DNA of 64,000 nt from a bacterium (GTDB lineage: Bacteria > Armatimonadota > Zipacnadia > Zipacnadales > UBA11051). Positions 1-64,000 of the stretch are shown here, piece by piece. The notes below the pieces were generated by a model, which was given only the letters and a program-made list of their open reading frames with translations, made no database searches and had not been told where the DNA came from. The translations under genes were made by a program, and so were the position numbers. The stretch covers positions 1 to 64,000 of the forward strand of contig JAJFUB010000085.1 in the NCBI GenBank assembly GCA_021372615.1, written 5' to 3'. Every line of letters begins with the position of its first letter. Position 1 is the stretch's first letter.

Positions 1-66
1 CCCGTCGCACACGACGCGACACCCGCGACCTGTTCCCGTCAGTGCGCGAACTCACGCAGGTCGGGG

Positions 67-2391
67 CTAGCACTCGTCCAGGCTGGCTAGTAGCCCCATC
101 GTCTCGCCGCAGCCGTACGCCGTGGCACCGTACTCCTTGCCCATGGACTCCTTGCCGAACCACGGGGCGTCGTCCCCGGTCAGCAGCGCCCCCAACTCCT
201 CCTGCAGCCGCGTGAGCTTCGCCTGCCACGCCTGGCGCAGGATGCGCAGTTGCTCCTCGTCGCCGGTCAGCACCACGCTGTTGCGCAGGGCCATCATGAT
301 GACCCCGAACTGCCGCATGAGCGAGGTGGCCGGGCACGAGGTGTAGCGCCAGTCGCTGTCCTGCTCGCGCCAGGTGTCATTGTTCAGGTGCGTGACGGCG
401 CGGCGGACGGCCTCGGGGATGCGCTCGTCACCGGTCAGGCCGTAGTAGCGCGCCAGGCCGTTGACCCGCACCGCGCTGATGAACCCCGCCTCGCCGACAT
501 GCTTGCGCGTCTCGCAGTAGCAGTGGCCCCAGGGCAGCTCATACAGCCAGCCACCGCAGTTGGGGTCCTGTTCGGACAGGGCATCGTCGGCGAGGCTGCG
601 CATGGCTGCCATGAGGCGCTCGGCAGGCGCGACATCGTGGCAGCCGGCCAGCGCCAGCATGGTCCAGCCGTTCACCCGGCCGCAGTGGTCCCAGCCCTTG
701 AACTGGTAGGCCTGCTCCTCGATCAGCGCGCACAGGTTCGCGCCGATCTGCGTCAGCGTCTCCCGCACCCACGGGTCGCCGGTGAGGAGGTAGTGGTAGG
801 CCATGCCCTGGGTGAAGACGTGGCCGAGGTTGTTGGGGTCCAGGCACAGGTAGGGGTTGGGCCGGTCGTGGCCCGCCTCGCGGTAGAAGCCCACGTACAG
901 CTCGCGGATCTGCTCGACCGGGTGGAAGCCGCCGACATGGCCGATGCAGTGCTGGTGGACGATGCCGGGCCGCGCCGGCAGCCCGTGGCCGATGTCCTCG
1001 CGGTAGTAACGCGCCAGGTCCTCGTTGGCGGCGTGGACGACATCCACCTCGGCCATGTGCCGGGCCGTGATGTCGCCGGCGCGCAGGTACTTCGGGTCGC
1101 CGGTGCGGGCAAACTGCACCAGCATGTGCAGCGGCGTGTCGTACTCGTGGTTGCCCCAGTTGCTGCGTCGCTCGCCCCACCAGTCGCCCCAGTTCATCGC
1201 CCCGTAGTCGCGGTGCTTCTTGAGCGACAGCATGTAGACGTCGAAGAGCTGCTCCGCCCAGGTGTCGTAGGCGGCCGTGGACGGTCCGGCGGGCATCTGC
1301 GGGCCCCAGACGCCCGTGGCCAGAGCCGTGGCGGGGTCGGCGGAGACGACGAGGGGGACGTTGGCGGCCTCGGCCAGAGCCGGCCCGTCGCCCTGCGGGT
1401 CGAGCCACACCTGCCAGCGCCGGGCCTGGCCGGTGCGCAGGCGGTAGCAGTCACCCTCGAACAGGTAATCGTGCTTGTACCACGGGCCCATGTGGTCGAA
1501 CGTGCCGGGCGTGAAGGGCGGCAGCAACTCCAGCGACACCCCCTCCGCGTCCACGGTGAAGCCCTTGGGCCATTGCTGCCAGAAGTCGCGCAGGGCGACC
1601 GCGAACTGGCCGGGGACCTCAACCCAACCCGGAGCCTGCCCCGCCCGGGCCTGGCCATTCAGGGCAAGTTGCTCATCATCCACCTGCACCAGCCGCAGCG
1701 GCAGGCCCGCTTCGTCGGCGCCGCCGACAGAGGCGGTGGCGACGCCTGCCCGCGGGTGGAAGACGACACGCAGGCGCCGCAGCCGCTGGACCAGTCCCTG
1801 GTCGGCGTTGATGATGACCAGGGGCTCGAGCAAGAGCCGCGGTAGCCCGGCGAAGGCGCTGACCCACAGGCGGAAGTCAAACCACCTCTCCCCCCCCTCG
1901 TTGCGGAAGGCACCCGACAGGCAGAGCGTGCCGCGCACCGGGCCGGCGGCGGCGATAGCGGTGTGCTCCGCTTGCGCACGCCAGGTGACACCGTGCTCGT
2001 CCTCGACGAGCAGATCGGTCGCGAGGCCGTCGCCCACGGTGAGGAGGCTGTCGCCGCCGGTGCTGACCGCGGCGGCGTCACCGACGCGCAGCATGCCCTC
2101 GGCGGCGGCAACGGACGCGTCCGGCGCTGCGGCTGGGGCACCATCCCAACGGAGGGTGTAGTCCACCGCACCTCCGGGCGGAGGGGCGGCGATGAAGTCG
2201 AGCAGCACCCACTTGGCCGAGCCGTCGGGCCAGGTGGCGAGCACCTCGGTCTGCAGCGGCAATGGGGCACCGGCGGCGTCGGTCAGCGCGAAGACCGCAC
2301 CGGCCGGTGCGGCGCCCTCAGCCAGGGGCACACCGCCGCGCACGGGGCGGAGGTCGGCCAGAGAAGGGCTACCATAGACACGAAGGGGCAT
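67..2391 (-). CDS. PL26-like (PcRGLX/YetA-type) rhamnogalacturonan lyase-family protein
   Basis: A 774-residue protein with the N-terminal RIFT-barrel signature of the exo-rhamnogalacturonan lyase/YetA family: residues about 45-65 read LQTEVLATWPDGSAKWVLLD, followed by a beta-rich region and a helical (alpha/alpha) domain with many Trp, His and Asp residues (for example MNWGDWWGERRSNWGNHEYD). Family knowledge suggests cleavage of rhamnogalacturonan or a related uronic-acid polymer; the actual substrate is unknown. The same domain order recurs in the gene at 27453-32495, including the DWWGERxxNWGN stretch. I see no signal peptide, so it may be intracellular, acting on imported oligomers. The start is chosen at ATG 2391; an in-frame TTG at 2418 would add nine residues. 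It is convergent with nothing and sits downstream of the PHP gene, separated by repeats. The family call is firm and the activity tentative. Confidence 0.82.
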   Translation of the reverse strand: MPLRVYGSPSLADLRPVRGGVPLAEGAAPAGAVFALTDAAGAPLPLQTEVLATWPDGSAKWVLLDFIAAPPPGGAVDYTLRWDGAPAAAPDASVAAAEGMLRVGDAAAVSTGGDSLLTVGDGLATDLLVEDEHGVTWRAQAEHTAIAAAGPVRGTLCLSGAFRNEGGERWFDFRLWVSAFAGLPRLLLEPLVIINADQGLVQRLRRLRVVFHPRAGVATASVGGADEAGLPLRLVQVDDEQLALNGQARAGQAPGWVEVPGQFAVALRDFWQQWPKGFTVDAEGVSLELLPPFTPGTFDHMGPWYKHDYLFEGDCYRLRTGQARRWQVWLDPQGDGPALAEAANVPLVVSADPATALATGVWGPQMPAGPSTAAYDTWAEQLFDVYMLSLKKHRDYGAMNWGDWWGERRSNWGNHEYDTPLHMLVQFARTGDPKYLRAGDITARHMAEVDVVHAANEDLARYYREDIGHGLPARPGIVHQHCIGHVGGFHPVEQIRELYVGFYREAGHDRPNPYLCLDPNNLGHVFTQGMAYHYLLTGDPWVRETLTQIGANLCALIEEQAYQFKGWDHCGRVNGWTMLALAGCHDVAPAERLMAAMRSLADDALSEQDPNCGGWLYELPWGHCYCETRKHVGEAGFISAVRVNGLARYYGLTGDERIPEAVRRAVTHLNNDTWREQDSDWRYTSCPATSLMRQFGVIMMALRNSVVLTGDEEQLRILRQAWQAKLTRLQEELGALLTGDDAPWFGKESMGKEYGATAYGCGETMGLLASLDEC

Positions 2392-2489
2392 GTGATCCAC
2401 GATGAGGTCTCCCAACAACAGATGTCATCCAGCAGGGCGAGCGGGGCGCCGTAGAGAGGGACGCGGAGGGAGGAGTTGGGGGGCCGAGC

Positions 2490-2538
2490 GTGACGGGGGC
2501 TTCCGCCCCCGCCTAGCATGAGCCGCGCCTCCGGCGCT
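2490..2538 (+). repeat. 49-bp interspersed palindromic repeat, copy A, plus adjacent hairpin and heptamer tandem repeat
   Basis: The stretch between the two minus-strand genes (2392-2614) is non-coding. It holds a hairpin with arms GGGGGC/GCCCCC, then a 10-bp stem GAGCCGCGCC (2520-2529) pairing with GGCGCGGCTC (2542-2551), then five 7-bp units (CCCGATT three times, then CCCGGCT and CCCGACT) at 2574-2608. The 49 bases at 2490-2538 recur almost unchanged, in inverted orientation, at 50041-50090, and a more diverged copy lies at about 49928-49975. The 10-bp stem could also end transcription of the PHP gene. Confidence 0.75.
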
Positions 2539-2614
2539 CAAGGCGCGGCTCGCCCCGCAGCGGCTTCCCTAATCCCGATTCCCGATTCCCGATTCCCGGC
2601 TCCCGACTCCCGCC

Positions 2615-3973
2615 TTACTTCACGTACCACGCGTTCGTCGTCGCGAACTCGGGCCACTGGCCATACAGCTCCGCCGTGACCCAGTCCCCCGCCTTCAGCG
2701 GCAGCGCGGCTTCCAGGCGTGCGACGTTGCTTTGCAGTGTAACGGTCTCCTGGCCGTTGACGACCAACACGAGGCGCTCGAGGGGCCTGTTGGCGAACAC
2801 CTCGGCGCGGAACGGGATGGTCTCGCGGCCGTTGGTGGCGATCTGGCTGCCGGGCGGCTGGTCGTCGAGGGTCGCGACCAGGAGCGGGCCGTTGGTCACG
2901 AACCCCCGCCCGGCCTTGACGGCCGTCTGGACGGCCTCCGGGGTCTTCTCAGGCAGTTGCAGGTAGGTGCGGTAGAAGCCCGGATGCAGCCCCTTCCAGC
3001 CCCATGGCACGAGGGTCTTCTCGACATCCACCATCTTCATGAGTATCGCGGCGCGCCGGTCCATCTGCGCGACCTTCTCGGGGTGCTCCAGAAGGCTGCG
3101 GCCGAGGGCATTCAGGTTGTCGTGGTTATCCGAGTCGCCCACGGCGGCGACATGCAGCCCCTGCGATAGCAGCGTGTGCCAGGCCTTGCGGGCCTGCACC
3201 ATGTCGAAGATGCCCCCGTACGGCGGGATGCTGCCGTTGAGGATCTCGTAGGCGTCGTAGTCGTGGATCTGGGGTGCCTGGTAGTTCATCGTCGGGGCGC
3301 ACGGGTGGGCCACGATCGCGAAGCCGCCCTGGGCATGGATGGCCTGGAACACGTCCAGGAAGTCCTGGGCGGTGGTCATCACCTTCTGGATGAGCGCAGG
3401 GGTGTTGACGCCGACCACATGGCCGAACTGGGTGCTGAACTCCTGGCCGCGCAGCGGCAGGAAGGCGTCGTTGGCCGTCGCCAGCCAGGGCTCCTGCTGG
3501 GCCACCTGGTGGTGGTCGGTCAGCGCGGCGATCTGCAGGCCCTCGACCTGGCAGTGGAAGGCCACCTCGGCAGGGGTCTGCTTGCCATCGCTGACGGTGG
3601 AGTGCATGTGGAAGTCCGCCCCGTAGTAGCCGCGGGCAGGCATGTCCACCAGGCGGGTGAGGACCAGGTCGAGGCGCGCGCCGCCCCGGGCCTCGCGCTC
3701 GGCGATGGTCCACTCCGGACCGTGGGTTGTTACCACTCGCAGCGCGCCGTCGGGCACTTCGGACTTGAAGTTGCCCTGCGGGTCAGTGTACAACACCACC
3801 GAGGCCCGGGTGGCGGGGTTCAGGATCAGCAGGCGGGCCGGGATGGGCTCGCCGGTGGCAGCCTTGACCTGGCCGGACAGATCAGCCCCCCAGGCCACCG
3901 CGCCGCCAAGCAGGGCGGCGAGCAGTGCGCAGGGAACTACTCGGTAACGCACTCTACCCAAAGAAGATATCAT
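2615..3973 (-). CDS. Secreted PHP-domain (CehA/McbA-type) metallohydrolase
   Basis: A 452-residue protein. An N-terminal signal peptide (hydrophobic CALLAALLGGAVAWGA) is followed by a short carboxypeptidase-regulatory-like beta domain (about 30-105) and a PHP metal-dependent phosphoesterase domain. All metal-binding motifs are visible: HMH at 122-124, DHH at 153-155, Glu178, AHP at 222-224 and GDSDNH at 279-284. The C-terminal 100 residues are a beta domain. PHP proteins of the CehA/McbA type hydrolyse phosphoesters or related bonds; the substrate here is unknown. The ATG at 3973 shares the palindrome CATG with the start of the divergent ABC transporter. A GTG at 3952 would also leave a good signal peptide and would remove that overlap. 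Confidence 0.85.
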   Translation of the reverse strand: MISSLGRVRYRVVPCALLAALLGGAVAWGADLSGQVKAATGEPIPARLLILNPATRASVVLYTDPQGNFKSEVPDGALRVVTTHGPEWTIAEREARGGARLDLVLTRLVDMPARGYYGADFHMHSTVSDGKQTPAEVAFHCQVEGLQIAALTDHHQVAQQEPWLATANDAFLPLRGQEFSTQFGHVVGVNTPALIQKVMTTAQDFLDVFQAIHAQGGFAIVAHPCAPTMNYQAPQIHDYDAYEILNGSIPPYGGIFDMVQARKAWHTLLSQGLHVAAVGDSDNHDNLNALGRSLLEHPEKVAQMDRRAAILMKMVDVEKTLVPWGWKGLHPGFYRTYLQLPEKTPEAVQTAVKAGRGFVTNGPLLVATLDDQPPGSQIATNGRETIPFRAEVFANRPLERLVLVVNGQETVTLQSNVARLEAALPLKAGDWVTAELYGQWPEFATTNAWYVK

Positions 3974-5819
3974 GCCTCTGTTCATCCGTTTCCTACGCTT
4001 TGCCAAGAACTACCGGGGCAACCTGGGCGTGGCGCTGCTGCTGGTCTTCATCGGCACTGCCCTGACACTGCCCATGCCCAAGCTAACGGGTAACCTGATT
4101 GACGCCTCCGGACTCATGGAGAACGCCCGCGGCAGCGGCGCCAACGTCGAGTTGGCCCGCGCCAACGCCATGCACATCGCCGTCTACACCTGTGTGCTGA
4201 TGCTGGCGCTGTCCGCCGCCGGGGCGATCGTGACCTACGCCCGTGGCATGATCCTGCTGTTTGTGGGCAATCGCATCGTCTACGACGTTCGTCGGCGCGT
4301 TTTCCGCCACCTGCAGCGGCTGTCGTTGCGCTACTTTGAGACCAACCCCCACGGCCGCATCATGGCGCGCGTGTTGTATGACGTGGAGGCTGTCCAGAGC
4401 ATCCTGTCCGGCGGCATTGTCGAGATCGTCAGCAACGTCGTCACCGTCATCGTCATCATCGTGGTGCTGTTCAGCTCCAACTGGATGCTGGCGTTCTGCG
4501 CCATCGCCGTGCTGCCCCTGTATGTCCTGAACTTCCTGGTGTTCCGCAACAAGATCCGCCAGGCCGCGGCCGAGAGCCGCGAGCAGTACTCGGAGGTCTA
4601 CTCGACGCTCTCGGAGTCCATCTCGGGCATCAAGATCATCATGTCCTTCGCCCGCGAGAGCGCCGAGGCGCGGCGCTTTGTGAACGAGTGTCGCCAGAGC
4701 ATCCGCCTCAACCTGCGCACCGGGCGGTGGCAGACGCTGCTGGGCATCGGCGCGGGCCAGCTCACGACCGTGGCCAATGTCGCCATCCTGCTCATCGGCA
4801 TGAGAGAGGTGCTGGTGACCGGCCGCATGAGCATGGGCGAGCTGATCGCCTTCCGCACCTACCTGATGATGCTGTACACGCCCATCATCGCCCTGGTCAC
4901 GGTCAATGACACGATCAACACCGTGATGACCGCGGTGGAGCGCATCTTCGAGACTCTCGACACGGTGCCCGACCTGCAGGAGCGGCGCGATGCCGTCCGT
5001 CTGGGGCGGGTGGAGGGCCGCGTCGAGTTCGACAAGGTGGCCTTCAGCTACGAGCCGGGCGAGATGGTGCTCGACGACATCAACTTCGTGGCCGAGCCGG
5101 GCAGTTCCACGGCCCTGGTTGGCCCCAGCGGCTCGGGCAAGACGACTCTCGTGCATCTCATCCCACGCTTCTACGACCCGGTCGGCGGCCGCATCCTGCT
5201 CGATGGAACGGACCTGCGCGACGTGGCCATCGCCAGCCTGCGCGGCAACATCGGCATGGTCATGCAGGAGAACTTCCTGTTCATGGGGACGCTGCGCGAG
5301 AACATCAAGTACGGCCGGCCGGAGGCCAGCGACGAGGAGGTCGTCCAAGCCTCCATCGCCGCCAACTGCCATGACTTCATCATGGAGTTTCCGGACGGCT
5401 ACGAGACGCTCGTGGGCGAGCGCGGCACCCGGCTGTCGGGCGGGCAGCGCCAGCGCATCAGCATCGCTCGCGCCCTGTTGCGCAACCCGCGCATCCTCAT
5501 CCTCGACGAGGCTACCAGCGCCCTGGACTCCGAGTCCGAGGCGCTGATCCAGGAGGCCCTCGACCGCCTGATGAAGGGCCGCACGACCTTCACCATCGCC
5601 CACCGTCTCTCAACGGTCATGGAGGCCGACACGATCCTGGTGCTCGACCAGGGCAAGATCGTCGAGCGCGGCACGCACGCCGAGCTGGCCACGATGGAGG
5701 GCGGGCTGTACGCGCGTCTGTGCGAGGTGCAGTTCAAGAAGGCCGAGGAGAAGGTAGCCGAGCACCTGGCCAAGACTGAGGAAGACAAGGGGAAGGAAAA
5801 GGCGGCCAAGAGAGGCTAG
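3972..5819 (+). CDS. ABC exporter, fused permease and ATPase (type IV fold)
   Basis: A 615-residue half-transporter. Residues 1-330 hold the six-helix membrane domain typical of MsbA/lipid and drug exporters. The ATPase domain follows, with Walker A GPSGSGKTTL near residue 386, a Q-loop (MVMQENFLF), signature LSGGQRQR near 486, Walker B ILILDEATSALD near 508 and the H-loop IAHRLST near 541. Both catalytic Glu and His are present, so it should be active as a homodimer. A Lys/Glu-rich tail ends the protein. The weak ribosome-binding site AAGAAG precedes ATG 3972. It heads a same-strand group with the small membrane protein at 5851 and the giant secreted protein at 6225, so lipid, glycolipid or peptide export is plausible but not shown. 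Confidence 0.95.
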   Translation: MPLFIRFLRFAKNYRGNLGVALLLVFIGTALTLPMPKLTGNLIDASGLMENARGSGANVELARANAMHIAVYTCVLMLALSAAGAIVTYARGMILLFVGNRIVYDVRRRVFRHLQRLSLRYFETNPHGRIMARVLYDVEAVQSILSGGIVEIVSNVVTVIVIIVVLFSSNWMLAFCAIAVLPLYVLNFLVFRNKIRQAAAESREQYSEVYSTLSESISGIKIIMSFARESAEARRFVNECRQSIRLNLRTGRWQTLLGIGAGQLTTVANVAILLIGMREVLVTGRMSMGELIAFRTYLMMLYTPIIALVTVNDTINTVMTAVERIFETLDTVPDLQERRDAVRLGRVEGRVEFDKVAFSYEPGEMVLDDINFVAEPGSSTALVGPSGSGKTTLVHLIPRFYDPVGGRILLDGTDLRDVAIASLRGNIGMVMQENFLFMGTLRENIKYGRPEASDEEVVQASIAANCHDFIMEFPDGYETLVGERGTRLSGGQRQRISIARALLRNPRILILDEATSALDSESEALIQEALDRLMKGRTTFTIAHRLSTVMEADTILVLDQGKIVERGTHAELATMEGGLYARLCEVQFKKAEEKVAEHLAKTEEDKGKEKAAKRG

Positions 5820-5850
5820 CAGGGCCACCGCTGAAACGAGGCACAGGAGC

Positions 5851-6228
5851 ATGGGCATCATCTTCGTGCTGGTCCCCGCCCTTCTTGTTCTCATCTACCT
5901 TGGCTGCTCAGTCTACTGCCTGTCCGGCGGGCGTGCCGGCACGCACGCCTCGGCCTGGGCCGTCGGCACCGCGGCGGGCGGTGTGCTCGGGGGGCTGATC
6001 TGTTTGATACTGCTGACCAGAGTCTGGAACCTGGCAGGCATGACGCCCGGAGCACCGCAGTGGTTTGCGTTGCTCTTCACTGTCTTTGGCGGCGCGTTGG
6101 GCGGGATCGGCGGCACTCTGGCGGTATCAGCCGTCAGGGGCCTGCGCGACGGACGCGTCAACAGGGCCGCGGAGGATGCAGAGATCGCTGAAGTGATGCA
6201 CATCATTGAGGAGCACAAGAAGCCATGA
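5851..6228 (+). CDS. Small three-helix membrane protein of unknown function
   Basis: A 125-residue protein with three predicted membrane segments (about 2-25, 38-58 and 71-95) and a charged cytoplasmic tail (RGLRDGRVNRAAEDAEIAEV). I do not recognise a family. It has a good ribosome-binding site (AGGAG, spacing about 6) and its stop overlaps the start of the next gene by four bases (ATGA at 6225-6228), indicating translational coupling with the 1562-residue secreted protein. The ABC exporter ends 31 bases upstream, so all three genes are probably one transcript. Confidence 0.8.
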   Translation: MGIIFVLVPALLVLIYLGCSVYCLSGGRAGTHASAWAVGTAAGGVLGGLICLILLTRVWNLAGMTPGAPQWFALLFTVFGGALGGIGGTLAVSAVRGLRDGRVNRAAEDAEIAEVMHIIEEHKKP

Positions 6229-9200
6229 GACTGACCCCCTATGTCGTGCTTCTGCTGACCACGGCTACCTCTCCCCTATTCGCCCAGCAGGAACTCCTCA
6301 AGAACACCTCTTTCGAGGAAGTCACCGACAAGGGCCTGCCGGCCGGCTGGTCGCAGTACGGCGGCGGCGTGCCGGAGAGTGTGCTCAAGGTTGAGGCGAC
6401 GGCGCGGACCGGGAAGTCCGCGGTCCATCTCACTGACACCGGCCCCAATGTGCGCGATAACCGCTACGCCATCGGCGTGCAGCAGGATGTGCCCGTCACG
6501 CCCGGGCGGTTCTACCTGGCGTCGGTGTGGGCCAAGGCCATCGCGCGCAACAACGACCAGGCCGTCGTGCTGCAGATCACCTTCCTGGGCGGCGCCGAGG
6601 CCAGGAATGTCTCGAACTATGTCGCCCCCCCGATCGGCGGCGACTGGAAGCGCTACAGTCTCGGCGGCGTCGCCCCCGATGATGCCAAGACCGCGCGTGT
6701 CTACGTCTACACGATGCACTTCTGGACCAGCGATACGCTGATTGACGACGCTTCGCTCAAGGAGGCGGCGGCCACGCCGTCGGTCGCGACGGCGATCTTC
6801 CAGTTTGGCCAGGAGCCGTTGGCCGGGCCGCGCAAGCTGAAGCTGCAGACGCCATTGGCTCGGGGCGGAGAACCCGCCGCGATCATCGCCTGCCCCTCCG
6901 ACCCGCAGTGGCGGCAAGTGGCGATGGATCTGCAGACCGCGATCCAGCGCAAGACCGGCGCGACGCTGCCGATCCACCTGGTCAGCGTGACGACCGGGGG
7001 CGGGCTGGAAGCCCGCACTACGGGCGCAGGGGAAGCCCGCGCTAAGGGCGGGGGGGAGGCGCAGGACAACCGGGCCAGGCTCAGCGAGTTGCTGAAGACC
7101 GACCAGACCATCCTGGCCCTCGGCAATCTGAACAACAACTTCGCCATCGAGCGGCTGTACTTCAACGGCTATACCCGCGCGGATTCGCTGTGGCCCGGCG
7201 CCGGGGCGTTCGCGCTGCGGACCGTGCACCAGCCGTTCAACTTCGGCGACATCAATGTCCTGACCATCGAGGCCAGCGACCTGGAGGGCGCGAAGGCCGG
7301 GGCGCTGGAACTGGCCAAACGGCTGCCCGATAGCCGCGACTGCGCCCTCGACCAGCCCCTCCTCTTCGCCTCCAGCGCCAAACCGATGAACGACGAGCAG
7401 CGCCAGAAGCTGCTCTCCGGCAAGCCCTCGGCCAGCCTGCTCATGGAGTTCCACCGCGCCTGCGCCGCCTATCGCGATAGCGGCGACGAAGGCTGGGCGT
7501 TGCAAGCCAAGCGGCTCATGGGGCTGTGCCGCGAGCGGCTCGTGACGGACCCGCAGTACAAGCTCGACTGGCCCGAGGAGACCAGCTCCAACGACATCGG
7601 GAAGATGTGGGACGTGATCGAGGAGGCGCCGGTGTGGAGTGACACCGAGCGCGCCGAAGCCGAGAACGTCATCTTCGCCACGATGCTCGGGATGCGGCGC
7701 AATGTCTACAACTGGGGCACCTTCGCGAGCAATGACACCATCGTCTGGAACCACCAGACCTTCCCGCTGCTGGGCGTCTACTGGATGGCCCGCTGGTTCG
7801 AGCGCTGGTACCCGGACCGGGACGTCGCCGGCGACTACCTGGCGCAGGTGCACGGAGCCTTCCGTGGGCAGCTCAAGAGCTGGAAGCCCCAGTGCGATGC
7901 CGACGGCTACCTGACGATCACCCCGCGGCATACCATCGAGTACACCCTCTCGCGTAACGACTACCGCTTCTTTGAGAGCGGCAATGTGCGTCAGTTCGCC
8001 GAGTACCTCACCGGCGTGTGCGACAATCAGGGCAACATTCCCGGCTTCGGCGACTCCGGCTATGGGAAGGGGCCGGGCTATGAGCTGAACGGTCTGCCGC
8101 TGGCGTTCTGGTACACCCGGGACCCGCGCTACCTGTGGCGTCTCCAGCAGATCTACGGCGGCAAGTGGCAGAACCCCTACCATACCGACATCACGCCGCA
8201 GCCGTGGCCCGAGATCGTCGGTGTCAACGTCTACCGCATGCCCACGGAGTACTACAAGTGGGCCACGACCTCGTCCTCGTATGGCGAGGGCACGGAGAAG
8301 ACCGAGGTCACCTACGAGCAGTCCTTCGACAAGATCAGCTTCCGCGAGGACATCAGCCGGGATGGGCAGTTCCTGCTGCTGGACGGCTTTGCCCGCGGCA
8401 AGCACCTGCAGTACGACGGCAACTCCATCATCCGCTACCACGCCGATGGCGAGGACTGGCTGATTGACGGCGACTACCTGGTCCGCAACACCACCGACCA
8501 CAACATGATCAGCATCGTGCGCGACGGGCGGTGCGCCGTGCTCGAGCCGGCCTTCACCAGCCTCGACGCCCACGCCGACCTCCCCGGCGTAGGCTTCACC
8601 CGCACGACAGTGCAGGGCTACAACGGCGCGGACTGGACCCGCAACATCCTGTGGCTCAAGGGCGAGGGCTTCGTCGTCGTGGATGAGCTGACCGCCCGGC
8701 AGCCCGGCAGCTACACCTTCGAGAACGTCTTCAAGATGCTGGACCTGGGCAAGCTGGAGTTCGACGGGCGCTGCGCGAAGGTCAGCCGCCCGACGGCCGG
8801 CGGCATGGGCAGCCGCGACCTGTCGTACACGCAGGCCGAGGGTGTGGGCAAGGTGGTGCGCTTCGGCAACCAGGGCTCGCGGCTGGAGTTTCCTGTGACG
8901 CTCCCGGCGGGTGAGTACGCCATCACGCTCTTCGGTCAGGGCACCGGCGGCGGCACCGACAGCTTCTGGCTGCAGGTGGACGAGGCCGAACCGGTGGCCT
9001 GCCACGTGCCCATCGAGAAGCTGGGGCCCTCCAGCGCCGCCTGGACCAAGGATGTGCCGACACCCAATGTGAAGATCGGCCAGAGTGGGACGCACATCGT
9101 CCGGATCACGCTGCGCGAGGGGCCGGGGACGATGCTGCAGAAGGTCACCATCGCCGACAAGGCGGGCAAGGAAGTCGCAACGATTGACGCGCTTAAGCCT

Positions 9201-10913
9201 CCGCCGCTACCGCAGGACCTTGTGAAGGCCGCGCCGGACGCCTGCTTCTACCTCAAGGGCGACGGCGTGGCCCAGGCGGCCATCACCGACCGCACCAACA
9301 ACATCAACCTGCGGCTCAAGTACCTGCGGCACCTCTTCGGTGGGAAGCTGCAGGCCGGACAGACCGTGACCGACCAGGTGCTATTCTACAGCGACCGCAG
9401 CGACCAGCCGCGCAACCTGGACCTCCGGCGCGTAGATGATCATCGGGTGCTCATCCTGCGCGGCGGGAAGCCGTGGGGATTGCTCGACACCGGGGTGAAG
9501 GGCGCGGTCGCGACACTCCAGACGCTCGACAATTGGGTCGCCTTCTCGATGTGCGGGCTGACACCCGGAGGCAAGCCCATCGCTGACCACCCGTACTCGC
9601 TGCTCATTGACTACAAGACGGCTGATGCCCACATCCATGCGATGGAGCCTACGGTCCTCGATGAGGACTTCTCGGTCCCGGCGGGCCGAAGCATCGTCTG
9701 GAAGATCGGGCAGAGGATCAACACGACACAGATGCGCCGCGAGGCAGTCGCCGCGCTCGACGCGGCTGCCACGCAGGCTGTCGCCCCGAAGCCCGCAGGG
9801 GCTGAGAGGCTCACCGTCCCGGCCATGAAGCAGGTGTGGGCCTCCCCGCCGGTCATGGAAGACGAGAAGGACGTCGCCGTCGTCAACCGCCTCGTGGGTG
9901 CGTACCTCCACGATGCCTGCATGCACACGCTGCTCGTCGGGCGGGGCAGCAAGTGCGTGGCCCTCGACTTCTCCGGCAAGCAGCTCTGGGCGGTCGAGAC
10001 GGGCGGGCGGGTCAATGACATGTGCGTGGCCGACCTCAACGCCGACCAGAAGCCCGAGGTGCTGGTCGCCTCGGACGATGAGTTCCTGTACATCGCCGAC
10101 GCCGATGGCAAGGTGCTGTCCAAGACGCACTGCGACGCGGCACTGCGCATCGGCACCAGCAGCGTGCGCGACCCGCGCGTGGCTCATGTCTGCGTGGGTG
10201 ACGTGGACGCCGACGGCAAGCTCGACATCATCGTCGGCACCCGCAATGGCAACATCGTGCGGTACGACCTGCAGATGAACAAGGTCTGGAGCTTCAACCA
10301 GATCGAACACGGCACGTTCCGCATGCGGCTCATAGACCTGGACAAGGACGGCAAGCTCGAGGTCGTTGCCGGCAATCGCTACGGCGCGGTCGAGGTCGTG
10401 GACTGCAAGGGCCGGGCCATGGCGGGGGCGTACTCTGAGTTGGGCGACGTGGTGTTCGATGTCGCGGACCTGAACAGTGACAGCCAGCCGGACATCGTCA
10501 ACGGCTCCTCCACCGGGGCCTTCACCTGTACCCCGTGGCGTGGGCGTGTGGCCTGGAACTTCGACAACTTTGGCTACGGCGCGCGCGAGGTCAAGTGCGC
10601 GGACGTGGATGGCGACGGCAAGATCGAGACGGCCCTCGCCTCCGAGACGGGCTATGTCTATCTGCTCAACGCGGATGGCAGCGTCAAGGCGATGCGCCAG
10701 CTCAGCGCGCCGGTGCTGTCGCTGGCGGTCGCCGGCAAGACGGTTGTGGCCGGCTGCCGCGACGGCATCGTGTACGAGCTGGATGCGCAGCTTCAGCCGG
10801 TCAAGGCGGCAGAGCTGGGAGGGCCCGTGACGCAGATGGCGCTGCTGGACATGGGTGGCACGCCGCTGGTGGTCGTCGGGGCCGGGGAGGCAGTGGTGGC
10901 GCTGCAGTGGTAG
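6225..10913 (+). CDS. Giant secreted heparinase-like protein with C-terminal FG-GAP/VCBS repeats
   Basis: A 1562-residue protein with a signal peptide ending near residue 21. Domains in order: a carbohydrate-binding-like beta sandwich (about 22-185); an alpha/beta domain (about 200-385); an alpha/alpha-toroid region (about 400-660) rich in Trp and Tyr; a beta-sandwich region resembling heparinase II/III C-terminal domains (about 690-890); a second carbohydrate-binding-like module; and at about 1240-1540 at least five calcium-binding repeats such as DLNADQKPEVLVASDDE, DVDADGKLDIIVGTRNG and DLDKDGKLEVVAGNRYG. The repeats should form a beta-propeller. The role is probably eliminative cleavage or binding of an acidic polysaccharide outside the cell. 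It overlaps the upstream membrane-protein gene by four bases. The reading frame contains a small GC-rich tandem repeat (7007-7050) that looks inserted. The lyase assignment is moderate. Confidence 0.85.
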   Translation: MRLTPYVVLLLTTATSPLFAQQELLKNTSFEEVTDKGLPAGWSQYGGGVPESVLKVEATARTGKSAVHLTDTGPNVRDNRYAIGVQQDVPVTPGRFYLASVWAKAIARNNDQAVVLQITFLGGAEARNVSNYVAPPIGGDWKRYSLGGVAPDDAKTARVYVYTMHFWTSDTLIDDASLKEAAATPSVATAIFQFGQEPLAGPRKLKLQTPLARGGEPAAIIACPSDPQWRQVAMDLQTAIQRKTGATLPIHLVSVTTGGGLEARTTGAGEARAKGGGEAQDNRARLSELLKTDQTILALGNLNNNFAIERLYFNGYTRADSLWPGAGAFALRTVHQPFNFGDINVLTIEASDLEGAKAGALELAKRLPDSRDCALDQPLLFASSAKPMNDEQRQKLLSGKPSASLLMEFHRACAAYRDSGDEGWALQAKRLMGLCRERLVTDPQYKLDWPEETSSNDIGKMWDVIEEAPVWSDTERAEAENVIFATMLGMRRNVYNWGTFASNDTIVWNHQTFPLLGVYWMARWFERWYPDRDVAGDYLAQVHGAFRGQLKSWKPQCDADGYLTITPRHTIEYTLSRNDYRFFESGNVRQFAEYLTGVCDNQGNIPGFGDSGYGKGPGYELNGLPLAFWYTRDPRYLWRLQQIYGGKWQNPYHTDITPQPWPEIVGVNVYRMPTEYYKWATTSSSYGEGTEKTEVTYEQSFDKISFREDISRDGQFLLLDGFARGKHLQYDGNSIIRYHADGEDWLIDGDYLVRNTTDHNMISIVRDGRCAVLEPAFTSLDAHADLPGVGFTRTTVQGYNGADWTRNILWLKGEGFVVVDELTARQPGSYTFENVFKMLDLGKLEFDGRCAKVSRPTAGGMGSRDLSYTQAEGVGKVVRFGNQGSRLEFPVTLPAGEYAITLFGQGTGGGTDSFWLQVDEAEPVACHVPIEKLGPSSAAWTKDVPTPNVKIGQSGTHIVRITLREGPGTMLQKVTIADKAGKEVATIDALKPPPLPQDLVKAAPDACFYLKGDGVAQAAITDRTNNINLRLKYLRHLFGGKLQAGQTVTDQVLFYSDRSDQPRNLDLRRVDDHRVLILRGGKPWGLLDTGVKGAVATLQTLDNWVAFSMCGLTPGGKPIADHPYSLLIDYKTADAHIHAMEPTVLDEDFSVPAGRSIVWKIGQRINTTQMRREAVAALDAAATQAVAPKPAGAERLTVPAMKQVWASPPVMEDEKDVAVVNRLVGAYLHDACMHTLLVGRGSKCVALDFSGKQLWAVETGGRVNDMCVADLNADQKPEVLVASDDEFLYIADADGKVLSKTHCDAALRIGTSSVRDPRVAHVCVGDVDADGKLDIIVGTRNGNIVRYDLQMNKVWSFNQIEHGTFRMRLIDLDKDGKLEVVAGNRYGAVEVVDCKGRAMAGAYSELGDVVFDVADLNSDSQPDIVNGSSTGAFTCTPWRGRVAWNFDNFGYGAREVKCADVDGDGKIETALASETGYVYLLNADGSVKAMRQLSAPVLSLAVAGKTVVAGCRDGIVYELDAQLQPVKAAELGGPVTQMALLDMGGTPLVVVGAGEAVVALQW
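7007..7050 (+). repeat. In-frame tandem GC-rich repeat inside the 1562-residue protein gene
   Basis: Two 20-base units (GGAAGCCCGCACTACGGGCG at 7007-7026 and a copy with two changes at 7031-7050) are spaced 24 bases, that is eight codons, apart. They add a low-complexity Gly/Ala/Arg/Glu segment (GLEARTTGAGEARAKGGG) between two folded parts of the protein. Each unit resembles one arm of the intergenic hairpins in this window. Confidence 0.6.
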
Positions 10914-10945
10914 GGGCGCAGTTGCTGTAGGGGCATGGTTGCTGC

Positions 10946-10993
10946 GGGAGGGGTCACCGACCCCGATCGGTCGCGGTCGGTGACCGCTCCCAC
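10946..10993 (+). repeat. Intergenic hairpin; source-like copy of a repeat also found inside a gene
   Basis: An inverted repeat: the 17-base arms at 10946-10962 and 10975-10991 differ at one position (arm GGGAGGGGTCACCGACC). Bases 10969-10993 are identical, in reverse complement, to 30325-30349 inside the coding sequence of the 1680-residue protein. The hairpin follows the stop codon of the gene ending at 10913 and could act as a terminator, although no T-run follows. A further short palindrome (GGCGCGATCAATCGCGCT, 11032-11049) lies before the next gene. Confidence 0.75.
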
Positions 10994-11062
10994 GACTGAC
11001 TGCTCGCACAACTGACCGCTGCCATATGAAGGCGCGATCAATCGCGCTGCTACGGAGCGCCT

Positions 11063-13588
11063 ATGAGCGATCAGCCGGTACAGGGCGTCGTCAGCACCAT
11101 CGCGGCCAAGTGCAAGCGATGCTACAACTGCGTGCGCAGTTGCCCCGCCAAGGCCATTCGCGTGCAGAGCGGCCAGGCGTGGGTCATGGCCGAACGCTGC
11201 ATCGGGTGCGGCAACTGCCTCCGGGTCTGCGCCCAGAACGCCAAGCAGGTGCAGTCGGCGCTGGAGGAAGTGCAGGGCCTGCTGAGCCTGACTGCGCGTG
11301 GGCCGGGACATCCTGGACCGGCCGATGACGTTCCCGTCTCTCTGGCCGGTCCAGGATGTCCCGGCCCACGCGACGGACGGCGGCCTGTGGTCGCCATCCT
11401 GGCCCCCTCCTACCCCGGGGCTTTCGAGCATCTGGACGCCGGGCATGTCGTGGCCGGGGTGCGAGCGCTGGGCTTTGACAAGGTGATGGAGGTCGGCTTC
11501 GGGGCGGAGATGGTGGCCGCGGCCTATGTGCGGCTGCTCAAGTCGCGGCCGTGGGGCACGGTCATCAGCACCGCCTGCCCGGCTCTGGTCGGCTACATTG
11601 AGAAGTACATGCCGGAACTGGTGCCGATGCTGGCGCCGATCGTGTCGCCGATGGTGGCGCTGGGGCGGGCCGTCAAGGAGCAGCTGGCCCCCGGCGCCGC
11701 CGTCGTGTTCATCGGGCCCTGCATCGCCAAGAAGGTCGAGCGTCTCTCTCCCGCCGTCGCGGGCGCCGTAGATGCCGTGCTCAGCTTCACAGGGCTGCAG
11801 GAGCTCTGGCAGCAGCGCGGCCTCGATCCGGCGTCGCTGCCGCCCGCAACGGCCGATGATCCCCTCCCCTACATGGGCGCCGTCTTTCCCGTATCCGGGG
11901 GGCTGCTGAAGGCGGCGGCCATCGAGGCCGACGTGCTCGACGACTCGATCCTGGTCGTGGAGGGCCCCGACCGCTGCCTGGCCGCCCTGCGCGAACTGGG
12001 CGAGGGCAATGTGGCGCCGCGCCTGGTGGATGCGCTCTTTTGTGAGGGGTGCATCGCGGGCCCGGCGTATGCCGACAGCCTCTCGCTGCTGGCGCGCAAG
12101 GAGCGCGTGACGGCCCATGTGCGGACCTTGCAGCGACAGGCGCGCCAGCTCACGCGGTCGCTCAGGCAGGTGGCGGGAGTGAACGTAGGCCGTAGCTTTA
12201 CTCCCCAGCCCCTGCAGGCGTCACAGCCCACCGAGACCGAGATCCGTGACATCCTTGCCAAGACCAGCAAGCTCACCCCGGCGGACGAACTGAACTGCGG
12301 CGCGTGCGGTTACCCCACGTGCCGCGACAAGGCCATCGCCGTCTACCAGGGCCTGGCCGAGCCGGAGATGTGCCTGCCGTACCTGATTGACCAGTTGCAG
12401 GTGAACCTCGACCAGATCACCCGCGGCCGCGAGGAGTTGGCGCGGACCCGCGAGTTGGCCTGGCGGGCGCAGCAACTGGCCTCCATGGGCGAGTTGGCGG
12501 CCGACATCGGCCAGCAGATCAGCAACCCGCTGGCGCGGCTGGTGCTGTTCGCGCAGTTGCTGCGCGACAACATGCCCGCCGATGATGTGCGGCGGGAGGA
12601 CGTGGCCAACATCGTGGCCGAGGCGCTGCACTGCCGCGAGGTGCTGTCCAGTCTGCAGGGCTTCGCCCGGCAGCGCGAGCCGCAGTGGGAGGAGACGCAA
12701 GTGTCGGCCATCGTGGCGCGGGCGCTGGGCGAGCTGCAGACGAAGCTGCAGGCGGCCAGCGTCACCGTCGAGCAGCACCTGCCCGCCAACCTGCCGCCCC
12801 TCGTCGCCGACCCCGCGCAACTGGCCCAGGTGCTGGTGAACGTCCTGACCAACAGCCTGGAGGCCATGGACGGGGGCGGGACCATCACCATCACCGGGCG
12901 CCTGTCCGAGGATCGCCGCATGGTCGAGGTGGATGTCCACGACCCGGGACGCGGCATTCCCCCACACCTGCTCGAACGCGTCTTCCAGCCCTTCGTCACC
13001 ACCAAGCAGGACCTACGCGGGGCGGGGCTGGGACTGCCGGTGGCGCACGGGATCATGCAAGCCCATGGTGGCGAGCTGCTCATAGACAGCGCGCCGGGCG
13101 AGGGCACGACGGTGACGCTACGGCTGCGCGCCGAGGCGGCCCCGCGGGTGGGGGCCGGGGCGCTCAAGGTCATGATCGTGGATGACGACCCCGACTTCCT
13201 CGAGCAGCACCGCCTGATGCTCGAGAGCGCGGGCTTCGCCGTGGTCGCCGCCGAGCGCAGCGATGAGGCGCTGGAAGTCGCCAACCGCGAGATCCCGGAT
13301 GCGTTTGTGCTGGACATGATGATGGAACGGACCGACTCGGGCGCCCGCCTGGCCCGGGCCCTGCGCCGCGACCCCCGCTTCCGCAAGTCCCCGATCATCA
13401 TGCTCACCTCCGTTGTGGACGACATGGGCTTCGACTTCCACCGCAACCCGGAGACCGTGCTGGAGTGGATGAAGGCCGACGCCTGGTTCGACAAGCCCGC
13501 CCCCATGGTCGAGATCTGCGACAAGATCCGTTCCCTGCTACCAGACCCCGGCGACCCGGGGGAGGCATCGTCCCCCACGACGGAGTGA
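11063..13588 (+). CDS. Iron-only-hydrogenase-like sensor fused to histidine-kinase core and receiver
   Basis: An 841-residue modular protein. Residues 1-60 hold two 4Fe-4S motifs (Cys17/20/23/27 and Cys46/49/52/56). Residues about 105-360 are an [FeFe]-hydrogenase large-subunit domain retaining the four H-cluster cysteines: Cys172 in STACPA, Cys220 in GPCIAKK, and Cys327 and Cys330 in FCEGC. A further 4Fe-4S module has Cys412/415/420/437. Residues about 455-690 are a kinase core with intact ATP-binding boxes (NVLTNSLEAM, DPGRGIP, GAGLGL). Residues 715-835 are a receiver with acidic pocket, Asp in FVLDMM, Thr/Ser and Lys (FDKP). The H-box reads GELAADIGQQISNPL, so the usual phosphorylated His is Gln484. 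The family (HydS-like sensory hydrogenases) is thought to sense H2 or redox state. No maturation genes (hydE/F/G) or catalytic hydrogenase lie in this window. The ribosome-binding site is GGAG. It carries an in-frame 78-bp palindrome at 11295-11372. Confidence 0.85.
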   Translation: MSDQPVQGVVSTIAAKCKRCYNCVRSCPAKAIRVQSGQAWVMAERCIGCGNCLRVCAQNAKQVQSALEEVQGLLSLTARGPGHPGPADDVPVSLAGPGCPGPRDGRRPVVAILAPSYPGAFEHLDAGHVVAGVRALGFDKVMEVGFGAEMVAAAYVRLLKSRPWGTVISTACPALVGYIEKYMPELVPMLAPIVSPMVALGRAVKEQLAPGAAVVFIGPCIAKKVERLSPAVAGAVDAVLSFTGLQELWQQRGLDPASLPPATADDPLPYMGAVFPVSGGLLKAAAIEADVLDDSILVVEGPDRCLAALRELGEGNVAPRLVDALFCEGCIAGPAYADSLSLLARKERVTAHVRTLQRQARQLTRSLRQVAGVNVGRSFTPQPLQASQPTETEIRDILAKTSKLTPADELNCGACGYPTCRDKAIAVYQGLAEPEMCLPYLIDQLQVNLDQITRGREELARTRELAWRAQQLASMGELAADIGQQISNPLARLVLFAQLLRDNMPADDVRREDVANIVAEALHCREVLSSLQGFARQREPQWEETQVSAIVARALGELQTKLQAASVTVEQHLPANLPPLVADPAQLAQVLVNVLTNSLEAMDGGGTITITGRLSEDRRMVEVDVHDPGRGIPPHLLERVFQPFVTTKQDLRGAGLGLPVAHGIMQAHGGELLIDSAPGEGTTVTLRLRAEAAPRVGAGALKVMIVDDDPDFLEQHRLMLESAGFAVVAAERSDEALEVANREIPDAFVLDMMMERTDSGARLARALRRDPRFRKSPIIMLTSVVDDMGFDFHRNPETVLEWMKADAWFDKPAPMVEICDKIRSLLPDPGDPGEASSPTTE
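11295..11372 (+). repeat. In-frame 78-bp perfect palindromic element inside the sensor gene
   Basis: Bases 11295-11323 and 11344-11372 are exact reverse complements (29-bp arms, core GGGCCGGGACATCCTGGACC) around a 20-base loop. The total of 78 bases is exactly 26 codons, contains no stop in the coding frame, and encodes a Gly/Pro-rich stretch (ARGPGHPGPADDVPVSLAG) at about residues 78-103. This is the linker between the 4Fe-4S domain and the hydrogenase domain. I see no second copy in the window. Confidence 0.9.
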
Positions 13589-13638
13589 CCCCGGCGCGCC
13601 GCATGGCGCCCCGACCCTGAACGAGCCGAGGTGGAACA

Positions 13639-16278
13639 GTGCGCACCCGCTGGTATCTCTGGGTTCTGACGCCCGTGTTGACCTGTGCCGCAGTCTGGGC
13701 GCAGGCGCCACGCGTCGAGGAGCAGGCCGACCGTGTCGTGCTGCGCAGTGAGTGTCTGACCATGGCGCTGAGCAAGGCCGAGAAGGGGGCCATCGTGTCG
13801 CTGGTGGATGCGGCCTCGGGGCGCGAGATGGTGGCCGCTCAAGCCGCGCCGCAACTCTTTGCCCTGACCCTCACCGACGACGCCGACGCCACCCGCAAGC
13901 AGATCCCGGTGTCCAGCCGTGAGGCCGCGACTTGCGCGGTTGAAGTGCGCTCGGAGGGCGCTCGCGGTCTGGCGACGCTGCGCTTTGGCAATCTCGGCGG
14001 ACGAGGGATTGAGGCCACATGCACCGCGGCGGTGGCCACCGGGGACCCGTACGTGCGCTGGCGGCTGTCACTGCGCCTGCCGGAGAAGCTGACGCTGACG
14101 CGGGTGGACTTCCCGCTGGTGGTGCTGCGGGCGCCGTTGGCGGCGGGCACGCCAGGGGAAGCTGTTGTGCTCGGCGCGACAAAGGGCGGCGTCTACCCGC
14201 AGCCCTCCCAGTGGGCGCAGGGAACCGGCCTGTGGCGCGGGATGCCCGGCAGCCTCGCGGCCCAGTTCGCCACGGTCTACGACGACGCCGGCGGCTTTCT
14301 CACCGCCTGCCACGACAGCCTCGGCACCCCCAAGACGGTCGGCGTGCGGCGCGGTCCGGAGGGGCTGGAGGTCAGTTGGACACGCGCTTGCTTCACCCCG
14401 GCGACCTGGGCGCTGGACTATGACGTGGTGCAGACGGTCTTCCGCAGCCCCGACGCGTCGCGGCCCACCGACTGGCGCGATGCCGCCGACCTGTACAAGC
14501 AGTGGGCGGTCCGGCAGCCCTGGTGCGCGCGGACGTACGCCGAGCGCAAAGGGATCCCCGCCTGGATGAAGGCCGGCCCGGCGATGGTGCGGTTCAACCG
14601 GGGCTGGCTGGCCGCCCCGGAGCGCATCGAGAAGTGGCTGGCGCGGTACTGGGGGCGGTACTTCGCGGATCGCCGCCCGCTCATCACCGCGTACTGGGGC
14701 TGGGAGAAGGTCCAGACCTGGGTCACTCCCGACTACTTCCCGGTGTACCCGTCCGACGAGCAGTTTGCCCGGCTCCAGAAGCTTGCCCGCGCACGCAACG
14801 GCCACGCCTTCTTCTGGCCCAGCGGCTACCACTACACGCTCACCTACCGCAAGCGGGACGACGGTACCTTCGAGTGGGATGACCGAGCGCGATTCGCGCA
14901 GGTGGCCCAGCCCCACGCAGTGGTGACCCCGGAGGGGAAGGCCTACCAGGCGGCCCGTTCGTGGTTGGTGGGGGGGGAGACGTCCTGCATGTGCCCCGGG
15001 GACCCGTGGACGCTCGACTGGTTCAACCACACTGCGGTCGAGTGCGCGCGGCGAGGCGTGGAGATCGTGCAGGTGGACCAGGTAGTCGGCGGGAGCTTCC
15101 CGGCCTGCTACACCACCCGGCACCCGCACCCGCCCGGCCCGGGCCTGTGGCAGACCGAGGTCTTCCACCGTCAGCTGCAGACGATGCTTGCCGCCATGCG
15201 GAAGATCGAGCGGGACTCGGTGGTGTGCTTCGAGGAGCCCAACGAAGTGTTCCTGCAGGAGATCGGCCTGCAAGACTACCGCGACTGGGAGGTGTTCCGG
15301 TCCGCCAGGCCGCCCGTCGAGCTAGCCTCGGTCTTCAACTATCTCTACCACGAGTACGTGCCGACCTTCCAGAGCAACCCCCGCGAGGGGAACAAGGTCA
15401 TGGCCGCATACTGCCTCGTCAACGGCCAGGTGCCCCACTTCGTCCCCTCGTCGGGGTTCGACCTCGGCAGCGCGCCGCGCAATGGAGCGTTCGAGAGCTG
15501 GACCGGCGAGGTGCCCGAGGGCTGGGACAAAGTCGCCGGCTGGCAGGGCAAGACCTTTGACGGACGCTGCCACCGTGATGATCAGGTCAAGCACGGCGGG
15601 GTCGCGAGTCTGCGGCTGGAGAACCAGCAGGAGAGCGAGGTCGTGCAGGTCTCGCAGAACCTGTCAGTCGGCGCCCCACTCATCGTGGGCAAGCGCTACC
15701 GCCTGAGCGCCTGGGTCAAGACCGGCCACCTGGCCAAGCCCAACCAGATCGGCTTCACCACGCTGACTACAGACCTCAAGGGCACCGGCGGGGGCGGCGC
15801 CATTGCGTTCCCGGCGCAGGCTGGCGACTGGACACGGGGACAGGCCGAGTTCGCCGTCCCGGAGGGTTCGGACTTCCTGCGGATCATGATCCACGTGCAG
15901 GGCCCGGCGCAGGTGTGGGTGGACGACATGCTGCTGGAGGAAGTACTGCCCGACGGCACGGCTCGCCCGGTGACATGGCCGGACACGCCGGCCGACCACG
16001 ACCTGATGAAGCAGTGGGCCGACCTGTACCACGGCGCGGGGCGACCGTATCTGCTGCTGGGGATGATGCTGCATCCGCCGCGCCTGGAGGTCGGCAGCAT
16101 CCAGACGCAGGGGCACACGTGGCCGGCGATCCTGCATAACGCCTACCGCGCACCGGACGGCAGTGAGGCCGTGGTGGTGGTCAATGTCAGCGATCAGCCG
16201 CAGACAGGGAAGCTGACATGGCGGGCGAAGCTCAGGGAGGTGGCGCTGGAACCGTGGGAGGTGCGCCTGGTGCGGTGA
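13639..16278 (+). CDS. Secreted DUF6259-type glycosidase-like protein with C-terminal binding module
   Basis: An 879-residue protein starting at GTG with a signal peptide (LWVLTPVLTCAAVWA). Residues about 25-270 form a beta-sandwich and 300-610 a TIM-barrel-like domain of the DUF6259 type, with GWLAAPERIEKW, ITAYWGWEKV and the acidic candidates VQVDQVVGG and CFEEPNEVF. A carbohydrate-binding-like sandwich follows (about 615-770), then a small beta domain. DUF6259 proteins are presumed glycoside hydrolases related to alpha-galactosidase-like clans; the substrate is unknown. It starts 50 bases after the hydrogenase-like sensor on the same strand, so it may be co-transcribed. A paralogous DUF6259 gene lies at 17128-19272 on the other strand. 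Confidence 0.8.
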   Translation: MRTRWYLWVLTPVLTCAAVWAQAPRVEEQADRVVLRSECLTMALSKAEKGAIVSLVDAASGREMVAAQAAPQLFALTLTDDADATRKQIPVSSREAATCAVEVRSEGARGLATLRFGNLGGRGIEATCTAAVATGDPYVRWRLSLRLPEKLTLTRVDFPLVVLRAPLAAGTPGEAVVLGATKGGVYPQPSQWAQGTGLWRGMPGSLAAQFATVYDDAGGFLTACHDSLGTPKTVGVRRGPEGLEVSWTRACFTPATWALDYDVVQTVFRSPDASRPTDWRDAADLYKQWAVRQPWCARTYAERKGIPAWMKAGPAMVRFNRGWLAAPERIEKWLARYWGRYFADRRPLITAYWGWEKVQTWVTPDYFPVYPSDEQFARLQKLARARNGHAFFWPSGYHYTLTYRKRDDGTFEWDDRARFAQVAQPHAVVTPEGKAYQAARSWLVGGETSCMCPGDPWTLDWFNHTAVECARRGVEIVQVDQVVGGSFPACYTTRHPHPPGPGLWQTEVFHRQLQTMLAAMRKIERDSVVCFEEPNEVFLQEIGLQDYRDWEVFRSARPPVELASVFNYLYHEYVPTFQSNPREGNKVMAAYCLVNGQVPHFVPSSGFDLGSAPRNGAFESWTGEVPEGWDKVAGWQGKTFDGRCHRDDQVKHGGVASLRLENQQESEVVQVSQNLSVGAPLIVGKRYRLSAWVKTGHLAKPNQIGFTTLTTDLKGTGGGGAIAFPAQAGDWTRGQAEFAVPEGSDFLRIMIHVQGPAQVWVDDMLLEEVLPDGTARPVTWPDTPADHDLMKQWADLYHGAGRPYLLLGMMLHPPRLEVGSIQTQGHTWPAILHNAYRAPDGSEAVVVVNVSDQPQTGKLTWRAKLREVALEPWEVRLVR

Positions 16279-16300
16279 GGCGCGCTACCGGGCCGCACAC

Positions 16301-16330
16301 CACCGCCCGCAGCCGGAGGCTGCGGTGGGG
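16301..16330 (+). terminator. Hairpin between convergent genes
   Basis: CCGCAGCC (16307-16314) pairs with GGCTGCGG (16318-16325) around a GGA loop, with partial extension on both sides. It lies between the convergent ends of the genes at 16278 and 16352 and could terminate both, although no T-run follows on either strand. Confidence 0.5.
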
Positions 16331-16351
16331 CCCGCCGAGCGGCGGCTGGCG

Positions 16352-16882
16352 CTACAGGGCCGCCGCGTTCGTGAAGACCTGCGGGTTGCCGTAGGCCGAG
16401 CTGTAGGCGACCACGAAGCTGTTGTTGCACTTGCCCTTCGTGGTTCCGCCGGCCTCAAGGAGTCGGCCCAGGGGCTTCCCTGCCACCGGCGCGTCGGCCA
16501 CGAACACCCAGTAGGCCTTGTCTATGGGCATCTGCCGCTGGAACTTGACCGTCGCCTGCGCCCCTGCAGGGATCTCCGGGACCCCCACCGAAGCGAACAC
16601 GCCAGCGCCCATGACGCCTCCGGTAACGTCAGTGACGCTCAGCACCCCCAGTGTCGTGCCCCCGGCGTTGCCGATGCCCTTGTTCTTGATGATGATCGTG
16701 AAGTCGTGGGCCGGGAACTCTCCGCCGCCCGTGCGCTCGATCTTCACCTCCTTCACCACCAGGTCCGGCAGCTTGAATGGGATGGGGGTGTACGGCGGAG
16801 CTGCCACTGCCTGAACCACCAGCCCCAGAGCCACAACCACAGCAACCACCGCGACCCCGGTAACACATCGCTTGAGAGACAT
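16352..16882 (-). CDS. Secreted CARDB-domain protein
   Basis: A 176-residue protein with a signal peptide (VTGVAVVAVVVALGLVVQA) and one CARDB-type immunoglobulin-like domain: PDLVVKEVKIE, then HDFTIIIKNKGIGNAGGTT, then VPEIPAGAQATVKF. CARDB is an adhesion/scaffold fold often attached to bacterial surface enzymes, but here it stands alone. The ribosome-binding site GAGGAGG precedes ATG 16882. A strong hairpin (16905-16934) lies just upstream of it in the presumed leader. It may be a small extracellular binding protein; no catalytic residues are evident. Confidence 0.82.
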   Translation of the reverse strand: MSLKRCVTGVAVVAVVVALGLVVQAVAAPPYTPIPFKLPDLVVKEVKIERTGGGEFPAHDFTIIIKNKGIGNAGGTTLGVLSVTDVTGGVMGAGVFASVGVPEIPAGAQATVKFQRQMPIDKAYWVFVADAPVAGKPLGRLLEAGGTTKGKCNNSFVVAYSSAYGNPQVFTNAAAL

Positions 16883-16904
16883 TGCCTGATGCCTCCTCTT
16901 TGCT

Positions 16905-16934
16905 GGAAGGGCCCCACGGCGTGGCTACCCTTCC
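16905..16934 (-). promoter_or_regulatory. Leader hairpin upstream of the CARDB gene
   Basis: Read on the minus strand, GGAAGGG (16934-16928) pairs with CCCTTCC (16911-16905), and the loop can form a second stem (GCCACGCCGTGGG). It ends about ten bases before the GAGGAGG ribosome-binding site. An AT-rich patch further upstream (GATATACCATATG, about 16956-16968) is a candidate -10 region, but I find no matching -35. This could be a translation-modulating leader or just another dispersed palindrome. Confidence 0.4.
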
Positions 16935-17042
16935 TACACGGCCCAGCGAGTCTCGCATATGGTATATCTTCGCGCAACGAACTGACCTCACGCTCTGGTC
17001 AAGAGTGTGCGGGCGGCGACTCACAGTGGGGCGGGCAGTGCT

Positions 17043-17112
17043 GCACAGTAGCGCGGGCGGCCTCGCCCGCGCACCGCGGACCGGGCAGGCGAGGCCGCCT
17101 GCCCTACTGTGC
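17043..17112 (+). repeat. Imperfect long inverted repeat
   Basis: Arms of 25 bases at 17043-17067 and 17088-17112 match at 23 positions (outer part GCACAGTAG, inner part GGCGGCCTCGCC). It lies just beyond the 3' end of the minus-strand gene at 17128 and may serve as its terminator. It belongs to the same class of GC-rich palindromes as the others in the window. Confidence 0.7.
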
Positions 17113-17127
17113 CGCAAGGATGCCAGG

Positions 17128-19272
17128 TCAGGGGCTGCTCACCAGGGGCACGCAGCGCATGGAGCGGGGAGGCAAGGTCAGAGTGGAGGGTTCGCCGTCG
17201 GGGACCAGGCCGTCCGAGCGTGTGATGGTGACGGTCTGCTCGGTCCGCGTGTAGTTGAACAGGAACAGGCCGGCGGCTCCGTCAGGACTGCGCCAGGCGC
17301 TGTGCAGGACGGCCGGGCGCTGCACCGTGAAGGGCTCGATGGTGGAGGGCGGCGTGAAGATGCTGCGCTGGATGCAGGTGACTTCGACGGTCTCACAGTC
17401 TACCGTGCCGGGGGCGAGCATGTCGCCCCAGAGCAGCCACTCGCGGTGGGCGTGGAAGAAGCGGGCGAGGTCGAGGAAGAAGGCGACATCGGCGGCCAGG
17501 TCAGGGCTGCTGAGGTGCTGGGCCGTCAGATTGGTGGCGAGGGGCTGGCAGCCGCAGGCGACGGTGCGGGCCATGTCCAGGGCGAACTGGTCGGGGCACA
17601 GGGCGTGCCAGTCGCGCTCCTCGCTCGGATCGGGGCGCGCGTCCTGCGGCCACAGCTCGTCATAGGGCGTGATGCCGTCAATGTGGGCGTAGTTGCCGAA
17701 CACGACGGCGCGGCCGTGGTAGACCGCCGGGAAGAGCGGGACGAGGTTGGCGTGTTGGCAGCCGGCCGCCCCGCACGAGGCTTCCCAACTGGTGTGCAGC
17801 GTGATGCAGCAGTCGAGGAGGTCCTGGTATACCTCGGCGACGCTCTCGCTGCTGAGCACCAGGTTCGGGTGGCGCGCCCGCACCTTGCGGAACAGGTCGC
17901 GGAAGCCCTGGACGCCATAGGAGCCGCCGCCGGGCACGTGCCCGTGCTCGGTACTGAAGCACGGCGTCGTGCCGCCGACAATGGCGATTTGGTCCATGTA
18001 CAGCCCGTCCAGGCCCAGGGCGGCCACGCCGTCGGCGGTAATGAGCGCCTGGCGGTGCCAGCCGTCGGCCGCGCCGCAGGTGTGCATGAGGCGGCGGTTC
18101 GCCCACGTGTTGTAGACATGCCCCCAGTACTCGCCGTCGCGCAGAACCGTGGTGCAGGCGCGGCCGTCGGTCTCCCAGCGCGGCTCCTCACGGTCCCAGG
18201 ACATGCCGTTGGTGTAGACCTGCGTGCTCACTCCGTGCTGCTGCAGATCGGCGACGGCGGCGCTGAAGGCTTCGGCCCCCTCACGGGGTGGGAAGTAGTC
18301 GGGATAGCTCGTGTCATACGGGTTCTTGTGCCACCAGTACCAGTCCAGGGCCACGGGCAGGCCCAGCCGCCGGGCGACCTCCTTGGCGGGCGGGCAGACG
18401 TTGCTGATGCGCCCCCGCAGCCAGAGCCAGCAGGCGACCTCGGCCACGTAGGTGTCGCGCCGCTGCTCCGGACCGCGCGCGGCCCAGTACTGCTGCAGGG
18501 CCCACGGGCGGTACACCTGCGCGGCCTCGTACCAGCCACCCACGAACGGCGCGAGCGATACGGCGTAGCGGGGGAACTCGGGACGCCCGGACACCGGCTG
18601 GGGCAGCAGGTGCTCCAGGCACACCTCGGCAGTCCCCTGCCCCACGCGGAGCAGCAGGGACTTCATCCAGCCCTCGGTGTCGCGGCCGGCCAAGTGCAGG
18701 CCGATGCCGCCCGCGAGCCAGGCGGTGAACTGCATGTGCGCCCGCATGCGACTGTGGGCGCTCATGTCGGGGGCGTCCACGGCCTGCGCGAGGGGGGCAT
18801 CCACGACCATGCCCAGGTCGTGTGGCACGAGCCACTGAGCGCCGTCGCCGTAGGGCACGCGCACATCGGGGCAAGCCAGCGCAACGGGCTTGAGCCCCTC
18901 GGGCAGCTCCAGACGCGCGAGCCGACCCAGGAGCAGGCCGTCGGCGACCTCCCACACCAACTCCACCGCGGCCTCGACCTCGCGGCCGTCGTCATACTGC
19001 AGCCGGTCCAGCTCCACGACCAGGTGGGTCGCATCGGGTTGGGTCACGCGAGCGGCGGGGCCGGGGCGCAGCATCCCGGGGTTCGCGTCGTCCCACGCGG
19101 TGCGCAGCGCCCAACCATGGCACGGGGCCACGAAGCTCCAGGCGCAGCCCTCGCGCTCCAGGGACAGAAGCTGCCCCTGCGCGGAGAACCGCACACTCAG
19201 ACCCGAGGTGTCCTGCAACCGCATCTCTCCCGCCTCGCCCAGCCCGTTGACCGACGTCGTCCCGCTCTGCAT
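17128..19272 (-). CDS. DUF6259-type glycosidase-like protein, cytoplasmic form
   Basis: A 714-residue protein without a signal peptide. A beta-sandwich N-terminal half is followed by a TIM-barrel-like domain (about 330-560) with ALDWYWWHKNPYDTSYPDYF, VSTQVYTNGMSWD, LGLDGLYMDQIAIVG (Asp candidate) and LVLSSESVAEVYQDLLD (Glu candidate), and a C-terminal beta domain. The family is presumed glycoside hydrolase. ATG 19272 is chosen because AGGAG lies five bases upstream; a GTG at 19290 is the alternative. It is a paralogue in family terms of the secreted gene at 13639, suggesting outside/inside division of labour, which is inference. Confidence 0.78.
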   Translation of the reverse strand: MQSGTTSVNGLGEAGEMRLQDTSGLSVRFSAQGQLLSLEREGCAWSFVAPCHGWALRTAWDDANPGMLRPGPAARVTQPDATHLVVELDRLQYDDGREVEAAVELVWEVADGLLLGRLARLELPEGLKPVALACPDVRVPYGDGAQWLVPHDLGMVVDAPLAQAVDAPDMSAHSRMRAHMQFTAWLAGGIGLHLAGRDTEGWMKSLLLRVGQGTAEVCLEHLLPQPVSGRPEFPRYAVSLAPFVGGWYEAAQVYRPWALQQYWAARGPEQRRDTYVAEVACWLWLRGRISNVCPPAKEVARRLGLPVALDWYWWHKNPYDTSYPDYFPPREGAEAFSAAVADLQQHGVSTQVYTNGMSWDREEPRWETDGRACTTVLRDGEYWGHVYNTWANRRLMHTCGAADGWHRQALITADGVAALGLDGLYMDQIAIVGGTTPCFSTEHGHVPGGGSYGVQGFRDLFRKVRARHPNLVLSSESVAEVYQDLLDCCITLHTSWEASCGAAGCQHANLVPLFPAVYHGRAVVFGNYAHIDGITPYDELWPQDARPDPSEERDWHALCPDQFALDMARTVACGCQPLATNLTAQHLSSPDLAADVAFFLDLARFFHAHREWLLWGDMLAPGTVDCETVEVTCIQRSIFTPPSTIEPFTVQRPAVLHSAWRSPDGAAGLFLFNYTRTEQTVTITRSDGLVPDGEPSTLTLPPRSMRCVPLVSSP

Positions 19273-19308
19273 GGTGTCTCCTACTCGCACTTCGCTGATG
19301 ACGGACGG

Positions 19309-19324
19309 CGTCTGCGCAGACGCG
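19309..19324. other. Perfect 16-bp palindrome in the divergent spacer 19273-19499
   Basis: GCGTCTGCGCAGACGC is its own reverse complement. It sits about 36 bases upstream of the minus-strand start at 19272 and about 175 bases upstream of the plus-strand start at 19500. It could be an operator for a dimeric regulator. No clear promoter boxes are visible in this spacer. Confidence 0.35.
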
Positions 19325-19499
19325 CCGCCGCCCGGCCAGGATCACCTGACCGGGCCGGACGGCAGTTCGCCGCCCGGTCGCGCCGGACCTGCGCGGCGCG
19401 GCCTGTCCCCGCACTGAGAGGCAGAGGTCAACGCGCCTGCGGCAGGGAAGTGGCCTCCCCGTCGGAACCAGTCTGCGGTGTTGAGGTCCATGGGAGGCG

Positions 19500-21908
19500 A
19501 TGGTCTTGCGGGCATCATGGGTGGCGCTTGTTGCTGTGTGGTCGGCATGTGTCGGCGTGGGGGCGGCTTACGGGGAGCGGTTGACGCTGGTTGACAACGG
19601 GAAGGCGACGGCAGGCATCGTGCTGGCCGCTCAGCCCACGCGCGCGGCGCAGTTCGCCGCCGCCGAACTGCAATATCACCTACGCAAGATGACCGGGGCC
19701 ACGGTGCCGCTGGCGAAGGACACCGACCCGGCCCCGCAGCCGGCGATCCTGGTCGGCGAGAGCGCGGCCACACGGGCCCTGAATCTCAAGAGCAGCGACT
19801 TCGGGCCCCAGGAATACCTGGTCGGCTTCCGCCCGCAGGCGCTGGTGCTCATGGGGCGCGATGGCGACGACCGCGGCGCAATGGACTACCAGAAGGCGGC
19901 CACCTTCCCGGGTGACTTCGACGAGCAGGGCACCGTGTACGCGGTCTATGACTTCCTGGAGCGCTACTGTGGCGTGCGCTGGTACCTGCCGACCGAACTG
20001 GGCGAAGTGATCCCGCCGCGCCAGTCCCTGACGGCCGAGGGGCAGGACGTGCGGCGCAAGCCGGCGATGATCTACCGCTATGTCTACCGGGGCGAGGCCC
20101 TGCCCGCGGACCTGATCGGCGATACCGTGGACCACGAGGGCGGCTACCCCTCGCTCGACCAGCGCTCGTCACGTCTCTTCATGCGGCGGATGCGCCAGGG
20201 CGGCGCGCGCTATAACGCCAACCACTCGTTCTACGGTTTCTATAGCCGCTTCCTCAAGGAGCACCCGGACTGGTTCGCACAGGGCCACACGGGCGAGCCC
20301 CCGCAGATGTGCTTCACGAGCCCGGGCTTCACCAACCAGGTCGTCGCCGATGCCCGGCAGTACTTCAGCACCGGCAAGGTGGAACGCCAGGCCGTCGCGG
20401 CCGGCGACTTCTTCGCCCTGGTGCCCATGGACAACGCCACCTGGTGCCGCTGCGAGCGCTGCCAGGCCCAGATCCTGGAGCAGCCCACGCGGGGCTACCC
20501 GGACACCTCCAACGACACGGCCAGCAACTACATCTTCGGGTTCATCAACCGGGTGGCGCGCGAAGTGGGCAAGACCGACCCGGACAAGTGGCTGGCGGCC
20601 CTGGCGTATAGCCGCTATGTCTATCCGCCCACGCGCGAGCCGCTGGAGAGGAACGTGAGCATCATGCTGTGCCTGCCGATCCGGCTGACCTACAGCCGCG
20701 AGTCCATGGCCAACGATCGGCGCATCCTGGACGCCTGGACACGCGAGTCGGTGGAGCGCCCGAAGTTCGTGTGGCTCTACTACTGCTACCCGAGCCTGTG
20801 GGCCGCTGCGCAGGGCTGGCGGCCCTATCCGGGTTTCTTCGCCCACAGCATCGTCGGCCAGTTCGCGCAGTTCCACCGCAGCGGGGTGCGCGGGTTCTTC
20901 ATCGAGCCCGCCTACCTGGCCCACAGCCAGCGCAGTCCGCTCATGGATCAGCTGGAGACCTACCTCACGTATCATCTGGCCTTCGACCCGACGCTGGACG
21001 GCAACCGGATCATCAACGAGTTCTTCACCAGCTACTACGGCCCGGCGGCAGCGCCGATGCGGAAGCTGTACGAGAGCATGGAGGCGACGTACGCCGACCC
21101 CGCCAACCACCCCGGCGCCAGCCGCGCCCAGACCGAACTGCAGGCCTGGACGTACCTGGGCACCGAGGCCCGGCTGCGGGAGTACCGGGACTTGATCTCA
21201 CAGGCGCGGCGGCTGGCGCGCGGCGGGGATGAACTCACCCAGCAGCGCGTGGCCCTGTTCGACCGCGGCATCGTCCGCTGGATGGCCGCGGGGCGCAAGA
21301 GCTTCGTGCAGATGCAGGCCCTGCACGGCTCAACGCCGCCGAGCGCCGACATCCCCCGCGTCGCGGACGCGGGCGGTAACGCGGACCGGGTGGACTGGAA
21401 CGCCGCGGCGGTGCTGGGCCAGTGGAGCAGTCTGCGTGGCGAGCCCAGCGCCCGGCAGGTGCAGGCGCGCCTGGCGCACGACGGCCAGTTCCTGTACGTG
21501 GAGCTGGAGGAGGCGGGCATTGACCCGTCCAAGCTCGTGCTGGGCGACTCGATCACCGTGTGGAACGAGGACGAGTGGGAGGTTTTCTTCGCCGGCAAGC
21601 GGGGCCCGCGCTACCGGCAGATGGGCCTGAACGCCGCCGGGGTGCACTTCGACCTCGCCTACGATGAGCCGAGCAAGGACTGGCAGAGCGGCGTGATGCT
21701 GCGCTCGGATGTGTCGGCTAAGGACCGCTGGCGCGTGCGCATGGCGCTGCCGCTCCGCCAGCTCGTGTATGGCGGCGCCAAGCCCGGCGACAGGCTGTAC
21801 TTCAACGCCATCCGCGCCACCCGCATGGTGCGGTCCATCGCCTGGTCGCCGACCTACGGCGGCTTCCGCGAGCCGATGCGGATGGGCGAGATCCGTCTGG
21901 CGAAGTAA
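19500..21908 (+). CDS. Secreted DUF4838 protein with C-terminal CBM9-like domain
   Basis: An 802-residue protein with a signal peptide (SWVALVAVWSACVGVGAAYG). Residues about 30-150 resemble the N-terminal domain of alpha-glucuronidases (AAQFAAAELQYHLRKMTG, then ILVGES), and about 170-480 match DUF4838 (for example YDFLERYCGVRWYLPTELGE and the cysteine pair WCRCERCQ). A helical region precedes a C-terminal CBM9/DOMON-like sandwich (about 620-800: DGQFLYVELEEAG, then DEWEVFFAGKRG). DUF4838 proteins occur beside polysaccharide-degradation genes; the reaction is not established. It is the first gene of a plus-strand group extending to 27273. GGGAGG lies very close to the ATG, so the exact start is uncertain. 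Confidence 0.85.
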   Translation: MVLRASWVALVAVWSACVGVGAAYGERLTLVDNGKATAGIVLAAQPTRAAQFAAAELQYHLRKMTGATVPLAKDTDPAPQPAILVGESAATRALNLKSSDFGPQEYLVGFRPQALVLMGRDGDDRGAMDYQKAATFPGDFDEQGTVYAVYDFLERYCGVRWYLPTELGEVIPPRQSLTAEGQDVRRKPAMIYRYVYRGEALPADLIGDTVDHEGGYPSLDQRSSRLFMRRMRQGGARYNANHSFYGFYSRFLKEHPDWFAQGHTGEPPQMCFTSPGFTNQVVADARQYFSTGKVERQAVAAGDFFALVPMDNATWCRCERCQAQILEQPTRGYPDTSNDTASNYIFGFINRVAREVGKTDPDKWLAALAYSRYVYPPTREPLERNVSIMLCLPIRLTYSRESMANDRRILDAWTRESVERPKFVWLYYCYPSLWAAAQGWRPYPGFFAHSIVGQFAQFHRSGVRGFFIEPAYLAHSQRSPLMDQLETYLTYHLAFDPTLDGNRIINEFFTSYYGPAAAPMRKLYESMEATYADPANHPGASRAQTELQAWTYLGTEARLREYRDLISQARRLARGGDELTQQRVALFDRGIVRWMAAGRKSFVQMQALHGSTPPSADIPRVADAGGNADRVDWNAAAVLGQWSSLRGEPSARQVQARLAHDGQFLYVELEEAGIDPSKLVLGDSITVWNEDEWEVFFAGKRGPRYRQMGLNAAGVHFDLAYDEPSKDWQSGVMLRSDVSAKDRWRVRMALPLRQLVYGGAKPGDRLYFNAIRATRMVRSIAWSPTYGGFREPMRMGEIRLAK

Positions 21909-21909
21909 C

Positions 21910-21953
21910 GGCGCGATTCATCGCGCCCAACGACCGGCGCAGTGCACTGCGCC
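21910..21953. repeat. Two short palindromes before the UPF0210 gene
   Basis: GGCGCGATTCATCGCGCC (21910-21927) and the perfect 18-bp palindrome GGCGCAGTGCACTGCGCC (21936-21953) fill the spacer between two same-strand genes. The first resembles the palindrome near 11032-11049. The core of the second (GCAGTGCACTGC) recurs inside a gene at 35716-35731. Confidence 0.65.
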
Positions 21954-21971
21954 ACGACCTGGCTGCCGACC

Positions 21972-23336
21972 ATGCCCCTACTCAACACTGACGAGATCAT
22001 GGAAACGCTGCAGATGATCGAGGAAGAGAACCTCGACATCCGCACCATCACGATGGGCATCTCGCTGCGCGACTGCACCGACCGTGACCTGGCGCGCGTG
22101 CGGGAGATGGTCGGCGACAAGATCGTGCGTCTGTCCGAGCGCCTGGTTCCCGTGGCCGAAGAGATCGCTGCCGAGTTCGGCATCCCCATCATCAACAAGC
22201 GCCTGTCGGTGACGCCCCTGGCGCTGGTGGCCGACGGGCACTCACCGGAGGACTTCCTGGCTCTCGCGCAGACCCTCGACGAGGCGGCCCAGCGGGTCGG
22301 AGTCAACTTCATCGGCGGCTTCTCGGCGCTGGTGCACAAGGGCTACACGCGGGGCGATGAGGCCCTCATCCAGGCGCTGCCCCAGGCCCTGGCGAGCACA
22401 CAGATCGTCTGCTCATCGGTCAATGTCGCGACCACGCGCGCGGGGATCAACATGGATGCCGTGCGCCAGATGGGCGAGGTGATCGTCGCGACCGCAGGCC
22501 TGACCGCCGACCAGAACGGCCTGGGCTGCGCCAAGCTTGTGGTCTTCGCCAACGCCACGGAGGACAACCCCTTCATGGCCGGGGCATTTCACGGGGTGGG
22601 CGAGCCGGAGTGCTGCATCAACGTGGGCGTGAGCGGCCCCGGCGTGGTGAAGCGCGCGCTGGAGAAAGTGCCGGAGGGCGACCTCGGCGTCGTGGCCGAG
22701 ACGGTGAAGAAGACGGCCTTCAAGATCACGCGCATGGGGCAACTCGTCGCCCAGGAGGCTTCGCGCCGCCTCGGTGTGCCTTTCGGCATCGTAGACCTGT
22801 CGCTGGCCCCCACGTCGGCCGTCGGTGACAGCGTGGCGCACATCCTCGAGGAGATGGGCCTGCAACAGTGCGGCGCGGCGGGCAGCACGGCGGCCCTAGC
22901 CCTGCTCAACGACGCAGTGAAGAAGGGCGGGCTGATGGCGACCTCGTACGCGGGGGGCCTCAGCGGGGCCTTCATCCCCGTCAGCGAGGACCTCGGCATG
23001 ATCGAGGCGGCTGAGGCAGGAGTGCTGTCCATCGAGAAGCTGGAGGCGATGACGGCGGTGTGCTCGGTGGGGCTGGATATGATCGCCGTCCCCGGCGACA
23101 CGCCCGCGACGACCATCGCCGCCCTGATCGCCGACGAGGCCGCCATCGGCGTCGTGAACAACAAAACGACCGCCGTGCGGATCATCCCGGCGCCGGGCAA
23201 GCAGGTCGGCGACACCATCGAGTTCGGCGGGCTGCTGGGCCGGGCGCCGATCATGGCCGTCAGCGCGCTCGACAGCAGCCGCTTCATCGGGCGCGGCGGT
23301 CGCATTCCCGCGCCGCTGCAGGGGCTGAGGAACTAG
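21972..23336 (+). CDS. UPF0210 (DUF711) family protein
   Basis: A 454-residue protein matching the UPF0210/PFL-like family along its length: [19 protein letters not shown] near the N-terminus, [40 protein letters not shown] and the glycine-rich GLLGRAPIM near the end. The biochemical function of this conserved family is not known; a glycyl-radical-like fold has been proposed. In many bacteria the gene is next to a small ACT-domain (UPF0237) gene, which is absent here. ATG 21972 matches the family's usual N-terminus; no strong ribosome-binding site is seen, and two palindromes lie directly upstream. Confidence 0.9.
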
Positions 23337-23453
23337 CCAGAGCCGCGCTCCAACGGCGCCCCGCGACGGGGGAGGAGATCGCGGCGGGGCGTGGAACAAG
23401 CCCATAGCATACTGGCGAATACACACCAGCCGGCTCCCAGGGGAGGCACTCTC

Positions 23454-25028
23454 ATGCGCCGAGACACGATGCGGGTGATGCTGGTCGGCCCCATCGCCGC
23501 CGCGACTCTGATGGTCGCGTGTCTGCTGGCGGGGTGTGGCGGCGGCGACTCGCCCGCCGTCGGGGGGACCGGCGCGCTGACCATGCGCATCATCTGGCCG
23601 GCCGTTCCCACTACGTCGAGCGTCACCCCCGCGGCCATCCCGACCGCGACGCAGTGCGTCCAGATCACACTGACCCAGGGCCTCTGGAAGCGGATTGTGG
23701 CCGTGAAGCGCCCGGCGGAAGCCACCACCTCAGACGTCACGGTGACCGATATCCATGTGGGCCCTGTGCATGTGCACGTCGGGGCGTATGACAGCTACAC
23801 TGAGGATGCGCTGGGCAACGTGCAGGCGTCCGGCAACATGCTCGCCTGGGCCGTGACGGACACGACGGTGGCGGCCAACGCGACGACACAGGTGAGAGTG
23901 ACGCTGGGCACCACACCCGCGAGGGTCGTCGTGTCCGCCGGTGGGGCCAGCACCATCCTGAACGTGGATGACAGCCTGAACCTCACCGCCACGGCGTATG
24001 ACAGCGAGGGCAACATCCTGCTCGTGACGGGCTTCACCTGGACCAGCAGTGCCGACAAGATCGCCACGGTGGACACCACCGGGAGGGTGACGGCCAGATT
24101 CCCCGGCCAGGCCACGATCACGGCCACCGTCAGTGGCGTGAGCGGCAGCCTGGACGTGCGCGTGCGCGGCTGGGAGCTGTGGGACAGCACACCCAGCGCG
24201 GGCGCCTACCGCACCGTCGTCTACAACGGCAAGATCTACTGCTTCGGCCCCATCGCCCTGAACACCCCGACCAAGCAGTGGTATGTCTATACGCCGGGCA
24301 CGCGGACGTGGCAGGCAGCGCCCGACTTGCCGGTGGAGCGCTTCGCCCCGGCGCTGGGCGTCATCGGCGGCAAGATCTACCTCGCCGAGACGTACGGTGA
24401 GGGTGTCAGCACCACCTACGAGATTGACCCGGGCACACTTGGCGTCACGGCGAAGAAGCCCATGCCGACGGGCGTGTACGGGCCGGCGGCGACGGCCTTC
24501 GGCGGCCGGCTGTGGCTCATCGGCGGGGTGGACGCTGTGAACGGCGCGAGCTCGGTCGTCCAGATCTATGACCCGGCCACCAATGCGTGGGTGACGATGA
24601 ACAGCTTCCCCGTGGCGGGCTCCATGGGCTCGGCGGCTGTCTTCGGCGGCAGCCTGTACGTGTGCGGCCTCGGGCCGTACGCCACCCCCACCAACGCCGT
24701 GTACCGCCACAACGCGACCAGTGACACCTGGGACACCGCGACGCCCCTGACCACGGCGCGCACGGCGCTCTCCCTGGGGCTGAGCGCTACGCACCTGCTC
24801 GCCATGGGGGGGAGCATCTCGTCGGTCGCGATGGGGACGACGGCTGTGGAGGCCTTCAACGGCAGCCTGTGGCAGCCAGCCCCGCCGGTGCCCGAGCCGC
24901 TGATCCCGTGGAACTCCGGCGGCCAGGCGATGGTGGACGACTACCTGTACGTGGTTGGCGGCGCAACCGGGAGCGTGGACAGCAGCAGCAACGTCTACCG
25001 GCTGTGGGTGGGATCGGGGGCGCTGTGA
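23454..25028 (+). CDS. Lipoprotein with Big2-like and Kelch-repeat domains
   Basis: A 524-residue protein. A lipoprotein signal with lipobox LLAGC (Cys about residue 27) is followed by a beta domain (about 40-155), a Big2-type immunoglobulin-like domain (about 160-240, with TWTSSADKIATVDTTGRVTA) and six Kelch-like repeats (about 245-520: GGKIYLAETYG, FGGRLWLIGGVD, FGGSLYVCGLG, VDDYLYVVGGATG). The Kelch part should form a beta-propeller on the cell surface, probably for binding carbohydrate or protein. The ATG has GGGAGG eight bases upstream. Its stop overlaps the start of the URO-D-like gene by four bases (GTGA, 25025-25028). Confidence 0.85.
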   Translation: MRRDTMRVMLVGPIAAATLMVACLLAGCGGGDSPAVGGTGALTMRIIWPAVPTTSSVTPAAIPTATQCVQITLTQGLWKRIVAVKRPAEATTSDVTVTDIHVGPVHVHVGAYDSYTEDALGNVQASGNMLAWAVTDTTVAANATTQVRVTLGTTPARVVVSAGGASTILNVDDSLNLTATAYDSEGNILLVTGFTWTSSADKIATVDTTGRVTARFPGQATITATVSGVSGSLDVRVRGWELWDSTPSAGAYRTVVYNGKIYCFGPIALNTPTKQWYVYTPGTRTWQAAPDLPVERFAPALGVIGGKIYLAETYGEGVSTTYEIDPGTLGVTAKKPMPTGVYGPAATAFGGRLWLIGGVDAVNGASSVVQIYDPATNAWVTMNSFPVAGSMGSAAVFGGSLYVCGLGPYATPTNAVYRHNATSDTWDTATPLTTARTALSLGLSATHLLAMGGSISSVAMGTTAVEAFNGSLWQPAPPVPEPLIPWNSGGQAMVDDYLYVVGGATGSVDSSSNVYRLWVGSGAL

Positions 25029-26158
25029 CCCTCCGCGAGCGCATCCTGTCCGTCTACCGCGGCGACACCCCCGATGTCGTGCCGGTGATGCTGGATCTGT
25101 CCCACTGGTGGCTGCACCGGCAGCGCCTGCCGTGGGACCTGGCGGCCCCGCCCCTGGAGCCCGAGACCGACCTCATCGCGGTCCATCGCGACTGCGATGT
25201 GGGCTACTACCTCCCCAGCCTCTGCCCCTTCTACGGTACCGAGTACCCCGACGGAGTCGTCGCCGAGACGACACGCCACCTTGAGTCCGGCGCCGCGGCG
25301 CTGACCTGGAGCCTTCAGACGCCCCTCGGTCGCATCGCCCGGACGCGGTACTGGGACGACCGCACCTACTCGTGGCGCATCGGCGACTGGGGCGTGCGCA
25401 CGCCGCAGGACCTGCGCGTGTTGGCGCAGGCCCTGGCCGGCCGGACCTTCCATCCTCACTGGGATCGCTACGAGGCCTGGCGCGAGGCTGTGGGTGACAC
25501 CGGAGTCGTCTACCTGTCTCTCGGTTACAGCGCCATCGGCGTTCTGATGAACCTGTGGATGGGGGTCGAGGGCACCCACTACGCCATCCACGACTGGCCG
25601 GACCTGATGCGCGGCGTGGTGCGCGAGATCAATGAGGCCAACCTGCGGCTGGTGGACCTGGCGGCCCGGTCGCCAGCCGAGATCATCCTGATGGGCGACA
25701 ACTTCTCGACCGACATCCAGCCCCCCGGCTTCTTCCATGAGTGGTCGCGCGCGTACTACGTGGAGGCCGTGCGGCGACTGCATGCGGCCGGCAAGTACGT
25801 GGCCCTGCACCTCGACGGCCGGCTGCACGGAGGCCTGCGTATGCTGGCGTACACGGGAGCGGACGCCGCCGACGCGGTGACACCAACGCCCACGGGCGAT
25901 CTGACGCCGGAGCAGTGCCGCGCCGAGGCCGGGCCGGGCTTCATCCTGTCGGGGGGCATTGCCCCGTTGCTGTGGCTGCCGCAGATGCCGATCAGTGAGT
26001 TCGCGCGAGCGGCTAGGGAGTGGCTGGCGCTGCGCCAGGTGAGCCCGCGCCTGATCGCCGCCGCCGGCGACCAGGTGCCCCCTGGCGCGGACGAGGACCG
26101 CATCAAGCTCCTGGCTGAGCTGGTGGCTGAGCACGGCCGCTATGGGAGCGAAGCATGA
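25025..26158 (+). CDS. Uroporphyrinogen decarboxylase-fold (URO-D/MtaA-like) protein
   Basis: A 377-residue protein starting at a GTG that overlaps the preceding stop. It shows URO-D superfamily features: an N-terminal LRERILSVYRGDTPDVVPV, a middle region ILMGDNFSTDIQPPGFF, then YVALHLDGRLHGGLRML, and a C-terminal FILSGGIAPLLWLP. The His/Cys zinc ligands typical of MtaA/CmuA methyltransferases are not obvious, so neither heme synthesis nor corrinoid methyl transfer can be assumed. Such proteins are common beside sugar-utilisation genes with unknown roles. It overlaps the downstream sialidase-like gene by ATGA (26155-26158), so the two are translationally coupled. Confidence 0.8.
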   Translation: MTLRERILSVYRGDTPDVVPVMLDLSHWWLHRQRLPWDLAAPPLEPETDLIAVHRDCDVGYYLPSLCPFYGTEYPDGVVAETTRHLESGAAALTWSLQTPLGRIARTRYWDDRTYSWRIGDWGVRTPQDLRVLAQALAGRTFHPHWDRYEAWREAVGDTGVVYLSLGYSAIGVLMNLWMGVEGTHYAIHDWPDLMRGVVREINEANLRLVDLAARSPAEIILMGDNFSTDIQPPGFFHEWSRAYYVEAVRRLHAAGKYVALHLDGRLHGGLRMLAYTGADAADAVTPTPTGDLTPEQCRAEAGPGFILSGGIAPLLWLPQMPISEFARAAREWLALRQVSPRLIAAAGDQVPPGADEDRIKLLAELVAEHGRYGSEA

Positions 26159-27273
26159 CCATCGCGGACAGGGGCATCGTCGCACGCTCGAGTGCGGAGA
26201 GGCCGAGCCTGGCCTTCCCGAGCATCTGCGTGCTGCCCGGCGGACGTTGGCTGTGCGGCTTTCGCGCAGCGCCCACCAAGGCGGGCATGGCTGGACAGCA
26301 GGCGATGCTGTGTCGGTCGGACGACGAGGGCCGCACCTGGACCGAGCCCGCGGCGCCCTTTGCGCCGCCGGACATTCGCGGGTGTCCTGGCCTGTTCCGC
26401 GCTCTCTGCTGTACCGCTACCGGTGGCGACGGCGTCGTTGCGCTCGTGTACTGGGTGGACTACTCCGACCCCGAGCGACCGTTCTTCAATGAGGAGACGG
26501 AGGGGCTGCTGGGCTCGCGGCTGTGGCTGGCGCGGTCGCCCGACCGCGGTGCGACATGGTCTGAACTGGAACTGATTGACACGGCGCCCTATGACATGCC
26601 GACCCCGCCTACGGGGCCGGTGCTTGTCCTCGCCGACGGGCGCTGGGCACTGCAGTGCGAGCTCAACAAGCCGTACCTCGACCGCGCGCCGTGGCGCCAC
26701 TCGTCGGTGCTCATGTTCTCCTCAGACCGTGGACGGACATGGCCGGAGCACCTACGGGTGACGGATGATCCTGACCGCCGCGTCTTCTACTGGGACCAGC
26801 GCCCGGGCGTGCTGGCAGACGGGACGCTGCTTGACCTCTTCTGGACCTACGACCGGTGCGCCGGCGCGTATCTGAACATCCATGCGTGCCAGTCGCGCGA
26901 CCACGGACGCACGTGGGGAGAGCTGTGGGACACCGGTGTCCCGGGCCAGCCAGCACAGCCCGTGTCGTTGCCGGACGGGCGGCTGCTGATGGCGTATGTG
27001 GACCGCAGGGGCGCGCCAACCATCAAGGCACGCACGAGCAGGGACGGCGGGCGCACCTGGCCGCCGGACACAGAGACCATCATCTGCGAGCCGCGCCTGG
27101 ACCGCCAGAGCGCCGACCGGACGACGATGCAGGAGGCGTGGGAGGAGATGTACGGCTTCAGCCTGGGCCTGCCCGCTACGGCCGCTCTGCCCGATGGCGA
27201 CGTGCTGGTCGTCTACTACAGCGGTTCGGCAGCAGATGAGACGGACATCGAGTGGGTGAGGCTGAGGGGCTGA
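26155..27273 (+). CDS. Sialidase-like six-bladed propeller (Asp-box/BNR) protein
   Basis: A 372-residue protein without a signal peptide. It has five Asp-boxes of the S-x-D-x-G-x-T-W type: SDDEGRTW (55-62), SPDRGATW, SSDRGRTW, SRDHGRTW and SRDGGRTW, plus a C-terminal DGDVLVVYYSG as in exo-sialidase-like families. The propeller fold is clear, but the catalytic set of true sialidases (Arg triad, Tyr/Glu) was not confirmed, and many such proteins act on other sugars. It is coupled to the URO-D-like gene and is the last gene of the plus-strand group. Confidence 0.82.
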   Translation: MTIADRGIVARSSAERPSLAFPSICVLPGGRWLCGFRAAPTKAGMAGQQAMLCRSDDEGRTWTEPAAPFAPPDIRGCPGLFRALCCTATGGDGVVALVYWVDYSDPERPFFNEETEGLLGSRLWLARSPDRGATWSELELIDTAPYDMPTPPTGPVLVLADGRWALQCELNKPYLDRAPWRHSSVLMFSSDRGRTWPEHLRVTDDPDRRVFYWDQRPGVLADGTLLDLFWTYDRCAGAYLNIHACQSRDHGRTWGELWDTGVPGQPAQPVSLPDGRLLMAYVDRRGAPTIKARTSRDGGRTWPPDTETIICEPRLDRQSADRTTMQEAWEEMYGFSLGLPATAALPDGDVLVVYYSGSAADETDIEWVRLRG

Positions 27274-27452
27274 CCGGACGGCAAGCAGTGAGCGAGGTTT
27301 CCAGAGACCCGCCTCGCTTGCGCCACAGCGCGTGCGCCAGGCGCGATCCGGCCTCCACGATCCGGTACCCCGCGTACGGCGCCAGCCGTGCGCTGTAGAT
27401 CGCCTGCCCCGAATAGCCCCCGCCCTTGCTGCGACGGCTCTCGCCGTACAGG
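27274..27452. other. Spacer between convergent genes with an open minus-strand frame
   Basis: The 179 bases between the converging 3' ends hold no recognised gene. A minus-strand frame stays open across it and into both neighbours, reading in part YSGQAIYSARLAPYAGYRI. It has no convincing start or ribosome-binding site. It may be the decayed end of a repeat or a gene remnant; I cannot identify it. Confidence 0.35.
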
Positions 27453-30400
27453 CTACTTCCCGCGGCTGATGATGATCTGGTCCAGCCCCAGTCCGCCGGT
27501 GACATTGGCCAGGCGCAGCACGTGCTTGCCGGCCGCGAGATGGAAGCGGGCGGGCTGGTCGCTGCTCGCCCCGCCGGGCTGGGCCGGGATGCGGAAGAAC
27601 TGCCAGTTGTCGCGGTCGGTGCAGTAGCCGCCCGTGTTGGGCAGTACGAGTTCCACGCCGCCGGCCGTCGGCGGCTGCCCGTCGATCGTCAGCGCCCGCT
27701 TCGACGGATCGGAGGCAGTGCAGTAGCGCAGCACGATGGTGTAGTCGCCGGCCTCGGGGAGATCGAAGCTCCACTCCAGCCAGTGCCCCATGCTGGCCTC
27801 CCACTTCGTGACCATCCGTCCGATGTTGGCGACGCGATCCACGATCTCCACGGCGCCCGCGCCCTGGCCGCTGAAGTTCTCGGCCTCGACGATGACCGCC
27901 TGGCGCGGGTCGAGGGCCAGCACCCAGTCCGGCGGCATCGAGACCACGCGCTTGGCCGAGGACGCGGTGCCGAGCTTGTCGGACACGGTCAGCGTCACCG
28001 TGAACGTCCCCTCTTTGGCGTAGGTGTGCTTCGCGACCTTCCCCTGGCCCCTCTGACCGTCGCCGAAGTCCCACGCATAGCCGGTGATGTCGTTGTCCAC
28101 GTCGGTGCTGGCCGAGGCGTCGAGCGTGACCTCACGGCTGCCGCCGGGGCCGAGGTTGCCCTGGATGTTCAGGCCCGGCAGCGGCTCGCCCTGGGCGAAG
28201 AGCTGGCTGGGCCAGTAGCTCAGGTACGGCAGCGTGCCCTTGATCTGCAGCTCGAAGGCGCCGGGACAGGAGGTGAGGCTCAGCTCGCACGGCCCCTTGG
28301 CCCCGGCAGCCGGGTCGGCCACCAGAGATACCGGCTTGTCGCCGAAGCTGACCGGGAAGACCTTGCCACCGGGAGCGCGCAGCGCGGCCTTGTAGCTGCC
28401 CTTGCCCAGGCCCCGCAGCACAAGCGTCGTCTTGCCGTTGCCAGGGAGCTGCACCATGTACGAGGGGAGGCGCAGGCCGGGGCCGAAGCGCGTGGGGCGG
28501 CTCACGTCCACGACCTGACTATCCAGATCGCAGTCGAAGTCCCACGGCACCTGCCCGGCGAGGTCCAGCTGCAGCAGGTACAGACCCAGGCCGCTGCCCG
28601 GTGGCACTTCCAGGACAACGGCCGGGCGCTGGTCGAGCTTGGCCTCGGCAACAGTCTTGCCATCCCTGGTGAGGGTCGCCGTGCCGCCCAGCGCGCCCTG
28701 CCCGCGGGGCCTGAGGGTCACCATGAAGCCGCGGTCTACGGACTGGCGGAGCACAATCTGCACGCTCTGGCCGGGGGAGAAGTTGTAGTTGTCCATGTCG
28801 GCCTGGGCGAACTGGTACAAGATGGCCGGGGTGCGGCGGATCTGCTGGGTAAAGCTCTTGCCGAAGCCGCTGACGCTGCGCACTTCTTGCACCGTCCCGG
28901 TCTTCACGACGTCACCGAGCACCTTGTCCGGGCGACACATGTAGCCATGCATCATGCCCTCGGTGATGAGTTCGGACAGGCCGCCGCCGGCACTGCTGAC
29001 CGGGCAGCTCGTGTAGCGCATGGCCTTCCGCTCCGGCACCCACGTGGTGCGGATCAGGTAGTGCGCCGCGCCGGCGATCATCCGGTCCACATCCGGGTCG
29101 CGGGCGACCTGGTTGAAGTCGCGCAGGCCGGACATCAGGACGCCCATCATGAAGGCGGCCTCGCCCCGGTGGCGCGGCAGGCAGTAGCAGTGACCCGGCA
29201 TCATCTCGCGAATCCAGCCGCCGCCGGGGTCCTCACGTTCGCGGGTCCGGTCCATGATGATGCGCGCGGCGTTGAGGTAGTACGGATCGCTCGTGGCGCG
29301 GTACATGCCCATGGTCAGGATGAGGTGCCAGCCGTTGGTGCGGTTGTTGCCGAAGTCGTAGTTGTTCGTGTAGTAGCCGTCGTACGCGTCCGTGAGCAGC
29401 GCCGCGGATTCCAGGCCGCGCACGTCGCCGGACAGGAAGTGGTCGGCCAGGTAGCCCTCGCACCAGCTATGCGACACGGAGCAGCCGCCACCGGGGCTGC
29501 CCTGATCGTTGATCTTGTGGTCGTAGTAGCTGCCGGTGTGGCCGATGCAGTGGGCGTACACCTTGCCGATCTGGTGGGGGTCACCGGCGTGGATCATGTC
29601 CACATCGTGGTTGTGCCGCGCGGCCTGCTCGGCCAGCCGGTAGTAGCGCTCATCGCCGCTGCGCACGAACTGCAGGTAGAAGGCATACTGGCTGTCATAC
29701 TCGATGTTGCCCCAGTTGCGCCCGCGCTCGCCCCACCAGTCGCCGAAGTCGAGCATCCCGTACTCACGACCCCGCTCGCGGCTCTGCAGGTACCCCGTCA
29801 CGGCCTTCTCCACATTGCGCTCGTAAGTCAGGAAGAGGCCGCCGAGTTCGGGGCTGGAGGGCAGGATGTCGCCAAAGGCCTTCGAGTCGCAGTACCAGTT
29901 CTTGCCGGCCTTGAGGAGGGGCGGCTCGTCGAAGGCCACGGCCTCGTTCGCAGCCGGGGCCTCGCCGGGACCGTGGAAGGCGAAGAGCAATTCGTGGTGC
30001 TTACTCATGCCGCACTTGAGCTTGTAGACATCGTCCTTGAGGTAGTAGTAGAGCTTGTCCTCCAGCTCGCCTTCCTTGCTGATCTTGTAGGTGCCGGGGG
30101 CGAACGGCGGCATGAGGCCGATGGACACGCTGTCGGGTCTGAGGGTCAGGGACTTGGGGTAGAGCTGCCAAAGGTAGCGGACGGCGACGGTCAGCCCGGC
30201 CTTGCTGCCGGTGACATCACCCCAGTTGGCGGCGCGCTTGCCGGAGGCGTCGGCGCCCAGGCCCGTGACGCGGAAGTTGTCGTCAAAGCCCTGCCAGAGA
30301 GTCGCGCCCTGCTGGGGAAGCGGTGTGGGAGCGGTCACCGACCGCGACCCGTCCGGGCCGAACTGCCCCTTCGGGTCAGCACCCAGAGCCAGGCCCTGGG

Positions 30401-32495
30401 TCAGCGTCAACGAGTTCAGCTCCGAGAACGCCTTCGTCGTGTTCGTGTTCGTGAAGGTGTGGTGCACGACCACGTCGCTCCTGCCGGCATAGAAGTGCAG
30501 GTCCACCTGATCGCCCAGGGCAGCGTTCTCACCCTTGAGGCTGCCGTCCACGCGGATGATGCTGTGCAGCGGGCCGCGGCGCATGATCCTCAGCGTCGCC
30601 GGCTGGGCCGTCCCGGTCTTGCCACCGGCGGTGAGGAGGCTCTGGCCGCCGTCGGAGATCATCTCGTCATCGCTGAACCGACCGTCGCCGCTGCTGTCGA
30701 GCCACACCTTCCCGAGCAGCGCCGACTTGTCGCGCGGCAGCTCGACCTGCAGCCTGCCCGTGTTCACGGTGAGAGCCGTCTGCCCCTCGGTGATCTGCAG
30801 TGGTCGGGCAATAGGCGTGCGCTTGACCTGCGTGCCGTACTGGAGCGTGAACGACACTGTCTGCTTGGCCTGTAGGTCGGTCTGGAAGTCCAGCAGGACC
30901 CACTTGATGGAGTAGTCGGGCCAGTAGCACAGCACCGTGGCCTGCAGCGGCACTTCGCGACCGGCGGCGTCGAGTAGCTTGAGGTGATCGGCCGACACCA
31001 GCGCGCCCTGTGGGAAGGGCAGCCCCTGCGTGACCGGCCAGGCCTTCAGCTCGAAGGGGTAGTCGTTGGCCATCGTCAGGGGCAGAGCGGTCTGCTTCAC
31101 CGACCCCGGGGGCGGCTGGATGGCGGCCACAAAGGCAGCCTGCTGCCTGACCGTCTCGCCCTCGGGGGTCTGGGCCTCGACGGTGACATCGTACTTCTGG
31201 CCCGGCTTGAGGTCATTGAGCCAGAAGCGGTGGTTGGCGAAGGGCTCGGGGTCCTGGACCGACGTGGGGCCGTCCGGGACGTTCGGCCCCACGCGCACGG
31301 TGCAGACCGTCGGCCACGTCGTGATGAAGGTCACTTCGCCCACCAGGCGCCCGTCGGGGGTCAGGGCCGGGCGGGCTTCCAGGTTCGTCAGCTTGCGCGC
31401 CAGCTTCGTGACGGACGGGGGCTGCGGCAGCAGCAGGACTTCCTCGATGAGCGGCGTCCCCGCCACCGCCTCCAGTGCGATCTCCGTGCCTGCCTTGAGG
31501 TCGAGAGGCTTGTCGGTGAAGAACAGGCACTCGCGGTTGTTCTGCTCGCCCGCGACCGCCATGCCCGCTTCCTTGCCGCCGACGCTCAGCACGATGTTCT
31601 TGCGCCCGCCGGACTGGTAGGTGATGAAGCCCACGTGCAGCTTGCCTGCCCGCGGCGCCTTCACGGTGATGGTGTGCGGAGTGCGGCCCACGCACATGAC
31701 GTGCCGGTTCACATACTCCGTCTGGATGTTGAGCTCATAGCCGCTCAGCGTCCCCTCCCACGGGTGCAGGACGGTGGTCTTGGGGTCCTGCTTGAGGCGT
31801 TCGAGCAGGCGGAAGCCCCAGGTCACCTGCATGTTGCGGCTGGCGGTCAGGTCCTGCGGGCCGATGATCTTGGCGCGGGGGCTGTCGCCGGCCACGGCGA
31901 ACTTCGTCAGGCCGATGCTGTCCATGCCCTTGTACGGGTCGCGCGTCTCGGTCAGCACCTGGAAGGCGCCCACGGCCTCGCCCTCCTGCTGCTGGATGTT
32001 CACATCGGCGCACAGGTACAGGCTCTTGCCCAGCATGGCCGCCCGCAGCGGCTCAGGGGTCTCCTTGCCGTCGGCGGCGAAGGCGCGCAGGCCGGCCGAG
32101 CCCTGGCCGTACACGAGCATGTACTCGCAGCCCATGTCCGACCGCCCGGTGGCCTTGCTGTCATCGCCGTACAGGTAGATGATGAAGCCGCCCTTGTCAC
32201 AGGCGCAGGTGTCGGCGAAGTCCACGCGCCACAGGTAGCGGTTGCCGGCTACATTGCCCACGGACACGGCGACCACGTCAAGCCCGGGCGTGTAGTTGTC
32301 CTTGCCGCAGCCATCGCCTTCGGCCTTCGTCTTGTCGGTCGCCACCAGCGTGAGCTGTTCGGCGAAGTTGGGGTCGGTGGCAAGCTGCTTCTCGATGGCA
32401 TCGGGCACGCCGTCGCCATCGGTGTCGGCGTTCTGGGCGCACAGCGGCACGCACAGGCACAGAGCCAGCAGCAGCACGGGCAAGAGCATTCGCAT
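27453..32495 (-). CDS. Giant secreted PL26-like protein with PKD and C-terminal binding modules
   Basis: A 1680-residue protein with a signal peptide (MRMLLPVLLLALCLCVPLCA) followed by a calcium-binding DTDGDGVPDAIE motif. Beta domains fill about 40-470. A RIFT-barrel region near 480-600 (EVPLQATVLCYWPDYSIKWV) and a helical domain (about 900-1250, with DFGDWWGERGRNWGNIEYDS) match the PL26-type gene at 67-2391. A PKD domain follows near 1510-1585 (ASASTDVDNDITGYAWDFGD), then a CBM6/35-like module (VIVEAENFSGQGAG). ATG 32495 is chosen because GGAGG lies eight bases upstream; a frame extending to 32639 has no leader sense. It probably degrades rhamnogalacturonan-like polymers outside the cell. 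It carries an in-frame repeat at 30325-30349. It is divergent from the heparinase-like gene at 32638. Confidence 0.87.
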   Translation of the reverse strand: MRMLLPVLLLALCLCVPLCAQNADTDGDGVPDAIEKQLATDPNFAEQLTLVATDKTKAEGDGCGKDNYTPGLDVVAVSVGNVAGNRYLWRVDFADTCACDKGGFIIYLYGDDSKATGRSDMGCEYMLVYGQGSAGLRAFAADGKETPEPLRAAMLGKSLYLCADVNIQQQEGEAVGAFQVLTETRDPYKGMDSIGLTKFAVAGDSPRAKIIGPQDLTASRNMQVTWGFRLLERLKQDPKTTVLHPWEGTLSGYELNIQTEYVNRHVMCVGRTPHTITVKAPRAGKLHVGFITYQSGGRKNIVLSVGGKEAGMAVAGEQNNRECLFFTDKPLDLKAGTEIALEAVAGTPLIEEVLLLPQPPSVTKLARKLTNLEARPALTPDGRLVGEVTFITTWPTVCTVRVGPNVPDGPTSVQDPEPFANHRFWLNDLKPGQKYDVTVEAQTPEGETVRQQAAFVAAIQPPPGSVKQTALPLTMANDYPFELKAWPVTQGLPFPQGALVSADHLKLLDAAGREVPLQATVLCYWPDYSIKWVLLDFQTDLQAKQTVSFTLQYGTQVKRTPIARPLQITEGQTALTVNTGRLQVELPRDKSALLGKVWLDSSGDGRFSDDEMISDGGQSLLTAGGKTGTAQPATLRIMRRGPLHSIIRVDGSLKGENAALGDQVDLHFYAGRSDVVVHHTFTNTNTTKAFSELNSLTLTQGLALGADPKGQFGPDGSRSVTAPTPLPQQGATLWQGFDDNFRVTGLGADASGKRAANWGDVTGSKAGLTVAVRYLWQLYPKSLTLRPDSVSIGLMPPFAPGTYKISKEGELEDKLYYYLKDDVYKLKCGMSKHHELLFAFHGPGEAPAANEAVAFDEPPLLKAGKNWYCDSKAFGDILPSSPELGGLFLTYERNVEKAVTGYLQSRERGREYGMLDFGDWWGERGRNWGNIEYDSQYAFYLQFVRSGDERYYRLAEQAARHNHDVDMIHAGDPHQIGKVYAHCIGHTGSYYDHKINDQGSPGGGCSVSHSWCEGYLADHFLSGDVRGLESAALLTDAYDGYYTNNYDFGNNRTNGWHLILTMGMYRATSDPYYLNAARIIMDRTREREDPGGGWIREMMPGHCYCLPRHRGEAAFMMGVLMSGLRDFNQVARDPDVDRMIAGAAHYLIRTTWVPERKAMRYTSCPVSSAGGGLSELITEGMMHGYMCRPDKVLGDVVKTGTVQEVRSVSGFGKSFTQQIRRTPAILYQFAQADMDNYNFSPGQSVQIVLRQSVDRGFMVTLRPRGQGALGGTATLTRDGKTVAEAKLDQRPAVVLEVPPGSGLGLYLLQLDLAGQVPWDFDCDLDSQVVDVSRPTRFGPGLRLPSYMVQLPGNGKTTLVLRGLGKGSYKAALRAPGGKVFPVSFGDKPVSLVADPAAGAKGPCELSLTSCPGAFELQIKGTLPYLSYWPSQLFAQGEPLPGLNIQGNLGPGGSREVTLDASASTDVDNDITGYAWDFGDGQRGQGKVAKHTYAKEGTFTVTLTVSDKLGTASSAKRVVSMPPDWVLALDPRQAVIVEAENFSGQGAGAVEIVDRVANIGRMVTKWEASMGHWLEWSFDLPEAGDYTIVLRYCTASDPSKRALTIDGQPPTAGGVELVLPNTGGYCTDRDNWQFFRIPAQPGGASSDQPARFHLAAGKHVLRLANVTGGLGLDQIIISRGK
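30325..30349 (-). repeat. 25-base repeat inside the giant PL26-like gene, identical to an intergenic hairpin arm
   Basis: These 25 bases are identical to the reverse complement of 10969-10993. On the coding strand they begin GGTCGCGGTCGGTGACCGCT and contribute the peptide GSRSVTAP. The surrounding protein segment (FGPDGSRSVTAPTPLPQQG) is low-complexity and lies between conserved parts of the lyase domain. The frame is intact. Confidence 0.8.
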
Positions 32496-32637
32496 GGGGT
32501 CGACCTCCACAGGTATCGCGTGGGTCTCTTCCTCCGCCGGTCGCCCCGGACCTGCGCGCGTCCCCGCGGCAGGTGCGGCCCCCTCGGCGCGGGAATGCGT
32601 TCTCAACATGCTCAGAACGGACACGGGTACTGACCCC

Positions 32638-35010
32638 ATGGTTGCCTTCCTCCTCGTCGCGTCGGTCGCGATGCTCCTGCTGTGCTGCCAGGTGTCGGCT
32701 CAACCCGCCCTGTGGTTCGCGCAGGAGGACCTCCCGCGCCTGGAGGCCGCCGCGGCCGCCGAGCCCGAGGCGGCTGTCTGGCGCGCGCTGCTGGCGCAGG
32801 CCGAGGGCTACTGCACTCCCGGTTCGGGGCAGTACGCGACGCCCGAGCAGGTCGCCCAGCGGCCCGCCGGCGACAAGCGCGTGCAGATCCTGGGGCACTT
32901 CTTCGGCCGGCGGCTGACGGACTGGATGGAGGCCCTCGGGTTCGCCTACCAGTTGACCGGCGATGAGCGCTTCGCCCGCCACGGGGTGCTGCTCCTGACG
33001 ACGGCGGCGGCGCAGCTGCCCGTGACCGATCCCGACATCGCCAAGGGCTTCGCCGGAGCCCGCGGGGACATCATGCGCGGTCTGGCCGTGGGCTATGACT
33101 GGCTGGGGGAGGCCATGACGCCCGAGCAGAAGGCGGCATGGGCGGAGACGGCGGCGGGCTATGTGCGCAACATCGTCGCCGAGGCCACGGGGGAGAAAGT
33201 CTGGTGGCGGCCGTACCACAACTTCATGGGTGTGGCCATGGGCGCGGCCGGGCTGCTGGCGCTGGAGCTACGCCCCCTCTACCCGCAGGAGGCCCCCGGC
33301 TGGCTGGCGACCTGCACCAACATGGTCGGCCAGTGGCTCGATGAGGGCTGGGACGCGCAGGGCGCGTACTCCGAGGGCACGATGTACGGCCAGTATGGCC
33401 TGAGCAACGCCATCCGCTTCGCCGATGCGCTCAAGCGCAGCGGAGGCCCGGACCTGCTCCAGCGCCCGCATGTAAAGCAGATCCCGGACTTCTACGCCCT
33501 GTCGCTGCTCCCCGGCGAGCGGGTCTTCGAGGCGCGCAATGACGCCAACTACAGCAGCCTCGACGATCCGACCATGATACGCCTCGCGACGGCGCTCGAT
33601 AGCGGCGTCGCCAGTTGGCTGTGGCAGTCCTCCGGCGGCGGGACCTCCCCCTTCCGCCTCATCTGGAGCAACCGCGTCGCCCCGACCGCCCCGTCCACCG
33701 CCGAGCCGCCAGGCAGCCACTTTCCGGGCCGGGGCCTGTGCATCTGGCGCACGGGCTGGGGGCAGGGGGATGTCATGTTGTCGGTCGAGGCCGGGCCGTT
33801 CCACGCCGTCACCCACAACCAGGGCGACAAGGGGAGCTTCACGCTGTACGGCCTGGGCCAGCGGTGGGCGATTGACTCTGGCTATGGCAACAACCGCCAG
33901 CCGGGCGGGCGCGACTCGACCATGGCTCACAACTGTGTGCTGATTGACGGCGAGGGGCAGGCGCCCTCGGGTGCAGGGGCCGGGACGAACGGCCAGATCG
34001 TCGCCTATGAGAACACGGCGACCTGTGGCTATGCCCTCGCCGACGCGACCGAAGCCTACAATCACAACGCCGGCGGGCAGCCCGGCGTGGGTGTGGAACG
34101 CGCCCGCCGCCACGTGTGCTTCGTGCGCCCCTCCGGCGGGGCCGCGGCGTACGGCGTGGTCTGCGATGACATCCGCAAGGACGCCGCCAGCCATGAGTAC
34201 ACGTGGCTGCTGCACCTGCCGGCCGACATGCGCGTCGAGACCCAGCCCGACGGCGCCGTCATCACCCCCGGCAGCGCCTTCGCGCACAGCTACATCGAGA
34301 CGCCGCTGCAGGCCGAGGGGCGCGGGGCGGCAGCCTGGACGTTCGAGGCGCCCGAGGCGGGCGACTACGTGCTCTGGGCGCGAGTCCGCGCGACGGGGGA
34401 GGAACTCGGCAAGTCCGATTCCTTCTTCGTCCAGATGGACGAGGGGCAGCCGACCGACTGGCACATGCCCGGCGGGCAGGAATGGACGTGGGGCAAGGTA
34501 GCCGCCGGAGTGGCGCAGCAGCCCCTGAGCTACCGCCTGACCGCGGGCCGGCACACGCTGCGGTTCCTCACGCGCGAGACCGGCGCGCAGGTCTCCGAGG
34601 CGGCACTGACCACGAACACGCAGGCCGCGCCACCGTTCGCCGCCGGGACGCCGGCGATCCCTCTCCCGGTCGAGACGGCATCAGTCACGCCGCCGATGCG
34701 GCTCACCACTGTCCCTGGCGATCCGAAGGCCCCGCACATGAGACTATGGCTCACGGCGGCGGCGCCCGTGCGCTATGCAGTGGACAGCTACGACGGCCAC
34801 CAGCGCCTCAAGGCGATCGTGTCGTCAGTGCAGCCGGACTTCGCGGCGGTGCTGCTGCCGCTGCCAGCGGGCACGGTGGAGCCGCAGGTGCGCGTTGAGC
34901 GCACGGCCGAGGCGCTGGTGATGCGGCTGCAGTGGCCGGGACGACATGACGAGATCCGCTGGCCGACCGCGGGGGACCGACGGCCCATTGTGACGGTCGG
35001 GATCCCCTGA
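32638..35010 (+). CDS. Secreted heparinase II/III-like polysaccharide lyase
   Basis: A 790-residue protein with a signal peptide (FLLVASVAMLLLCCQVSA). An alpha/alpha-toroid domain (about 25-370) contains WRPYHNFMGVAMGAAG and EGTMYGQYGLSNAIRF. A heparinase II/III beta-sandwich (about 375-560) contains HAVTHNQGDKGSFTLYGLGQ and DSTMAHNCVLIDGEGQAP. The His/Asn/Tyr candidates fit eliminative cleavage of uronic-acid polysaccharides such as alginate or glycosaminoglycan; the specific substrate is unknown. A carbohydrate-binding-like module occupies about 565-660. ATG 32638 is preferred, but an ATG at 32608 is possible. It is followed by the CBM9-containing gene 24 bases downstream, probably on the same transcript. 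Confidence 0.87.
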   Translation: MVAFLLVASVAMLLLCCQVSAQPALWFAQEDLPRLEAAAAAEPEAAVWRALLAQAEGYCTPGSGQYATPEQVAQRPAGDKRVQILGHFFGRRLTDWMEALGFAYQLTGDERFARHGVLLLTTAAAQLPVTDPDIAKGFAGARGDIMRGLAVGYDWLGEAMTPEQKAAWAETAAGYVRNIVAEATGEKVWWRPYHNFMGVAMGAAGLLALELRPLYPQEAPGWLATCTNMVGQWLDEGWDAQGAYSEGTMYGQYGLSNAIRFADALKRSGGPDLLQRPHVKQIPDFYALSLLPGERVFEARNDANYSSLDDPTMIRLATALDSGVASWLWQSSGGGTSPFRLIWSNRVAPTAPSTAEPPGSHFPGRGLCIWRTGWGQGDVMLSVEAGPFHAVTHNQGDKGSFTLYGLGQRWAIDSGYGNNRQPGGRDSTMAHNCVLIDGEGQAPSGAGAGTNGQIVAYENTATCGYALADATEAYNHNAGGQPGVGVERARRHVCFVRPSGGAAAYGVVCDDIRKDAASHEYTWLLHLPADMRVETQPDGAVITPGSAFAHSYIETPLQAEGRGAAAWTFEAPEAGDYVLWARVRATGEELGKSDSFFVQMDEGQPTDWHMPGGQEWTWGKVAAGVAQQPLSYRLTAGRHTLRFLTRETGAQVSEAALTTNTQAAPPFAAGTPAIPLPVETASVTPPMRLTTVPGDPKAPHMRLWLTAAAPVRYAVDSYDGHQRLKAIVSSVQPDFAAVLLPLPAGTVEPQVRVERTAEALVMRLQWPGRHDEIRWPTAGDRRPIVTVGIP

Positions 35011-35034
35011 GCATCGCCCTGTGAGGTGACGGAC

Positions 35035-38000
35035 GTGAACCGCTTCTGCCTGCTCGCGCTGCTGGTGCTGACCCCCCTTGTGGCCCACGCCGACGACCCC
35101 ATCGCCAACGCCTCCTTCGCCGACGGCCTGAAGGGCTGGGAGACGTGGCTCGAGGCGGCGGAGGCCAAACCCCCGGTCACGGTGGACCATGCGGTCTTCC
35201 GCGGCGCGGACATGGCCTCGCTGGCGATGAAGGCGGAGACCGGCAGGCGCGGCCTGCTGCTGCAGACGGCCCTGCCGCGCGATCCGCAGGTCAGCAAGTA
35301 CCGCTTCACGCTGTGGGTGAAGTGCCGCAACCTGGGGCCGGACTGGATCATCCGCGCCGCGCTGATGGCGGCGAAGGACAAGACGGTCATCAAGTGGCTA
35401 CAGAACAGCCACTTCACCCAGCGCGGACGGACAATGGACTGGACACCGTGGTCGCTGGAGGCAGTCGTGCCGCCGGAGGCGACCCACCTGGCCATCTGCC
35501 TGGGCCTCTGGACCGACGACAAGCTGAAGGCCAACCCGCCGGAGGGCGGCGGGACGGTGTGGTTCGACGACCTCGCCCTGTCGCCCGTCGGGGCGCCGAC
35601 AGCCCCGACCGCAGCCCCGGCGCCTGCGCCGACCGGGCTCCAACTGGAGCGCCTCTTCCCCATTGGCGAGCGCGGCCTCTTCCAGCCCGGGCAGCCCCTG
35701 CAGCTCATGCTCAGCGGGCAGTGCACTGCCCCGACGCCGGTGGAGTATGGCCTTCAGGTGCGCCTGGTGGACTTCTTCGGCCAGCCTGCGGGGGCCAAGT
35801 CGTTCCATGTGCGGGCCGAGCCCGGCAAGCCCGTACGCGAGACCCTCGACCTCCCCGCCGCCGACCGCCTGGGCTGGCTGCGCGTGGAGACCACCTGTAC
35901 TCATGACGGCAAGGCGGCCGTCGGCCCGCAGACCTCCCTCTGCGTCGTGCAGCCCGTGGAGCGCCGCGACGACTACTTCGCCGCGGACGTGAACGGCCAG
36001 GAGGCCGAACTCGTCCCGGCGATGCGCACCATCGGCGTGTCTGCCCGCAAGATAGGGGGCACGATCCGCTGGGTGCCCATGGACCAGCGGGGCGACCTGG
36101 TGAAGTACTGGCAGAACGAGATCACGACCGGCCGCACCGCGGTCTACTGGAAGTCGGACCTGACCCTCATCGGCAACATCTTCATCGGCGGGGAGTTCAT
36201 GGACCCGCAATGGAAGGCGACCATCGAAGAACGCCGCCAGCAGGGCCTGTTCCCCTACCCGGACGCCTTCTTCCAGCAGTTCGGCGACTTCGTCGAGGCC
36301 GAGGCCACCGTGTTCAAGCCCCGGGTGAAGGTGTGGGTGCTGTCCGAGGAGATTGACGGGACGGTCGGGGTGCCCGACCTGCTCAGCGGCAGCCCCTCGG
36401 CCGAGGTCATGCGCTATGTGCTCATGTGCCGCATCGCGTACCAGCGCCTCAAGCAGGTCAACCCCGAGAACCAGGTCATCGGCCTGGCGGTATCAAGCGA
36501 CTTCAACCAGACCCCGAGCTACCCGATGGTGCGGCGGCTGCTGGCGGACCTGCGCGACTACACGGACGTCATCGGTCCGGACCTGTACACCGACTCGTGG
36601 AACTGGGTCGTTCAGCCCAGCCGCGGGCCGGAGGCCGGCGAGATGCGCAGCAAGCTGCTCGACACGCTCGCCCTGCAGGCGTCGCTGCACAAGGCCACCG
36701 TCACGACCATCTCCGAGCGTGGCTATGGGTTGGCCCTGCATCTGCCCCCCACCGACCCGCTGGAGAAGCTGCAGGCCGACCTCACCGCCCGCAGCCTCAT
36801 CATCGGCAAATCCTTGCCGCAGGTGCAGTTCTACGCCCTGCACATGTTCTGCGGCAGTGGCGGCTGGTGGGAGAGCACCGGCAAGGTGTCCACGGACGCC
36901 AACCCGCAGATAGACCTGGGCCTGTGGCGGTCGTGGTACGAGAAGGGCGGGAAGGTCTGGTACCGGCCGCGCAGCGCCGTCGCGGCGTATGCGACGGTCG
37001 CCCGGATGCTCGGCGGCAGCACGGCCTGCACCGAGGTCCTGCCCGAGCAGGGCATCTACAGCTATGTCTTCACCTGCCCGGACCGCACGGTTGCGGCGCT
37101 CTGGACGACCGACGCCCAGTCCTGCGCCATGCAACTCGATCTGCCGGCGGAGGTCGAGTGTGTGGACCTGATGGGCAATGCCCGGAAGCTCGCGAAGGGG
37201 CCGGCGCAGGTGGCGCTCAGCAGCTCCCCCGTGTTCCTGCGAGTGGCCGCGCCGCCCGAGGTGATAGCGGAGATGTTGCGCAAGGCGACGTTCCCGGCGC
37301 GGTCGTCGCTCAAGGCCGAGGCGCGCCTGGCCGATCTGAACACCGCGGTCGTGGACCTGGTGAACCAGTCGGCACAGCCGGTGTCGGTGGAGGTGCGAGT
37401 CACCAAGGTGGCGGGGGCAGTCGCGGCCACACCGACCTTGCGGGGTGAGGTCCCTGGCAGTGGAAAGCAGAGCCTGCGCGTGCCCCTGCAGCAAGTGCAA
37501 CTGGCGCGCCTGGGGGAGCTGCAGGCGACCATTCACGCCGGCGCGCAGGCGCTGCCCGTGGTGGCGGATCTGTCGGCGCGGGCCGTGCCGGCAGTCGGCG
37601 GGGCCGTGAAGGTGGATGGCGACCTGGCCGAATGGGCGAAGCTGCCGCCGCTTGCGCTTGACTCGGCAGACGCCCTGATGCCGTCGCGCGAGGTGATGGC
37701 CCGGGGCCTGTGGACGGGGCCGGATGACCTGAGCGTGACGGCCTGGCTGGGATGGGATGAGCGCGCCCTGTACGTGGCGGCCCGCGTGCGCGACGACGCC
37801 CACGTGCAACGCCAGTCGGGCGACAAGATGTGGATGGATGATTGCTTCCAGTTCGCGCTGGACATGGTCAACGACGCGCTCTCGCCGGCCGTCGCCGGGC
37901 GCAGTGGCTATGACGCCAACGACTACAACTTCGGGGCGGGGCTGACGGGCGATAGCCCGAGCCTGTACTGCTTCGTGGAGCGCGGCGCGACGGAGCCTCA

Positions 38001-38244
38001 GGGCCCGCGTTCATACCCGGTAGCCGTCAGGCGCGTCCGGGGCGAGACCGTGTACGAGTTGGCGCTGCCGTGGGAGGCGCTGAGGGTCCAGCCGCGGCCG
38101 GGCTTGGTGTTCGCCCTGAGCTTCGTCGTGTTCGATGTGGATACCCCCGAGGAACGACAGGCCAGCTACTGGATGGGCCTCACGCCGGGCATCGCGGGCG
38201 GGCAGGACCCGTCGCAGTACCGGACGTTCGTGCTGACGCGCTGA
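35035..38244 (+). CDS. Large secreted protein with TIM-barrel-like middle and CBM9-like C-terminus
   Basis: A 1069-residue protein. The GTG at 35035 gives a signal peptide (FCLLALLVLTPLVAHA) and has GAGGTGA upstream; GTG 35026 is the alternative. A carbohydrate-binding-like sandwich (about 22-180) is joined by an Ala/Pro linker (GAPTAPTAAPAPAPT) to a beta domain. Residues about 325-690 look like a (beta/alpha)8 barrel, with WVLSEEIDGTVG and DVIGPDLYTDSWNW. A C-terminal CBM9/DOMON-like domain spans about 855-1069 (VDGDLAEWAKLPPL, DERALYVAARVRDDAH). I cannot name the glycosidase family. It lies directly downstream of the heparinase-like gene. A 16-bp palindrome sits inside the coding sequence at 35716-35731. 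Confidence 0.8.
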   Translation: MNRFCLLALLVLTPLVAHADDPIANASFADGLKGWETWLEAAEAKPPVTVDHAVFRGADMASLAMKAETGRRGLLLQTALPRDPQVSKYRFTLWVKCRNLGPDWIIRAALMAAKDKTVIKWLQNSHFTQRGRTMDWTPWSLEAVVPPEATHLAICLGLWTDDKLKANPPEGGGTVWFDDLALSPVGAPTAPTAAPAPAPTGLQLERLFPIGERGLFQPGQPLQLMLSGQCTAPTPVEYGLQVRLVDFFGQPAGAKSFHVRAEPGKPVRETLDLPAADRLGWLRVETTCTHDGKAAVGPQTSLCVVQPVERRDDYFAADVNGQEAELVPAMRTIGVSARKIGGTIRWVPMDQRGDLVKYWQNEITTGRTAVYWKSDLTLIGNIFIGGEFMDPQWKATIEERRQQGLFPYPDAFFQQFGDFVEAEATVFKPRVKVWVLSEEIDGTVGVPDLLSGSPSAEVMRYVLMCRIAYQRLKQVNPENQVIGLAVSSDFNQTPSYPMVRRLLADLRDYTDVIGPDLYTDSWNWVVQPSRGPEAGEMRSKLLDTLALQASLHKATVTTISERGYGLALHLPPTDPLEKLQADLTARSLIIGKSLPQVQFYALHMFCGSGGWWESTGKVSTDANPQIDLGLWRSWYEKGGKVWYRPRSAVAAYATVARMLGGSTACTEVLPEQGIYSYVFTCPDRTVAALWTTDAQSCAMQLDLPAEVECVDLMGNARKLAKGPAQVALSSSPVFLRVAAPPEVIAEMLRKATFPARSSLKAEARLADLNTAVVDLVNQSAQPVSVEVRVTKVAGAVAATPTLRGEVPGSGKQSLRVPLQQVQLARLGELQATIHAGAQALPVVADLSARAVPAVGGAVKVDGDLAEWAKLPPLALDSADALMPSREVMARGLWTGPDDLSVTAWLGWDERALYVAARVRDDAHVQRQSGDKMWMDDCFQFALDMVNDALSPAVAGRSGYDANDYNFGAGLTGDSPSLYCFVERGATEPQGPRSYPVAVRRVRGETVYELALPWEALRVQPRPGLVFALSFVVFDVDTPEERQASYWMGLTPGIAGGQDPSQYRTFVLTR
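35716..35731 (+). repeat. Perfect 16-bp palindrome inside the CBM9 protein gene
   Basis: GGGCAGTGCACTGCCC is self-complementary and encodes part of SGQCTAPT. Its core GCAGTGCACTGC equals the core of the intergenic palindrome at 21936-21953. Short length makes chance possible. Confidence 0.45.
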
Positions 38245-38391
38245 AGGGTCTGCGGGCGAGGCACGCAGGTCCGGCGAGTCCAGAACGCCCGGTGGGGCAG
38301 GTCTGGCTGGAACACACAGCAGGAAGGACGCAACACAAGGGCGAATGGCGCGTGGTTGTGCTACGAATACCGGCCCAGGAGGGTTTGTCTC

Positions 38392-39063
38392 ATGCGACGT
38401 GTGGGCTTTACGCTGATTGAACTGCTGGTCGTCATCGCCATCATCGCCATCCTGGCGGCGATCCTCTTCCCCGTCTTCGCCAAGGCCCGTGAGAAGGCGC
38501 GGCAGACAAGCTGTCTGTCCAACATGCGGCAGATCGGGAACGCCACGCTGATGTACTGCAGTGACTACGACGGGCGTTGGTGCCCGTCGCCGACCGTACG
38601 GGCCGATGCGGTGGGCTGGAGCGTGACCCTCGCGGCGCTGGCTCCGCAGGCGCAGATCCAGCCGTACGTCAAGAACATCCAGGTGCACACCTGTCCGTCG
38701 CGGACGGAGGCGAACGGCTGGAGTTCCGGCGGCCACGCGATGTACGGCAGCGCCGCGTATCCCGACGAGTTCCTGGGCCTGGGCCTCGGCTACGGGCCGG
38801 GCCAGTACTCCAACCCGCCGGTGCACGTCGAGGCGCTCGACCGTCCGGCCGAAGTCGTCGCGTGGGCGGACACGACGTACCCGACGTCGCTGGGCGCCGA
38901 CCGCTGCTTCGCCTATCCGCGCCTCAAGTACCCCAATGCCTGCCACTACGAGAGCTACATCGGCACCGCCGACTATACCGCCCACAACGGCGGCAGCAAC
39001 GTGGCCTTCTTCGATGGCCACGCCAAGTGGCTGGCGGCGTCCACAATCATGGGGACGTACTGA
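38392..39063 (+). CDS. Type II/IV pseudopilin-like protein (H-X9-DG type)
   Basis: A 223-residue protein with a class III signal: short leader MRRV, cleavage site before Phe after Gly, then the hydrophobic helix [18 protein letters not shown], then [16 protein letters not shown]. The C-terminal motif [11 protein letters not shown] is the H-X9-DG-like box seen in many prepilin-like proteins of Armatimonadota and Planctomycetes. ATG 38392 has AGGAGG at good spacing. It would be processed by a prepilin peptidase and anchored in the membrane. No other pilus or type II secretion gene lies in the window, so it may be one of many stand-alone pseudopilins of such genomes. Confidence 0.92.
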
Positions 39064-39080
39064 GCGGACCGACGGGGCTG

Positions 39081-40307
39081 CTACGGCGAAGGGGGTGGGG
39101 TCGGCCGGGCCCAGGCCAGCCGGCCCTCCAGCACATCCACGACCCGCTGGGCGGCCGGCTGGACATTGGTGCGGTCGGCGCCCTTGAGCGTCAGCGGCAG
39201 CAGGTACTCGTAGCGCAGGAAGTACAGGAAGCGCGTGATGAGGTCCTCGTCCACGGGCTGGTCCACCAGCTCGGGCAGGACATCGGCGAGGTCCTCGTCG
39301 GCGCGCACATGCCGCGCCACGCCGGGCACGTTGTATAGCGCCCTACCCAGTGTTGCCACCGGCCGCATGTTCAGCAGCGCCTCCACCCCCACCGACGAGT
39401 TCAGCGTCACCACCGCCCGGGCGCTCCCCACGATCTCACTCACCGGCGTCGTCCGCAGGAAGCGCACCTGCGGCATGGAGGCGCGCAGCGCGCCGTAGTC
39501 AATGCGCCCGTAGTCCGATGGGTGTTCCTTGACCACCAGTGCCAGGCTGTCGCCCGTCCGGGCGTTGTACGCTTCCACCTGCTGTGCGGTGTAGCGCATC
39601 GCGTCGGCGACGGTGTCGAAGCGCGGCGAGAAGACCAGCACCTGGCTGTCGTCATGTACCTGCATCGGGAAGAGGACGAAGCGCTCGGGCAGCGGCTTGG
39701 CGTCGTCGAGGTCATCCTGACCCGTGGCGGACGTCTTGCGCAGCGGGCGCTGCTGCAGGCGCGTACCCAGTAGCTCCTGCGTGCGGGCCGGGTCGAGGGT
39801 CAGTGCGCGGTAGGCTTCCGGCGGCCAGTCGGTGATGCTGCTCTCGGCGTTGATGCCGCCGGGGTCCATCGCCATGGTGCCCGGGAAGGGCCCGTTCTCG
39901 CAGATGATGGCATGACGGCCCAGTGAATGCGCCGCCGCCGCGGCTGCCGCCAGCGGAACGCGGAAGGCGCTCCACATGACCACCGCGTCGTAGCCTTCCA
40001 GGGCGCGCCGCATGACGTCGTACCACGCAGCCGCCACGCGCGAGAGCCACTGGGAGAACTGCGCGGCATCGGCGGTGCGCCGGACACAGGCCATGCGCGT
40101 GGCCTCGAAGCGTGTGATGCGCTCCAGCAACTCGGGCGCGAGGACGCGATGACGGCGCAGGCGCAGCAACTGCGTCGGTGGGATGAACTCCCAGACGCCG
40201 CGGCAGCGATGCCCGAGGCCCTCGGGCAAGGCCCCCCCCATCAGCCGGAACAGGTGGCATTGGTGGCCCCAATGCCACACGAAGAGCACTTTGCGGTGCG
40301 TGGACAT
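39081..40307 (-). CDS. Capsule polysaccharide synthesis/export protein, KpsS/LipB-like
   Basis: A 408-residue cytoplasmic protein. The C-terminal half has features of the capsule-synthesis (KpsS/KpsC-like) glycosyltransferase family: FVLFPMQVHDDSQVLVFSP, LALVVKEHPSDYGRIDY and VVTLNSSVGVEALL. Known members add the beta-Kdo linker that anchors capsule to lipid. The N-terminal half is a Rossmann-like domain (KVLFVWHWGHQCHLFRL). The start is uncertain: ATG 40307 fits the homologous N-terminus, while ATG 40346 would add 13 residues; neither has a clear ribosome-binding site. It stands alone and converges with the pseudopilin gene 17 bases away. Confidence 0.78.
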   Translation of the reverse strand: MSTHRKVLFVWHWGHQCHLFRLMGGALPEGLGHRCRGVWEFIPPTQLLRLRRHRVLAPELLERITRFEATRMACVRRTADAAQFSQWLSRVAAAWYDVMRRALEGYDAVVMWSAFRVPLAAAAAAAHSLGRHAIICENGPFPGTMAMDPGGINAESSITDWPPEAYRALTLDPARTQELLGTRLQQRPLRKTSATGQDDLDDAKPLPERFVLFPMQVHDDSQVLVFSPRFDTVADAMRYTAQQVEAYNARTGDSLALVVKEHPSDYGRIDYGALRASMPQVRFLRTTPVSEIVGSARAVVTLNSSVGVEALLNMRPVATLGRALYNVPGVARHVRADEDLADVLPELVDQPVDEDLITRFLYFLRYEYLLPLTLKGADRTNVQPAAQRVVDVLEGRLAWARPTPPPSP

Positions 40308-40521
40308 GAGCGGGTGGGCGTCAGGAGGCGTGGAACTGGGTGACATCTGAGATGCAGCTTCCGTAGGCGTGTTCTGTGCGGAGCGATGGTTCCTTCGCCG
40401 TCGCCCGTGTCTTCTCCTCGCGTCGCGCCCGCTTCACTACCCACGCCGTCTGAAGCAGGACCGTCTCACTCCGGCAACGAAATGCCTCGGCGCCGTGCCG
40501 AACGCTCCCTGTGAGGATGCC

Positions 40522-41631
40522 ATGAAGCGACGCGGTCTACTGTTGGCTGTCGGTTGGCTGGCGATGCTCTCGCCTGCCCTGGCTGTTGAGCCCGCCGAGG
40601 TGGCACTGTATGAGTGCCGACGCTGCGCCACGCCCCCCGTGATGGACGGGCGCCTCGACGACCCCTGCTATGCCTCTCTCCCCGTGATGGACCAGTTCTA
40701 CAAGTACTGGAGCCCGGCGCCGCTGCCTCCGCCCCTGCGCACCGAGGCACGCTTGTGCTACGACGACCGGGGCCTGTACATGGGTGTCACCATGTTCGAG
40801 GACCAGCTCGACCGGGTGAAGGCGGAGGTCACCGGTCGGGACAACCCCGAGACGTGGCACGACGACTGCGTCGAGATCATGGCGGACCCGCACAACACCG
40901 GGAGCAGCTACTTCAAGTTCACGACCAACCTCAATGCCGTCCGACATGACCAGAAGGCCGCGAACCTGGTGCTGGACGACGGCTGGAGCGTCGAGGGCTG
41001 GCAGGTGAAGACCTCGCGCGGGGACGGGGCCTGGTGCATCGAGTTCTTCCTGCCCTGGAGCGACGTGGACGCGCAGCCGCGCGAGGGAGACGTCTGGTCG
41101 TTTGACCTGGTGCGCTACGGCTGGGCCACGGGCGCCTTCAAGGGTGTGAGTTGGTCACTGGGCGGCGCGGGGGCGGCCCCGGCCAAGTTCGGCTACCTGT
41201 ACTTTGGCCCGCTGCAGCCGCTGTCAGACAGCAAGCTCCAGCGTCTGGCGAAGATCATCCGCCCGACCAAGGGCGACAGTTTCCGGTTCATCATGCCGCC
41301 TACGGTCTACACCCGCCTGCCGACCGGCCAGTGGCTCCGTCAGGACGTGACGACCTGGCTCAGCGATGGCCGGAAGCGCGTGAACGACGAGCTGACCCAG
41401 GCGCAGGCGGCGCTGCTGGCCATACCGGCCGGCCCGGATCGCGAGCGCCTGAGCAAGGCCTACGCGGCAGTAGCGATGCAGACGCCAGACGCGACGCAGG
41501 GCGAGGAGACGCCGATCCGGCCGGCAGAGGCGGTCCTGTTCCACTACGACTTCCTGCGGCTCGCGCGACAGGCCGCCGAGGTCAAGTGGGAGGCCCGCGT
41601 CTGGGAGTTGGTCAGTGCGTCTGGGAAGTGA
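40522..41631 (+). CDS. Secreted CBM9/DOMON-like carbohydrate-binding protein
   Basis: A 369-residue protein with a signal peptide (GLLLAVGWLAMLSPALA). Residues about 25-240 form a CBM9-like sandwich (PPVMDGRLDDPCYASLP, then DDRGLYMGVTMFEDQ, then WHDDCVEIMADPHN). The rest is helical and unassigned. CBM9 domains bind sugar chain ends; a stand-alone version may be a binding protein or a partner of the enzymes encoded downstream. GAGGA precedes the ATG. It is the first of four co-directional secreted-protein genes (to 49873), 62 bases before the GH42-like gene. Confidence 0.83.
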   Translation: MKRRGLLLAVGWLAMLSPALAVEPAEVALYECRRCATPPVMDGRLDDPCYASLPVMDQFYKYWSPAPLPPPLRTEARLCYDDRGLYMGVTMFEDQLDRVKAEVTGRDNPETWHDDCVEIMADPHNTGSSYFKFTTNLNAVRHDQKAANLVLDDGWSVEGWQVKTSRGDGAWCIEFFLPWSDVDAQPREGDVWSFDLVRYGWATGAFKGVSWSLGGAGAAPAKFGYLYFGPLQPLSDSKLQRLAKIIRPTKGDSFRFIMPPTVYTRLPTGQWLRQDVTTWLSDGRKRVNDELTQAQAALLAIPAGPDRERLSKAYAAVAMQTPDATQGEETPIRPAEAVLFHYDFLRLARQAAEVKWEARVWELVSASGK

Positions 41632-41693
41632 GCCTAGACGGTCGGCTTCCGTAGAAGCATCTCACGGCGTGGACCAACACAGGAGAGCCCATC

Positions 41694-44600
41694 ATGGACA
41701 CCCGACGCAGCGCCATCATCCTCGCTGTGCTGGCGGTCTGTTCGCTTGCCCACGCCCGTCACAACGGCGACTACCTGCGCCAGGTGACGACGCGGCTGCA
41801 GACGCCCCACGTGGACGTTGTGCCCCGCTACGCGCCCGGCCAGCCCCACGTGCTGTTCATCACGCCGCGCACGTTCGCCCCGCGCGAGATCGTCGAGCTA
41901 TGGCAGCGCTTCGACCTGGACTTCGACGCCTTCACCACGGCGCACTCCGGGCTGATGTCCTTTGAGTCCGACGCGGGGGCCGCGCCCTATGACCTGGCGG
42001 TCGAGGGCACCAGCATCGAGGAGAAGACCTCCGAACTCCTTGGCCTGCTCGCCAAGCCCCACGAGGCCTTCGTGATGGCCAACGCCTCCCTGGACATGCT
42101 GCCCAAGGAGGCCCAGTACCGGCTGCTCAAGCAGGTGAACGACGGCGCCGGGCTGCTGTTCACGTACGGCCGGATGACGCGGCTGCCGATCTTCAAGCAG
42201 CCCCTGGCCGACGGCCGCGAGCAGATCACCCAGGGCGTGCCACTGGCCGCCACGGACTTCTTCGCCCGCGAGGACGTCCGCAAGGCCCTGCGCGTCCAGG
42301 CCGACAGCGACATCCCCGGCAAGGTCGTGGAGACGTACCGCTTCGGCCAGGGGCGGATCGCCGTGCTCACGTGGGGTAGCGGCTCGGGCACGTACTATGG
42401 CGGCCACGGCCTCACCCCCCCGGAAGCCTACTCGCTGCACTGGGCCGCCGACTACGACACCTTCCTCTCGCTCGTCTACCGCGCGCTGCTGTGGACCGTG
42501 GGCAGCAGGCAGCCGGCCGTGCAGTTCACGGGCCTGCCCGCCGGCGGCACGGTCTATCCGCGCGACAGCCTGCCGCAGCAGATCCCGCTCACCCTCAAGG
42601 CCGACAAGCCGCTGACCGGCAAGCTGACCGTCACGGTCCGCGATCACACCAGTGCCGTCGAGGGCCGGCAGGAACTGCCGCTCAAGCTCACCGCCGGCGA
42701 CAACACCGTCAGTCTGGCGCTCCCCAAGGTGAAGGCCGGACGGCACTTCCTGGACCTGGCCGTCGTGTCGCCGCAGGGGGTCGAGCAGTGGGGCACGGTG
42801 TGGTGTGAGGTGACGGCCCCGGTCACGATGGCACAGTTCGGTGCGGCTAGCGAGTTCTGCGAGCAAGGGCAGGCCCCGGCGCTCACGGCCACGCTGTCAG
42901 CCCCCGCGCCGCCACAGGCCACGATCCGCCTCTCCCTCACCGACACCAACGACCGGCTCTACCTGCTGCGTGCCGTGCCCGTCCCGGCCGGGCAGACGAC
43001 GGTGAGCCTCGGCCAGGCCGATCTCGCCGGCGCGACCACCATCGCCAGCCGCCTGCACGGCGTGTTCCTTGTCGCCGGGCAGCCCGTGGACGCGCAGGAC
43101 CAGTTCCTCTTCGTGCCGCGCCGCCAGAGCGACCAGTTCCGCTCCGTCATCTGGGGCGCGGGCGGCGACAGCGGCCTCACCTGGCTGGCCATGCGCCAAC
43201 TCCGCGCCGCCGGCTTCACCTATCACCTGTCGCACCCCTCGGCCTCGGGCAGCGTCGAGCGCCTCATGGCCCTGTGCGACCTGCCCCTGGTCTGCTACGC
43301 CTATCGCGTCATGGGCGGGGCCGATGACAGGGGCTGGCGCAAGGACCACTGGGTCAAGGATGTCGAGGACGGCTGCGTCTACAACCCGGAGTTGCAGCAG
43401 AAGGCCAGCGCGTCGGTGCTGGGGCGCATCAAGAACGTGATCCCCTATGGCGTCAGCCTCTACAGCCTCGGCGACGAGAACTACTTTGACTATGAGTCGG
43501 GCTTCTCCCCCGTGGGCCTGCAGTCGTTCCGGGCGATGCTCCAGCGCAAGCACGGGACGCTGCAGCAGCTCAACGCCACGTGGGGGACGCAGTTCGCCAG
43601 TTGGGACGAGGTCAAGCCGCTGCCGACAGCGGACGCGATCAAGCAGGGCCAGTGGCCCGCGGTCCATGACCACATGAGCTTCAACGAGCAGGAGTACGCC
43701 TTCTACCATCACTTCCTGCGCGAGGAGATACGCAAGGCCGACCCGGGGGCGTGGGTCGGGGCGGAGGGCTCCGTGCCGGGCGACCTGGAGGAGACGGTCG
43801 CGGGCCTGGAGATCTGGGGTCCGTACTCGGACAAGCGCGGCAATGAGCTGCTGCGGTCGCTGGTGTCACCGCAGGTGGTGCGGGGGAACTGGTGGGGGGG
43901 CTACGTGGGCTCGCACGGAGGCCGCGCCGGGGCAGACATCCTGTGGCGACAGCTCATCAGCGGGGCGGTCAACACCAGCCTCTACTTCGCCGCCGTCGGT
44001 TCCGAGGGGCTGTTCGCGAGCGAGCTGAGCTACGCCGACTACTTTGACAAGATGCTGCCGGAGCTACGCGAGATCTACGGCGGCATCGGCCAGCTCTTCG
44101 CTGCCGGCCGCGTGCCGGATGATGGAATCGCCATCCACTGGTCCCAGGTGAGCGAGCACGCCGCGAGGATGTTCACTGGTGTGGGCACCCCGGCGGCCTC
44201 GCAAGGCAACCTGCTGGCGCTGCTGGACCGCTGCGGCTTCGGCTATCGCTTCGTCACTACGAAGACGATCGGCCAGGGGACGCTCGACCAGGGCGTGCGC
44301 GTGCTCTTCCTGCCGTGCTCGCAGGCGCTGTCGGATGATGAAGTGAAGCGGATCACTGCCTTCGTGGACGCCGGCGGGCTGCTGGTCGCCGATGTCGGCG
44401 CGGGCCTGATGGACGGCAACTGCAAGCCGAAGTGGAAGGCCGGCGGGGCCTGGGAGGGGCAACTGGATGCCCTGCTGGGCGTCACCCGCAAGGGCGACCC
44501 GCAGTCCCAGCAGACCCCGGCCAGCCAGACCTTCGACCTCGGCGGCGCGAAGCTACCGCTGCGCGACTTCCCCTTCCGGCCGGACAGCTCGGTCGTGGCG

Positions 44601-45275
44601 CAGTCAACGGCACAGATCGGGGACACGCCGATCTTCCTGCTGCGCAGCCACGGCAAGGGGCGCGTGGTGTTCCTGAACTTCACCTTCCCCAATGCCGAGC
44701 ATCCCGATGCCGTCCCCTTCTGCCGCGACCTGCTGGCAGCGCTGCAGGTCGCGCCGCGCTGCCATCTGACCGAGAGCAAGGGCTACCTGGCGCGGCGGTT
44801 CGTCCAGGGCGGCCTGGAGCTGATCGGCGTGGCGCGCGAGGGCAAGAACGCCCCCGACACGACGCTGCAGTTGGCCCAGCCCGCGTATGTCTACGACGTG
44901 CGCGCGGGGAAGGCGCTGGGCAAGCTGACCAGTGTGGCCCTGTCGGCCGGTGGACCGCCGGTGCGCGTTTTCGCGTTGCTGCCGACTCCGGCCAAGGCCC
45001 CGACCGTGGCGTCCCCGGCCGCCGCGGCACGTGGCAGCGTCACGAAGCTCGCGCTCACGCTACCTGGCGCCGCCGCAGGACGACTTGTGCGTCTGCAAGC
45101 CCTGCGGCCCGACGGCGCCGAGGCCATGCCCTACCGCGCCTATGTGACCATGCCCGGCCCGCAGGCCACGGCCCGGCTGCCGTGGGCCTACAGCGACCCG
45201 GCCGGGGCCTGGACCGTGCGCGTCACGGACGTGGCGACCGGGCAGAGCGGGACGTGTAGGGTGACGGTGCGTTAG
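41694..45275 (+). CDS. Secreted GH42-like beta-galactosidase-fold protein
   Basis: An 1193-residue protein with a signal peptide (IILAVLAVCSLAHA). Residues about 30-275 look like a ThuA/glutamine-amidotransferase-like flavodoxin fold, and 280-480 are beta domains. A GH42-type TIM barrel spans about 490-800: YSLGDENYFDYESGFSP (Glu near 594 as acid/base candidate), then FRAMLQRKHGTLQQLNATWG, a hallmark of GH42, and WVGAEGSVPGD (Glu near 690 as nucleophile candidate). A second amidotransferase-like domain as in GH42 trimerisation domains follows (about 810-1010), and a beta domain ends the chain. The role is probably release of beta-linked galactose or a related sugar outside the cytoplasm. Confidence 0.85.
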   Translation: MDTRRSAIILAVLAVCSLAHARHNGDYLRQVTTRLQTPHVDVVPRYAPGQPHVLFITPRTFAPREIVELWQRFDLDFDAFTTAHSGLMSFESDAGAAPYDLAVEGTSIEEKTSELLGLLAKPHEAFVMANASLDMLPKEAQYRLLKQVNDGAGLLFTYGRMTRLPIFKQPLADGREQITQGVPLAATDFFAREDVRKALRVQADSDIPGKVVETYRFGQGRIAVLTWGSGSGTYYGGHGLTPPEAYSLHWAADYDTFLSLVYRALLWTVGSRQPAVQFTGLPAGGTVYPRDSLPQQIPLTLKADKPLTGKLTVTVRDHTSAVEGRQELPLKLTAGDNTVSLALPKVKAGRHFLDLAVVSPQGVEQWGTVWCEVTAPVTMAQFGAASEFCEQGQAPALTATLSAPAPPQATIRLSLTDTNDRLYLLRAVPVPAGQTTVSLGQADLAGATTIASRLHGVFLVAGQPVDAQDQFLFVPRRQSDQFRSVIWGAGGDSGLTWLAMRQLRAAGFTYHLSHPSASGSVERLMALCDLPLVCYAYRVMGGADDRGWRKDHWVKDVEDGCVYNPELQQKASASVLGRIKNVIPYGVSLYSLGDENYFDYESGFSPVGLQSFRAMLQRKHGTLQQLNATWGTQFASWDEVKPLPTADAIKQGQWPAVHDHMSFNEQEYAFYHHFLREEIRKADPGAWVGAEGSVPGDLEETVAGLEIWGPYSDKRGNELLRSLVSPQVVRGNWWGGYVGSHGGRAGADILWRQLISGAVNTSLYFAAVGSEGLFASELSYADYFDKMLPELREIYGGIGQLFAAGRVPDDGIAIHWSQVSEHAARMFTGVGTPAASQGNLLALLDRCGFGYRFVTTKTIGQGTLDQGVRVLFLPCSQALSDDEVKRITAFVDAGGLLVADVGAGLMDGNCKPKWKAGGAWEGQLDALLGVTRKGDPQSQQTPASQTFDLGGAKLPLRDFPFRPDSSVVAQSTAQIGDTPIFLLRSHGKGRVVFLNFTFPNAEHPDAVPFCRDLLAALQVAPRCHLTESKGYLARRFVQGGLELIGVAREGKNAPDTTLQLAQPAYVYDVRAGKALGKLTSVALSAGGPPVRVFALLPTPAKAPTVASPAAAARGSVTKLALTLPGAAAGRLVRLQALRPDGAEAMPYRAYVTMPGPQATARLPWAYSDPAGAWTVRVTDVATGQSGTCRVTVR

Positions 45276-45293
45276 GCGGCAAAGCGACGCACG

Positions 45294-45367
45294 GGGTGCC
45301 ACGGCCAGGCCCCCTGGCCGTCCAGGGCATGGTCCAGGCACTGCCAGCCCTGCTGGCAGTGGCACCC
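45294..45367. repeat. Nested inverted repeat (cruciform-like) before a secreted-protein gene
   Basis: An outer stem GGGTGCCAC (45294-45302)/GTGGCACCC (45359-45367) encloses two hairpins: ACGGCCAGG/CCTGGCCGT (45301-45321) and CACTGCCAGC/GCTGGCAGTG (45339-45361). The stems overlap slightly, so they would compete. The element fills the 164-base spacer between two same-strand genes, about 70 bases before the next start. Confidence 0.65.
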
Positions 45368-45439
45368 GTGGCAGACTACGCGGCGGGGTCCCCGTCGGGC
45401 CACGCCCGACACCCAGCCCTGGTTCGGAGGCCGACGAGC

Positions 45440-46618
45440 ATGTGGCTGCCTATGCTGCTGATGGCTGCGCTGGCGTCTGTGGCCGTGCCGGCGTCTGCCC
45501 AGGACGAGGTCGTGGCGACGGTCAAGGAGGAGCGCCTTCCGGAGAAGGACGCCGGCCGCGAGGGGCTGCAGTTGGTCAAGCGCTCCCTCACGCTGGGCAA
45601 TGCCGCCTTCCGCTATCAGCAACTGGTGGACCCGGCGCAGCAAGACAAGCCCGTCGTCCAGCGCTACGGCGACTACGCTCTCGGCTGCGACTTCCCGCGC
45701 GGCTCGTGGAATTGGGACCTGGAGTACTTCCTGAACGTCACGGTGGCGCGCCCGGGCGACAAGCCGTTCGTCGCCAACCGCGCGCTCCTGCAAGAGAGCA
45801 TCACCATCCTGCAGCAGGGCCAGCGCGGTGTGGCCGACATGGTGTGGCCCCTGCCCGCCACCGCCACGCGGCCTCAGCCTGGCTGCCTCGCCGTGCGGTT
45901 CGTGAAGCTCCCGGACGACCCCGCCTGGATGACCGTGCGGGTCAGCATCGAGGGCGAGCCGGACACGAAGCTCACGCAGATCGAGCTGCACTCGTATCCC
46001 ACCGTCACCAGCGGCCCGCCCGAACGCCAGCGGTGGGCGGCGACGCCGACGCGGACGATGCAGATGGGCAAGCCCGTGCCACTGGACCCCGCGCAGGAGT
46101 GGGCCGTGCTCATGCACAACCGCTTCGCCCACGAGGACGGCGGCTCGCTGCTGGTCATGGACCCCGACCAAGTGACGAGCGCCGACATCGGCGGCGTGTA
46201 CCCCATCGCGGTGCGCATGGCCCTCAAGCCGCTGTCGGCGGCGACCTTCGCCATGGGCTACTTCTGGGACACGCCCTACCCGCAGGCCATCGCCGCCTTC
46301 ATGCCGGAGGCGCCGGCCCGTCTGAAGCGCCTGCGGGCGACGGACTGGAGTGTGCCGGTGGACCTGGCGCGCTGGCAGCGGGAGCAGGCGGAGGTGGCCG
46401 AGGTCCTGGCCCTCGCCGGGGCCGCGGCGGGCGACCGTGCGGCCCGGTGGCACCAACTGCAGGTGGACATGGCGGTCACCATCGCCGCGCTGCAACAGCC
46501 CCAACCCGACCCCGCGGCCTACCGCCGTTTCGTGTCGCTCAGCCGTCAGGCGGCCGACCTGAAGACTGCCCTGTATGACCCGGCGCTACAGGCGCTGATC
46601 AAGCAAGCAACACAGTAG
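45440..46618 (+). CDS. Secreted protein of unknown function
   Basis: A 392-residue protein with a signal peptide (MLLMAALASVAVPASA). I do not recognise a family. The mature part is mostly beta (about 30-300; for example FRYQQLVDPAQQDKP and ALGCDFPRGSWNWDLEYF), followed by a helical tail (about 300-392) with heptad-like Leu/Ala spacing. It resembles a binding or structural protein more than an enzyme. GGAGG lies ten bases before ATG 45440. An in-frame upstream extension to 45296 is rejected because it lies in the nested repeat and buries the signal peptide. It is 36 bases before the second GH42-like gene. Confidence 0.75.
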   Translation: MWLPMLLMAALASVAVPASAQDEVVATVKEERLPEKDAGREGLQLVKRSLTLGNAAFRYQQLVDPAQQDKPVVQRYGDYALGCDFPRGSWNWDLEYFLNVTVARPGDKPFVANRALLQESITILQQGQRGVADMVWPLPATATRPQPGCLAVRFVKLPDDPAWMTVRVSIEGEPDTKLTQIELHSYPTVTSGPPERQRWAATPTRTMQMGKPVPLDPAQEWAVLMHNRFAHEDGGSLLVMDPDQVTSADIGGVYPIAVRMALKPLSAATFAMGYFWDTPYPQAIAAFMPEAPARLKRLRATDWSVPVDLARWQREQAEVAEVLALAGAAAGDRAARWHQLQVDMAVTIAALQQPQPDPAAYRRFVSLSRQAADLKTALYDPALQALIKQATQ

Positions 46619-46654
46619 CCCCTCCAGGGGCGCCGTCTCGCCACGAGGTGCGAT

Positions 46655-49600
46655 ATGTCCCGATGGCTCATTCCGCTCGTTCTGGTCGCCTCACCGTTGC
46701 TCGCCCAGACCAACCAGGCCATCGCTGACTTCGAGCAGCCCGACCTGAAGGGCTGGTCCACGAGCATGTCGCCCGAGTACTACAGGGGTAACACGGGCCA
46801 GCAGGGCCTGCAGGTGGTGAAGGACGCCGAGCGCGGCAACGTGTTGGCGGCGGACGTGCGCTTTGTGGATGCGGGCAAGTCGGAGCCCTGCTTCATCACC
46901 TATCAGCTCCCCAAGCCCCTGCCCCTGGCGTACCTGCGGACGGTGAGCTTCTGGTACAAGCTGGCCCTCGCCCCCACCCCCTCTCCCAGTGGGAGAGGGG
47001 TGCCCGAAGGGCGGGGTGAGGGGCTCGAGAGCTTCAAGGTCCGCCTCCGCACCTCGGACACCAGCTTCAACGACTATGATGTCACGCCCGTCTTCGGCAA
47101 GTGGCAGCACTGCGTGATTGACACCAAGACCGGCGGGAACCTGGTCAATGTGTGGGGGAAGGTCTTCGGGGAGGTCAAGCAGCTCACGTTCCGCCTCGAT
47201 GACATTGACAACCGCAACACGCAGTTCACGCTGCTGGTGGACGACGTCGTCGCCTCGGTCGCCGAGCCGACGGAACAGGCCTACACCCCGCAGCCCCTCC
47301 GCCTTCAGCGCGATGACCGGCTGGACGTGCTGCTCATCCACCATGCCGCCGCGAGTGCCTCGACGTACTGGCTCGACCCCGCCTGGCGCACGCTGGACCC
47401 GCAGTTTCGCCTGCGCTCGTATCCCTTCAAGGGGCTGCACTTCGGCCTCGACCTCTTCGGCTTCCCGCCGAAGCTCGAGGGGCTGCTGAACACCGACCTC
47501 ATCGTGCTGGTGGATGTGGACCCGTTCACCATGACCCCCGAGCAGGCAGCCTGGCTGGCCGACCTGACCTACTCGGGCACGGGGCTGGTGTTCTTCGCCG
47601 GCGGCAACACGCTGGCCAACAGCAAGGGCTTCAAGCGTCCGCTGGCCGACGTGCTGCCGGTGACCTTCAAGGCCGGCGATCCGCAGTACGTCTCGCGCAA
47701 GGTCAGCCTCGGCACGCCGCACTTCGTGAGCCAGGGCCTGGACCCGTCTGGCCTGGGTCTGGCGTCCACGGTGCAGAAGCTCACGCCCAGGGAGGGCGCG
47801 ACGGTGGTGCTGAAGGGCGACGACCGACCGCTGGTGACCGTCGGCGAGTTCGGCCAAGGCCGCGTCGCCATCATCAACGCCCAGCCGAACCTGGACCGGG
47901 ACGACGACCTGTTCGCCTCCCCCGCCGGGCCGGCGCTGGTGCAGAGGACCCTCCAGTGGGTCCTCCACCGCGAGACGCAGCAGCTTGCGGCCATGCCCGC
48001 CGAGCGGGACCTGCCGCCCGCCACGCCGCCCCAGCCATCCACGCTCAACCGCACGGACTTCTTCCCCCTCATCACGATGGTCGGCGGGGCGTCCTCGGGG
48101 CACTACCTGAGCGAGACGGACCTGCGTCGGGAGGTGGAGAAGGTCAAGGCCGCCGGCTTCAATACCGTGGCTGTCGGCGGGCTCAGCGGCCTGACCCGGC
48201 CGCAGGACAAGCCCTCCGCCGGCACCCGCAACATCTGGGCCCTGCAGCGCCTGGCGCGTGAGATGGGCCTGGCGACCATCTTCGAGTACACGAGCTTCAA
48301 CCGCGTCTCGGGGGCCGAGCCAAACAAGCCCTGCGTCTTCAGCCCCGAATACCCGCAGGCCCTCGCGGACAAGCTCAACCCGCAGATTGACGTGGCCCAG
48401 CGCACGCCGAACCTCCTGTCGGTCAAGATCCTCGACGAGCCGACCGTGAGCCCCAAGGCCATGGACTACTGCGAGCACTGCCAGCGCGTGTTCCGGGAGC
48501 GTTACGGCATTCCCCTGCGGAAGTTCGAGGAGATCCCGGCGGACGCCACGTACGAGCGTTGGGCCTTCGCGGATTTCGAGGGCTTCTACGTGGCCGAGGG
48601 CTACCGGCAGGCCTGGGAGCTGAAGCAGAAGTCCGGCGCGCAGTTCGACTTGCTCATCACGTACATGAGCACGGCGCTGGGCTATGGCCGCGGGATCAAC
48701 GGCCAGGAGGACGGGCTGGACTGGGGCCGCTGGGCCGACCGCATGGACTTCGATGTCTACCCGTACTTCTACCCGGCCTCGCAGAAGATCCGCATGGTGC
48801 AGGCGGCCTGGTGCATGGCCTACATGCGGCAGCTCTCGCAACACCTGAAGAAGCCCTGGGGCTTCTATGTCGAGTTGGATGACCGCAACTGGCCCTTCCA
48901 GCAGAACCCCAGAGAAGCCAGCGCCGAATGCGCCTGCGAGGCCCTGCTGCACGGCGCGGACTATCTCAACAGCTTCATCCACCTGCCCTTCGCCACGGGC
49001 TGCGACTCGCGGCCGGAGCGGTGGGACTGGACCGCGCAGGAGCTGCGCAAGGTGAACGCCCTCGGCCCGTTGCTGACCAAGCTGGCGCGACAGCCCGCAC
49101 CGGTGGCGTTCCTCTACCCCACGGCCCAGACGTTCGCCACCGACCAGGGCGCACCCAAACCGTACGCGTACGCCTGCGTGAGCCAGGGGTTCGGCAATGT
49201 GGATGTGCTGCCTGAGGAAGTGGCGCTCGAACAGAAGACGCTCAAGTACCGCGCCCTGTTGCTGCTCGGGTGTGACATCCTGCACGCCGACATGGCACCG
49301 CTGCTGCAGCAGTGGGTGCGGGAAGGCGGGACTCTCATCCTGGACAAGCTGCCGACCAAGAACCACAAGGGGGAGGCGCTGCAGTGGCCGGTGACGTTCG
49401 CCGACGGCGCGGCCGAGCCGCAATCACGAGCCCTGGGCAAGGGGCGCGTCGTGCTGCTCGGCTGCGACCCGGAAGCGGCCTATAAGGACGCCATCGAGAA
49501 CGAGAAGCCGGCCGAGGCGGCGAAGCTGCGGGCACTGCTGGCGAAGCTGCTGGCGCCGGCCAAGCCGAGGGCGGTCGTGCTCGACAAGCCGGCGCAGATG

Positions 49601-49873
49601 GAGGTCGGGGTGCGCCAGAGCCGGGACATGGCGCTGGTGATCGTCGTCAACCACGATGCGAAGCCGAATGAGGGCACCGTCACGGTGCGCGACCTGGGCT
49701 TCAAGCCTGCCTGGGCGCAGTTTCTGTTCCAGGGGAAGAGCGGCATGGCCCCGGCAAAGCTGACCACCGCCGCAGGCGCGCACAGCTTCACGGTCAAGCT
49801 CCCGGCGCGGCAGGCGGCGTTGGTGCTGCTCGCGCCGAAGCAGCCGGCGGGGCTGCCGACGCTGGCGCAGTAG
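46655..49873 (+). CDS. Secreted GH42-like protein with N-terminal binding module
   Basis: A 1072-residue protein with a signal peptide (WLIPLVLVASPLLA). A carbohydrate-binding-like domain (about 20-205) is interrupted by an in-frame GC-rich hairpin (46965-47023). A ThuA/amidotransferase-like domain follows (about 220-440), then a TIM barrel (about 460-790) with LSVKILDEPTVSP (Glu near 594) and FYVELDDRNWPFQQNP, then a second amidotransferase-like domain and a beta domain. The architecture mirrors the neighbour at 41694, but the GH42 hallmark sequence is weaker here. Probable extracellular glycosidase, substrate unknown. It ends the four-gene secreted group and converges with 50140-51438 across a repeat island. 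Confidence 0.82.
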   Translation: MSRWLIPLVLVASPLLAQTNQAIADFEQPDLKGWSTSMSPEYYRGNTGQQGLQVVKDAERGNVLAADVRFVDAGKSEPCFITYQLPKPLPLAYLRTVSFWYKLALAPTPSPSGRGVPEGRGEGLESFKVRLRTSDTSFNDYDVTPVFGKWQHCVIDTKTGGNLVNVWGKVFGEVKQLTFRLDDIDNRNTQFTLLVDDVVASVAEPTEQAYTPQPLRLQRDDRLDVLLIHHAAASASTYWLDPAWRTLDPQFRLRSYPFKGLHFGLDLFGFPPKLEGLLNTDLIVLVDVDPFTMTPEQAAWLADLTYSGTGLVFFAGGNTLANSKGFKRPLADVLPVTFKAGDPQYVSRKVSLGTPHFVSQGLDPSGLGLASTVQKLTPREGATVVLKGDDRPLVTVGEFGQGRVAIINAQPNLDRDDDLFASPAGPALVQRTLQWVLHRETQQLAAMPAERDLPPATPPQPSTLNRTDFFPLITMVGGASSGHYLSETDLRREVEKVKAAGFNTVAVGGLSGLTRPQDKPSAGTRNIWALQRLAREMGLATIFEYTSFNRVSGAEPNKPCVFSPEYPQALADKLNPQIDVAQRTPNLLSVKILDEPTVSPKAMDYCEHCQRVFRERYGIPLRKFEEIPADATYERWAFADFEGFYVAEGYRQAWELKQKSGAQFDLLITYMSTALGYGRGINGQEDGLDWGRWADRMDFDVYPYFYPASQKIRMVQAAWCMAYMRQLSQHLKKPWGFYVELDDRNWPFQQNPREASAECACEALLHGADYLNSFIHLPFATGCDSRPERWDWTAQELRKVNALGPLLTKLARQPAPVAFLYPTAQTFATDQGAPKPYAYACVSQGFGNVDVLPEEVALEQKTLKYRALLLLGCDILHADMAPLLQQWVREGGTLILDKLPTKNHKGEALQWPVTFADGAAEPQSRALGKGRVVLLGCDPEAAYKDAIENEKPAEAAKLRALLAKLLAPAKPRAVVLDKPAQMEVGVRQSRDMALVIVVNHDAKPNEGTVTVRDLGFKPAWAQFLFQGKSGMAPAKLTTAAGAHSFTVKLPARQAALVLLAPKQPAGLPTLAQ
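46965..47023 (+). repeat. In-frame GC-rich hairpin repeat inside the second GH42-like gene
   Basis: About 59 bases begin CCCTCGCCCCCACCCCCTCT and end GGCGGGGTGAGGG. They contain the stem CTCTCCCA/TGGGAGAG flanked by CACCCC/GGGGTG. They encode APTPSPSGRGVPEGRGEG, a low-complexity insert in the middle of a beta-sandwich domain between FWYKLA and LESFKVRL. No frameshift results. Confidence 0.8.
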
Positions 49874-49875
49874 GC

Positions 49876-50140
49876 GGTGAGGCGCCCCTCCGGGGCTCAG
49901 CCTCGTGAGGGATCAAGAAGGCCGGCCGTGGACGGGGGCTACCGCCCCCGCCTAGACTGAGTCGGCCCTCCGGGCCTAACGGCAACGTCAGCCGCCTCTG
50001 CGCTGAGTCCACGAGGAACGGCGACGGGTGCGGGGCCGTCAGCGCCGGAGGCGCGGCTCACACCAGGCGGGGGGCGATAGCCCCCGTCACCCGGGCCCCC
50101 CTCATCCCCCTCCCCGTCGAGCCCCGGAGGGGCGCTTCAC
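49876..50140. repeat. Repeat island bounded by 22-bp inverted repeats
   Basis: The spacer between two convergent genes is bounded by GTGAGGCGCCCCTCCGGGGC... (49876-49897) and its near-perfect reverse complement (50119-50140, 21 of 22 positions). Inside, a diverged copy of the 49-bp repeat (about 49928-49975) faces a close copy in inverted orientation (50041-50090). The whole island is therefore one large imperfect palindrome, MITE-like in form. It has no coding capacity. I did not find target-site duplications. Confidence 0.75.
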
Positions 50141-51438
50141 TAGCCCTTGAGCGTCGCCACGACCGTGACCCGGCCGGCCTCGCACGTCTCGTCCATGTTC
50201 GCCATGGCCACCTTCACGTACGGGACGTGGGCCGGCAGCGGAACCGTTTGCTGGCCCGCCCATACCTCGGTCTCTGCCAGCGGCACCGTGTCGAGGTGCA
50301 GGCCGTCCGCGCTGCCATACGCGGCGACGAGCAGCCCGTCCACCTCCCCGGCACACGTCACCGTCAGCGCCGCGGACTGCACATGCCCCAGGGCGAGCGG
50401 CGGGCAGGTCGCCAGGTCCGTCCTCTCTCCCGGTCCCAGCCGCTCGAGTGTGAGCACCGGCATTGTCACACAGAACGGCCGCTGCGTCGCCAGCACCTGC
50501 ACCCCGAGGTCTTCATCCCCCGGCCGCGAGGCGTAACGGAGCGTGTGGTAGCAGTACACCAGCGGCGGCTCAATGAGGTGGTGCACTTCGGCGAAGGCCG
50601 TGGCGTCGGCGTTGTGCTCGCGGAGCGCCACCGGGCCGAGGTGCTTGTGGAAGTGCACGCCATCCTCGCTCCAGGCGTAGCCGATGCTCTCCTGGCTCTC
50701 GATGCGCACCGGGTGCAGCTTCGCCCCGCCGTAGAAGCAGTGGAACAGGCCGCCGTTGAAGCTGACCTCCGCCTCCGAGAAGCCCCCGTCGTCCCATTCG
50801 CCCCACTCGCCGGGCCGGAGGATGGGATTCGCCTCATGGGGCGTGTACGGTCCCTCGGGCCGCTCCGCGATGGCCAGCGAGAGCGGGCCGTAGTCCGGGC
50901 CGCGCGCCCCGATGGGGTACTCCGTGTACAGCCAGAACTGCCCGTCGCGCAGCACGACCCCGCCCACATAGCCGAAGCGCGGGAGGATGGGGTTGGCCGG
51001 GTGCTTGGTCCACGGTCCGAGCGGGGTGTCCGCCGTGGCCAGGCCCACGCTCCAGCGCTCCTCGCCCGGCGGGCCCTGCACGGCTTCCTGTGACGTGCCC
51101 GAGTACCACATCAGGTACTCCCCGGCGCCGCGACGGATCACGAAGGCGCAGGCGACATGCAGATCGTCCCAGGCGCCGGGCTCGCCCAGGCCCACCAGCG
51201 GGCCGGGGTGCTTGCGCCACGGGCCGAGCGGGTGGTCGGCGACGGCCGCGCCGATGCGGTAGCCGCCGCGCCAGTGCTCGGTGTCGGCGGCCACGCCGTG
51301 GTAGTAGAGCACATAGGTCAGGTTGTCCTTGAGCACATCGCAGCACTCGATGATGCGTCCGTCCCATTCCGTCGCGCCGCCGGGGCGCAGGATGGGGTTG
51401 GGGCCGGGGATCTGGATGAACGGCTCGTATGGTCGCAC
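50140..51438 (-). CDS. Five-bladed beta-propeller glycosidase (GH43/GH130-like)
   Basis: A 432-residue cytoplasmic protein. Repeated propeller signatures are visible: NPILRPGGATEWDGR, YVLYYHGVAAD, GPWRKHPGPLVGLGEPGAWDD, YLMWYSGTSQ, GPWTKHPANPILPRFGY and FWLYTEYPIG, typical of GH43, GH32/68 or GH130 relatives. Acidic candidates occur in WDGR, WDD and SEAEVSF. It could be a glycosidase or mannoside phosphorylase; the family cannot be settled by eye. GTG 51438 is chosen because GGAGG lies five bases upstream; longer in-frame extensions lack leader sense. It is divergent from the MBL gene across 112 bases. Confidence 0.8.
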   Translation of the reverse strand: MRPYEPFIQIPGPNPILRPGGATEWDGRIIECCDVLKDNLTYVLYYHGVAADTEHWRGGYRIGAAVADHPLGPWRKHPGPLVGLGEPGAWDDLHVACAFVIRRGAGEYLMWYSGTSQEAVQGPPGEERWSVGLATADTPLGPWTKHPANPILPRFGYVGGVVLRDGQFWLYTEYPIGARGPDYGPLSLAIAERPEGPYTPHEANPILRPGEWGEWDDGGFSEAEVSFNGGLFHCFYGGAKLHPVRIESQESIGYAWSEDGVHFHKHLGPVALREHNADATAFAEVHHLIEPPLVYCYHTLRYASRPGDEDLGVQVLATQRPFCVTMPVLTLERLGPGERTDLATCPPLALGHVQSAALTVTCAGEVDGLLVAAYGSADGLHLDTVPLAETEVWAGQQTVPLPAHVPYVKVAMANMDETCEAGRVTVVATLKG

Positions 51439-51550
51439 GCTGGCCTCCGCGGGTGTCGGTTCCACGCTATTCGGCGCGGCCACGACCGCACCTCTCGACG
51501 GGGGCAGGTCGCGACGCCGGCTATCCCGAAATGGCCTCGTTGAGGCCCCC

Positions 51551-52390
51551 ATGCAGATCACCGCGCACATCCACGCACTACATGTTCCGTTCCAAGTCCC
51601 GCTGCCCACGGGCCCGCTGGAGCGTTTCGTCGTCGTGTATCTCGTCTACGGCGAGCACCGCGTCTGGCTGGTAGATGCGGGCGTGGCCGGCGCCGAGGGG
51701 CGCGTCTTTGACTACCTGCGCCAGACGGGCCGCTCGCCGGACGATGTCGCCGGCTTGCTGCTCACCCACGCACACCCCGATCACGTGGGCGCAGCCGCGG
51801 CGATCCAGGCGCGTACCGGCTGCCCCGTTCTCGTGCACGCGGCGGAGCGCGCGTGGGTCGAGGACGTGGACCGGCAGGCGCGCGAGCGCCCGGTGCCGGG
51901 GTTCTCCACCCTCGTAGGCGGCCCGGCGTCGGTGACCGGGCTGTTGGCAGACGGCGGGACGGTGGAACTGGAGCCCGGCCTGGCCGTCGAGGTGATCCAC
52001 ACACCGGGTCACTCGCCCGGGTCAGTCTCACTGTTGCTCGTGGCGGAGGGGGCGCTCTTCACCGGCGATGTGGTGCTCTCGCCGGGCGACCTGCCCATCT
52101 ACGACAGCGCGGCGGTGCTGCAGGCGTCGCTGGCGAGACTGCAGGCCCTGCCCGCATTGGAGGTCATGCTCTCGGCCTGGGACGAGGCGCGCCGTGGCGA
52201 GGAGATCCCGAGGCGCCTGGCGGAGAGCCAGGAGTACCTCCGCAAGATCGCCGCCGCTGTCGAAGCCGCGGCGGAGGCCGGGGCGACGGACCTGTGCGCG
52301 GCGGTCCTGCCGCAGTTGGGCCTCCCCTCAGCGGCGGCCAATCCCCTGATCGCCCGGACCTTGCAGAGTCACAGGAGCGGGAGCGGCTGA
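51551..52390 (+). CDS. Metallo-beta-lactamase-fold hydrolase
   Basis: A 279-residue protein with the metal motif HAHPDH (residues 73-78), His154 in PGHSPGS and Asp173 in TGDVV, consistent with a two-zinc MBL hydrolase of the glyoxalase II/quorum-lactonase-like group. The N-terminus FVVVYLVYGEHRVWLVDAG is usual for the fold. The substrate is unknown; a lactone of a sugar acid would fit the neighbouring oxidoreductase gene, but that is inference. GAGG lies about six bases before the ATG. A 187-base spacer without recognisable genes follows. Confidence 0.88.
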   Translation: MQITAHIHALHVPFQVPLPTGPLERFVVVYLVYGEHRVWLVDAGVAGAEGRVFDYLRQTGRSPDDVAGLLLTHAHPDHVGAAAAIQARTGCPVLVHAAERAWVEDVDRQARERPVPGFSTLVGGPASVTGLLADGGTVELEPGLAVEVIHTPGHSPGSVSLLLVAEGALFTGDVVLSPGDLPIYDSAAVLQASLARLQALPALEVMLSAWDEARRGEEIPRRLAESQEYLRKIAAAVEAAAEAGATDLCAAVLPQLGLPSAAANPLIARTLQSHRSGSG

Positions 52391-52577
52391 GGCGCCATGG
52401 CCCCGACCTCTCCAGCGCCCGCGCCGCTGCACCGGGCCCGACTGGCCGATCGTGGACAGCGACCTGCCGCTGTGGCCGCCGGCCGCGCACCTGCCCACGG
52501 GCGGAGAAGGTTCGGGGCCGGCCGCCGACGAATGACCCGCAGTCTCGTTTGCCGCCAGCTACGGAGGTGTTGCTGCA

Positions 52578-53612
52578 ATGTCTGACCAGAAACTCGGTTG
52601 CGCGATCTGGGGTGCCGGCTGGGTCGCCGATGAGCACCTGAACGCCTACATGGCCAACCCGCACTGCGAGGTCGTGGCTGTGGGCAGCCGCAAGGAGGCT
52701 TCGGCCCGCCGCGCCGCCGAGAAGTGCGGCGCCCCCAATGCCGCCATCTACACCGACTACGCGGAGCTGCTCAAGGACGACCGCATCCAGGTTCTGTCCG
52801 TATGCACGCCCAACCAGTTCCACGTTGAGAATGGCGTGCAGGCGGCGGCGGCCGGCAAGCACATCATCATGGAGAAGCCCATGGCGATGGAGCTGCAGGG
52901 CATCAAGGACCTGCGCGACGCCATGCGCGAGTCGGGCGTGAAGTCCCTCGTCAGCTTCGTCCTGCACTGGTGCCCGTCGCTGGTCAATGCGCGCACGCTC
53001 GTGCAGTCCGGCGCCATCGGCGACATCTTCTATGTCGAGGGCGACTACTGGCACGGCGTATCGGACTGGTACAGCGGCTGGGACTGGGCCCGCACCGTCA
53101 AGGAGGGCGGCAGCAGCTTCCTGTTCGGCGGTTGCCATGCGGTGGACGCGGTGCGCTGGATCAGCGGCCTGGAAGTCACGAGCGTTGCGGCCTTCGGCGG
53201 CGGCTGGGACAAGCGCTATGAGTACCCGGCGACGGTCGTGGGCGCGGTCACGTGGAGCAACGGGGCCGTCGGGAAGCTCTCATGCTCGGTGGACTGCATC
53301 ATGCCCTACCAGTTCAACGTGGACATCATGGGCGACAAGGGCACGGTGCGTGACAACCTGGTCTGGTCCAAGGTGCTCATGCCCGAGGCCAATGCCTGGA
53401 CGGAAGTGCCGGCCATCCTCCCCAACAGCGGCGACGTGGCCCACCACCCGTTCGAGGGCGAGATCAATCACCTGGTGGACGCGATCCGCAGCGACACGCG
53501 CCCGTGCCCGGACATCGAGGACGCCGTGAAGACCCACGAGGTTTGCCTGGCGCTGGACATGTCGGTGGCCAACGGCGGGGCGAAGGTGGAACTGCCGCTG
53601 TTGGAGGACTGA
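52578..53612 (+). CDS. Gfo/Idh/MocA-family NAD(P)-dependent oxidoreductase
   Basis: A 344-residue protein with the Rossmann motif GAGWVA (12-17), the EKP motif (99-101, in MEKPMAM) and GGCHAVDAVRW in the second domain, all standard for the family, which oxidises or reduces sugars, inositols and sugar acids. GGAGGTG precedes the ATG. It lies between the MBL hydrolase and the convergent DapA-like gene and is separated from the latter by a strong hairpin. Together these suggest sugar-acid metabolism. A second, more divergent family member is at 60350-61321. Confidence 0.93.
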   Translation: MSDQKLGCAIWGAGWVADEHLNAYMANPHCEVVAVGSRKEASARRAAEKCGAPNAAIYTDYAELLKDDRIQVLSVCTPNQFHVENGVQAAAAGKHIIMEKPMAMELQGIKDLRDAMRESGVKSLVSFVLHWCPSLVNARTLVQSGAIGDIFYVEGDYWHGVSDWYSGWDWARTVKEGGSSFLFGGCHAVDAVRWISGLEVTSVAAFGGGWDKRYEYPATVVGAVTWSNGAVGKLSCSVDCIMPYQFNVDIMGDKGTVRDNLVWSKVLMPEANAWTEVPAILPNSGDVAHHPFEGEINHLVDAIRSDTRPCPDIEDAVKTHEVCLALDMSVANGGAKVELPLLED

Positions 53613-53646
53613 ACGGCGGGGACAGAAGGAACGGAAGAACAGAAGA

Positions 53647-53685
53647 ACGGGGTGAGGCACGGCGGCAACGGCGTCCTCACCCCGT
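53647..53685. terminator. Bidirectional hairpin between convergent genes
   Basis: An 11-bp perfect stem, ACGGGGTGAGG (53647-53657) with CCTCACCCCGT (53675-53685), lies between the stops at 53612 and 53691. It can serve both genes, although no long T-run follows. Confidence 0.7.
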
Positions 53686-53690
53686 CTGTC

Positions 53691-54626
53691 CTATCGTGCC
53701 CCGATCATCTCCGCGAAGTGCTCCCGACACCACGCTCGCCATAGCTCCACGTCGTCCGCCGTCGCGTGCGGATACGGTGCCCGGCAGCGCAGTGACGTCC
53801 TCAGGAAGCCTCCCGCCACGCCCCCTAGTCGATCGAAGCTCGTGTCCACAAACCCCCGCGGCTCCCATGTCTCCCCCAGGAACGCAAACAGCGCCTTGAG
53901 CTTCGCGCAGGCGGCTTCCGCCTCGGGCCAGCGCTCGGCCTGCGCGTCGCGCCAGAGCTTGAGCATGAACCCCGGCGACCAGTAGACCACCGAGCTGCAC
54001 GCGCCGCACGCGCCGTGGCGGAAGAACTCGGCGAAGAGGTGCTCGCCGACGAAGACGTTGATCGCCTCACTCAGCCGCCGACAGCCCTCCTCGGTCCGCC
54101 CCACCGTGTCAGCGTTCGCCTTCACCATCAGGTACTGGGGTACGGCCTCTTTGACCGCCAGGTGCTGCTCGACCGTCAGCGTCACCTTCGCCCGCGTCGT
54201 CTCGTAGACCGAGAGCGCCAGGCCTGGCGCGGCGCTCGCCACGTCGCGGAAGAAGGCGACGATCTGGCCCTCGTGCACCGGCATCCAGAAGGGCAGGGCG
54301 ACCTGGACGGCATCGGCCCCGATCTCAGCGGCGAAAGCGGCCTTCTGCATGGCGCCCCGATTGCACGTGTCCGTGCAGCCGACCATCGCCGGGGTGCCGT
54401 GCTCGTGACACACCTCCACCGTGGCCCGCGCGACGGCTCGGAACTCCTCGACACTCAACGCGTAGAACTCGCCGGTGCTGCCACCGGTGTAGACCCCAGG
54501 AATGCCCGCCTCACAGCAGGCAGCGACGTCACGCCGGTACGTCGCCTCATCGAACTCGTCGTTCGCGGTCCAGGCGACCGGCAGGCCGGCCCAGGGACCG
54601 ATGAAGCTGTCGCGGGTGAGTGGCAT
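53691..54626 (-). CDS. Dihydrodipicolinate synthase/N-acetylneuraminate lyase-family aldolase
   Basis: A 311-residue class I aldolase of the DapA family. Substrate-carboxylate loop GGSTGEF (48-54), Tyr141 (SVYET) and Schiff-base Lys169 (YLMVKAN) are in place, so it should be catalytically competent on pyruvate-type substrates. Context with sugar oxidoreductases and isomerases favours a 2-keto-3-deoxy sugar acid or related aldolase over lysine synthesis; this is inference. It is divergent from the isomerase gene at 54743 across 116 bases. Confidence 0.9.
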   Translation of the reverse strand: MPLTRDSFIGPWAGLPVAWTANDEFDEATYRRDVAACCEAGIPGVYTGGSTGEFYALSVEEFRAVARATVEVCHEHGTPAMVGCTDTCNRGAMQKAAFAAEIGADAVQVALPFWMPVHEGQIVAFFRDVASAAPGLALSVYETTRAKVTLTVEQHLAVKEAVPQYLMVKANADTVGRTEEGCRRLSEAINVFVGEHLFAEFFRHGACGACSSVVYWSPGFMLKLWRDAQAERWPEAEAACAKLKALFAFLGETWEPRGFVDTSFDRLGGVAGGFLRTSLRCRAPYPHATADDVELWRAWCREHFAEMIGAR

Positions 54627-54742
54627 CGGAGCAGCACCTTCTTCCGGAACGGGGCTAGCCGCAGACAGAGGGCCCTGGCGCCATGCAGGAGATGCGCGCG
54701 CGGCAGCGAACCATTGCCCATCGCAAGCTACAGGAGGCTGCC

Positions 54743-55501
54743 ATGCGTATCGCCGTGGACGGAACCTACTTCGGCGTACTGCCGTCGCTCACCTCGGAAC
54801 CCCTCATCGCCCTGGCCGTGGGCTGCGGCTCTCAGGGCCTGAACTGGCCGTTCCACCCCAACTTCGACATGGACGACCCGACCAAGGTGCGGCGGCTGCT
54901 CGACGCCGCCGGTCTCGGCGTCGTGTCCATCGGGCTCAACAACCACAGCTCGGCAATTCCCGGCTCGGAAGCCGCATGGCGGGATCATGTGGCCCAGGCG
55001 TCGGAAGCCGCCAACATCCTGGGCACCCGTGTGCTCGACTGCTGGCCCCGGCGGATGCCCGAGGTGGCCAAGGCCGATGCCCAGGCCACGCTGCGCGCCA
55101 ACGTCGAGGCCGTGCTGCCGGTGCTGCAGAGCCATGGCGTGGTGTTGTCGCTGGAGTTCGAGCCCGACCACACCGTCGAGCGGTACCCGGAAGCCATCGA
55201 GTTCGTCCAGCCGTACCTGCCGTCGGTGGCGCTGACCGCCGACAGCTACCATGTGTTCCGCATCGGCGATGATCTGGCCGCCGCGGGCAAGGCGCTCGGA
55301 CCGTCGCTGGCGATCCTGCACGCGTCGGGGAGCCATCGCGGCGAAGTCGGCAGCGAGGGCGACCTGTGCGACCACGCCGCCTTCATCAACGCGGCCAAGA
55401 GCGCGGGCTATGCCGGCGATGTGCTGCTGCAGTACCAGACCAAGGAGAACGCACTCGAGAGCCTGACGCGGGCGGTGAAGTTCATCAGCGCCATCGTCTA
55501 G
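54743..55501 (+). CDS. Xylose isomerase-like TIM-barrel sugar epimerase/isomerase
   Basis: A 252-residue protein of the AP-endonuclease-2/sugar phosphate isomerase superfamily. Metal-ligand positions are seen in LSLEFEPDH, TADSYHV and LHASGSHRGEVG, but the final ligand strand reads VLLQYQTK, with Gln where Glu is usual. Activity on hexuronic or keto sugars is plausible. AGGAGG lies six bases before ATG 54743. It is followed after 12 bases by the PEP mutase/isocitrate lyase-like gene, so they form an operon. Confidence 0.87.
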   Translation: MRIAVDGTYFGVLPSLTSEPLIALAVGCGSQGLNWPFHPNFDMDDPTKVRRLLDAAGLGVVSIGLNNHSSAIPGSEAAWRDHVAQASEAANILGTRVLDCWPRRMPEVAKADAQATLRANVEAVLPVLQSHGVVLSLEFEPDHTVERYPEAIEFVQPYLPSVALTADSYHVFRIGDDLAAAGKALGPSLAILHASGSHRGEVGSEGDLCDHAAFINAAKSAGYAGDVLLQYQTKENALESLTRAVKFISAIV

Positions 55502-55513
55502 GGAGTGACAACC

Positions 55514-56353
55514 ATGCACCCGGCGACCAGACTGCGCGAGCTACTCAACGCGGGCGAGACGCTGGTCATGCCCGACGCCTACGATCCGCTGTCGGCGCGC
55601 ATCATCGAGAAGCTTGGCTTCCAGGCCGTCCAGTGCTCCGGCTTCAGCATGGCCGCCTCGTGCCTTTGTGCCGAGGCGGCCTTTGGCTTTGAGCGGAACC
55701 TGGCGGCGACGGCCGGCATCGTCCGAGCCGTCAAGATCCCCGTCATGGCCGACGGTGAGGACGGCTTCGGCGACGCGTCCATGATCCCGGACACGATTGA
55801 CGCCTACCTCGGAGCCGGCGTGGCGGGGATCAACACCGAGGACCAGGTACTGGGCGCGCCAGGGCCCAAGCAGCTGATCCCCCTGGCTCAGGCGGTGGAG
55901 AAGCTGCAGGCCGCCCGGCAGGCGGCGCATGATGCGGAAGTGCCGGGGCTCATCATCAACGGCCGGACCGACGCGCTCCCGGCCGGGGCCTCGCCCGCGG
56001 AGGGCCTCGGCGAGGCCATCGTGCGTGCCAACACCTATCTGCAGGCCGGGGCCGATCTGGCTTTCGTGGTCGGTGTGGACAGCCTGGAGCAGGTCCGGCA
56101 GCTCGTGCGCGAGATCACCGGCCCGGTCAGCATCGCCGCCGGGATGCCCAACAACATCGGCAACTTCTCGGTCGCGCAACTGCGTGATGCCGGCGTGGCT
56201 CGCGTCAGCCTCCCCTCGCTGCTGGTCTTCTCGGCCATCCAGGCGATGACGCGCTCCCTGGAGAGCGTGCAGCGGACGGACGGTTTCGCCGAGATCGTCA
56301 GCGAGGACATGGCGTGTGGCATGGCGGAGATCATGCAGTTGCTGGCTCCGTAG
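55514..56353 (+). CDS. PEP mutase/isocitrate lyase-superfamily protein
   Basis: A 279-residue protein aligned with the superfamily: LVMPDAYDPLSARIIEKLGF, Mg-binding-type VMADGEDGFGD (Asp80, Glu82, Asp83), and GINTEDQVLGAPGPKQL (Glu109, Asp110, Lys119). The catalytic KKCGH loop of isocitrate and methylisocitrate lyases is missing: the segment reads PGPKQLIPL. Cleavage of isocitrate is therefore unlikely; carboxyphosphonoenolpyruvate-mutase-like or oxaloacetate/malate-type lyases are alternatives. ATG 55514 has GGAG nine bases upstream; GTG 55505 is possible. It is coupled in an operon with the isomerase. Confidence 0.85.
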   Translation: MHPATRLRELLNAGETLVMPDAYDPLSARIIEKLGFQAVQCSGFSMAASCLCAEAAFGFERNLAATAGIVRAVKIPVMADGEDGFGDASMIPDTIDAYLGAGVAGINTEDQVLGAPGPKQLIPLAQAVEKLQAARQAAHDAEVPGLIINGRTDALPAGASPAEGLGEAIVRANTYLQAGADLAFVVGVDSLEQVRQLVREITGPVSIAAGMPNNIGNFSVAQLRDAGVARVSLPSLLVFSAIQAMTRSLESVQRTDGFAEIVSEDMACGMAEIMQLLAP

Positions 56354-56451
56354 CCCTCCCCCGACGGCAACCGGGTGGCTGGCCGGCGAGCCATGTGCTA
56401 CAATCGCGGCTCATTCCGCAGCTTGGTCTGCAGCAAAGGACGCTGTCGCTC

Positions 56452-56796
56452 GTGCTCAGATGGGTTCCCGTGGTGCTGCTCGTCTTCTCCAACCTCTTCA
56501 TGACCTACGCCTGGTATGGCCACCTGAAGGACTTCCGTGACAAGCCCCTGCTAGTGGTGATCGGGCTGAGTTGGGGCGTCGCCTTCCTGGAGTACTGCCT
56601 GCAGGTGCCGGCCAACCGCCTGGGCTTCCACTTCATGTCGCTGGCCCAGCTCAAGGTGCTCCAGGAAGTCATCGCCATGGGCGTCTTCGCCGTCTTCGCG
56701 GTGGTCTATATGAAGCAGGCGCTGCGCCTGGACTTCCTGTGGGCCGGGCTGTGCCTCGTCGGCGCGGCGTACTTCATGTTCCGCGGCGTCAGGTGA
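56452..56796 (+). CDS. DUF486 (DMT-like) small membrane protein
   Basis: A 114-residue protein with four membrane helices matching DUF486: VFSNLFMTYAWYGHLKDF, GLSWGVAFLEYCLQVPANR, QLKVLQEVIAMGVFAVFAVV and the final DFLWAGLCLVGAAYFMF. The family belongs to the drug/metabolite transporter superfamily but has no settled substrate. GTG 56452 is chosen because it gives the usual family length (about 110-115) with AAAGGA upstream; a longer frame starting at 56314 overlaps the preceding gene. Confidence 0.87.
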   Translation: MLRWVPVVLLVFSNLFMTYAWYGHLKDFRDKPLLVVIGLSWGVAFLEYCLQVPANRLGFHFMSLAQLKVLQEVIAMGVFAVFAVVYMKQALRLDFLWAGLCLVGAAYFMFRGVR

Positions 56797-57022
56797 CGCT
56801 GCGGGCCCTCGGTCCACACGCCATGGCTGTCTCGCGTCCGCCGGGGCCCGCCAGCCCGCGTGGGGCTACTACGTACCGTCCTGGTGATGGTACCCCCAAC
56901 ATTGGTATAGAAGTCTTGGTGGACATTGGCCACTGAATCGGTCATACTTCCCACCAGAGAGACTTCATGACATCCAACCGCGACGTATACGAGGCTGCTC
57001 AGCTTCGGGAAGGGCAGCCACT

Positions 57023-58411
57023 ATGCTCGGTAAGGACAAGCCGCGCCTGCTTATCGTATCCCCCGCCTGGTGCCAGGGCTGGTGGCGCGGGGGTAAGGTC
57101 CTAGCTCCCCCCCTGAGCCTGCCGCTGCTGGCGGGCCTCACCCCTCGGGATGTGGACGTCCAACTCATTGACGAGAACGTGGAACGTCTCGACCCGGACA
57201 CGCCGGCCGACTGGGTGGCTCTCACCGTGCCCACCGCCTCGGCGCCGCGGGCATACGAGATGGCCGCGGGCTTCCGGGCGCGGGGCATCCCCGTGGTCAT
57301 GGGAGGCATCCATCCCACGGTTCTGCCCGATGAGGCCGCGCTGCACGCGGACGCCGTCGTGGTGGGCGAGGCCGAGGGAGTGTGGCGCGAGGTGATCGCC
57401 GACCTGGCGGGGGGGCGCCTACAGCCGCGCTATCAGGCGCCCGAGTTGCACGACCTGGTCGGTCTGCCCCGTCCGCGCCGCGAGCTCCTGCACACCGATC
57501 GTTACCTGACCATCAATGTCGTCCAGACGGCGCGCGGCTGCCCCCATGGCTGCACGTTCTGTACTGTCAGCTCGATCTTCGGCGGGCAGTATCGCTTCCG
57601 ACCGGTCCCTGAGGTGGTGGAGGAGGTGCGCGGCCTGGGCGGCTGGGTCGGCTTCGTGGATGACAACATCGTCGGCAACCGCCGCCGCGCCAAGGAGCTG
57701 TTCGAGGCGCTCATCCCGCTCAAGCTCCGCTGGATCAGCCAGGGCGACCTGACCATGGCGAAGGACCCGGAGCTGTTGCGCCTGGCCCGGCGCAGTGGTT
57801 GCCAGGCGATGTACATCGGCCTGGAGTCGGTATCGGACGAGAACCTGCGCGCCACCCACAAGTCATCCAATCTGAACTGCGACATGGGGGAGGCCATCGC
57901 GAAGATCCACCAGGCCGGCATCGAGATCATTGGCTCGTTCGTGCTCGGGCTGGATGGCGACGACGCCAGCGTGTTCGCGCGCACTGCGGCGTTCGCCCAG
58001 AAACACAAGCTGGTGGCGGCCCAGTTCTCCTCCCTGACGCCGTTCCCCGGCACGGCGATCCATCGCCAGCTCGAGGCGGAGGGCCGCATCGAGGACCGTG
58101 ACTGGTCCCACTACACCATGAGCAACGTGGTGTTCCGTCCGCAGCAGATGACCAGCCTCCAGTTGCGGGCGGGGCAGGTGGACACCTACCGACGGTTCTA
58201 CTCCCTCCCGTCCATCTTCCAGCGCGCGCTCACGGGCCGTGGGAACCTCGCGACTCGTCTGCTGGTGAACTTCAGCTACCGACGGCTGCATGCGGGCAAG
58301 GGCCTGTGCAAGAGTCTACCGTCACACGAGCCGGTGGCGCCGACCTCGACGCTCGTGCCCCAGGCCGCCGGCGACACGCCGGTCAAGGCCCCGGCCGGAA
58401 CCGGCTCGTGA
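57023..58411 (+). CDS. B12-binding-type radical SAM protein
   Basis: A 462-residue protein. The N-terminal Rossmann domain (1-140) has VVMGGIHPTVLPDEA as in B12-binding radical SAM enzymes, but the cobalamin base-off motif DxHxxG is not seen (LIDENVERLDPDT). The radical SAM core carries CPHGCTFC (Cys173, Cys177, Cys180) and later MYIGLESVSDENLRATHK and IEIIGSFVLGLDGDD. Relatives include methyltransferases and cyclases of lipid and hopanoid metabolism; the reaction here is unknown. A 226-base spacer lies upstream with no clear promoter. Confidence 0.88.
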   Translation: MLGKDKPRLLIVSPAWCQGWWRGGKVLAPPLSLPLLAGLTPRDVDVQLIDENVERLDPDTPADWVALTVPTASAPRAYEMAAGFRARGIPVVMGGIHPTVLPDEAALHADAVVVGEAEGVWREVIADLAGGRLQPRYQAPELHDLVGLPRPRRELLHTDRYLTINVVQTARGCPHGCTFCTVSSIFGGQYRFRPVPEVVEEVRGLGGWVGFVDDNIVGNRRRAKELFEALIPLKLRWISQGDLTMAKDPELLRLARRSGCQAMYIGLESVSDENLRATHKSSNLNCDMGEAIAKIHQAGIEIIGSFVLGLDGDDASVFARTAAFAQKHKLVAAQFSSLTPFPGTAIHRQLEAEGRIEDRDWSHYTMSNVVFRPQQMTSLQLRAGQVDTYRRFYSLPSIFQRALTGRGNLATRLLVNFSYRRLHAGKGLCKSLPSHEPVAPTSTLVPQAAGDTPVKAPAGTGS

Positions 58412-58470
58412 CGGCAGGCGCCGGGTAGCCTAGCGATGGTTCGTCCAAAGGCAGCAAGAGGAGGACCGGA

Positions 58471-58593
58471 ATGCCGAACACACGGCGCGAGAAGACAATC
58501 AAGCCGGCGAAGCTGACCAAGAAAGCCATGAAAGAGAAGCGAGCCAAGGGCAAGCACAAGGACAAGGCCGCGGAGCCCCTCAGGACCCCGTAG
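58471..58593 (+). CDS. Small lysine-rich basic protein (40 residues)
   Basis: A short frame with an excellent ribosome-binding site (GAGGAGGACCGGA directly before the ATG). It encodes a highly basic peptide beginning MPNTRREKTIKPAKLTKKAM and continuing with more Lys/Arg, followed by a TAG stop. The composition resembles small nucleic-acid-binding or ribosome-associated proteins, but I recognise no family. It follows the radical SAM gene by 59 bases and its end overlaps, tail to tail, the last 14 bases of the alpha/beta hydrolase gene. Confidence 0.65.
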   Translation: MPNTRREKTIKPAKLTKKAMKEKRAKGKHKDKAAEPLRTP

Positions 58594-59335
58594 CCAGGCC
58601 GTAGGCACGCAGGACGAAGTCCACAATCGGCGTCGGGTCCACCAGCGAGTGCGGGTGGTGGGCGACGCCGGGCTTGCAGATCGTCTCGATCCGCCCCCCG
58701 AGCTTCGGGTAGCGGTCCTTCACCACCAGCACGTTCTCCGCCGGTGGCACGGAGGTGTCGGCGTCGCCATAGACGTGCAGAATGGGGATGTCCGCCCGCG
58801 CCAGGATCTCCAGCGTGTCCACCGGGTTGCCCTGGTACGCCAGCGCCTCGGCTTCCGAGGCGAAGCCGTAGTCCTGCAGCAGCTTCTCCCACTCCGCCGG
58901 GTTACCGTCCCCCACGCCCAGGCCCTTCGGCCAGCTCTTGAAGTCCATCACGGCCGCGTCGTCATAGATGCATGCGACGCGGTCGGGATGCCGCGCCGCC
59001 CAGTTGTGGCAGTACAGCCCGCCGCGGCTGAGGCCCTCCAGCGCCGACTTGGCGTGCAGGCCGTACTCACCGGTCAGGAAGGCGTAGAACGACTCCCAGC
59101 GGTCCATCGCCCACGGGCAGCCGAAGGTGTTGTTGACCTGAATGAAGGTCAGGTGGAAGCCGCGCTCAAGCAGGGCAACATCGGCCTGGGGCTCGTGATC
59201 GAAGAACTCCGCCCGCCACATCCAGGGGCGTATCGCCGCGACCTCGTGGGGCGCAACGACGATGGTGGCGCAGCCGTCCACCTCGAAGTCATAACGGTCA
59301 AAGCCGCGGTAGTCTGACTTGGTGCCTTGGTACAT
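58580..59335 (-). CDS. Alpha/beta hydrolase
   Basis: A 251-residue alpha/beta hydrolase with nucleophile elbow GLSRGG (Ser103), a late-strand Asp (VYGDADTSVPP, near 191-193) and a His in VAHHPHS (near 226-229), so the catalytic triad can be assembled. It is of the size of small esterases or acyl-glycerol/sugar-ester hydrolases; deacetylation or de-esterification of pectin-like polysaccharide fragments would fit the window but is not shown. ATG 59335 has AGAGGA six bases upstream. It overlaps the small basic gene tail to tail. Confidence 0.88.
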   Translation of the reverse strand: MYQGTKSDYRGFDRYDFEVDGCATIVVAPHEVAAIRPWMWRAEFFDHEPQADVALLERGFHLTFIQVNNTFGCPWAMDRWESFYAFLTGEYGLHAKSALEGLSRGGLYCHNWAARHPDRVACIYDDAAVMDFKSWPKGLGVGDGNPAEWEKLLQDYGFASEAEALAYQGNPVDTLEILARADIPILHVYGDADTSVPPAENVLVVKDRYPKLGGRIETICKPGVAHHPHSLVDPTPIVDFVLRAYGLATGS

Positions 59336-59350
59336 GATGGTCCTCTGTGG

Positions 59351-59418
59351 GGCGGGGGCTCGTACCCCGCCCATGTCGGTTAGTTAGCGCCATGCGGGGC
59401 GGGGTACAAGCCCCCGCC
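59351..59418. repeat. Long inverted repeat upstream of the alpha/beta hydrolase gene
   Basis: Arms 59351-59372 (GGCGGGGGCTCGTACCCCGC...) and 59397-59418 match at 21 of 22 positions around a 24-base loop. Each arm alone also contains a hairpin (GCGGGG...CCCCGC). It lies between the start of the hydrolase gene (59335) and the end of the isomerase gene (59472) on the same strand, so it may attenuate or terminate read-through. Confidence 0.7.
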
Positions 59419-59471
59419 CTACAGTTCCTGCGTTTCCGTGTTCCCGCCTTACCGTTTCCGCCGCCCCGCCG

Positions 59472-60353
59472 TCAGTGCGTCTCTGTCCACAGCCTCTGCA
59501 TGTGCTGCAGGCTGCGGCGGAGGGCCTCCTTCTTCTCGGCCAGCGGCACGTGCTCGAGGGTGATGAGCTGCAGCCGGCCGCCGCCGTCGGCCGGCAGGCG
59601 TCGCGCGTACTGGGCGAAGGGCGACTGGCCCGTGCCTAGCTCCACCGAGTAGATCGGGTGCGTGGCTTCCGGCGGGGCGGGCACGAGGTGGTCCTTCCAG
59701 GCCACGACGTGCACCCGTTGCGCGTGCTCTCCCTCCAGCAACATCCACCCGTCCTCGCCCAGGGTCGTCATGTGGCCGATGTTCAGGGCGATGCCGATAC
59801 GGGGGTCGGGGGCGATGCGGTACAGCTCGCGGCAGTCGGCCACCGTCTCGAGGATGCCGCCGTAGTGGATGTCGGGCGCAATCCTCGTCCCGGCAGGCGC
59901 GTTCTCCAGCGCCCCCGCCATCGCTCGCGCGAAGGCCGCGATCAGTTCCCGCTTCTCGTCCAGCGGCATCCGGGGGCGGGGGGCGGCGCCGGCATTGGGC
60001 AGCACGATGTCGGTGCCAAAGGCCTCGGCCATGTGGCTGAGGGCCAGCAAGCCCTGCGCCGTCGCCGCAATCTCTTCCTCACTGCCCACCTTGGTCAGGC
60101 CCTGGTAGACGCACGCCACCTGCAGACCCACGTCGGTGACTGCCTTCAGCACCAGCCCCAGGTCGGACTGGGCCAGGTCGAGGATGGCCGACTGCGGATC
60201 GGGCGACGCGGCTGTGAGTGCCGGGCCGGCCGGCGAGTGCATCAGCATGATGCTCGAGAAGCCGATCTCCGCGGCCTCGCCGAGCACCTGCCGGAAGGAC
60301 TTGACGGGCTGCCCCCACTCGGTCAGGGCATGGACGCTGGTACCGAAAGTCAT
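59472..60353 (-). CDS. TIM-barrel sugar phosphate isomerase/epimerase
   Basis: A 293-residue protein of the xylose isomerase-like superfamily with ligand-bearing strands IAPDIHYGGI, IALNIGHMT, VVAWKDHLVP and LITLEHVP, all apparently intact. ATG 60353 overlaps the stop of the upstream Gfo/Idh/MocA gene by four bases (ATGA on the minus strand), so the two are translationally coupled and probably act on the same sugar. Start choice follows from that overlap and from the N-terminus MTFGTSVHALTEWG, normal for the fold. Confidence 0.87.
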   Translation of the reverse strand: MTFGTSVHALTEWGQPVKSFRQVLGEAAEIGFSSIMLMHSPAGPALTAASPDPQSAILDLAQSDLGLVLKAVTDVGLQVACVYQGLTKVGSEEEIAATAQGLLALSHMAEAFGTDIVLPNAGAAPRPRMPLDEKRELIAAFARAMAGALENAPAGTRIAPDIHYGGILETVADCRELYRIAPDPRIGIALNIGHMTTLGEDGWMLLEGEHAQRVHVVAWKDHLVPAPPEATHPIYSVELGTGQSPFAQYARRLPADGGGRLQLITLEHVPLAEKKEALRRSLQHMQRLWTETH

Positions 60354-61321
60354 CGCTCCGCTCCGCGCTGCTGTAGTTGGTGATACACTGCTTCGCACAG
60401 CTTCATGGTGCCGACGGCATCGGCGACGGGCGACTGGTCCTGGTCTGTGCCGCGCACGGCGGCCAGGAAGTTGGCCACGTCCGGCACGTAGCCCAGCCAG
60501 CGCAAGTCGGCGACCCGATCCCCCGTGTAGACGCCACGCCGCCAATGCTGCTCGGGGCCCTCGGGATAGCGGTACAGCAAGTCGAAGTCGTGGCTGTACA
60601 GCACATGCCCGTTGGTTCCGGTCAGTTCGAAGTAGAAGAACTCCTGCAGCCAGGGCTGCTCGGAGGTGAAGTTGACCGTGGCGACGGCGCCGTTGGTCAG
60701 GTGCGCGGCCACGACATAGGCCCGCTTGCCGGGCACGTTCGCCACGCGCACCTCCAGGTCGTCCACCTCGCCCGCCAGCCGCCGCAAGGTGTCGTAGGCG
60801 TGGCAGTGCTGGTCCATCACCGCGTTCTCGAGCGTGGGCCCTGAGACGAGGCCGTAGCGCACCATGGCCATCGTGAGCGGGCCGAACTCGTCGCTGCCGA
60901 CGAGGGCCCGGGCCTGGCGGACAGCCTCGCTCTGCCGCAGGTTGAAGCCCACGTGGCACACGACACCCCGGGCGGCGGCGATGTCCGCCATCTCCTGGGT
61001 CTGCGCCGCCGAGGGCGCCGGGGACTTCTGGACATAGAGGGGGAAGCCGGCCTCCAGCACCTGCCGCCCGATCTCGTAGTGGACCGTCGGCCCGCCGACG
61101 CAGATCACGGCCTCGGGCTGCACTTCGTCCAGCATGCGCCGGAAGTCGGTGTAGACGCGCTGGAAGCCGTACTGCGTGGCCGCCTGCTGCGCCTTCGCCT
61201 CGACGAGGTCGCAGACAGCCGCCAACTCGACAGAATGCACGCGAAGCTGCGGATACATGAAGGCGTTCGTGAAGCCGCCGGCGCCGATATACGCCAGCCG
61301 CAGGGGACCGTCCTGAGCCAT
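60350..61321 (-). CDS. Gfo/Idh/MocA-family oxidoreductase with altered EKP motif
   Basis: A 323-residue protein with a Rossmann motif GAGGFT (13-18) and the two-domain plan of the family (VICVGGPTVHYEIGRQVLEAG; CHAYDTLRRLAGE). The usual EKP motif reads QKS at about 98-100 (LYVQKSPAPS): Lys is kept, but Glu and Pro are replaced, which may alter cofactor binding or catalysis. GGAGGG lies five bases before ATG 61321. It is the first gene of a two-gene minus-strand operon with the isomerase. Confidence 0.87.
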   Translation of the reverse strand: MAQDGPLRLAYIGAGGFTNAFMYPQLRVHSVELAAVCDLVEAKAQQAATQYGFQRVYTDFRRMLDEVQPEAVICVGGPTVHYEIGRQVLEAGFPLYVQKSPAPSAAQTQEMADIAAARGVVCHVGFNLRQSEAVRQARALVGSDEFGPLTMAMVRYGLVSGPTLENAVMDQHCHAYDTLRRLAGEVDDLEVRVANVPGKRAYVVAAHLTNGAVATVNFTSEQPWLQEFFYFELTGTNGHVLYSHDFDLLYRYPEGPEQHWRRGVYTGDRVADLRWLGYVPDVANFLAAVRGTDQDQSPVADAVGTMKLCEAVYHQLQQRGAER

Positions 61322-61654
61322 GGTGCCCTCCGGGAAGAGATGCACACCAGTTCGCAGGTCGTCACCGACTTCCTCTGCCGGTTCGTCGGTCAGTCCACAC
61401 TTTCTTGGCTGATGATGGCAGTTTCTGGTATAATGTAACCATATTGGATAACGCGTCGGCCATAGCCGGGGTGAGGAACGTGCGCTCCGGGGAAGGCGTC
61501 CAATGGCCAGAGCTGTTGGCGCGGATGGCAGGGCCCGGAGGCGGGGGCGGACGGGCGGGGCGGGCAACGCATTCAGGGAACAAATGGGGCCTCGGCGAAT
61601 GTTGTTGCTGATGATCAACAGCACACCGCCAGGGCCGCGAAAGCAGGTTCCGGC
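61322..61654. other. Divergent intergenic region, 333 bases
   Basis: This spacer separates the minus-strand oxidoreductase from the plus-strand sigma factor gene. It holds a strong plus-strand promoter at 61405-61434 and a presumed leader of about 215 bases before the sigma factor start. The leader is GC-rich and contains several short ATG/GTG-initiated frames without good ribosome-binding sites. No terminator, riboswitch or second promoter is evident to me. Confidence 0.6.
61405..61434 (+). promoter_or_regulatory. Sigma70-type promoter with extended -10
   Basis: TTGGCT (61405-61410), an 18-base spacer and a perfect TATAAT (61429-61434) preceded by TGG form an extended -10 promoter. It is the clearest housekeeping-type promoter in the window and points at the ECF sigma factor gene at 61655. 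Transcription should begin near 61441. Confidence 0.75.
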
Positions 61655-62227
61655 GTGACCCACGATGAGGCCAGCCCACAGATGAGACGCCGAGAGTTTG
61701 AGCAACTGGCCCAGCGCTACCAGCGCGACATATTTGCGGCCGCTCTGCGGCTGACAGGCAGCTATGCCGATGCCGAGGACTTGGCTCAGGAGGCCTTTCT
61801 GAAGGCGTACACGGCGTTCGATCAGTTCCAACTGGGCACCAACTTCCGCGCCTGGCTGCTGCGCATCCTGACCAACACCCACATCAACCGCTACCGGCGT
61901 ACCAAGCGCACACCGGAGACGATTGCGTGGGAAGACTTCACGCTGCTGGGCGAGAAGCCCTCGGGCGACGAGCAGCATACGCCACGGCGGCCCGAGCAGG
62001 AAGTTCTGGCGACGGTGCCCGACGACGTCGTCGGCCCGGCGCTGCACGATCTGCCCGACGAGTTCCGCGAGGCGGTCATCCTGTCCGACATCCATGAGCT
62101 GTCGTACAAGGAGATCGCCCATGCGCTGAACATCCCGCTGGGCACGGTACGGTCACGCATCTTCCGGGGTCGGAAGCTGCTGCGCGAAAGCCTCGCAGAC
62201 TATGCGAGAGCACGGAGAATGGTATGA
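61655..62227 (+). CDS. ECF-family RNA polymerase sigma factor
   Basis: A 190-residue sigma factor with region 2 (about 15-85: YADAEDLAQEAFLKAYTAFD, then NFRAWLLRILTNTHINRYRR) and region 4 (about 125-180: LPDEFREAVILSDIHELSYK, then IPLGTVRSRIFRGRKLL). The linker between regions is long and charged. Its stop overlaps the start of the anti-sigma gene (ATGA, 62224-62227). The GTG start has AGCAGG upstream. The strong housekeeping-type promoter suggests basal expression with control by the anti-sigma factor; no autoregulated ECF promoter was identified. Confidence 0.95.
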   Translation: MTHDEASPQMRRREFEQLAQRYQRDIFAAALRLTGSYADAEDLAQEAFLKAYTAFDQFQLGTNFRAWLLRILTNTHINRYRRTKRTPETIAWEDFTLLGEKPSGDEQHTPRRPEQEVLATVPDDVVGPALHDLPDEFREAVILSDIHELSYKEIAHALNIPLGTVRSRIFRGRKLLRESLADYARARRMV

Positions 62228-63012
62228 GGGACGAGGACGTGGGCTGCTCTGAGGAGAGCCTATCGGCGCTGCTGGATGATGAGCTGGAGCCGACGGAGAA
62301 GCGGGCCCTGGCCATCCATGTGGCCGGCTGCGGGTCCTGCGCCCAGACGCTCGGCCAGCTCATGGCGGCACGAACGAGCGTCGCCGTCCCGGCGCCCGAG
62401 GCCGCCACGCTCCCGCGCGCCTTCTGGCGCGGCGTGCGCCGACGGCTCGACGAGGTGGACAAGCTGGTCCGCGCGACGGACCTGGTGCCCCACCGTCGCC
62501 AGCCTGTGCTCTCCTCGCGGCTGGCCTTGGCTGCCGCCGCGGTGGCCGTGGTCGCTATCGGCGTACGGGCGTACGTAGCAGCCAACAACCAGGTCCCGCG
62601 CATGGCGCACCTGCACCTGGCGGCCAGCATCGGCCCCAATGACCCGGGCCTGACGCAGGCAGTGGGCTTCCGTCCCAATGACCAGTGGCAGCCGGTATCC
62701 CATAGTGTCGTCAATCTCAACGGCGTGTGGGCGCTGCAGTCCATCTACATGGTCGGCGGGCTGGCGGTCTCGGTCTTCCGCCTGCCGGCGGGTACCCTCG
62801 ACACCAGCCACCTCGCCCCGGTCGCCGTGGGCAACCAGGTGATCTACCTGGCGTCCGAACGCACCAGTAGTCTCGCCGCCCGGCGCAATGCCGTCGGGTG
62901 GGACGTCGTCGTCAGCCGCAGCAGGCCCAGCCACACCATCAGTCTCTGTTTGACCTGTCCGCCTGACGAGCGCCTCATACGCGGTGAGCCGCTTGTTACG
63001 ACAGGTTACTGA
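62224..63012 (+). CDS. Zinc-finger (ZAS-type) transmembrane anti-sigma factor
   Basis: A 262-residue protein. The N-terminal anti-sigma domain has the zinc motif His32-x3-Cys36-x2-Cys39 (HVAGCGSC), with helix LSALLDDELEPTEKRALAIH before it. One membrane helix (about 100-120: LALAAAAVAVVAIGVRAYVA) separates it from an extracytoplasmic domain of about 140 residues with no family I know. It should bind and silence the sigma factor encoded immediately upstream until an envelope signal releases it. A rho-independent-type terminator follows the gene. Confidence 0.9.
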   Translation: MRDEDVGCSEESLSALLDDELEPTEKRALAIHVAGCGSCAQTLGQLMAARTSVAVPAPEAATLPRAFWRGVRRRLDEVDKLVRATDLVPHRRQPVLSSRLALAAAAVAVVAIGVRAYVAANNQVPRMAHLHLAASIGPNDPGLTQAVGFRPNDQWQPVSHSVVNLNGVWALQSIYMVGGLAVSVFRLPAGTLDTSHLAPVAVGNQVIYLASERTSSLAARRNAVGWDVVVSRSRPSHTISLCLTCPPDERLIRGEPLVTTGY

Positions 63013-63034
63013 CAAGCCGGAACCCCCAAACTGG

Positions 63035-63093
63035 GCGAGCCCCTCTTCCCGGTGTCTGCCCTGAACGGCCGGTCGAAGAGGGGCTTCGCTTTT
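63035..63093 (+). terminator. Terminator after the sigma/anti-sigma operon
   Basis: GCGAGCCCCTCTTC (63035-63048) pairs with GAAGAGGGGCTTCGC (63075-63089, one bulge), followed by TTTT. The position 22 bases after the anti-sigma stop fits an operon end. Confidence 0.8.
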
Positions 63094-63149
63094 CCGCCGC
63101 CCGCTCGTGGGCTGAAGGGAACCCTCTCCCCCACGCCGAATGACTCGTC

Positions 63150-64000
63150 ATGTCCTCCGGGAGTCCTCATCGCTGCACAAGACGTCGGCTGTTCTCACCG
63201 TTACTGACCGCCAGCCTCGTCGGTCTGGCCGCAGCCCTGGTGGCTGCCGGGTGGTTCGGCAGCGCCGTCAGCAGCGCCACTCCCGCGGTTGAGGCAGTCC
63301 GGTGGGTGACCCCGACCTTCGTGCAGGCCGTGGCAGGCTGGCTGCCGGTGTCGGCGGCGGACCCGCACCCGGCCTTCGATGTCCGTAACTGCCCCTTCCT
63401 CGCCGACATCTACGACCTGGCCCCTCGCCCGAATGCGATCCCGGCCCTGGAGAACCCGACGTTCATCCCGGCGCAAGAAGCAGTGTGGCTGGATGAGCGG
63501 GAACCCGTGCTGGGCTTGAAGGTCGGCGATGACACCCGCTGCTACCCGGTCCGCATCATGAACTACCACTCCCTGGTGCACGACCGGCTCAGCGGGCAAG
63601 CGGTGTACGTGTTCTGGGATCCCCCCAGCGGCCTGGCCCTGGCGCGGCGTCAGTGGGCGGCCTCGCGGCCGCTCGGCCTGGCGGGGCTGGGCTTCCGCGG
63701 CACGGGTCTGGCCTTCGACCCGGCGACGGGCGCCCTGTGGGACCTGTTTGGCGGGGGGCCGTTGTCAGCCCCGGGCAGGTCGGTCACGCCGAAGCTGCCG
63801 GACGACACCCAGTGGCTGCCCCTCGAGCGCATGACCTGGCGCGCGTGGCGCCGTCTGCATGGCAACACGCAGGTCCTGTCGCTGCAGACCGGCTATGCCT
63901 ACAACTACAGCCTCGACCCCTATGCCGCCGCCGTGTCGCCCCAAGGCGCGCCCGAGGACTACTGGCGCAGCGACACCATCCTGGCGCCCGCAGCCCTGCG
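63150..64000 (+). CDS. DUF3179-type membrane/secreted protein, truncated by the window edge
   Basis: At least 283 codons are open to the right edge. An N-terminal membrane segment or signal (LLTASLVGLAAALVAAGWFG) is followed by a DUF3179-type domain: VLGLKVGDDTRCYPVRIMNY, HSLVHDRLSG, FRGTGLAFDPATGALWDLF and LQTGYAYNYSLDPYAA. Many family members carry a Cys pair (YCPLC) where this one reads VFWDPPSGLA, so a metal or redox role through those Cys is not possible here. The function of DUF3179 is unknown. No clear ribosome-binding site is seen at ATG 63150, so the start is provisional. Confidence 0.75.
   Translation, partial: MSSGSPHRCTRRRLFSPLLTASLVGLAAALVAAGWFGSAVSSATPAVEAVRWVTPTFVQAVAGWLPVSAADPHPAFDVRNCPFLADIYDLAPRPNAIPALENPTFIPAQEAVWLDEREPVLGLKVGDDTRCYPVRIMNYHSLVHDRLSGQAVYVFWDPPSGLALARRQWAASRPLGLAGLGFRGTGLAFDPATGALWDLFGGGPLSAPGRSVTPKLPDDTQWLPLERMTWRAWRRLHGNTQVLSLQTGYAYNYSLDPYAAAVSPQGAPEDYWRSDTILAPAAL

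Follow-up and report, generated by a model that had tools for sequence, protein, structure and literature searches.

The window, a 64,000-nucleotide stretch of bacterial DNA, carries at 11063-13588 on the plus strand a gene for an 841-aa Fer4 / Fe_hyd_lg_C / FeS / HisKA / HATPase / response-regulator protein, and within this gene lies a palindromic element at 11295-11372. Along the protein, Pfam places a 4Fe-4S domain (residues 14-60), an insert (residues ~76-104), Fe_hyd_lg_C (108-334), FeS, HisKA, HATPase and the response regulator in this order. Thus, the insert falls between a ferredoxin-like and a hydrogenase-like domain, as stated in the original prediction made from the DNA alone, which was also right about the geometry: the two 29-nt arms (11295-11323 and 11344-11372) are exactly inverted, 100% complementary and 20 nt apart, and the 78 bases are 26 stop-free codons in frame within the ORF, encoding a peptide of about 26 residues, ARGPGHPGPADDVPVSLAGPGCPGPR. 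In an AlphaFold model of the protein (mean pLDDT 57, from a shallow alignment of only 9 sequences), residues 79-103 have no secondary structure and low confidence, and lie between a helix and the first strand of the hydrogenase domain.

Five inverted repeats whose arms reach 18 nt or more were found in the window, among which this palindrome is the sole perfect one. Its arm 23-mer occurs twice in the window, against 0.01 occurrences expected from shuffles of the window, and the 78-nt strand folded as DNA reaches -49.1 kcal/mol (z = -13.3). Elsewhere in the window, at 49877-50140, there is an imperfect inverted repeat with 47-nt arms that are 74% complementary and 170 nt apart.

Orthologues were obtained by a search of 60 relatives, the nearest of which belong to other genera. 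In the nearest, G001, which belongs to another genus of the same family, the DNA matching residues 7-75 of the window protein runs directly into that matching residues 105-831, and an alignment with 11 orthologues left 29 residues that are present solely in the window protein. Two observations had been named in advance as support for an insertion, namely absence of the peptide from homologues and further copies of the arm in the host genome. Both were made: about 29 residues are missing at the exact insert site in 11/11 orthologues, and the arm recurs across the genome.

The repeated entity is a 29-bp hairpin unit

When the copies were lined up, the repeated entity turned out to be a 29-bp unit and not the palindrome. 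The unit opens with the head CGCGTG. Its hairpin has a stem of 6 bp, then the mismatches G.A and A.G, next a C-G and an N-N' pair, and closes in a TCC triloop. In the window, the head of unit 1 occupies 11295-11300 and its hairpin 11301-11323, both on the plus strand; the hairpin has the stem GGCCGG / CCGGCC, the tandem G.A mismatch, inner pairs C-G and A-T, and the triloop. After the 20-nt spacer (11324-11343), an identical hairpin of unit 2 follows in inverted orientation on the minus strand (11344-11366) and ends in its head (11367-11372, CACGCG on the plus strand). The whole element is therefore a head-out inverted pair, a homodimer, of the 29-bp unit. The head was delimited with a position table of 67 units and the fold, and the hairpin with covariation across 24 distinct units and the fold. 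The head is unpaired in the single-unit fold and forms the sharp 5' edge of family conservation, each of its positions being kept in 88-99% of the 67 units; upstream of it, the position table showed no clear target motif. Two single units, L100 (C109:71843) and L133 (C40:49899), end directly in CACGCG, a tail that matches the head and so lengthens the stem; they are possibly collapsed pairs.

Across 24 distinct units, 97.4% of cells are paired and 47 changes are two-sided; since units were collected with at least 5/6 stem pairs, part of the stem pairing is due to this choice. Sliding the partner by -3 to +3 reduces the two-sided changes to 2-9. The inner N-N' pair, which the collecting pattern left free, still covaries as A-T, G-C or T-A. 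Covariation of the stem together with a fixed head and loop indicates that the folded strand is what is read. The units are palindromic, dispersed and short, as ordinary double-stranded binding sites for chromosome organisation or a regulator might also be if they had arisen in place by mutation. However, the stem sequence is free to vary as long as it pairs, unlike a double-stranded site read by a protein, and neither the residues missing in homologues nor the 15 exact 24-mers in unrelated genes fit such an origin, which we regard as very improbable.

The folded strand might instead act in the transcript, which would form a very stable hairpin and could serve as a functional RNA or a recoding element (bypass, pausing or an RNase III site). 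Relative to genes the units have either orientation, and this points to a role in DNA rather than RNA; they are also found in unrelated genes and between genes, and no Rfam match was obtained in the window. An RNA element of this kind is in our judgement extremely improbable.

A family restricted to one genome

The genome comprises 6.41 Mb with 69% GC. The 24-mer core occurs in it 20 times with up to 3 mismatches, 15 of these being exact, and its reversed control not at all; these counts and the 23-mer expectation in the window rule out chance, which the original prediction had already considered very unlikely as the source of the repeat. Hits to a degenerate pattern at two mismatches (144/146) hardly exceeded those of the reversed control (134/125) and were thus mostly chance, and we therefore adopted a covariance model. 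With E-values that are rough, it gave 70 units at E up to 1 and 62 at E up to 0.1, in 59 loci. The window contains a second, single unit of the family at 31267-31296 on the minus strand, which reads in frame as VRVGPNVPDGP within the minus-strand ORF 27453-32699.

Outside this genome the family was practically absent. The covariance model found one weak hit in total among the 60 relatives, and a specific pattern found two single matches among 84,980 species genomes, from which the window's own record was possibly left out. The matches in Geodermatophilus and Actinomadura were single, had poorly pairing stems and were rejected as family members. IMG/VR viral contigs gave no match to the unit.

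Two arrangements within the genome deserve description. At L094 (C143:56952 and 57337), two direct units lie 385 bp apart around an AT-rich stretch, each within a larger imperfect palindrome with matching ends. At L135 (C110:20735), three degenerate tandem units are found at the C-terminus of an ORF, GASGTSEPGASGASAPTPGASGTSAPTGA.

Pairs of units with outward heads

Eleven loci are pairs of units within 150 bp, 63-78 bp in length, and in 11/11 the units are inverted with the heads outward. Homodimers of the GGCCGG/ACATCCT unit were seen only twice, as the window copy, with its spacer of 20 nt, and as a copy in an FGGY kinase gene (C83:10986), with a spacer of 18 nt. The other nine are heterodimers, in most of which 1-4 nt separate the units. 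Because both homodimers consist of one unit type, they are perfect palindromes, and most other dimers are imperfect because their two units differ. The perfection of the window palindrome thus reflects recent copying of one unit type and not active upkeep of the palindrome. Recent arrival and active maintenance had both been offered as explanations; the former holds in the sense of recent copying, while the latter is contradicted by the imperfect dimers, and the view of the palindrome as one maintained unit gives way to that of a homodimer of a 29-bp REP-like unit. No target-site duplication was evident by eye in the flanks of the listed pairs.

The homodimers also bear on whether the palindrome is real. 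Fold-back chimeras from assembly or amplification are a classic source of perfect inverted repeats, and the analysis covered the assembled sequence. On the other hand, the same homodimer with a different spacer stands in frame in the FGGY kinase gene, the unit alone or in unequal pairs is found at about 57 other loci, and a fold-back event would neither reproduce a family nor preserve a reading frame. We regard an artefact as extremely improbable.

Intragenic copies preserve the reading frame

Reading frames around the loci were assessed with codon usage trained on the host genome, and genes were called from codon usage and homology rather than from annotation. At 39/59 loci the best frame is the same on both sides and the element is free of stops. 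Five of these were discounted, leaving 34, or 33 if a weak case on C19 is dropped. The copies on C162, C84, C74 and C41 were not accepted as intragenic, with the unit lying before the likely start, at the edge of an ORF or in a doubtful ORF, and the match in AlaRS (C17:13063) was rejected as an insert, since it lies inside an ungapped conserved alignment and is native sequence. Thus, 33 or 34 of the 59 loci, more than half, are intragenic, and none of the remaining loci has coding sequence on both sides in clearly shifted frames. A strict version of the frame test scored 64% of random positions and 32/59 elements, which suggests that the family is distributed nearly at random with respect to genes.

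The units are found in both orientations relative to the gene. Single units favour the frames RVGADVPDAP and GASGTSAPTR (19/27, against 1/3 expected, p = 9e-5). This bias to mild peptides is a mark of selection on the translated product, as expected if arginine-rich readings are purged by selection.

The same genome harbours a GTAG-headed REP family of 126 units, which are mostly extragenic: 2/20 loci in one sample and 3/13 in another are in frame, against 32/59 in the CGCGTG family, and the difference is significant when the samples are pooled (p = 0.0003), although one locus may have entered the pool twice. An inverted pair of GTAG-headed REPs (GTAGCGCGGGCGGCCTCGCCCGC and its partner) is present in the window at 17039-17116. 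The GTAG REPs are an internal control, two hairpin families being present in one cell, one of which avoids genes and the other does not. Standing on its own in an unrelated GC-rich genome, where it decorates about 34 proteins and comes with a control, the CGCGTG family opens directly the question of why genes tolerate one hairpin family and not another. It also becomes possible to ask whether target DNA is replaced on insertion, and how frequently new peptide loops in conserved enzymes originate from mobile DNA.

Homologues lack the peptides, and net gains in length are mostly below the unit length

We used composite queries against G001, G011 and G016, followed by alignments, the homologues being from other genera. 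At 20 loci, the window included, homologues align on both sides and are without most or all of the peptide. Six loci lie inside one intact Pfam hit: FGGY_N, Radical_SAM (MiaB-like), Ni_insertion (LarC-like), Sulfatase, DHQS (3-dehydroquinate synthase II) and GH123_N, the N-domain of GH123.

The net gain in length was usually below the length of the element, and this counts against simple insertion. Read by hand from alignments at 13 single-unit sites, the median gain is about 5 aa per 10-aa unit, and 12/13 of the sites gain less than 9.5 aa (sign test, p = 0.0017); at five loci with pairs, which encode 18-27 aa, the gain is 9-20 aa. It follows that target DNA was replaced at integration or that the loops were trimmed afterwards. 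In the former case the unit would take the place of ~15-25 bp of its target, perhaps as filler DNA acquired by copying or capture when a break was repaired, and loops would be swapped rather than lengthened. In accordance with this, the loop of a NapH-like protein gains only 3-4 aa, and a GH123 protein has the unit where its homologues keep a conserved [ED]EP[IL]D, which is now gone. However, the window copy gained 29 aa for 26 encoded, with no loss, and loops of homologues from other genera may have differed before or been trimmed later under selection. We therefore consider loop replacement possible, though on balance doubtful.

Comparison with known palindromic repeats

Palindromes that code for protein were first reported from Rickettsia, and accounts of REPs usually place them outside genes. 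The CGCGTG family is most similar in build to the REPs and REPINs (PMC3116915, PMC8266576): it shares with them a short hairpin after a fixed unpaired head, a stem broken by mismatches, covarying stems, inverted pairs whose heads face outward and whose spacer varies, a multitude of copies within a single genome, and single units that may be remnants of pairs. All 11 pairs have the REPIN form of two inverted REPs with heads out and a short variable spacer, and the 6-bp stem with its interrupted inner part falls within the 5-13 bp stem and 2-20 nt loop of GTAG REPs. It differs in that the head is CGCGTG (the last four being GTGG if the closing G is counted) and not GTAG, in that over half of the loci lie inside genes, and in the association with a RAYT/Y1 gene: none of the seven Y1_Tnp genes of the genome is flanked by the unit, and the idea that one of them carries it was rejected. 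In E. coli, cleavage by TnpA-REP/RAYT requires the head and the mismatch, and a different enzyme cuts GTGG and similar head variants as well (PMC8266576). Of the top 16-mers of P. fluorescens SBW25, with 1,067 occurrences in all, only 14 overlap genes (PMC3116915, PMC8266576).

Intragenic GTAG and CGTC REPs were reported outside Rickettsia, in several species, by Di Nocera and colleagues in 2013, most REPs still being described as intergenic (PMC3733652). Intragenic GTAG repeats were most numerous in Opitutus terrae, where more than half form dimers or groups encoding 20-30 residues (PMC3733652); these are likewise in-frame inserts, with another tag and unit than the present family. The CGTC-tagged REPs, which include Rickettsia RPE-4 and RPE-6, resemble it in having no dedicated transposase known, head-to-head dimers and in-frame intragenic copies (PMC3733652). 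Their stem is 8-9 bp long and begins with A-T pairs, their loop has 4-5 nt and they carry a 3-nt tail, whereas the unit here has a 6-bp GC stem, a tandem G.A mismatch, two inner pairs, a triloop and the CGCGTG head. The Rickettsia palindromic elements (RPE-1 and others, PMC2229807), which the original prediction cited as precedent, share in-frame insertion into many unrelated protein genes, where it is tolerated, and absence from homologues. As a precedent they serve for this in-frame behaviour and not for sequence, size or host: they are 105-146 bp long and Rickettsia-specific (PMC2229807), and the present unit measures 29 bp and its pairs 63-78 bp, in a genome that is unrelated and rich in GC (69%). 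The family thus has neither of the two tags, GTAG and CGTC, and departs from the CGTC repeats in stem and loop and from the RPEs in size and host; it is best read as analogous to the Rickettsia palindromic elements rather than as one of them.

Proposed mechanism and a candidate mobiliser

We consider it highly probable that the window palindrome belongs to a family of non-autonomous mobile DNA, REP/REPIN-like and confined to this genome, whose folded unit is moved in trans and whose in-frame copies in loops persist. The units, single or in head-out inverted pairs whose stem sequence drifts while pairing stays, would be recognised as folded single-stranded DNA by a trans-acting enzyme that copies or moves them, for which a RAYT-type Y1/HUH transposase is the most likely choice. 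New copies would enter genes about as readily as other places, those breaking a frame or a fold would be purged by selection, and those in frame in linkers and surface loops would persist as extra peptides, presumably without selective effect. Against this reading count the seven Y1 genes, among which no mobiliser was found, and the short net gains in length. A narrower version, in which a REP-like element with its own CGCGTG head and a mobiliser not found here integrates by replacing a short target, and so swaps loops while not being barred from genes, appears rather unlikely to us.

Within the REP/REPIN-like reading, one of the Y1 genes stands out. Dimers of a third repeat, whose head CGTGTG is similar to that of the unit, stand on either side of the Y1 transposase at C160:19552-19869; in the coordinates of L147 they lie at 7364-7421 and 8105-8161, around the minus-strand ORF 7463-8020. 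The gene and these dimers are a possible REP-transposase unit, and this transposase is the best candidate for the mobiliser of the CGCGTG family.
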